Part shown: one piece after another, positions 1-32,161 of the stretch
Layout: every line of letters starts with the position of its first letter
How positions within the stretch are numbered: position 1 is the stretch's first letter
Source: Candidatus Bathyarchaeota archaeon
GTDB lineage: Archaea > Thermoproteota > Bathyarchaeia > TCS64
Direction of reading: 5' to 3'
Assembly: GCA_017883585.1 (NCBI GenBank)
Contig: JADGNG010000033.1
Coordinates: 1-32,161 of the forward strand
DNA: 32,161 nucleotides
Position numbers and translations under genes: made by a program
The notes under the pieces: generated by a model
What the model was told of the DNA's origin: nothing
Seen by the model: the letters and a program-made list of their open reading frames with translations, nothing else
Database searches by the model: none

Positions 1-1
1 A

Positions 2-94
2 AAGAAGGGCGAAAGAGTCCGCGTCGCCGAGTGTAGACCACTCAGCAAGACGAAGTCCTTCTGCGTCGTAGAAAAACTGGCCGAGGAGAAGTGA
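2..94 (+). CDS. rps17: 30S ribosomal protein S17 (uS17), C-terminal fragment truncated by window edge
   Basis: Frame 2 reads KKGERVRVAECRPLSKTKSFCVVEKLAEEK*, typical uS17 tail, directly upstream of uL14 as in archaeal spc operons. Confidence 0.85.
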   Translation, partial: KKGERVRVAECRPLSKTKSFCVVEKLAEEK

Positions 95-98
95 ATGA

Positions 99-521
99 AT
101 GAGTAAGAGAACGGGGAAGAGAAAGCTAACACCACGGCGGAAGATTAGCGGCGGCCTTACATCTGGCTCCGTTTTCATCTGTGCAGACAATAGTGGTGCT
201 CGTGTGCTTCGACTCATTCAGGTCTTCGGCTATAAGGGACGCCGCCGAAGACTGCCGATAGCCAGCGTTGGCGATCTCTGTATGGTCAGTTGCCGTGAGG
301 GCACGCCTGAGATGAGGAGGCAGATGTTCAACGCCGTCATCGTCCGCCAGAGGAAGCCATATCTGCGGAAGGATGGTACCTGGATCCAGTTCGAGGACAA
401 CGCAGCAGTTATACTTACGCCTGAGGGAACCCTGAGAGGCTCGGATGTCAAGGGGCCGGTTGCTAAGGAAGCCGTTGAACGCTTCGCGCGCCTCGGAACA
501 ACAGCGAGGGTGGTAGTCTAA
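99..521 (+). CDS. rpl14: 50S ribosomal protein L14 (uL14)
   Basis: ADNSGARVLRLIQV motif; operon position. Confidence 0.97.
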   Translation: MSKRTGKRKLTPRRKISGGLTSGSVFICADNSGARVLRLIQVFGYKGRRRRLPIASVGDLCMVSCREGTPEMRRQMFNAVIVRQRKPYLRKDGTWIQFEDNAAVILTPEGTLRGSDVKGPVAKEAVERFARLGTTARVVV

Positions 522-905
522 ATGAACAAAGTAGGCAACACCAAGCCCTCGACTGTCAGGAAGCAGCAAAGAAACGCCCCCGTTCAGATCAGGAGGCGGT
601 ACATCTCCGCACCACTATCACCTAACCTAAAGACCCAGTACGGCGCGAGGACAATGCCCGTCATCGAGGACGACACCGTCACCATCACAAAAGGCGACCG
701 AAAACTAACTGAGGGTAAGGTCCTCAGGGTGAACACCAAGAGCTCCCGCGTCTACGTCGAAGGGGTCACTAGGACTCGACTAGACGGCTCAACCGTGCAG
801 ATACCGATACGCGCCGAGAACGTTATGATCACGAAGCTTAATCTCGACGATGACTGGAGGAAGAAGATCCTCGAGAGGAAGGGCTTCAAGGCTAAGGAGG
901 AGTAG
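522..905 (+). CDS. rpl24: 50S ribosomal protein L24 (uL24)
   Basis: KOW-type region DTVTITKGDRKLTEGKVLRVNTKSSRVYVEGV; operon position. Confidence 0.95.
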   Translation: MNKVGNTKPSTVRKQQRNAPVQIRRRYISAPLSPNLKTQYGARTMPVIEDDTVTITKGDRKLTEGKVLRVNTKSSRVYVEGVTRTRLDGSTVQIPIRAENVMITKLNLDDDWRKKILERKGFKAKEE

Positions 906-907
906 AG

Positions 908-1639
908 ATGGGTAGAAAAGGACCAACAAGACATTTGAAGAGGCAGCAGGCACCAACGTTCTGGACGATCCACAGGAAGGCGAACGTCTGGTCTATAAAC
1001 ACGAGCCCAGGACCACATAACTTCGGCACATCCATACCCGTAACAGTTCTACTCCGCGACATGCTAGGATACGCCTCAACCCGTAGAGAGGCATCTATGA
1101 TCGCCAAGCAGGGGAAGATCAAGATCGACGGCAAAGCACGCCTCGACGAAAAGTTCCCCGTGGGCCTAATGGATGTCATCTCACTCCCAGACGCTGGCGA
1201 GAGCTACCGCGTACTCCCCGCAAAGGGGGGCCGCCTAATCTTACACCCGATCAAGGGAGACGAGATTGGATTCAAGCTCTGCAGGATAATAGGTAAGACT
1301 ACTCTTAAGAACGACGTGACACAACTCAGACTCCACGACGGTAGGACCCTAAACGTGAAGACGGAAGCTCCCTACAAAGTCAACGACGTCCTGAAGATCA
1401 AGATCCCGTCCCAGGAGATAATTGAGCACATCCCTTTCAAGGACCAGTTACAGACCGTCATCACAGGCGGCAGGTCCCAGGGAGAGACTGGAATCATAAT
1501 CGGCTTCGGCGACGAGCCGGGCTGGAAGAAGACGGCGACCGTGAGAACCGCCAAGGGCGAGGACATACGCACGCTAACAAAGTACGTCTTCCCCATCGGC
1601 GTCGCTCAGTCGCTCATATCACTACCGGAGAGTCAATGA
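908..1639 (+). CDS. rps4e: 30S ribosomal protein S4e
   Basis: MGRKGPTRHLKRQQAP start, S4-like and KOW segments; SD AAGGAGGAG upstream. Confidence 0.97.
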   Translation: MGRKGPTRHLKRQQAPTFWTIHRKANVWSINTSPGPHNFGTSIPVTVLLRDMLGYASTRREASMIAKQGKIKIDGKARLDEKFPVGLMDVISLPDAGESYRVLPAKGGRLILHPIKGDEIGFKLCRIIGKTTLKNDVTQLRLHDGRTLNVKTEAPYKVNDVLKIKIPSQEIIEHIPFKDQLQTVITGGRSQGETGIIIGFGDEPGWKKTATVRTAKGEDIRTLTKYVFPIGVAQSLISLPESQ

Positions 1640-1640
1640 G

Positions 1641-2180
1641 ATGATAACCGAAATCGTAGAGACCAACCCCATGAGGGCTCTAAGGATCGGTAAGGTCGTG
1701 GTCAACATAGGCGTGGGCGCCTCAGGCGACCCCCTAGACCACGCACAAACCATCATGGAGCAGCTTACAGGGCAGAAACCTTGTCAACGATTTGCGAAGC
1801 AAACCATCAGGGGATTCAACATTCGCAAAAAGGAGCCCATAGCCTGCATGGTAACGCTCCGCGGAGAGAGTGCAGAAACCTTCCTCGTGAAGGCGCTCGC
1901 AGCCGTCGGCAAGAAGATCAACTCACACAGCTTCGACAGGTGGGGTAACTTCGCCTTCGGGATTAAAGAGCATATCGACATTCCCGGAACGAGGTACGAT
2001 CCAAACCTCGGTATTACCGGCATGGATGTGATTGTGACCGTGGAGCGCGCAGGGTACCACATAGATGAGAAGAAGCACGCCAGAGGCAAGATCGGGAAGA
2101 GCCACAAGGTTACACCCGAGGAGTCAATGGATTTCGTAAAGTCAAAGTTCGGCATCGAGGTGGGAGTAGCCAATGAGTGA
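1641..2180 (+). CDS. rpl5: 50S ribosomal protein L5 (uL5)
   Basis: [29 protein letters not shown] and [15 protein letters not shown] motifs. Confidence 0.97.
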
Positions 2181-2328
2181 GCAGAAGAAACGCACAACCG
2201 GACCAGGCAGCAGGGCATGTATCAGATGCGGAACCCACAACGGTCTCATCAGGCGCTACGGACTAAACATCTGCAGGAAATGCTTCAGAGAAGTGGCCCC
2301 AGCGATGGGCTTTAGGAAATACAGGTGA
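2173..2328 (+). CDS. rps14: 30S ribosomal protein S14 type Z (uS14), 51 aa
   Basis: Not in supplied ORF track (<60 aa). [51 protein letters not shown], CxxC...CxxC zinc motif, between L5 and S8; overlaps L5 end by 8 nt. Confidence 0.97.
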
Positions 2329-2333
2329 ATTGA

Positions 2334-2717
2334 ATGGACCCACTGGTAAACGCTCTTAACACGATAATGAACCACGAGGGCAGACGCAAGAAAGAGTGCA
2401 TAATCACCCCCGCATCCGGCCTCGTTGGCAGGGTCCTTCGCCTTATACAGCAAAAAGGCTACATAGGCGAGATTGAGTTCATCGACGACGGCAGGCAGGG
2501 TAAGTTCCGCGTACAGCTCTTCGGACGCATCAACGAGTGCAAGGCAGTCCGCCCGAGATACTCTACGAAGGTCAAGGAGATGGAGAAGTGGGAGAAGCGC
2601 TTCCTCCCCAGCCGTGACCTAGGTGCAGTTATCCTATCAACCCCCAAGGGCGTCATAGACCACCGCCAGGCGAAGGAGTTCAACGTCGGTGGCGTCGTGA
2701 TCGCCTACGTCTACTAG
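2334..2717 (+). CDS. rps8: 30S ribosomal protein S8 (uS8)
   Basis: DPLVNALNTIMNHEGRRKKECIITPASGLV; STPKGVIDHRQA. Confidence 0.97.
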   Translation: MDPLVNALNTIMNHEGRRKKECIITPASGLVGRVLRLIQQKGYIGEIEFIDDGRQGKFRVQLFGRINECKAVRPRYSTKVKEMEKWEKRFLPSRDLGAVILSTPKGVIDHRQAKEFNVGGVVIAYVY

Positions 2718-2727
2718 GTGAGAAAAG

Positions 2728-3261
2728 ATGTCTCTACAGATAGTCGAAAACACCGTCGAGATACCGGAGAACATACAGCTCACCCTAGAAGGTAGAAAGG
2801 TCACAGTACAGGGACCCAAGGGAAAGATAACCAAGGACTTCACCCACACCAAGCTCAATATAGTCACGGATGGCAAAAGCCTCAAACTCAGCATCGAGAA
2901 TCCGAGGCGAACCGAAGCTGCCCTCGTCGGCACGATCAGTGCACATGTAAAAAACATGATCAAGGGCGTATCGACTGGCTTCGTCTACAAGATGAAGATA
3001 GTCTTCGTCCACTTCCCGACCTCTGTAAAGGTCGTCGGAAAGGAAGTCTACATTGAAAACTTCGTCGGCGAGAGGAGTGCTAGGATCGCAGACATACTAG
3101 GTGACACGAAGGTTACCATCAAGCAGGACGATGTGATCCTAGAGGGCATCGACATCGACGATGTTAGCCAGACCGCCGCAAACATACAGACGCGGGCAAA
3201 GATACGCAACAAGGACCTGAGAAAGTTCCTGGATGGCGTCTACGTCTATAGCAAGGAGTGA
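2728..3261 (+). CDS. rpl6: 50S ribosomal protein L6 (uL6)
   Basis: TVQGPKGKITKDF; two L6 repeats; operon position. Confidence 0.97.
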   Translation: MSLQIVENTVEIPENIQLTLEGRKVTVQGPKGKITKDFTHTKLNIVTDGKSLKLSIENPRRTEAALVGTISAHVKNMIKGVSTGFVYKMKIVFVHFPTSVKVVGKEVYIENFVGERSARIADILGDTKVTIKQDDVILEGIDIDDVSQTAANIQTRAKIRNKDLRKFLDGVYVYSKE

Positions 3262-3268
3262 ATGAAAG

Positions 3269-3700
3269 ATGAGTGACACCGAAAAGAAAAGACTCCTCAG
3301 GGTCAGGAAGAAGCTCAGCCAGGGCCGCCCCAAGTTCAACGCCTTCGAGTCATGGCGCTTCATAAAGATAAAGTCCCGTTGGAGGAAACCACGCGGCATC
3401 GACAACAAGATGCGCACAAACGAGAAGGGCTGGCCTAGGGTAGCGAACATCGGATGGGGAGGTCCATCCGCCGTACGCGGACTTCATCCGACCGGCAAGG
3501 AAGAGGTACTAATCCAAAACGCCAACGACCTAGCAGCCATCGACAAGGAGAACCAGGTCGCCCGCATTGGAGGAACCGTCGGCGGAAGAAAGAGGGTGCA
3601 GATCCTGGAGGAGGCCGAGAAGCTCGGCGTGAAGATCCTCAACGCTGGACCGAAGGCGAAGCCTTCAGACTTTGAGGAACTTGAGGAGGAAAAGAAATGA
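3269..3700 (+). CDS. rpl32e: 50S ribosomal protein L32e
   Basis: SWRFIKIKSRWRKPRGIDNKMR motif. Confidence 0.97.
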   Translation: MSDTEKKRLLRVRKKLSQGRPKFNAFESWRFIKIKSRWRKPRGIDNKMRTNEKGWPRVANIGWGGPSAVRGLHPTGKEEVLIQNANDLAAIDKENQVARIGGTVGGRKRVQILEEAEKLGVKILNAGPKAKPSDFEELEEEKK

Positions 3701-4155
3701 ATCTCACAAACCAGAGACGACTAGCTGCATCCCTCCTCGAGATAGGAGTAAACCGCGTCTGGATCGACCCCGAGAAGATCAGCGATGTAGAAGGCTCTAT
3801 AACGCGAACTGAGATAAGGAAGCTCATACGGGAGGGTGCTATAAAGGCGCTCCCCGAGCATGGCACCAGCCGAGGCCGCGCGAGAGTCCTTGCGCAGAAG
3901 AAGCGCTCTGGACGAAGAATCGGCATGGGCACAAAGAAGGGCAAGGCCTTCGCCGAGGTCTCTGAGAAGACCCGTTGGATGAACCGCATTAGGGCACTCA
4001 GGAGAAAGCTCACTGAGCTTCGCGACCAACGTGTGATCACGGTGAGCACATACCGTAGCCTCTACATGAAGGCAAAGGGAGGAGAGTTCCGCAGCCTCGC
4101 CGAGCTAGATCGGCACATCAACGAGCAGAAACTAAGGAGGCGTAGCTTTGGCTAA
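3697..4155 (+). CDS. rpl19e: 50S ribosomal protein L19e
   Basis: LTNQRRLAASLLEIGVNRVWIDPEKISDV; ATGA overlap with L32e. Confidence 0.97.
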   Translation: MNLTNQRRLAASLLEIGVNRVWIDPEKISDVEGSITRTEIRKLIREGAIKALPEHGTSRGRARVLAQKKRSGRRIGMGTKKGKAFAEVSEKTRWMNRIRALRRKLTELRDQRVITVSTYRSLYMKAKGGEFRSLAELDRHINEQKLRRRSFG

Positions 4156-4732
4156 AGACGCACGCTACAGAGTCGCATATAGGCGAAGAAGGGAGCAGAA
4201 GACCGACTACCAGGCGAGGCGGATACTCGCAACATCGGATCAACCAAGGTTCGTAGTTCGAGCCTCCAACCACGGTATACTCGCACAGGTGATAAAGGCC
4301 GAGATAATCGGCGATAAAGTGCTGTCACAGACCGCCTCAAACGAGCTGATCAGCAAATACGGTTGGCAAGCCAGCGGCAAGAGCATCCCCGCAGGATACC
4401 TGCTGGGACTGATCGCGGGCCACAAGGCGATCAAAGAGGGTGTAGAGACTGCGTACCTTGACCTCGGCCTCAAGAGACCGACGAAAGGCTCAAAGATATT
4501 CGCGGTTGTAAAGGGCGCCATCGACGCGGGACTTAACATCCCATGCGACAGCGATGTCATTCCCCCGCCTGAGAGGCTAAACGGTGGAGACATCGCAAAC
4601 TACGCTAAGGTCATCGACCCGGAAGGATACGAGAAATACTTCTCGGTCTACCTCAGGAAGGGTCTTAGACCGGAGTCTCTCCCCGAGCACTTCGAGGAGA
4701 CGAAGAAGAAGATCCAGGAGGACTGGGCATAA
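4148..4732 (+). CDS. rpl18: 50S ribosomal protein L18 (uL18)
   Basis: TTG start preceded by GGAGG; YRRRREQKTDYQARRILATSDQPRFVVRAS. Confidence 0.97.
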   Translation: MAKDARYRVAYRRRREQKTDYQARRILATSDQPRFVVRASNHGILAQVIKAEIIGDKVLSQTASNELISKYGWQASGKSIPAGYLLGLIAGHKAIKEGVETAYLDLGLKRPTKGSKIFAVVKGAIDAGLNIPCDSDVIPPPERLNGGDIANYAKVIDPEGYEKYFSVYLRKGLRPESLPEHFEETKKKIQEDWA

Positions 4733-5376
4733 TGAGCAGACAATACGATAGGGAAGGCCCGTCGCTAGAGGATTGGGTACCCCGCACACAGCTCGGCAAG
4801 ATGGTCAAAGAAGGCCAGATCACCTCCATAGGGGACATATTCCGCGAGGGCTACAAGGTCAGGGAGGTCGAGGTAATCGACTTCCTCGTCCAAGACCTCA
4901 AGGATGAGGTCATCGACATCGCAATGGTCCAGAAACAGACAGACGCAGGCGAGAACTCGAGGTTCCGCGCGGTCGTCGCGGTGGGCAACGGCAACGGGCT
5001 CATCGGTCTGGGAACTGGCAAGGCGAAGCGTGTACGCAACGCCATCGAGAAGGGAATACGGATGGCGAAGCTCAACCTCTACCCGATAAAGAGGGGCTGC
5101 GGAAGCTGGGAATGCGGCTGCGGCGAAAACCACTCCCTACCCTTCCGCGTGAGCGGAAAAGCCGGGAGCGTCGTCCTAACCCTCCTGCCCGGGCCCCAGG
5201 GGCTCGGCTTAGTAGTCGGCGACACGGCGAAGGTCGTCCTCCAGCTAGCAGGCGTAAAAGACTGCTGGTCCAAGGCAACCGGTACAACAACCACAACTAC
5301 CTCATTCGCATTAGCCACATTCAATGCACTGAAGCAGACCAGTAAGATCATGACCCCGCAGGAGTGGACAATGTAA
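4732..5376 (+). CDS. rps5: 30S ribosomal protein S5 (uS5)
   Basis: RFRAVVAVGNGNGLIGLGTGKA; GCGSWECGCGENHSLPF. Confidence 0.97.
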   Translation: MSRQYDREGPSLEDWVPRTQLGKMVKEGQITSIGDIFREGYKVREVEVIDFLVQDLKDEVIDIAMVQKQTDAGENSRFRAVVAVGNGNGLIGLGTGKAKRVRNAIEKGIRMAKLNLYPIKRGCGSWECGCGENHSLPFRVSGKAGSVVLTLLPGPQGLGLVVGDTAKVVLQLAGVKDCWSKATGTTTTTTSFALATFNALKQTSKIMTPQEWTM

Positions 5377-5852
5377 CTATGACGGGCAAAACTTTCTTTG
5401 TCGTCCGCATAAGGGGAGGAGTCGACGCCAAGAAGACCGTCGAGGCCACCCTCACGATGCTTCGCATGGAGAGGAACAACTACGCCACTATAATCAGAGA
5501 GAGTTCCTCCTACACTGGCATGCTCAGGAAGGCCAAGGACTACCTAACCTGGGGCGAACTAGATGTGGAGACCGTTAAAATCCTCCTCGAGAAGAGGGGC
5601 AAACGAGTAGGTGACCAAAAGGTCACCGAGGAGTCCCTCAAGGAACTCGGTTACGAGAGCCTCGACAAACTCGCAAACGCCATCATATCCGGCGAGGTGG
5701 AGTTCAGCCAGTTGAACGGCATTAAGCCCTTCTTCAGAATGCACCCCCCAAAGAAGGGATTCAAGAGGACTGTTAAGCGTCCATATAACGACCACGGTGA
5801 GCTAGGCTACAGGGGAGAGGCCATAAACGAGCTCATCAAGAGAATGTGCTAA
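5364..5852 (+). CDS. rpl30: 50S ribosomal protein L30 (uL30); start may be the ATG at 5379 instead
   Basis: FFVVRIRGGVDAKKTVEATLTMLRMERNNYATII. Confidence 0.93.
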   Translation: MDNVTMTGKTFFVVRIRGGVDAKKTVEATLTMLRMERNNYATIIRESSSYTGMLRKAKDYLTWGELDVETVKILLEKRGKRVGDQKVTEESLKELGYESLDKLANAIISGEVEFSQLNGIKPFFRMHPPKKGFKRTVKRPYNDHGELGYRGEAINELIKRMC

Positions 5853-5870
5853 GGAGAATAGGTGAAAATA

Positions 5871-6296
5871 ATGCCTCACGATCTGAGAAGAACACGAAGA
5901 TACCGCGGATCGAGATACTGCGGCTGGGGCCAGGTCGGCCAGCACCGCAAGTCCGGCAGCCGAGGTGGAAAGGGCTTCGCCGGAGGCCACAAGCACTTCT
6001 GGATCCAAACCGTGAAGTTCAACCCGAACAGATACAGACGCATCGGCTTCGTGCCGCCATCGTCGCTCAAGCCGCTGCCAGCCACGATCAACGTCGGGGA
6101 ACTAGAGGACCTAGCGATGAAGCTCATGGGTACAGAAGGCGTGAAGAGCGGGATGGAACTCGACCTAGCCGAAGTCGGCATCGGTAAGCTACTCGGAAGG
6201 GGAAGCATATCCACAGCGCTCAAGGTCCGAGTAGAGTCCGCCTCCGCGGGTGCCAAAAGTAAATTAAAGGAAGCCGGCGGCTCAATAGTAGAGTGA
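5871..6296 (+). CDS. rpl15: 50S ribosomal protein L15 (uL15)
   Basis: MPHDLRRTRRYRGSRYCGWGQVGQHRKSGSRGGKG; ORF track extends to 5862 but MPHD start is more typical. Confidence 0.95.
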   Translation: MPHDLRRTRRYRGSRYCGWGQVGQHRKSGSRGGKGFAGGHKHFWIQTVKFNPNRYRRIGFVPPSSLKPLPATINVGELEDLAMKLMGTEGVKSGMELDLAEVGIGKLLGRGSISTALKVRVESASAGAKSKLKEAGGSIVE

Positions 6297-7711
6297 TAGC
6301 TTTGCGCTTCCTCGAGCTCTTCAAGCCCATCTCACGGGTCATACCGGAGGTTAAGCCACCGGAGAGAAAGGTTAGCTTTCAGAACAGGCTCATCTGGACG
6401 CTCCTTGCCCTACTTATCTACTTCATCATGTCCGAGATCCCACTCTACGGAATACCCATAACGACATCGGGTGACACCTTCACTGCGTACAGGGTCATCT
6501 TCGCCTCAGCGAGGGGAACCCTCATGGAGCTCGGAATAGGCCCCATAGTAACCGCCGGGCTGATAATCCAGCTACTCGCCGGCTCAGACATCATCTCATT
6601 CGATAGGAGTAGTGCAGAGGATCGCGGGCTATTCACGACTGCGAGCAAATTCTTCTCCATAGTCATGATCATTATTCAGGCCTCTCTTTACATAGTCAGC
6701 GGCCAGTATGGCTCAGTCACTCTCACTAAGGCATTGCTAATATTCGCACAACTGCTCGTCGCAGGATTGATCATCATGCTCCTCGACGAGCTGGTGCAGA
6801 AGGGCTGGGGTATCGGCAGTGGGATAAGCCTCTTCATCGTTGGAGGCATTACTGCGAACATCTGGTGGATGAGCTTCAGCTTCATAAACTACGATGGAAG
6901 AGCCTACGGTGCTATCATCGCATTCTTCCAGGGGATATGGACGAAGCTACCCGTCCCCAGTTGGTTCTTCCGACCAAACGGCGCCCCAGATATGATCGGG
7001 TTCTTTACAACCATAGCGGTATTTCTCGTCGTTATATATATGGAGGGCATGCGCGTCGAGCTGCCCATCAGCCATAGCCAATACAGGGGCTACCGCGGTA
7101 GGATGCCAATAAAACTCCTTTATGTATCAAACATTCCCGTCATACTCGCCTACGCGCTCTTCGCAAACTTCCAGATGGTTGGGCAGTTCCTCTGGAGCAG
7201 ATGGAACGTCGCAAACGACAACAATTGGCTCAGCTGGCTCGGAACGTTCACCTACTCATCAAGCGGGCAGCCGGTAGCGACCGGTGGATTAGTCTACTAT
7301 ATCACCTCACCTCAGACACTCCAAGGCGTCATGAACTCACCTCTCCGAGCCTTAATCTACGCACTAATTGTCATCGTCTTCTGTGTGATATTCAGTATAA
7401 CCTGGCTGGAGATAGGCGGCCTCGGTGCGGAGGATATGGCAGACCAGTTACTAGAGTCAGGGATGCAGGTTCCAGGCTTTAGGAGGAACAAGCAGCCTAT
7501 AGTGACACTGTTGAATAGGTATATCCCGACCATTACTATAATCGGCGGAGCTATAGTGGGCGCTCTAGCAGCAATATCCGACTTCTTCGGTGTCTTTGGA
7601 AGCGGAATGGGTGCCCTGCTGGCAGTCAGCATACTATACCAGTACTACCAGACGATGGTTCAGGAGCAGGTGGCGGACTTATACCCGTTCCTACGTGGAG
7701 CCTTTGAGTAA
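6293..7711 (+). CDS. secY: Preprotein translocase subunit SecY
   Basis: Ten hydrophobic segments, MRVELPISHSQYRGYRGRMPIKLLYVSNIPVIL, overlaps L15 end. Confidence 0.97.
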   Translation: MIALRFLELFKPISRVIPEVKPPERKVSFQNRLIWTLLALLIYFIMSEIPLYGIPITTSGDTFTAYRVIFASARGTLMELGIGPIVTAGLIIQLLAGSDIISFDRSSAEDRGLFTTASKFFSIVMIIIQASLYIVSGQYGSVTLTKALLIFAQLLVAGLIIMLLDELVQKGWGIGSGISLFIVGGITANIWWMSFSFINYDGRAYGAIIAFFQGIWTKLPVPSWFFRPNGAPDMIGFFTTIAVFLVVIYMEGMRVELPISHSQYRGYRGRMPIKLLYVSNIPVILAYALFANFQMVGQFLWSRWNVANDNNWLSWLGTFTYSSSGQPVATGGLVYYITSPQTLQGVMNSPLRALIYALIVIVFCVIFSITWLEIGGLGAEDMADQLLESGMQVPGFRRNKQPIVTLLNRYIPTITIIGGAIVGALAAISDFFGVFGSGMGALLAVSILYQYYQTMVQEQVADLYPFLRGAFE

Positions 7712-7712
7712 G

Positions 7713-7740
7713 ACCGAGGATAATATCCTCCGGTTTTTTA
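7713..7740 (+). terminator. Hairpin plus T-run after secY, end of spc operon
   Basis: CCGAGGATA-a-TATCCTCCGG (one bulge) followed by TTTTTT. Confidence 0.65.
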
Positions 7741-7751
7741 TTTCTTAGAAA

Positions 7752-7792
7752 CTAGTTTTTCTTATCTACTATTTTGATTCCCTAAAAACTAG
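7752..7792. repeat. Inverted repeat CTAGTTTTT ... AAAAACTAG upstream of hisS
   Basis: Perfect 9-bp arms at 7752-7760 and 7784-7792. Confidence 0.6.
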
Positions 7793-7888
7793 AATAATCA
7801 TTAAAGATTTGAGACCGGGGGAAGTATTTCGGTGATAAGTGAACGCGGAACCTTTTTCCGGTATCCCTTCAATCTAGGCTCGGTCAAA

Positions 7889-9181
7889 ATGTACCAGCCA
7901 CCACGCGGTACCCGGGACTTCCTCCCCGAGGAGATGTACAAGAGGAACTGGGTCCTAGACCAGATACGAGGCGTCTACGAGGCCTACGGCTTCGAGCCTC
8001 TGGGGACACCCTCCTTCGAGAGCTGGGAGCTACTCAAGCTGAAGAGCGGGGCGGACGTGATAAATCAGATCTACTACTTCAAGGATAAGGCGGACAGGGA
8101 GCTCGGGCTCAGGTTCGACCTGACGACGAGCCTCGCGCGGGTGGTGGCCGTGCATCGCGAGCTACAGATGCCCTTCAAGAGATATGCGATGGGGACGGTC
8201 TGGAGGTATGAGAATCCGAGTGAGAAGCGCTTCAGGGAGTTCTGGCAGGCCGACGCCGACACCGTCGGCGTGAGCGGCTCCATAGCAGACGCAGAGGTCC
8301 TATCAGCAACGGTCGACTGCCTCAAGAAGATGGGCTTCGACGGCTTCGTTATAAAGCTAAACGACCGGAGGATACTAGAGGCATTCATCAGGAAAGCAGG
8401 GGTCCCGCAGGACCGCTTACTTGACGCCATCAGGGCAGTGGATAAACTACTGAAAATAGGGAAAGACGGAGTAATCAAGGAGCTTACGAAACTATCCGTG
8501 GACGCGGAACCAGCTAATCTACTCTTAGACTCACTCGCCCAAACCGGCGCTCCTGCAAAGGTTCTCGAGGATACCGAGAAGAAACTTTCTGATTATCCAG
8601 AGGGACTTGTAGGACTGAAGGCTCTACGAGAGTTGATTGAGCACGCGAAGTTATTCGGCTACGCCGAGTACATCGTCGTCGAGCTAAGCCTCGCCAGGGG
8701 CCTGGACTACTACACTGGGCCGGTCTTTGAAGTGCTCGCCGAGGGTTACGAGGACTACGGGAGTATCGCTGGTGGTGGGAGATATGACGGGATCATTAAC
8801 CTCATGGGCGGAGGGAGCACCCCTGCCACTGGAATATCCTTTGGCATCGATCGCCTCGTCCTTCTGATTGAGACGAAGGGCGGTTTCAATGACCTCAAGC
8901 TCGGAGTAGACGTGCTGATTGCCCCAATATCCGACTCAATGAAGGGGGAGGCGATAAAGGTCGCCCAGGACCTGAGGGCAGTCGGAGTCTCAACGGTAGT
9001 CGATCTCCTCGGTAGACGCTTCTCGAAGCAGCTAGAGTACGCCAACAAGAAAGGCGTGAGGAAGGTCGTTATAATCGGTGAGCGCGAACTCGAGGAGGGA
9101 TGTCTGACCATCAGAGACATGAAAACCGGGGAACAGGTGAAGGTCGAGCGTTCAAAGCTATTCGAGTTCATTGGCGCCTAA
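7889..9181 (+). CDS. hisS: Histidyl-tRNA synthetase (ORF open from 7832; ATG 7889 gives the conventional N-terminus)
   Basis: QPPRGTRDFLPEEM; LGLRFDLTTSLARVVA; ARGLDYYTGPVFE; GIDRLV. Confidence 0.95.
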   Translation: MYQPPRGTRDFLPEEMYKRNWVLDQIRGVYEAYGFEPLGTPSFESWELLKLKSGADVINQIYYFKDKADRELGLRFDLTTSLARVVAVHRELQMPFKRYAMGTVWRYENPSEKRFREFWQADADTVGVSGSIADAEVLSATVDCLKKMGFDGFVIKLNDRRILEAFIRKAGVPQDRLLDAIRAVDKLLKIGKDGVIKELTKLSVDAEPANLLLDSLAQTGAPAKVLEDTEKKLSDYPEGLVGLKALRELIEHAKLFGYAEYIVVELSLARGLDYYTGPVFEVLAEGYEDYGSIAGGGRYDGIINLMGGGSTPATGISFGIDRLVLLIETKGGFNDLKLGVDVLIAPISDSMKGEAIKVAQDLRAVGVSTVVDLLGRRFSKQLEYANKKGVRKVVIIGERELEEGCLTIRDMKTGEQVKVERSKLFEFIGA

Positions 9182-9748
9182 TCTCTCAATCTCGAGCTTA
9201 TCGAGACCGTAGTAGACTACCTCTCCCCTCCTATCAATCACGGCTAGTTTTAGAACCCGCCCGGAGTCCCTGACTTCAACTAGCCTTTCTTCTATGTGTC
9301 CAAGTGTTTCGGAAAATCCTTCAGCTAGAGCATATAACTCGTAACTAGGGGCCTTCTTCGGGTAATTCCCCCTCTCGTAGACACTGAAGGATACACCATT
9401 TTTTATCGTTGACTTGGCGACGAAACCCCTGCCCCTTATGTCCCTATAGATGATGTACCTCGTCCACAACATGGGATCGTTAGCGAGCTCCCTGTTTAGT
9501 ATCTCTTGGAACGAGAGGATTCGTCTCTCTCCCTCGTCTATCACGGTGAGACGTTCCTTCTCGACTAGGTACAGCGCTTCGTGCGGTTCTAGGATGTAGT
9601 GTCGCTTCTCGCCTATGTGCCCGTAGCCATCCTGCAGGAGGCTGTCAGCCTCCCCTCTTAATGGGACTTGTATAGCGAGGTTGTCATAGACCGCGTTAGC
9701 CTGCTGCATGGCATTAACGTGTTCCTTAGCCGAATAAAGGCTTATCAA
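9158..9748 (-). CDS. tRNA-intron endonuclease (EndA) family protein, possibly non-catalytic
   Basis: N-domain HEALYLVEKERLTV; C-domain RYIIYRDIRGRGFVAKSTIKNGVSFSVYERG ... LAVIDRRGEVVYY. Confidence 0.8.
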   Translation of the reverse strand: MISLYSAKEHVNAMQQANAVYDNLAIQVPLRGEADSLLQDGYGHIGEKRHYILEPHEALYLVEKERLTVIDEGERRILSFQEILNRELANDPMLWTRYIIYRDIRGRGFVAKSTIKNGVSFSVYERGNYPKKAPSYELYALAEGFSETLGHIEERLVEVRDSGRVLKLAVIDRRGEVVYYGLDKLEIERLGANELE

Positions 9749-9836
9749 GCCCTTTTTTCGGGAAGTTTCGACTTGTTTACCCTACCCTACACAGGGTTGA
9801 AAATGGTCTATAAAGGAAGCGAAAAAGGAGTGGCAG

Positions 9837-10193
9837 CTATTGGTTTGGGTTTTTCTTGATCTCCCATCGACTATCCCTGCCTTCTCTTATCCATATTCCA
9901 CCGAGGGAGCGCATGGACTCATTTATTGAGCCCCAAAGGTCGCCAAGGAACTTCTTCGGGCTTACAAGGATCATCTCCTCGCCGTCCTCGATGTTCAGCA
10001 GGCTCGTGTCGACGCCTGCTGCTTTGAGTTTCTCCTCGAAGCTGGAGGGGGGCCAGTTCTCAGTCTCCTCAGCCGCCTCCGATTCGACGTAGTGGGCTAT
10101 GGCAGTAGCCTTCCCTACGGAGAGAATTATCCCTATCTTGGAGCCGCAGTCGGGGCAGGTCAGCCAAATGACCTTGGATTCTTTCTCACTCAT
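9837..10193 (-). CDS. Hypothetical protein with N-terminal zinc-ribbon-like CPDCG
   Basis: MSEKESKVIWLTCPDCGSKIGII; C-terminal FLGDLWGSINESMRSLGGIWIREGRDSRWEI. Confidence 0.7.
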   Translation of the reverse strand: MSEKESKVIWLTCPDCGSKIGIILSVGKATAIAHYVESEAAEETENWPPSSFEEKLKAAGVDTSLLNIEDGEEMILVSPKKFLGDLWGSINESMRSLGGIWIREGRDSRWEIKKNPNQ

Positions 10194-10317
10194 TGGGAGC
10201 CACAGGAGTGGCTTAGAATCGATTGGATTATTAAAGCCTCTCCCGGTGTGGGAGGCACTCTGGGTCGGGACAAAGTGTTATAGACTGTAGTCAGTATATT
10301 CAATTCGGAGGGTTTGC

Positions 10318-10494
10318 TTGAGCACTCAGCAATCGCGAGAGTATAGCTGCCCCTACTGCCCTAGGAAGTCGTCGAGCCCAGGGGGTGTAAGATTCCACGT
10401 TAAGCTCACACACCCGGACAAGGTGGAGGAGTTTAACGCCGTTCATCTACCGAAGATGGCGGCTCAGTTCAGGGAGCTTAACCCTGAAACCTAG
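10318..10494 (+). CDS. Small C2H2 zinc finger protein, 58 aa, TTG start
   Basis: Not in ORF track. SD GGAGGG at 10307-10312, TTG 10318; MSTQQSREYSCPYCPRKSSSPGGVRFHVKLTHPDKVEEFNAVHLPKMAAQFRELNPET*; C-x2-C-x12-H-x5-H. Confidence 0.8.
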   Translation: MSTQQSREYSCPYCPRKSSSPGGVRFHVKLTHPDKVEEFNAVHLPKMAAQFRELNPET

Positions 10495-10584
10495 TTGTGG
10501 CGTTTCCCGGTCCTTGACTCTTGGATAGGTTTTGTGGCCTTAATCTTGAAGGTATACATTTTATAAGGCCTAGGCATCGGCCCC

Positions 10585-10675
10585 CGATCTAGACCCGATC
10601 CTCGTACACTATTTCCTACGGCGTGCAAATCCGATGAAAGATGAATGTGGCACCAGCAGGCGGATCGGTTGATCG
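10585..10675 (+). other. Candidate structured RNA or structured 5'UTR upstream of the MBL gene
   Basis: TATA-like TTTTATAA around 10558-10566; nested arms CGATC 10585-10589 / GATCG 10671-10675 and CCGATCC 10595-10601 / GGATCGG 10662-10668. Confidence 0.3.
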
Positions 10676-10767
10676 AAGCGAGGTATTGGCCACGAATCGC
10701 GTCCATGACGTTTTTCGCCTTTAGCCAACGATTTTTAACCTCCGTGAACGACCTTTATCCGATTTCA

Positions 10768-11493
10768 ATGAAGCTGACTGACTCCGTTTATCTTGTAGGG
10801 GGTTCTGCCTATGGCTTATCCGCGCCGGGGGACTGCAACGTCTACTTGATCGATTGTGGGGTAGAGTCTGTCCTCATCGACGCCGGAGCCGGGCTCGGAG
10901 TAAAGAGGATCCTTGCGAATGTGAAGGCGGACGGATTCGATCCGAGGGCTGTCAAGACTGCCGTTCTTACTCACTGCCACTTCGACCATATCGGTGGGGC
11001 ACAAGAACTCAAGCAGCTAACCGGCTGTAAACTCGTCGCACATAAGTGTGATTCGGGCTCAATAACTAGCCTCGATGAGCGCGTCCTCGTTGACATGGCA
11101 AAAACCAGGGGAATCATTTTCAAAGCGCCGAGTCTAGATCTAGTACTTGAGGATCATGACCATCTCGACGTAGGTGAAACTCATCTCAATGTTATTCACA
11201 CACCCGGGCATACCCCCGGTTGCATCTCGATAGGCATGACTGAGAAAGATGGGAAGAAAGCGATCTTTACAGGTGACATCGCCTCCACTACAGGACGGCT
11301 AGGGTTCATAAACGGCCCAGGATTCGACCTCTCAGCTTGGAAGGCGAGCCTGAAACTATTGATATCCGAATGCCCCGACCGGATATACCCCGGCCACGGT
11401 ACCTTCATGCTAAGTGGAGCCACAGAGGACCTGAACCTCACCGATCTTAAGATGAACTCCCCCTGGACGACTATAGTGACAAGCGTGGGTTGA
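10768..11493 (+). CDS. Metallo-beta-lactamase fold hydrolase (ORF open from 10645; ATG 10768 more likely)
   Basis: THCHFDHIGG, HTPGHTPGCIS, FTGDIA, YPGHG motifs. Confidence 0.9.
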   Translation: MKLTDSVYLVGGSAYGLSAPGDCNVYLIDCGVESVLIDAGAGLGVKRILANVKADGFDPRAVKTAVLTHCHFDHIGGAQELKQLTGCKLVAHKCDSGSITSLDERVLVDMAKTRGIIFKAPSLDLVLEDHDHLDVGETHLNVIHTPGHTPGCISIGMTEKDGKKAIFTGDIASTTGRLGFINGPGFDLSAWKASLKLLISECPDRIYPGHGTFMLSGATEDLNLTDLKMNSPWTTIVTSVG

Positions 11494-11494
11494 C

Positions 11495-12274
11495 ATGGAA
11501 AAGGCACCGAGGCAGATCATCCTCGAAGCACCTTCCCTCGAAGACGCACTACCCATCGTCAAGTCAGGGATATCCCACAAGAGGCTGGTGATTCTGGCTG
11601 GTAGATGCAGTGTTGAGTATGAGGGAAGGGCTAGCTCAAGCCTCGGACCGGGGGAGCGACTTATCATCCTTAAGTCGGATGGTTCAGCACTGATTCACCG
11701 TCCGAAGGACTACTCTCCGGTAAACTGGCAACCCCCCGGCAGCCTCTTTCAAACGAAGCTCAGGGAAAATAAACTCGTCATACGGATCTACCATAGGAAG
11801 GATCACGAGGTCATGGAGATCACGTTCACAGGTTTTAAGCTGGTCTCGATACTCGATCTGAAGGACTCTGGTGAGTTCAATCTCTATGCGTCCGAGAGCG
11901 ACATGCAACAGGCGATCTTGACCCAACCCTCCATCATAGAGGAGGGTTTCAGGCCGATCACAAGCGAGAAGCCGGTTGACCCAGGGTTCATAGACGTGCT
12001 GGGTGTAGACAGGAACAACGTGCTGACTATCGTTGAGATAAAGAGGGTCAAGGCGACTAAGAAGGCGGTCCTGCAGTTGAAGAAGTACATGGATGTGATA
12101 AACCTCGACTCTAACCGGAAGGTTCGCGCTATTCTAGTCGCACCTGCCTTGGCCGAGGGAGCTGAGGAGATTTTAGTCTCGTTGGGTTACGAGTTCAAGA
12201 CTCTGTCCCCCCAGTATTGTGCCGAGATACTGAAACTTAGGGGTGGCAAACGGATAACCGAATATTTCAAATAG
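11495..12274 (+). CDS. nucS: Endonuclease NucS/EndoMS
   Basis: GFIDVLGVDRNNVLTIVEIKRVKATKKAVLQLKKYMD catalytic region, RecB-like nuclease. Confidence 0.93.
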   Translation: MEKAPRQIILEAPSLEDALPIVKSGISHKRLVILAGRCSVEYEGRASSSLGPGERLIILKSDGSALIHRPKDYSPVNWQPPGSLFQTKLRENKLVIRIYHRKDHEVMEITFTGFKLVSILDLKDSGEFNLYASESDMQQAILTQPSIIEEGFRPITSEKPVDPGFIDVLGVDRNNVLTIVEIKRVKATKKAVLQLKKYMDVINLDSNRKVRAILVAPALAEGAEEILVSLGYEFKTLSPQYCAEILKLRGGKRITEYFK

Positions 12275-12320
12275 ATATTAAATTACGTCTATATTATCTG
12301 AGACAAAAATAGAAGTTTTA

Positions 12321-13514
12321 CTAGATTATCTTAAGTTCTTTGCCTATGCTCTCTAGCTTTGATATCACGTCGTCCAGTTGTTGTTTTCGTAGGTTGGCAC
12401 TCATCTGTACCCTTATTCTAGCTTTATCTCGTGACACCATGGGGAAGACTATCGGGACGACGAAGATGTTCCTTTCATACAGCTTATTCGCCAGGGCTTT
12501 GGCCACGTAGCTTTCACCGACTATGAGAGGAATGATCGGAGTCTGTGACACGCCCGTGTTGAAGCCGAGATCCTCCACGGCCTTCTTGAAATATCGTGTG
12601 TTGGCCCACAGGTCCTTGACATGCTGCGGCTCCTTCTCGAGGACATCAATCGCAGCTATAGTTGACGCCACGACTGGGGGAGGCGGAGATGAGCTGAGTA
12701 GCCATGTTCTGCTCTTGTTTAAAGCGAACTTAACAAGGTCTTCTGAGCCGGAGATGTGGCCTCCTACGGTCCCGTAGGCTTTGCTGAACGTCCCCATCTC
12801 GATGTGAACTCTCTTGTGGTCGAGGTGAAAGTGACTTAGGATTCCCCTGCCGCCTTCTCCTAAGACACCTTCCCCGTGGGCATCGTCGACATACACCATT
12901 GCGCCGTGCTCAGCGCCGATCTTAGCGACTTGATCAAGGTGTGTTATGTCTCCGTCCATGCTGAAGACGCCGTCTGTGATAATCAGTATTCGCTTGTACT
13001 GGGGGATGCGTTTCTCGGCTTCGTTTATGACTCTGGCCAGATCGTTCATGTCGTTGTGTTTATAGACCGTCCTCTCCCCTCTCGATAGGCGTACACCATC
13101 AATGATACTACCGTGGTTAAGCTCGTCGCTGATTATCAGATCCTGGTCGCCGACGAGTTGCGGGATTAACCCCGAATTTGCTTGAAACCCTGTCGGGTAG
13201 GTGAGCGAAGCCTCTGATCCCTTGAACTTAGCTAGTCTTTTCTCAAGCTCCATGTGTAGATCCATTGTACCCGATATCGCCCTCACGGCCCCTGAGCCGA
13301 CGCCGTATTTTCGGGTCGCCTGGATGGCGGCTTCCTTGAGTTTCGGATGGGTGGTCAGCCCTAGGTAGTTATTGCTGCAGAGTATCAGTACCTCTTTACC
13401 ATCGACTATGGCGACAGGTTCGCTGGGTCCCTGAATTGTCTTTAATCTCCAGTCTAGGGCCTTATCGACCAATTCTTGGTACTCGATGGATAAGAATCCG
13501 GTTGGATCTCTCAT
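12321..13514 (-). CDS. kbl: 2-amino-3-ketobutyrate CoA ligase (glycine C-acetyltransferase)
   Basis: AOS family: VDDAHGEGVLG, MGTFSKAYGTVGG PLP lysine motif; divergent from threonine dehydrogenase-like gene. Confidence 0.88.
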   Translation of the reverse strand: MRDPTGFLSIEYQELVDKALDWRLKTIQGPSEPVAIVDGKEVLILCSNNYLGLTTHPKLKEAAIQATRKYGVGSGAVRAISGTMDLHMELEKRLAKFKGSEASLTYPTGFQANSGLIPQLVGDQDLIISDELNHGSIIDGVRLSRGERTVYKHNDMNDLARVINEAEKRIPQYKRILIITDGVFSMDGDITHLDQVAKIGAEHGAMVYVDDAHGEGVLGEGGRGILSHFHLDHKRVHIEMGTFSKAYGTVGGHISGSEDLVKFALNKSRTWLLSSSPPPPVVASTIAAIDVLEKEPQHVKDLWANTRYFKKAVEDLGFNTGVSQTPIIPLIVGESYVAKALANKLYERNIFVVPIVFPMVSRDKARIRVQMSANLRKQQLDDVISKLESIGKELKII

Positions 13515-13560
13515 AGAACCTCTGATCTGACTCTGTGTCCAAATCTTTTACGTTTTCTGG

Positions 13561-13583
13561 TAGATAGAAGATGTTATCTAGAT
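13561..13583. promoter_or_regulatory. Inverted repeat between divergent kbl and tdh, candidate operator
   Basis: TAGATA 13561-13566 / TATCTA 13575-13580, and overlapping palindrome ATCTAGAT 13576-13583. Confidence 0.35.
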
Positions 13584-13593
13584 TTAATCGAGG

Positions 13594-14574
13594 ATGTTCA
13601 TTGAGGGCTTTCTGATGGGGGATATTCGTAGAATTCTCGTGACCGGTGCCTCGGGTCAGATTGGATCAGAATTGACTCCGAGGCTGAGAGAACTCTATGG
13701 GAAGGAGAATGTTATAGCGTCTGATCTAAGAAAGCCTGTGAGTGATGATGGGCCTTTTGAGATGCTTGATGTCACGGATGCAAAGCAACTAGATGAGATT
13801 GTCGTAGATCATGAGATAGATTCGATTGTTCACTTAGCAGCTCTATTATCCGCTTCGGGGGAACAAAGACCTAACGTCGCTTGGCATGTGAATATTGATG
13901 GTCTATATAATGTCCTTGAGGTTGCGAGGAATCGGAAGCTACGAAGAGTGTTTAACCCGAGTTCGATAGCAGTCTTTGGCCCCGAAACCCCTAGGGAGAA
14001 AACGCCTCAGGAGACTGTCACCAAACCGAGAACCATCTACGGGATAACTAAAGTTACGGGCGAGCTTCTGGGAAACTACTATTATCAGAAGTGGGGGGTG
14101 GATGTTCGCGGTATCAGGTTTCCGGGGGTTATAAGTAATGTTTCCCCGCCTGGAGGAGGTACAACGGACTACGCCGTTGAGATATTCTACGAGGCGATAA
14201 AGAACAGGAGATATACCTGCTTCTTGAAACCTGATTCGATCTTACCAATGATATACATGCCTGATTGCCTTAGAAGCATTGTTGAGCTTCTTGAGGCGGA
14301 TTTATCCCGCTTGAAGCATCACACCGATTTTAACCTACGGGCCTTGAGCTTCTCTCCAATACAGTTGGTAGCCGAGATAAAGCGACATATTCCTGATCTT
14401 GTTGTCGAGTACAAACCCGACTATAGGCAGGCGATCGCCGACTCCTGGCCAATGAGTCTCAATGACTCCGCCGCCCGTGAGGAGTGGGAGTGGAGGCCGA
14501 CCTTTGATCTTCAGACGATGGTCAAGGATATGCTTGGGGTTTTAAGTGAACGTCACCGAAGTGGAAAATTGTAA
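13594..14574 (+). CDS. SDR-type NAD-dependent epimerase family, probable L-threonine 3-dehydrogenase (start may be ATG 13615)
   Basis: VTGASGQIGSEL, YGITK catalytic motif, next to kbl. Confidence 0.82.
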   Translation: MFIEGFLMGDIRRILVTGASGQIGSELTPRLRELYGKENVIASDLRKPVSDDGPFEMLDVTDAKQLDEIVVDHEIDSIVHLAALLSASGEQRPNVAWHVNIDGLYNVLEVARNRKLRRVFNPSSIAVFGPETPREKTPQETVTKPRTIYGITKVTGELLGNYYYQKWGVDVRGIRFPGVISNVSPPGGGTTDYAVEIFYEAIKNRRYTCFLKPDSILPMIYMPDCLRSIVELLEADLSRLKHHTDFNLRALSFSPIQLVAEIKRHIPDLVVEYKPDYRQAIADSWPMSLNDSAAREEWEWRPTFDLQTMVKDMLGVLSERHRSGKL

Positions 14575-14629
14575 TTAAATCAAAAATATTATCATATGTC
14601 TCATTTTAATTGGATAATATCTTACATTT

Positions 14630-15617
14630 TTAATATTTTTTCTTTATTTCCGGGTTGACCCCGTTTGGTGGCTCTCTTCCATCAAGTACCGCGATGACAT
14701 TCGTGGTTGCCATCATCGCCATGGCGATGCGTGTGTCGATACTCGCGCTTGCGATATGCGGCGTCATAATGATGTTATCTAAATTAATGAGCGGATTCGC
14801 TAGATCTATTGGCTCCTTTTCAAATACGTCAAGTCCAGCACCGGCTATCTTATTTTCCTTTAATGCTTCGTAGAGGGCTTTTCCGTCGACTACCGGTCCC
14901 CTGGATGTGTTGATGATATAAGCGGTTTTTTTCATCATGTTGAATTGCTGCTTTCCAATGAGGTGTTGTCTCGTTTATTAGGGGTACGTGGATTGACACG
15001 AAATCTGCCAGTGTAAGAAGATCATTCAACGATACATATGTGATGCCGTACTCGTTTTCCAAGTCTGTCCGGCGGATCGGGTCGTAATAGATCACCTTCA
15101 TGTTGAAGTCTTTGGCCCTTTTCGTCATGGCAACACCTATTCTGCCCAATCCAACTATTCCAAGTGTCTTTCCGTGGATGTCCGACCCCATGAACATCTT
15201 TGGGATCCAAGCGTTAATCCATTTCCTGGCACGTATGTTCTTGTCGCCTTCGACGATTCTTCTTGACATAGTCATCATTAAGGCGAAAGCGCAGTCCGCA
15301 GTAGTCTTGGTGAGTATTCCCGGCATGTTTGTGACATAGATCCCACGCTTCGATGCCTCTTCCACGTCGATGTTGTTGAAGCCTACGGCGTAGTTGCTTA
15401 CGACTTTCAGTTTCTTTCCAACTTCAAATACTTCCTTGTCTATTCTCTCAGTTATCAGGCAGAGAAGTCCATCGGCTTCGCCTACCTTTCTCAGCAATAT
15501 TTCTCTCGGTACGGGTTCGTCATTTCCCTCGAACACCTCAACAGAACCATTCTTTTTTAGTAGGTCTATTGCCGGTTTGAAGAACTGTCTGGTGATGTAG
15601 ACTTTTGGCTTTGTCAA
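14630..15617 (-). pseudogene. D-2-hydroxyacid dehydrogenase (glyoxylate/hydroxypyruvate reductase-like), frameshifted
   Basis: N-part 14850-15617 carries GLGRIG Rossmann motif; C-part 14630-14938 carries MMKKTAYIINTSRGPVVDG...LDVFEKEP...PHIASAS; frames break near 14957-14960. Confidence 0.85.
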
Positions 15618-15650
15618 AGCTGTTCTCTTAATGAATTACATCATCTTTTT

Positions 15651-15704
15651 ATCGTTTTGTAACGATCAGTAGCAAGTTTAATATTCTGTTTTTTCCTGAA
15701 TATT
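15651..15704. promoter_or_regulatory. Two inverted repeats in divergent intergenic region, candidate operators
   Basis: ATCGTT-ttgt-AACGAT (15651-15666) and AATATTC (15680-15686) / GAATATT (15698-15704). Confidence 0.35.
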
Positions 15705-15726
15705 GTTTTGCGGGACTTGATGCCAT

Positions 15727-16449
15727 TTGGATGAGACAAAAGTAGTGACACAGGATACATTAGACAAATTATTTGAAGGCGTTCTAAAACCGTTACATAG
15801 TAAAAATGCTCGTCGAATCTACGAGGTCTTCTATAAAAATAAAGAATATACCCATATAACGACTCATGACATCGAAACGAAGCTTGAGGAAGATGGTCTA
15901 TTCATTAACAAGAAGGAAATAAACGGGTGGTTGGTTTCACTTCAGGAAGCGGGGCTCATTTCAAAGATGGAGGCGAGAGGGAAACCAGTAGCCTCAGACT
16001 ATGAGAACCGGTATACCTTCGATCTCTGGAAATTGACTGAAACAGGGTTAATAGTGGGGAGGAGACTTCCTAGCTTAATGATGGAAAAGGAATTCTCTCT
16101 ACCATCTTTGGCTGATCTAACACTTACTAAGATACACGAGATCGAGGATTTGTATTTGACCTCTAAATTATTGATAACCCTCTTTGAGAAGGGGGGTCAA
16201 TTGGGTTACAAGGATGTGAAGCGGGAGTTGGCTATCGATCGGGAGAAGCTTGCGGTTTACTCCTGGCCAGACGCTGCTCACTCAGATAAGCCACTCTTTG
16301 AGATAACCGTCAAGCCACCATCTTTTAGGTCAAAGGTCTTCAAGCTTATGGGATGGTTCCTAGAACAGGATCTTTCCTTCAAGCTTACTGACGAGGGTAA
16401 GAAGATGGCTGAAGCAATAGTTTCAAGGGAGAAGATGGGTGATAGCTAG
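15727..16449 (+). CDS. Hypothetical protein with winged-helix-like regions
   Basis: 240 aa; NARRIYEVFYKN...INGWLVSLQEAGLISKMEARGKPVAS resembles wHTH; C-terminal LTDEGKKMAEAI. Confidence 0.65.
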   Translation: MDETKVVTQDTLDKLFEGVLKPLHSKNARRIYEVFYKNKEYTHITTHDIETKLEEDGLFINKKEINGWLVSLQEAGLISKMEARGKPVASDYENRYTFDLWKLTETGLIVGRRLPSLMMEKEFSLPSLADLTLTKIHEIEDLYLTSKLLITLFEKGGQLGYKDVKRELAIDREKLAVYSWPDAAHSDKPLFEITVKPPSFRSKVFKLMGWFLEQDLSFKLTDEGKKMAEAIVSREKMGDS

Positions 16450-16482
16450 GGTTCGTATCCCAATTGTTGAATGTATATTATT

Positions 16483-16507
16483 CATAAGGCGTATGTTAAC
16501 GCCTATG
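16483..16507 (+). terminator. Hairpin downstream of 15727-16449 ORF
   Basis: CATA(a)GGCGT-atgtta-ACGCCTATG, 9 bp with one bulge; no long T-run, so terminator role uncertain. Confidence 0.35.
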
Positions 16508-16548
16508 TAAATTGATTAATCGAAGTCAAAAAGCTATTAATTTGTTGG

Positions 16549-16593
16549 CCTTTTTAACAACGAGAGTATGAACCATGTGGCTAATTAAAAAGG
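16549..16593. repeat. Inverted repeat CCTTTTTAA ... TTAAAAAGG upstream of M16 peptidase gene
   Basis: Perfect 9-bp arms 16549-16557 and 16585-16593. Confidence 0.55.
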
Positions 16594-16684
16594 GGTGGAA
16601 ATAGCTGGGACAGGAAAACCATCCATGGGTTCTTTGGGGTTAAGATTATATGAAGTAGTTACTTATTGACATCGCGATGCATCC

Positions 16685-17941
16685 ATGAGAGAACTTGCTG
16701 AGTCTCGCTTATCAAATGGAATCAAGATAATCACAGAGGAGATCAAGGAGTCAAGCTCCGCATCAGTAGGAATTTGGGTCAATGTAGGCTCTCGAGACGA
16801 AGTCGAGGAATATCATGGGGGCACACACTTTCTAGAGCATCTGCTCTTTAAGGGGACAGTGAAGAGGAGCGCTAAAGAAATATCGAGGGCTATAGAGGAT
16901 CGGGGCGGATACCTCAACGCGTTCACAGACCGAGATATGACCTGCTTCCATGCAAAGGTTCTGGGGAAGGACCTCAAACTAGCCCTTGAGGTCCTATCCG
17001 ACATGGTCCAAAATCCCCTGCTAAAGCAGGATGACGTGGAGAAGGAGCGTACTGTAGTCCTTTCTGAGATAGATAGCAGGGATGATGATCCGGGTGACCT
17101 CATACACGATCTATACTTTGAGTCGGCTTGGGGTGAGAACGAGGCGGCGCACCCTATACTCGGGGAGAAGGCTCCACTGAATTGTCTCACAAGTGATTCG
17201 ATACGTACCTATTTTGAGAGTCATTACCTACCCCAGAAAATTATAGTGACGGGCGCTGGCGCATTAAAACATGAGGAACTCGTTGCCATCGTCGAGAAAA
17301 ACGTCACCCTCAACAAGAAGTACGACAGGGTTGATGCACGTGAAGAGCCCTCATTCAAGCCGATAAAACGACACATTCAGCGCCAAACGAGCCAGGTCCA
17401 GGTGGCTCTAACTTCAAAGGGCTTAGCTTACGGTGACACCAACCGTGATGCCTTGAATCTGATCTCATCCTATCTTGGCGTTGGAGCGAGCTCAAAATTG
17501 TTCCAGGAAATACGCGAAAAATACGGCCTCGTCTACTCCATTTTCAGCACAGTTTACTCATTGAACGATGCCGGGGTATTTGCTATACTCGCGGGTACGC
17601 AGGATCAATATGTAGAGAAGATCCTAAAAATTGAGCTTAAGGAACTCGATGTATTGAAAAAGGATCTATCGGAGAGGATTCTTCAGAAGATCAAGCACAA
17701 GACCATAGGTCTCTTTGTACTGCGTTCGGAGAGTTCGGAAAGCAGGATGATGCAGTTGGGAGTTTCAACCCTCAGGCAGGGGAAACCGAAGACGTTAGAG
17801 GAGATCATCGATAACATCAACTCGGTTGAGTTAGAGTCGATGAAGGAATTGGCTGGTGACCTCTTTGTGGTCGATCGTCTGGGACTGACGACTTTAGGGT
17901 TATCCGAGTCTACTGTGAAGAAAGTGGATGCCCTTTTCTAA
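16685..17941 (+). CDS. M16 family zinc peptidase
   Basis: HGGTHFLEHLLFKGT (HxxEH) with downstream EKERTVVLSEIDSRDDDPGD. Confidence 0.93.
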   Translation: MRELAESRLSNGIKIITEEIKESSSASVGIWVNVGSRDEVEEYHGGTHFLEHLLFKGTVKRSAKEISRAIEDRGGYLNAFTDRDMTCFHAKVLGKDLKLALEVLSDMVQNPLLKQDDVEKERTVVLSEIDSRDDDPGDLIHDLYFESAWGENEAAHPILGEKAPLNCLTSDSIRTYFESHYLPQKIIVTGAGALKHEELVAIVEKNVTLNKKYDRVDAREEPSFKPIKRHIQRQTSQVQVALTSKGLAYGDTNRDALNLISSYLGVGASSKLFQEIREKYGLVYSIFSTVYSLNDAGVFAILAGTQDQYVEKILKIELKELDVLKKDLSERILQKIKHKTIGLFVLRSESSESRMMQLGVSTLRQGKPKTLEEIIDNINSVELESMKELAGDLFVVDRLGLTTLGLSESTVKKVDALF

Positions 17942-18714
17942 TCTCTCTTTACAGGACTGGATGTCTCCCAGAGGTAAGTAAAATAGCCCCGGGATATCAT
18001 ATTGAGCCCGACGTGGTCGGACCAGATCGCCAAGTTCTCCTCCCGTTCGATCCCCTGGTTTAGGAATAGAAGTGTCTCATGCCCATCGGCCACGATTCCT
18101 CCCCCGAACATGTCATCACGTGTCCTGACCTCGGTTAAGTGTACGAGCATGTCGGGGAGGGATTTTTCTGCCTCCTTTGTAATTAGAAGTTGGACCTGTA
18201 GCTTGCGGTCCATCTGTGCCTGGAACATCGGGATCACCTTCATGACCAAAGGTATCGGAAGCACTGGGAGAGCCACCATAAGCTCCTTCTTCGCACCAGT
18301 AATCGTCTCACTGATTCTCGAGATGATGTTATCTTCTCCCCGTATTATCCAGATCTCGGGTTTCTCCTTGATCTCCCTGTGCTCATAAACCGCTTGGAGC
18401 TCCGACACAACCATCTCCCGGTTCTTCTCAAACCTGTCCTCTTGCCTTGTCTTCTCCGATCTTAATGATTCGACCGGTGATCTTGGGTAGTACATCCTAG
18501 GACGCCCTCCCCTCACATCGACCCAGCCCTTCTTTTCGAGCGTGTCGAGAACCGTATAGACTTTGGAGTAGGGAATGGTGGTCGAAGAACTTACCTCGTT
18601 GGCTGTAAGCTCGCCGGATTTCACTAGGGAGAGGTACGCCATGGTTTCGTATTCGGTTAGACCGATGTCCCTCAGCGCTCTCTCCGCCTTCACGCTAACT
18701 GGTGTTCTCGACAT
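17938..18714 (-). CDS. TrmB-like transcriptional regulator
   Basis: N-terminal wHTH ALRDIGLTEYETMAYLSLVKSGELTANEVSSSTTIPYSKVYTVLDTLEKKGWVDV, C-terminal effector-like domain. Confidence 0.9.
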   Translation of the reverse strand: MSRTPVSVKAERALRDIGLTEYETMAYLSLVKSGELTANEVSSSTTIPYSKVYTVLDTLEKKGWVDVRGGRPRMYYPRSPVESLRSEKTRQEDRFEKNREMVVSELQAVYEHREIKEKPEIWIIRGEDNIISRISETITGAKKELMVALPVLPIPLVMKVIPMFQAQMDRKLQVQLLITKEAEKSLPDMLVHLTEVRTRDDMFGGGIVADGHETLLFLNQGIEREENLAIWSDHVGLNMISRGYFTYLWETSSPVKRD

Positions 18715-18757
18715 GCCGATCGAAGACAGGGAATCGTAGGTTTATTTACCTCTATCG

Positions 18758-18771
18758 GTGGGAATAACCAC
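18758..18771. promoter_or_regulatory. Inverted repeat GTGG-gaataa-CCAC, candidate operator
   Basis: Between divergent trmB-like and tes-like genes; matches core of the 18816-18829 repeat. Confidence 0.4.
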
Positions 18772-18815
18772 TACTTAGAAGGTGAATAATACGAATACGT
18801 TCTTAAACGAAGTGT

Positions 18816-18829
18816 GTGGTTTTCACCAC
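18816..18829. promoter_or_regulatory. Inverted repeat GTGGT-tttc-ACCAC, candidate operator
   Basis: Perfect 5-bp arms, 26 nt upstream of ATG 18855. Confidence 0.45.
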
Positions 18830-18854
18830 TAACAAGGTCAAGTGGGCATAATTA

Positions 18855-20372
18855 ATGAATAAGATAAAAGACACCGAGAGTCTCTGCCCTGAGTGTATGA
18901 AGGTCCTACCCGCCGAGATCTACGAAGAGGGTGGGAAGGTCTACATTCGGAAGACGTGTCCCGAGCATGGGGAGTGGTCCGATCTCTACTGGGGGGACTA
19001 TAAACAGTACATCAGGGCAGCGGCGTTTGCGGCTGATGGGAAGAAGTTGGATAATCCCCGGACGAAGACTGAGAAGGGTTGCCCCTATGACTGCGGTATC
19101 TGCCCGGAGCACAAGTCACACACTGTGCTGGCGATAATCGACATCACAAACAGGTGCAACCTTCGCTGCCCGATATGCTTCGCCCACGCTGGGGCGGCAG
19201 GTTATCTCTACGAGCCAACGAAGGAGGAGATACGAGGTATCATGGAGAACCTAAGGGCGAACAGGCCGATCTCACCACCGGCACTGCAGTTCAGTGGGGG
19301 TGAGCCAACTGTTCGTGAGGACCTCCCCGAGTTGATTAAGATGGCGAAGGACCTGGGCTTCCACCACATTGAGATCAATTCGAACGGCATCAGGATGGCT
19401 GAGAGCGTTGAGTACTGTAAGACCCTGAAGGATGCGGGGGCTAGCACGGTCTATCTTCAGTTCGACGGTGTCACGCCTGAGCCCTATAAGGTGGCGAGGG
19501 GCTTCGACTTGCTCACGATCAAGAAGCGGGCTCTTAGGAACCTCAAAAATGCGGGTTTCCACAGCGTCGTCCTCGTCCCGGTGCTGGTTGGCGGTGTCAA
19601 TACAGATCAGGTTGGGGACATCATAAGGTTCGCTATAGAGAACCGCGACGTTGTCCGGTGCGTGAACTTCCAACCCGTCGCGATAACGGGGCGAATCAAC
19701 AAGAAGGAGAGAGAACAGATGCGCGTAACCATCCCCGACTTGATGAGACTCGCCAGCGAACAGACGGATGGCCTGATTAAAGAAAGCGACTGGTTCCCGA
19801 TTCCAACGGCAGTACCGTTTACTAGGTTTGTGGGTCACATCAAGGAGAGGGAGTACATCGATTTCAGCACGCACCCTCACTGTGGTATGGCCACCTACCT
19901 CGTCATGGAGGGAAATAAGGTTGAGCCGATTACACACTACCTCAACGTCGAGGGACTCATAAAATCCGTTGGTGATTCCAATGAGAAATACGAATCGGGG
20001 AGTAAGGCGAGAGCTACAGCCTCGGCGGTTAGCGGGGTAATGAAGAACGTGAAGCTGAGCACCTTCAGCAAGTACCTGTTACCTGTATTCACGGAAGGGA
20101 GTTATGAGAGTCTCAGCAAGCTCCACCATAGCATGCTGATGATCGGCACAATGCACTTCATGGACCCATACAACTTCGACCTCGAGAGGGTTCAGAGATG
20201 CGCAGTCCACTACGCCACCCCGGATGGGAAGATTGTCCCGTTCTGTACGATGAATGCCCTACACAGGGCCGCGACGGAGAAAAAGTTCGCGAAGCCAATA
20301 GACCCGAAGGTTAACACCCCACTTTATGACGTAGCGGCGTTGACGAAGAAGATAGAGGAAGAGAGCGTTTAA
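18855..20372 (+). CDS. tes: Radical SAM protein of the tetraether lipid synthase (Tes, MJ0619-like) type
   Basis: N-terminal CPECMKVLPAEIYEEGGKVYIRKTCPEHG, CPYDCGICPEHKSHT, radical SAM CNLRCPIC, FSGGEPTVREDL. Confidence 0.82.
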   Translation: MNKIKDTESLCPECMKVLPAEIYEEGGKVYIRKTCPEHGEWSDLYWGDYKQYIRAAAFAADGKKLDNPRTKTEKGCPYDCGICPEHKSHTVLAIIDITNRCNLRCPICFAHAGAAGYLYEPTKEEIRGIMENLRANRPISPPALQFSGGEPTVREDLPELIKMAKDLGFHHIEINSNGIRMAESVEYCKTLKDAGASTVYLQFDGVTPEPYKVARGFDLLTIKKRALRNLKNAGFHSVVLVPVLVGGVNTDQVGDIIRFAIENRDVVRCVNFQPVAITGRINKKEREQMRVTIPDLMRLASEQTDGLIKESDWFPIPTAVPFTRFVGHIKEREYIDFSTHPHCGMATYLVMEGNKVEPITHYLNVEGLIKSVGDSNEKYESGSKARATASAVSGVMKNVKLSTFSKYLLPVFTEGSYESLSKLHHSMLMIGTMHFMDPYNFDLERVQRCAVHYATPDGKIVPFCTMNALHRAATEKKFAKPIDPKVNTPLYDVAALTKKIEEESV

Positions 20373-20376
20373 CTCT

Positions 20377-22065
20377 CTATACCTTTAGTATCGCGCCATT
20401 GTCGGCTGAGGTGACAAGTGAAGCGTATCTCACTAGGTAGCCCTTCGTCACCTTTGGTTTGGGCGGGGTCCACTTCGCCTTCCGTTTGGCTAGCTCCATC
20501 TCGGAGACGCCTAGCTCGAGTTTCCTGTTGGGGATGTCGATGGTTATCTTGTCCCCGTCCTCGATGAGGGCGATGGGTCCTCCGGCTGCTGCCTCTGGTG
20601 AGACGTGGCCTATGCAGGGTCCGCGTGAAGCGCCTGAAAATCTCCCGTCGGTGATAAGTGCGACCTCCTCGCTGAGGCCCATACCGACGATGGCACTCGT
20701 GCCGACCAGCATCTCCCTCATACCGGGGCCACCCTTGGGACCTTCATAACGGATGATGAGGATGTCTCCGGGTTTGATCTCTCCTCCGTAGATGGCCTTG
20801 ACTGCGGGTTCCTCCTGCTCGAAGACCCTTGCTGTACCCTTGAATGTCCACATCTTGGGGCTGATGGCGGCCATTTTGGCGACTGCGCCGTTTGGGGCAA
20901 GGTTACCCATGAGGATGGCTATTCCTCCCTCTTTGTGGATGGGGTTCTCGACGGGGCGTATGACATCCTCGTCGTAGATCTTGACGCCCTTGAGATTCTC
21001 ATTGAGCTTATCACCTGTGGCGGTCATGACGTTGAGGTCGAGGTTCTTCTTGACCCGGGTCATTACGGCGGGTATGCCACCTGCCCTGTGGAGGTCCTTG
21101 ATCTTGTGTGGTCCGGCTGGGGACATGTTGCAGATGTGAGGTGTCTTCTTGCTAATCTCGTCGAATAATGTGAGGGGTAGATCATAGCCTAGCTCGTTGG
21201 CGATGGCCTTTAGGTGGAGTACTGTGTTCGTCGATCCTCCTAGAGCCATATCGACGGTGATGGCGTTCCTGAGGGCAGCCTCTGTCATGATCTTACTTGG
21301 GGTTATCCCCTTCTCAAGGAGGGTCATGACGCGGCTGCCAGCCTCCGCTGCTAGTCTCGTGCGCTCCATGCCGGTGCTCTCGGCGGTTGCCATGTGGGGT
21401 AGGGTCATGCCTATGGCCTCGGTGAGGCACTGCATGGTCATAGCGGTGAACATTCCTCCGCATGCCCCTGGGCTCTGACAGCATGTGTTTTCAAGGTAGA
21501 CTGCCTCCTCTTGGCTCATCTTGCCCGCCTTGACGAGTGCGGTTGCCTCGAACATCTCCTGGACGGTTATGGTCTTGCCCTTATACTTGCCCCAGGTTGG
21601 ACATCCGGGCTCCATCGGGCCTCCAAGCACGAAGATGGTGGGGATGTCGATCCTCGCAGCGGCCATTAGCATTCCTGGGTCGATCTTGTCGCAGCTGGTC
21701 ATGCAAACCATTGCGTCGAAGCCGTGTGACTCGACCATTATCTCAACGCTATCGGCGACTATCTCTCTGCTTGGGAGACTCATCTTCATGCCGTCGTGAC
21801 CCATTACTATGCCGTCGCAGACGGCGATAGTGTTGAACTCGATTGGGACTCCTCCGGCCTGACTTACGCCGTGTTTGACATATTTTGCGAGCTGGTTAAG
21901 GTGGATGTGGCCAGGGTTGATCTCATTCCAGGAGTTGGCTATGGCGACGAGTGGTTTGCCTAGATCGACGTCGGTTAGTCCAGTGCCTTTAAGTAGGGTT
22001 CTTTGGCTTAAGCGATCGTCTCCGTCGTATACTTTTCTGCTCCTGTGTCTCGTGTCCTGTGGCAT
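20377..22065 (-). CDS. ilvD: Dihydroxy-acid dehydratase
   Basis: [69 protein letters not shown]. Confidence 0.97.
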
Positions 22066-22350
22066 GGGGTGTTAGGGTTTGTTTGGCGGATATATAGATT
22101 GGGAGATGTTTCTCCGCTTGGGTTTAGGATAGGGGAGTTGAGGGGGTGCCTTCATCGCCGTCGGGATCTTGAATATTAGGGCCGTTTCTTCCGACCGGTG
22201 CCATTTTTCTTGATGTCTACCAACGGCAAATATCGAGTATTCCTCGTCGAACGCCGGGTATAGTGATACTGGGGGCATGAATCGTGTCCATAATGTTGAG
22301 ACTTCATTCTTTTAAGGCGTAAAACATTGGGGTGGATCTCGATCCTCATC

Positions 22351-22369
22351 GAGGCTATTTCCGAGCCTC
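22351..22369. repeat. Short hairpin GAGGCT-atttccg-AGCCTC followed by TTTT-type tract
   Basis: 6-bp perfect arms in ilvD/methyltransferase intergenic region. Confidence 0.4.
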
Positions 22370-22380
22370 TTTTGCCGAAA

Positions 22381-22457
22381 TCGGATAGTGTTCATATCCA
22401 TAAATTGGGGTTAGGGTGATTCACGCTTCATTGTCGGATAGTTTTTGTGTCCAACCA
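22381..22457. repeat. Imperfect direct repeat TCGGATAGTnTTnnTnTCCA, two copies
   Basis: TCGGATAGTGTTCATATCCA at 22381 and TCGGATAGTTTTTGTGTCCA at 22434. Confidence 0.5.
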
Positions 22458-22504
22458 GATTTCCGTGTGGAGAAAGGCGGATAAGGTCGCTGTTCTCCCT
22501 TTAA

Positions 22505-23047
22505 GTGATGAAGCCCCTCGATAAGCGGGAAGTTCGGGAGAACTACGATGACTTGGGTGGGGGGCTCTACGACCTCAGGTACAAGGAAGAGCAGTCGAGG
22601 AAATACGATGCAGCCTTGCAGCTAACACGCTCGAGGGGGGACGATCTGCTCCTCGATGATGGTTGCGGAACGGGGATGCTCCTCGATAAGATATGCTCCT
22701 CCTGTGTTGGGCTCGACCTCTCTGTTAACCTCCTCGCACTCGCGAAAGAGAGACTTAAGCTCAACCACTTTCTTGTGCAGGGTGATTCTGAACATCTCCC
22801 ATTTCGAGCAGAGGTTTTTCACGGAGTCTACGCGGTCACTCTCATACAGAATCTTCCCGATAAGGAGCTAGCCGTATCGGAGATGAAGCGGGTGTTGAGG
22901 ACTCAAGCCACCCTATTCGTGACAGCTCTGAAGGCAGCGTTCAACAGGGAGTATCTATCAGGGCTATTGGATGGAAAGGGATTCAACGGATTCGAAGTCA
23001 TCGGGGACGAGGGAACGAACGACTGGATAGCGTGCGCTAAGGTGTAG
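22505..23047 (+). CDS. Class I SAM-dependent methyltransferase
   Basis: LLLDDGCGTGMLLDKI motif I, VGLDLSVNLLALAKERL, GDSEHLPFRAEVFHGVYAVTLIQNLPD. Confidence 0.88.
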   Translation: MMKPLDKREVRENYDDLGGGLYDLRYKEEQSRKYDAALQLTRSRGDDLLLDDGCGTGMLLDKICSSCVGLDLSVNLLALAKERLKLNHFLVQGDSEHLPFRAEVFHGVYAVTLIQNLPDKELAVSEMKRVLRTQATLFVTALKAAFNREYLSGLLDGKGFNGFEVIGDEGTNDWIACAKV

Positions 23048-23098
23048 GCGGAAGCTCAACAAGCCTGGAAAACCCATACGTTTTGGTTTGTTCAGAAG

Positions 23099-23142
23099 GT
23101 TTTTATAATCTCCCCCTTGGTCTATTTATGAATCTCCAAGGG
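23099..23142 (+). promoter_or_regulatory. Promoter region of Lsm gene: TATA-like TTTTTATAAT plus downstream inverted repeat
   Basis: TATA-like element near 23100-23109; CCCTTGG 23114-23120 / CCAAGGG 23136-23142. Confidence 0.5.
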
Positions 23143-23152
23143 TGTAGAACGA

Positions 23153-23449
23153 ATGGAGCCGAGCAAGAAGCCGCTTAACGTACTCATTAAGAGCGTCGGG
23201 AGCAACGTCACAATCAACCTCAAGGGTCACGGTGAGTACTGGGGGAAGATGACCCGCGTCGACGGATACATGAACATCATGCTCAAGGGTGCCAAGGAGT
23301 ATGATCAGAACGGTCTCGTCGCCAACTACGGAGACGTCTTCGTGCGCGGAAACAACATCGTTTACATCTGCATAGACCCCACCAACCCGCCGAACCCGAA
23401 GGGTAAGGTCGTGAAGGGTGAGGACGACGACTCACCGTTAGAGACCTAA
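23153..23449 (+). CDS. Sm-like (Lsm) RNA-binding protein
   Basis: PLNVLIKSVGSNVTINLKGHGEYWGKMTRVDGYMNIMLKGAKE ... GDVFVRGNNIVYI, Sm1/Sm2 motifs. Confidence 0.93.
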   Translation: MEPSKKPLNVLIKSVGSNVTINLKGHGEYWGKMTRVDGYMNIMLKGAKEYDQNGLVANYGDVFVRGNNIVYICIDPTNPPNPKGKVVKGEDDDSPLET

Positions 23450-23485
23450 AGCTTAATTTCTAGTCATCAACGGCATACTTTTAAT

Positions 23486-23512
23486 CCATTTACCCTAACC
23501 CATTTACCCTAA
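23486..23512. repeat. Tandem direct repeat CCATTTACCCTAA x2, 14-bp period
   Basis: Copies at 23486-23498 and 23500-23512. Confidence 0.8.
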
Positions 23513-23549
23513 AATATATGGTTAAAACAGCGATCAGAATCGAACGGCG

Positions 23550-24122
23550 CTAGAACTCCTGTTTGAGCTCATGCTTTAGTCGGTTGACGAATTCGCCTAA
23601 ATATGCCGTCCGGTCCTGCGCCATGCGCTTCGCCTCAGCCGTGAACATAAGCCCCTCGAGCTTTAGCAGCTTCTCATGGAAGTGCGCGATGAAGTCCTCG
23701 ATGGGTCTCGCATGCTCACCGCTGTAGACAGCCGTCCTATAGACGCCGAGAGCCCCGAGTGCGTCGAGCTTGTCGGCGTCCGAGAGAATTTTCCCCTCAA
23801 GACTCACCGGGGGCTTCTTCCCGGAGAAACTGTGGGTCGAAATGGCGTTGGCGATCTTCTCGATCTCGTCGAGTGTATAGCCGTACCTTTTGAGTATGGA
23901 TTTGGCCTTCTCCGCCCCGGCCTCAGCGTGGTTCTGCTCATCTCTCGCAATGTCGTGGAGAAGCGCTGCGGGTAGGAGTATCCTCATGTCGGCGCCTTCT
24001 ATCTCGCCGATGTGCTGGCATGTGATGTATACTCTGTCCACGTGCTCATAGCCGTGTGTGCCGAAGGGTGGGGTCGAACGTTTGACTTCCCCCCTCATCC
24101 TCGCGAGGGCATCTTTAACCAC
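23550..24122 (-). CDS. HD domain phosphohydrolase
   Basis: HGYEHVDRVYITCQHIG ... LLPAALLHDIARDEQNHAEAGA ... ILSDADKLDALGALGVYR. Confidence 0.92.
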   Translation of the reverse strand: MVKDALARMRGEVKRSTPPFGTHGYEHVDRVYITCQHIGEIEGADMRILLPAALLHDIARDEQNHAEAGAEKAKSILKRYGYTLDEIEKIANAISTHSFSGKKPPVSLEGKILSDADKLDALGALGVYRTAVYSGEHARPIEDFIAHFHEKLLKLEGLMFTAEAKRMAQDRTAYLGEFVNRLKHELKQEF

Positions 24123-24481
24123 TATACGCTCACCTTGATTACGTTACTGTCCCTGCCGACGTTGACCTGAAGAATCCCCTTGTAGCTGGTCACGAAGCAG
24201 TCGGTGAGCTCGACCGTATCCCCGACAACGATGTCCCTGAACAGCTCAATCTTCTCGTTCCAGGCGGCGAACGAGATGGAGCTCTCCCTGTCTCCTATCT
24301 CTCCCTCAAGTATCGTGTGCTCGACGCCGGTGAAGGTCTTCACTTTACGCGCCTCGTTCTTCTTGGAGACCTTGACCTTGAAGTCAAGGTGCTCCATCCC
24401 TGGGCGGAGCTCGGATATCTTGGGGGCGGGGGTCATGTCGCTCGTCACCTTCGGTAGGCGTAATAAAAGAGTTGGGTTCAA
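24122..24481 (-). CDS. OB-fold nucleic-acid binding protein (RPA/SOSS-B/SSB-like); start may be internal
   Basis: ISELRPGMEHLDFKVKVSKKNEARKVKT ... GEIGDRESSISFAAWNEKIELFRDIVVGDTVELTDCFVTSYKGILQVNVGR. Confidence 0.85.
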   Translation of the reverse strand: MNPTLLLRLPKVTSDMTPAPKISELRPGMEHLDFKVKVSKKNEARKVKTFTGVEHTILEGEIGDRESSISFAAWNEKIELFRDIVVGDTVELTDCFVTSYKGILQVNVGRDSNVIKVSV

Positions 24482-24511
24482 CGCTTAAAGAGTGGATGAG
24501 CCCAGAGAGAG

Positions 24512-25927
24512 GTGATGAAGCCCCGGGTGAACCTCGTCTGCACCGAGTGCGGCTATGTATTCCCAAGCGACTCGGGCAAGAATAGGTGCGAGAAATGCGG
24601 GGGCATCCTCGAGTACGTCTGGGACGAGGAGTACCTCAAGACTGTAGAGTTCACGGGGGAGTTAAAGTTCTGGAGGTACAAGCCTGTTCTCCCACCGGTG
24701 AAGAAGCCGGTCAGCCTCGGCGAGGGGGGCACCCCGCTTCAGGAGGTTCAACGGCTGGCGGAGGCCCTTGGCTTAAAAAACGTCGCCCTTAAGGACGAGA
24801 CGCGGAACCCGACGAACAGCTTCAAGGACCGTTCCGCAGCGCTCATCATATCCGATGCCTCTGGGAAGGGCTTCGGCTCACTCGTCTGCGCCACGAATGG
24901 TAACCACGGGGCATCAATCGCGGCCTACTCAGCCAAGGCGAACATCGCCTGCCACCTAATCGTCCCGAAGGCACTGGACATAGGCAAGCTGGCCCAAATG
25001 ATGGTCTACAACGCCGAGATAGTCGAGTCGGGGGAGACGATCGAGGAGTCGATCTCTAGGGCGATCACTCTCGAGGGAGAGATGGGTTGGTACCAGGCAA
25101 CGACCGAACTCAATCCCTTGTCCATCGAGGGGCTGAAGACCATCGCATACGAGATTGTTGAACAAGGTGGTGAGCCGGATTGGCTGTTCGTCGCCATGGG
25201 CAGCGGTGTCACGATCAGCTCCCTGTGGAAGGGCTTCAAGGAGCTGGAGACCATGGGGAGAATACAAAAACTTCCAAGGCTCGTAGGTATTCAGGCTAGG
25301 GGTTGCTCACCCATAGTCTCTGCCTTCGACAGCGGCGACGACACCCCGAAACCGATGGAGCATGGCGAAACGGAGGCTACGGCAATCAGGGTCTCGCGAC
25401 CCATATTCGGTGAACTCGCGCTAAAGGCGCTGAGGGAGTCCAATGGATTCGCCGTCACGGTCAGCGACGAGGACATGCTCGCTGCGGGCCGGGAGATCGC
25501 TAGGTTAGAAGGCATATTTGCTGAGCCGGCGAGCGCCGCTACTGTTGCCAGTCTCAACAGCTTAGTCAAGACCGGGAAGATCGATCGGATCGACAGGATG
25601 ATATGCCTCATAACGAGCAGCGGCTTGAAGACGGATGACATCCTCCAGAGCCTCACTAAGCGGAAGAGGTCCCCAGGTTTGGGTTCCATGCTTACAACAA
25701 AGGAGAAGATCCTGCGCCACATCTCGGGCGGCGAAACCTACGGCTACGAGGTCTGGAAGGCCGTGGGGAAAGGGATGACCATCGGCGCCGTCTACCAGCA
25801 CATAGCAGACCTCGAGGAGAAGGGCCTCATCTCGTCCAGCCTACGCGGTAAGCGCAGATACTACGAGATAACGGATAGGGGCAAGCGGACCCTCTCAGCG
25901 TTGGACGATCTGCAGGTCCTCCTCTAG
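24512..25927 (+). CDS. thrC: Threonine synthase with C-terminal PadR-type winged-helix domain (about 25688-25927)
   Basis: CTECGY...CEKCGG zinc ribbon, NPTNSFKDRSAA PLP lysine, then EKILRHISGGETYGYEVWKAVGKGMTIGAVYQHIADLEEKGLISSSLRGKRRYYEITDRGKRTL in one ORF. Confidence 0.92.
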   Translation: MMKPRVNLVCTECGYVFPSDSGKNRCEKCGGILEYVWDEEYLKTVEFTGELKFWRYKPVLPPVKKPVSLGEGGTPLQEVQRLAEALGLKNVALKDETRNPTNSFKDRSAALIISDASGKGFGSLVCATNGNHGASIAAYSAKANIACHLIVPKALDIGKLAQMMVYNAEIVESGETIEESISRAITLEGEMGWYQATTELNPLSIEGLKTIAYEIVEQGGEPDWLFVAMGSGVTISSLWKGFKELETMGRIQKLPRLVGIQARGCSPIVSAFDSGDDTPKPMEHGETEATAIRVSRPIFGELALKALRESNGFAVTVSDEDMLAAGREIARLEGIFAEPASAATVASLNSLVKTGKIDRIDRMICLITSSGLKTDDILQSLTKRKRSPGLGSMLTTKEKILRHISGGETYGYEVWKAVGKGMTIGAVYQHIADLEEKGLISSSLRGKRRYYEITDRGKRTLSALDDLQVLL

Positions 25928-25971
25928 GCGAAGAACTATTATAGTTATAAGTATAATACTCGTAATCCAGT

Positions 25972-26715
25972 ATGAAACCTACAAACTTTTCACCAAGAAA
26001 TCTTGCCCTAATGGGGCTTTTTACAGCTTTAGTGTTTGTTGTAACCTCATCATTTTCAATATATGTGCCTGCTACTAGAGGTTTTTTTAATATCGGAGAT
26101 TCGATGGTTTTTCTTACAGCCTTACTCTTTGGTCCTTTAATAGGTGCTTTTGCTGGGGGCGTTGGATCAGCCTTAGCTGATCTTTGGCTTGGTTACCCTT
26201 ACTATGCACCTGCTACTTTTGTAATTAAAGGATTTGAGGGCTTTATAGTTGGTTGGCTTAGTAATAAGAAACCAACTTTATCTCCAATAAATTGGAAAAT
26301 CAGCACAATTACTCTGGGGGTTATTCTTGCTGGTTTATTGGGATATTTTGGCATCAATTATTACAGCGGTGAAACCGCGATTGCGTTAGGTAGTATTTCG
26401 TTTACATTAAACATACCTGCAATATTTTGGATATTACTTTCAGCACTTATTTTCATTTTCATTGCATGGTTGGGATGGAAAAACGAACCAGATACTGGTT
26501 GGACAATTATGTCAACTGTTATTGGGGGGCTTATTATGGTAACAGGCTATTATCTTTATCAGTTTTTCTTAATTGGTCCTCTCTTCCAAATACAAGTTGT
26601 AGCAATTGCAGAGTTACCAATTAATTTGGGGCAAATGATTGTTGGCATAGTAATTACTGTACCACTGTTTAAATCGGTTAAAAGATATCTACCTTTTTTA
26701 AATAATCCAAATTAA
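25972..26715 (+). CDS. ECF transporter S component-like membrane protein, AT-rich gene
   Basis: NLALMGLFTALVFVVTSSFSIYVPATRGFFNIGDSMVFLTALLFGPLIGAFAGGVGSALADLWLGYPYYAPATFVIKGFEGFIVG. Confidence 0.85.
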   Translation: MKPTNFSPRNLALMGLFTALVFVVTSSFSIYVPATRGFFNIGDSMVFLTALLFGPLIGAFAGGVGSALADLWLGYPYYAPATFVIKGFEGFIVGWLSNKKPTLSPINWKISTITLGVILAGLLGYFGINYYSGETAIALGSISFTLNIPAIFWILLSALIFIFIAWLGWKNEPDTGWTIMSTVIGGLIMVTGYYLYQFFLIGPLFQIQVVAIAELPINLGQMIVGIVITVPLFKSVKRYLPFLNNPN

Positions 26716-26843
26716 TGCGCGTCTGCATCGTAGACATTTTTAAAAAAAATAATTTAAGTCCAAAAATTCACTTCATTGTAGTTTTTCAATTCAAATTCAA
26801 CACTTTTTGTATCAGTAGTTTAAATTATCATAGGTGAAATGGT

Positions 26844-27231
26844 TTGCTAGGTTCACGAGAGCTAGCGGCGATAGCCGTGATGGCGGTGCTCTGCTTCGTC
26901 GCCACGTATTCGATAATGATACCGATCCCAGCCACCTAGGCTACTTCAACATTGGGAACGTTTTCATCATAATATCTGGGCTCGTGTTCGGATCCATAGT
27001 CGCCGGAGGCTTTGGCCCAGCGATATCTGACCGGATAGGCGGCTACTACTTCTCCGTGCCATTCACACTCATCATCAAGGGGTGCGAGAGATTTGTGGCT
27101 GGGTACGTCGGAGGGCGACTCGCGACCGCCAAACTGAACCGGGTGATCTTGGCCTGGACCCTGAGAGCGCGCGCGCTGGAGTCGTCGGGGTGCCAATCAG
27201 CCAGGCGCTGAAGACCCGAATCAAGCTCTAA
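26844..27231 (+). pseudogene. Decayed ECF transporter S component, three reading frames, internal deletion
   Basis: TTG 26844 behind SD AGGTGA: LLGSRELAAIAVMAVLCFVATYSIMIPIPAT* (stop TAG 26937); next frame GYFNIGNVFIIISGLVFGSIVAGGFGPAISDRIGGYYFSVPFTLIIKGCERFVAGYVGGRL; third frame AGVVGVPISQALKTRIKL* (stop 27229-27231). Confidence 0.8.
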
Positions 27232-27256
27232 ATATACGGCCCCCATCCTTCTATCC

Positions 27257-28138
27257 GTGTCTTCCGCCGAGAAAGCAGCGTCCCTTCTAACCAAGCTCGA
27301 TCCACGCGAGTTCAGGATACTCCAGAGCATAGAGCTCGGGATGGCCAAGTACGAGTTCGTCCCGGTGGAGACCATCGAGAAGTACTCCGGCTTGGGTCTA
27401 GACGAGGTGAAGCACTGGCTCGGCGAGCTCGACCATAAGGATCTTGTCTGGAGGCAGTCCGAGGGCTACGTGGGTTACATCCTCAACTACAACAGCTACG
27501 ATCTCCTCGCCCTGAACGCCCTCGTGAGGGGGGAGATAATCGACGCCCTTGGGATGCCACTCGGCATGGGGAAGGAGGCCGACGTACTGGAAGCCCTTAC
27601 CCCCGCCGGTGAAGGTGTGGCCGTGAAGTTCCACAGGCTAGGGCGGGTCAGCTTCAGAGATACTCGAAGGAAGAGGGAGTACCTCGCAGGGAGGCACCAC
27701 GTCTCCTGGCTCTACCAGTCGAGGCTCGCCGCGGAGAAGGAAAACATCGCCCTCACCCTCGCCTTCCACGCGGGGGTCTCCGTCCCCAAGCCCATCTACC
27801 AGAACAGGCACACGGTAGTGATGCAGCGTATCGAGGGGCACCAGCTCGGCGATGTCCCGAGCCTCGACAACCCCGAGGGCTACATGGATGAGATACTCGT
27901 CGACGTCCGCAAGGCGTACAAGGCGGGGATAATCCACGCCGATCTTAGCGAGTTCAATGTAATTGTCTCCAACGAGGGCGTTGTCTACATAATCGACTGG
28001 CCACAGTACATTTCCTCGAACCACCCGAACGCAGGGGAGATACTAGAGAGGGACGTGAAGAACATCCTCACCTTCTTCCACCGAAAATTCAGGGTTGAAA
28101 GAAGCCTAGAGGACGCGCTTCGGGCCATTAAGACCTGA
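27257..28138 (+). CDS. rio2: RIO2-type serine/threonine protein kinase, GTG start
   Basis: N-terminal winged helix, LGMGKEADVLEA, HADLSEFNVIV, IIDWPQYISSNHPNA. Confidence 0.95.
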   Translation: MSSAEKAASLLTKLDPREFRILQSIELGMAKYEFVPVETIEKYSGLGLDEVKHWLGELDHKDLVWRQSEGYVGYILNYNSYDLLALNALVRGEIIDALGMPLGMGKEADVLEALTPAGEGVAVKFHRLGRVSFRDTRRKREYLAGRHHVSWLYQSRLAAEKENIALTLAFHAGVSVPKPIYQNRHTVVMQRIEGHQLGDVPSLDNPEGYMDEILVDVRKAYKAGIIHADLSEFNVIVSNEGVVYIIDWPQYISSNHPNAGEILERDVKNILTFFHRKFRVERSLEDALRAIKT

Positions 28139-30230
28139 GGGCTATCTTCACGTCAAGCGCCTGACAACCCCCACCCTCCCCATAGACGAGTATGGGGTTT
28201 ATGTCCATCTCGGCGACCTCAGGGTAGGTGGTGACGAACTGACTGATGCGGAGGATCATCTCCTCCAGCGCCGCGATGTCCGCCGGTGGCTCGCCCCTTA
28301 TCCCCTTGAGGAGGGTGTAGGACTTTGTCTCTTTCACGATGCCCTCCGCGTCCCTCGCGTTGAGTGGCGCGATCCTGAAGGCGACGTCCTTTAGGAAGTT
28401 GACGTAGATACCGCCTAGACCGAACATGACCATGGGGCCGAACTGTGGGTCCCTGCTCATTCCGACGATCATCTCCCTCCCCCTCGGCACCATCTTGTCC
28501 ACGGAGACTCCGTATATCTTCGCCTCCGGGTGGGCCTTCCGGCTCTTCGCCATTATGTCGGCGAAGGCCTGGTGAACCTCCTCGGGACTCGTGATGTTGA
28601 GTACGACTCCCCCTATGTCGGTCTTGTGGAGGATGTCCGGCGAAACTATCTTCATGACCACCGGGTAGCCCATCTCCATGGCATACTCCACGGCGTCCTC
28701 GGGCTTCTCAGCCAGCTTGCTGGGGGGGGCGGCTATGCCGTATGCGCGGGCTACCTCCGCCGCCTCCGTCGGCAGCAGAACCTTCCTACAGTCGGCCCTC
28801 ACAGCCTTGAATATGGAGTCAACTTTCTTCTTGTCGACTGTATAGTTGGTGGGCTTCTGCTCGGGCGTCTTGAGATATCGCGAGTAGCGGTAGATGGCGT
28901 CTGCAGTCTTGATGGCTTTCTCAGGGAAGTCGAAGCAGGGTATCCCCTTATCCTTCAGGTACTTCGAAGCGCCCTCCACCTGATCGCCGCCCATGAAGAC
29001 CGCGAGCATCGTCTTTTCCGGGTGCTTCTCGTTGAGCCGAACCATCGCGTCGGCGGTCGCCATGCTGTCAGTCATCGCCTGCGGTGTGAGGAGGACGACG
29101 ACTAGGTTTATGCCCTGGTCCCAGAGAGCCTCCTCTATGGCGAAGGCGTACCTGTCGGCGCCGGCGTCCCCTAGGACGTCGATCGGGTTGCCCGTCGATG
29201 CCGCGGCGGGGAGACCCTTCTTGAGCTTCTCCTTCGTCTCCCCTTTCACCTCGGCCATCTTGACACCGAGGCGCTCCACGAGGTCAGTCGCAAGTATGCC
29301 CGGCCCGCCCGCGTTAGTGACTATTGCTATACCCTCATCCTTCGGCAATGGCTGCTCCATGAACGCGATCGCGTAGTTGAAGAGGTCCTCCATCGTGTCC
29401 GCGAGGATGACCCCCGATTTCTCGAAAGCCTTCTGGTAGGCGAGGAAGCTGCCGACGAGTGCACCAGTGTGGCTGCCCGCTGCCTTCGCACCAGCTGAGC
29501 TCGTGCCGCCCTTGACGACGATGATCGGTTTACACTTCGTGACCTGACTAGCGATCTCGATGAACTTGCTACCCCTTTCAATCGATTCTAGGTAGAGAAG
29601 TATGACTTTAACGTCAGGGTCCTCAGCCATGGCCTCTATGAAGTCGACCTCGTCGAGGTCGGCCTTGTTGCCGAGGCTGATGAAGCTGTGGAACCCTATG
29701 TCCTTCTTTAGGATCCAGTCGAGGATTGCGGTACCGAGGGCGCCACTTTGGCTGATGAACCCGATTCCACCCTTCTTTGGCAGGGCGGCGGCGAAGCTTA
29801 GGTCGATCGGCGCCCACGTGTTTATTGCCCCGAGGCAGTTGGGGCCCTGAATCCTCAATCCGTACTTCTTGGCGATGGCCGCGACCTGCAACTCGAGCTC
29901 CGCGCCTTCCTTGCCCGTCTCCTTGAAGCCGGCGGAGATGATGATCATGGACTTTACACCCTTCTCCCCGCACTCCTCGACGACGGGTGGGATGAGCTTC
30001 GCGGGGATGGCAACGACGGCTAGATCGACGTTGTCCTGTATCTCCTTGACCGAGGTGTACGCCTTGAGGCCCAGTATCTGGCCTCCCTGCGGGTTTATCG
30101 GGTATATCTTACCCTGGTAACCGCTCTTGAGCATGTTCCTGACGAGGATGTAGCCGACCTTGTTTGGCGTCGCCGAAGCACCGATTATCGCCACCGATGA
30201 GGGTCTGAAGATGGATTCCAGCTTTACCGT
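28128..30230 (-). CDS. ADP-forming acetate/acyl-CoA synthetase, fused alpha+beta; N-terminus appears to start at ACG 30230 (ORF track starts at GTG 30194)
   Basis: VAIIGASATPNKVGY CoA-binding, ISQSGALGTAILDW, AAGSHTGALVGS (phospho-His region), ATP-grasp beta part with DILHKTDIGGVVLNI. Confidence 0.92.
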   Translation of the reverse strand, partial: TVKLESIFRPSSVAIIGASATPNKVGYILVRNMLKSGYQGKIYPINPQGGQILGLKAYTSVKEIQDNVDLAVVAIPAKLIPPVVEECGEKGVKSMIIISAGFKETGKEGAELELQVAAIAKKYGLRIQGPNCLGAINTWAPIDLSFAAALPKKGGIGFISQSGALGTAILDWILKKDIGFHSFISLGNKADLDEVDFIEAMAEDPDVKVILLYLESIERGSKFIEIASQVTKCKPIIVVKGGTSSAGAKAAGSHTGALVGSFLAYQKAFEKSGVILADTMEDLFNYAIAFMEQPLPKDEGIAIVTNAGGPGILATDLVERLGVKMAEVKGETKEKLKKGLPAAASTGNPIDVLGDAGADRYAFAIEEALWDQGINLVVVLLTPQAMTDSMATADAMVRLNEKHPEKTMLAVFMGGDQVEGASKYLKDKGIPCFDFPEKAIKTADAIYRYSRYLKTPEQKPTNYTVDKKKVDSIFKAVRADCRKVLLPTEAAEVARAYGIAAPPSKLAEKPEDAVEYAMEMGYPVVMKIVSPDILHKTDIGGVVLNITSPEEVHQAFADIMAKSRKAHPEAKIYGVSVDKMVPRGREMIVGMSRDPQFGPMVMFGLGGIYVNFLKDVAFRIAPLNARDAEGIVKETKSYTLLKGIRGEPPADIAALEEMILRISQFVTTYPEVAEMDINPILVYGEGGGCQALDVKIALRS

Positions 30231-30414
30231 CGCGTATCACCTATCTTTTACGAAGGCGTTTCAACTCATACGGCCCTACCAATAAAAACGTTGACTATAG
30301 ACGATACACGTTCTGGGTCAATCATCATGGCCGGAGGCGGTTTATTCGGGGGCCATTTAGGTTTCCGGGGAGGATTCAGCCAGAAACTAGTTAAACGAAA
30401 ATGGTATTTACTCT

Positions 30415-31461
30415 ATGATCTCCGTGTCGGCTAAGCCCAAGGTGTTTGGTCATCTCCTCTTGGAGGTTATCCGCTCGAATCGCTGCGTGGCCTGTGGCTC
30501 ATGTGCCTCCATCTGCCCGGTCGACGCGATCAGCCTAATCGACGGCATACCGAAGCTGAGCGGGAAATGTACCGCCTGTGGATCTTGTTATCTGAGTTGC
30601 CCCCGTGTGGAATACGATTTCGCCGGGTTGGAGGAGGGAACCCTCGGGAGAAGGAGGAATCCCGGGGAGGCAGTGAACGGGATCATATTGGGGGCTTACG
30701 CCGTGCGGTCTCTGAGGACTGATGTCTTGGAGCACGCACAGGATGGGGGCGCCGTGACCTCCGTCCTCTTGAGCCTACTCAACAAGAATAGTGGGGCGAT
30801 TATGGCCGGGCGAGATAAGAAGAAGGGTTGGTTCCCGATACCGGTTCTCGCCAGGGACGAGAAGACGATAATAGGGTGCGCAGGCACGAAATACACGTCC
30901 ACCACTATGCTCCTCGCCCTGAAGGAGGCCGAGGGGGGGGACCTCGATAGTGTCTCGTTCGTGGGTACGCCCTGCCAAATCCACGCCCTGAGGCGGCGCC
31001 AGCAGCAGAAGAAGGACAACACGCTCGCAGTTGGGCTGTTCTGCATGGAGACCTTCGACTACGATAGACTGATGGCATACCTGATGGAGCAAGGCGTCGA
31101 TCCAGGGAAGGTGAGTAAGTTCGAGATCAGGAGCGGGAAATTCATTGCCCGTATGGGGGTGGATGCACCATTCGAGGTCAAGATTAGGAGGCTGAAGGAG
31201 CTGTCCCGCCCCTGTTGCAGGGTCTGTCAGGACTATACCTCGGAGCTCGCGGACCTATCCATGGGGAACATCGGCTCACCGGAGGGGTGGTCCACGGTCC
31301 TCGTCAGGTCGGAGAAGGGGAGGGCTGCCCTAAATGCAGCCGAGAAGGCGGGATTGGTGGAAGTGAAATCCCTGAGCGATTATCCTCCGGGGATGAGCCT
31401 GGTGGACAAGCTCGCGGATATGAAGAAGAGGGAGAACCGCGGGAAGCCGCTAGATCAGTAG
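30415..31461 (+). CDS. Coenzyme F420 hydrogenase/dehydrogenase beta subunit (FrhB) family protein with N-terminal 2x[4Fe-4S] ferredoxin domain
   Basis: CVACGSCASICPVDA and CTACGSCYLSCP; VSFVGTPCQIHALRR; CRVCQDYTSELADLSMGNIGSPEGWSTVLVRS. Confidence 0.9.
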   Translation: MISVSAKPKVFGHLLLEVIRSNRCVACGSCASICPVDAISLIDGIPKLSGKCTACGSCYLSCPRVEYDFAGLEEGTLGRRRNPGEAVNGIILGAYAVRSLRTDVLEHAQDGGAVTSVLLSLLNKNSGAIMAGRDKKKGWFPIPVLARDEKTIIGCAGTKYTSTTMLLALKEAEGGDLDSVSFVGTPCQIHALRRRQQQKKDNTLAVGLFCMETFDYDRLMAYLMEQGVDPGKVSKFEIRSGKFIARMGVDAPFEVKIRRLKELSRPCCRVCQDYTSELADLSMGNIGSPEGWSTVLVRSEKGRAALNAAEKAGLVEVKSLSDYPPGMSLVDKLADMKKRENRGKPLDQ

Positions 31462-32112
31462 CCCCTTCTGTTTCGCCCTCTCGATGAGACCCTTCAGGAC
31501 GTCCTCCCTGAGTGGGTGGGGTTTGCCGACGAGCATGACCTCGTAGTGGAGCTTCGCTAGGAACTCCACCATCCTGGAGTTTGTGGCCGCCTCCTCGATC
31601 GTCTTGCCAATTGTTGTTATTCCGTGGTGGGGCATCAGTGCGGCGACGTGGTCCTTCATGGCCTCGACGAGGTTGTCAGCCAGCTCGTCTGTGCCCGGAG
31701 GTGCAAATTTTGCCACCGGGATGCCCTTAGCGAGCGCGGGTGCCTCCGTGATCTCGATACCCATGGGTATGATCTCCGCGCCTATGATGGAGAGAATGGT
31801 CGAGTAGTGAGGGTGGACATGGACGACGCCTCCGGCATCGGGCCACTGCTTGTAGAGCCTCGTGTGGAAGGGCGTCTCTATGCTGGGCTTCTCCTTCCCC
31901 TCAAGCACCTTCCTTGTCTCGATGTCGACGACGATGAAGTGGTGGGGCTCAAGGTCTGCGAAGCTGTAGCCGGATGGCTTGATTACACACTTGTCCGTGC
32001 CGGGGATGCGAGCGCTTATGTTCCCTGAGGCGCCGTGTGTCAGTCCCTCGGCGAATATCTGTCGCCCAATCTTGGCGAGGCGCTCCCTAAGATCTTTCTC
32101 GATGGGGTCCAT
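31450..32112 (-). CDS. Class II aldolase/adducin family protein (L-fuculose-phosphate aldolase-like)
   Basis: EGLTHGASGNISARIPG, SIETPFHTRLYKQWPDAGGVVHVHPHYSTILS, MPHHGITTIGKTIEEA. Confidence 0.92.
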   Translation of the reverse strand: MDPIEKDLRERLAKIGRQIFAEGLTHGASGNISARIPGTDKCVIKPSGYSFADLEPHHFIVVDIETRKVLEGKEKPSIETPFHTRLYKQWPDAGGVVHVHPHYSTILSIIGAEIIPMGIEITEAPALAKGIPVAKFAPPGTDELADNLVEAMKDHVAALMPHHGITTIGKTIEEAATNSRMVEFLAKLHYEVMLVGKPHPLREDVLKGLIERAKQKGLLI

Positions 32113-32161
32113 CTGTGGTCAATACGATTCCGAGTCTTCGCTCTTATAAGCTCCCCGAAAG

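Follow-up and report, generated by a model that had tools for sequence, protein, structure and literature searches.

Does a threonine synthase that carries its own DNA-binding domain still make threonine, or has it become a regulator, and of which gene? This question is raised by a locus on a 32,161-nucleotide contig of a Candidatus Bathyarchaeota archaeon (JADGNG010000033.1, forward strand), the whole of which is referred to here as the window. An earlier note on this DNA had proposed that a threonine synthase (ThrC) is fused in frame to a PadR-type winged helix, and that the product is a trigger enzyme or autoregulator sensing threonine flux. The analysis described here favors a different role, in which the fused gene is likely to encode a transcription factor with a pyridoxal 5'-phosphate (PLP)-type sensor that controls vitamin B6 uptake, and not a threonine synthase.

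Architecture and distribution of the fused protein

The fused gene is a single open frame without an internal stop. It starts with GTG at 24512, and the ATG at 24515 is an equally possible start. The following features were assigned to it.

24512 to 25927, + strand: fused gene, 471 aa, ThrC-like (fold type II PLP) putative sensor domain and C-terminal PadR-type winged helix (ORF, Pfam, AlphaFold)
24539 to 24598, + strand: Cys4 zinc ribbon (C10, C13, C26, C29) (cysteine conservation in orthologues)
24710 to 25615, + strand: PALP/threonine synthase-like domain, residues 67-368 (PF00291; Foldseek)
25625 to 25690, + strand: flexible linker, residues 372-393 (pLDDT below 50)
25697 to 25921, + strand: winged helix-turn-helix and C-terminal helix, residues 396-470 (PF03551; AlphaFold secondary structure)

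In Pfam searches, PALP (PF00291) matched residues 67-368 of the window protein (E = 5.7e-75) and PadR (PF03551) matched residues 400-462 (E = 3.6e-10; 40.1 bits against a cut-off of 27). With both domains above cut-off in one uninterrupted frame, the proposed fusion was confirmed. All four zinc-ribbon cysteines were invariant in a 10-sequence family alignment, and C26 and C29 were invariant in 44 fused proteins. An AlphaFold model of the monomer, built with 44 fused homologues (mean pLDDT 89.4), showed a ThrC fold, a disordered linker at residues 372-393, and a canonical winged helix composed of helices 396-405, 411-418 and 424-436 and strands 440-445 and 448-453. The best structural matches of the model, as determined by Foldseek, were threonine synthases, and the best sequence matches of the winged-helix part were PadR structures. 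The fold expected of the C-terminal extension was recovered by structure prediction as well as by PF03551. C-terminal to the winged helix, the monomer model contains one helix (455-470), and the PadR dimerisation region is short. Initiation at an internal ATG at 25688, which had been considered as a possible source of a stand-alone PadR product, found no support, as the methionine is confined to the genus and one other genome.

When the same C-terminal extension was sought in ThrC homologues of related genomes, it recurred in most relatives, which rules out both a missed stop and an assembly join as the origin of the fusion. Almost every relative in the window's family and order has the fusion, and it also occurs in many other Bathyarchaeia, in other Thermoproteota, and in Thorarchaeota, Njordarchaeota and other Asgard records. 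Two fused subfamilies were distinguished: type I, which resembles the window protein and is about 470 aa long, and type II, of about 490 aa; one genome, G192 (L138), carries both. In family f11 (L060-L068, L165-L169), a normal unfused threonine synthase gene divergently adjoins the fused gene. Neither a ThrC-PadR fusion described as a regulator nor an archaeal B6 regulator was found in the literature searched, mostly outside subscription journals, and a survey of archaeal gene fusions reported CysH-ThrC as the sole ThrC fusion.

Active-site residues in the threonine synthase-like domain

Residues of 106 fused and 35 unfused homologues were compared in an alignment with the threonine synthase of T. 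thermophilus, which served as the numbering reference. In that enzyme, we take Lys61 to be the PLP Schiff-base lysine, Arg160 to be the arginine binding the phosphate of the substrate, and Asn87 and Thr317 to be contacts of the PLP ring. The two positions central to catalysis correspond to the following residues of the window protein.

24824 to 24826, + strand: Lys105, aligned with Lys61 of T. thermophilus threonine synthase (residue alignment)
25121 to 25123, + strand: Ser204, aligned with Arg160 of threonine synthase (residue alignment)

The lysine at position 61 was lost in 88 of the 106 fused proteins, compared with none of the 35 unfused ones. Arg160 was kept in 28/35 unfused homologues and in 0/106 fused proteins, with Ser204 taking its place in the window protein. 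The PLP-ring contacts were retained in nearly all fused proteins (Asn87 in 105/106, Thr317 in 98/106). Because Arg160 was lost throughout and the PLP lysine in most members, it is very unlikely that the ThrC part functions as a threonine synthase, and we conclude with considerable confidence that the fused protein is not one.

The 18 fused proteins with lysine at position 61 all belong to the window's order; in the others this position is occupied by Arg (61 proteins), Leu, Ile, Met, Thr, Ser or Val. In a tree of these proteins, the Lys-bearing clade was nested among Arg-bearing proteins, and its sister was an Arg-bearing protein of the same order (L026). The nesting indicates that the lysine of the window's lineage was probably regained, a reading that depends on the rooting of the tree. 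Given Lys105 at the PLP position, residual or new activity of the window protein is possible.

The same lysine bears on the trigger enzyme of the earlier note, that is, a threonine synthase that is active in the window's lineage, binds DNA and responds to threonine flux. Such a protein would be in keeping with Lys105, shared by the 18 proteins of the order, and with the score of the window protein on the TIGR00260 thrC model (194.8, above the cut-off of 167.1). We nevertheless regard it as very improbable, since the residue holding the substrate phosphate is serine in the window protein and is lost in all fused proteins, the Lys clade lies among Arg proteins, the window's own genome already has two unfused ThrC homologues with both Lys and Arg, and the single operator described below lies at another gene, with none at thr genes. 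This candidate was rejected on the lost residues and on the lack of operators at thr genes.

The NCBIfam model NF004170 (PRK05638, 'threonine synthase') describes the same fused architecture, its 442 positions covering window residues 9-464. The window protein scored 378 on this model, below the cut-off of 421. The members above the cut-off that were placed in the residue alignment (loci L100-L111) all read SFRDR and lack the PLP lysine, and for this reason the enzyme name of NF004170/PRK05638 is probably wrong. Models of threonine metabolism in archaea would be affected by such a misnaming.

The adjacent gene encodes an ECF transporter S component

Directly downstream of the fused gene lies a gene of the ECF transporter family.

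25972 to 26715, + strand: ECF transporter S component (PF07155), HmpT/PdxU2-like, predicted vitamin B6 uptake, putative target gene (PF07155 E = 3.3e-37; HmpT profile match)

Neighbors were counted for the 91 unique fused genes that are flanked on each side by 1.2 kb or more. An S gene adjoins 67 of these, pdxS adjoins 4, and neither partner lies beside the other 20. Linkage to the S gene extends to Desulfurococcales-like genomes, where a gene for a two-domain ABC ATPase follows S, and to Thorarchaeota/Njordarchaeota. The S gene is downstream in the same direction in type I loci and usually divergent in type II loci. The EcfT component was not found in the window's genome, which is 85% complete, and was present in 27 of 31 relatives.

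PdxU and HmpT both belong to PF07155 (PMC9997740). A profile of 16 partner S proteins had a single match in the PDB, chain S of 4hzu (HmpT/PdxU2; E = 7.6e-24), which leaves HmpT/PdxU2 as the sole relative of the partner S gene in the PDB; the structures of RibU, ThiT, FolT and BioY gave no match to the profile in the PDB, even at E 10. HmpT, which was initially believed to transport hydroxymethylpyrimidine, carries pyridoxamine as determined by mass spectrometry (PMC4860826). Six positions of the HmpT pocket were compared in the 16 archaeal proteins aligned. Tyr120, Asn140 and Gln143 were invariant and Glu41 was Glu or Asp; His84 was replaced by Lys and Gln87 by Glu in all 16. The corresponding residues of the window S protein are D43, K86, E89, Y193, N218 and Q221. 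Since two pocket residues are changed throughout, the substrate could be a different or phosphorylated vitamer.

Two further observations concern the genes around S. The interval 26834-27211 (+ strand) encodes a 125-aa fragment homologous to the S component (E = 4e-19) and appears to be a tandem duplicate of S that has decayed. An AIR-synthase-like gene, nearest to HypE/ThiL and below all cut-offs, follows S in 24 Bathyarchaeial loci (e.g. L053, L058, L069) and may belong to the same pathway as the S gene; its similarity gave no clear lead on function.

A palindrome precedes the S gene

A palindrome was identified in the interval between the fused gene and the S gene.

25937 to 25958, no strand assigned: predicted operator, palindrome TATTATAGTT-AT-AAGTATAATA, 13 bp before the S-gene ATG (family consensus)

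In type I loci the stretch from the end of the fused gene to the start of S contains a palindrome with the consensus TAGTATAGTT-NN-AACTATACTA. Its 14-base core, allowing at most one mismatch, was present within 130 bp in 30/40 loci and 0 times in shuffles; four further type I cores lie more than 130 bp away, still before S. With one mismatch allowed, the core occurs a single time in the 1.6 Mb window genome. Across the class, the full operator (at most two mismatches) was found in 34/151 genomes, nearly always once, and the reversed-pattern control gave 0. Almost all of the retrieved sites (28/30) were at an S gene, mostly 4-38 bp upstream. In five genomes (G397, G408, G308, G027, G019) the operator also precedes S genes that are unlinked to the fused gene, which points to a regulator acting in trans.

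The palindrome differs among the fused subfamilies. Type II loci have GCCTATATATAGGC or CCCATATATGG, common to the S and pdxST promoters, and Desulfurococcales-like loci have a third palindrome, around TTAAAGNNNAAACTTTAA (identified by eye). Operator and regulator subfamily change in step. Within genus g35, both carriers of the fused gene have the operator; among the 13 non-carriers there was one weak match, without an S gene. The predicted DNA target is well supported by these patterns, and the fused protein very likely regulates the neighboring S gene.

It could be argued that the winged helix does not bind DNA, that the fusion is a structural leftover and that the palindrome belongs to another regulator. 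The short PadR dimerisation region would fit such an account. We consider it highly improbable, given that the recognition region is strongly conserved, with Y428, Q429, H430 and L434 invariant in 44 proteins, that within a genus the operator goes with the fused gene and is otherwise missing, and that its sequence varies with the fused subfamily.

No copy of the operator was found 5' of the fused gene itself, either in the window or in the rest of the genome, nor was a palindrome found upstream of type I fused genes. Because the sole genomic copy is at the S gene, the autoregulation and the control of thrC, kbl or tdh suggested by the earlier note were not substantiated. Its broader idea of a DNA-binding regulator agrees with the winged helix and with a palindromic predicted operator whose target is sometimes unlinked; its sensing of threonine flux does not agree with the losses of Arg160 and the PLP lysine. 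The divergent unfused threonine synthase of family f11 was also considered as a target and rejected, as the operator is found on the other side, at the S gene, and only one family has this neighbor.

Vitamin supply and the likely ligand

For B6 synthesis, the PdxST route is reported to be the only one in use among archaea (PMC9997740). No pdxS gene was present in any genome of the window's order examined. Among 398 Thermoproteota, pdxS was found, among the matches listed, in 7/70 genomes with the fused gene versus 179/328 others, as raw counts that ignore phylogeny. In four genomes of two Bathyarchaeial genera, pdxS-pdxT lies divergent from the fused gene, a layout that is also that of bacterial PdxR and pdxST (PMC5320631). 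PdxS was missing in 52 of 61 Bathyarchaeial relatives and RibH in 59 of 61, suggesting wide dependence on imported vitamins.

With RibH missing, riboflavin too must be taken up from outside, and membership in PF07155 does not by itself settle the substrate of the S component. The same regulator and operator might accordingly serve another cargo and ligand, namely riboflavin, hydroxymethylpyrimidine/thiamine or metabolites of the threonine pathway. Besides the need for riboflavin, the Pfam name of PF07155 (riboflavin S component), the earlier assignment of hydroxymethylpyrimidine to HmpT (PMC4860826) and the divergent threonine synthase flanking the fused gene of family f11 would be compatible with one or another of these. 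We judge them unlikely, because the alternative partner in two genera is pdxS-pdxT, the sensor has the fold of a PLP enzyme and retains the PLP-ring residues, pdxS is depleted in carriers among the matches listed, and the S profile matches HmpT and none of RibU, ThiT, FolT and BioY. Riboflavin, the obvious reading of PF07155, was set aside since the S profile matches no structure but HmpT; the riboflavin auxotrophy keeps it as a rival. Vitamin B6 appears a likely signal of the fused regulator.

We propose that the N-terminal retired threonine synthase domain keeps the PLP pocket without catalysis and senses the supply of the cofactor, the ligand most likely being PLP itself. The PadR-type winged helix would bind, as a dimer, the palindrome in the promoter of the S gene, whose HmpT/PdxU-type product would import a B6 vitamer. 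When PLP is plentiful, binding would most likely repress B6 uptake, or PLP synthesis where pdxST adjoins; repression is favored because a site 13 bp before the S start would cover the archaeal promoter or transcription start.

Comparison with known regulators

The proposed regulator resembles the bacterial MocR-type regulator PdxR in pairing a PLP-enzyme fold, used as a sensor, with a winged helix. PdxR controls pdxST and pdxU-type genes and is often divergent from pdxST (PMC5320631), and most of the fused genes adjoin an ECF-S gene or, in a few cases, pdxS. PdxR has an N-terminal GntR helix and a fold type I aminotransferase domain, whereas the fused protein has a fold type II threonine synthase domain and a C-terminal PadR domain and, unlike PdxR, has usually lost the PLP lysine. 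By this comparison the fused protein would work like MocR/PdxR, yet it would not be a member of that family, given its C-terminal PadR domain and fold type II sensor and the reported absence of MocR regulators from Archaea (PMC5320631).

Among archaea, RbkR and ThiR are helix-turn-helix regulators of vitamin genes, as proposed here for the fused protein, and ThiR has a relation to an enzyme. RbkR combines enzyme and regulator, serves riboflavin and keeps its enzyme activity (PMC8305020); ThiR is a predicted regulator of thiamine transport (PMC10746257). No threonine synthase-based member was found among the archaeal vitamin regulators.

Taken with the comparison to PdxR, the fused proteins probably constitute an archaeal family of PLP-sensing regulators that was derived from threonine synthase independently of MocR and controls ECF-dependent B6 uptake or pdxST, with most members lacking the catalytic lysine and the window's lineage having regained it, perhaps for covalent PLP. 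If true, the joining of a winged helix to a retired PLP enzyme has happened on a second, unrelated fold, and archaea have a B6 switch of a kind previously unknown. Vitamin B6 transporters are poorly known (PMC9997740), and the locus offers a candidate B6 regulator together with a candidate B6 transporter in a large archaeal group. The short predicted operator makes the regulator testable in vitro.

One type II locus has a different neighbor. In genome G192 (L138), the type II fused gene faces a GNAT acetyltransferase gene across a perfect GCCTATATATAGGC; bacterial PdxR regulons also include RimI/RimL acetyltransferases (PMC5320631).
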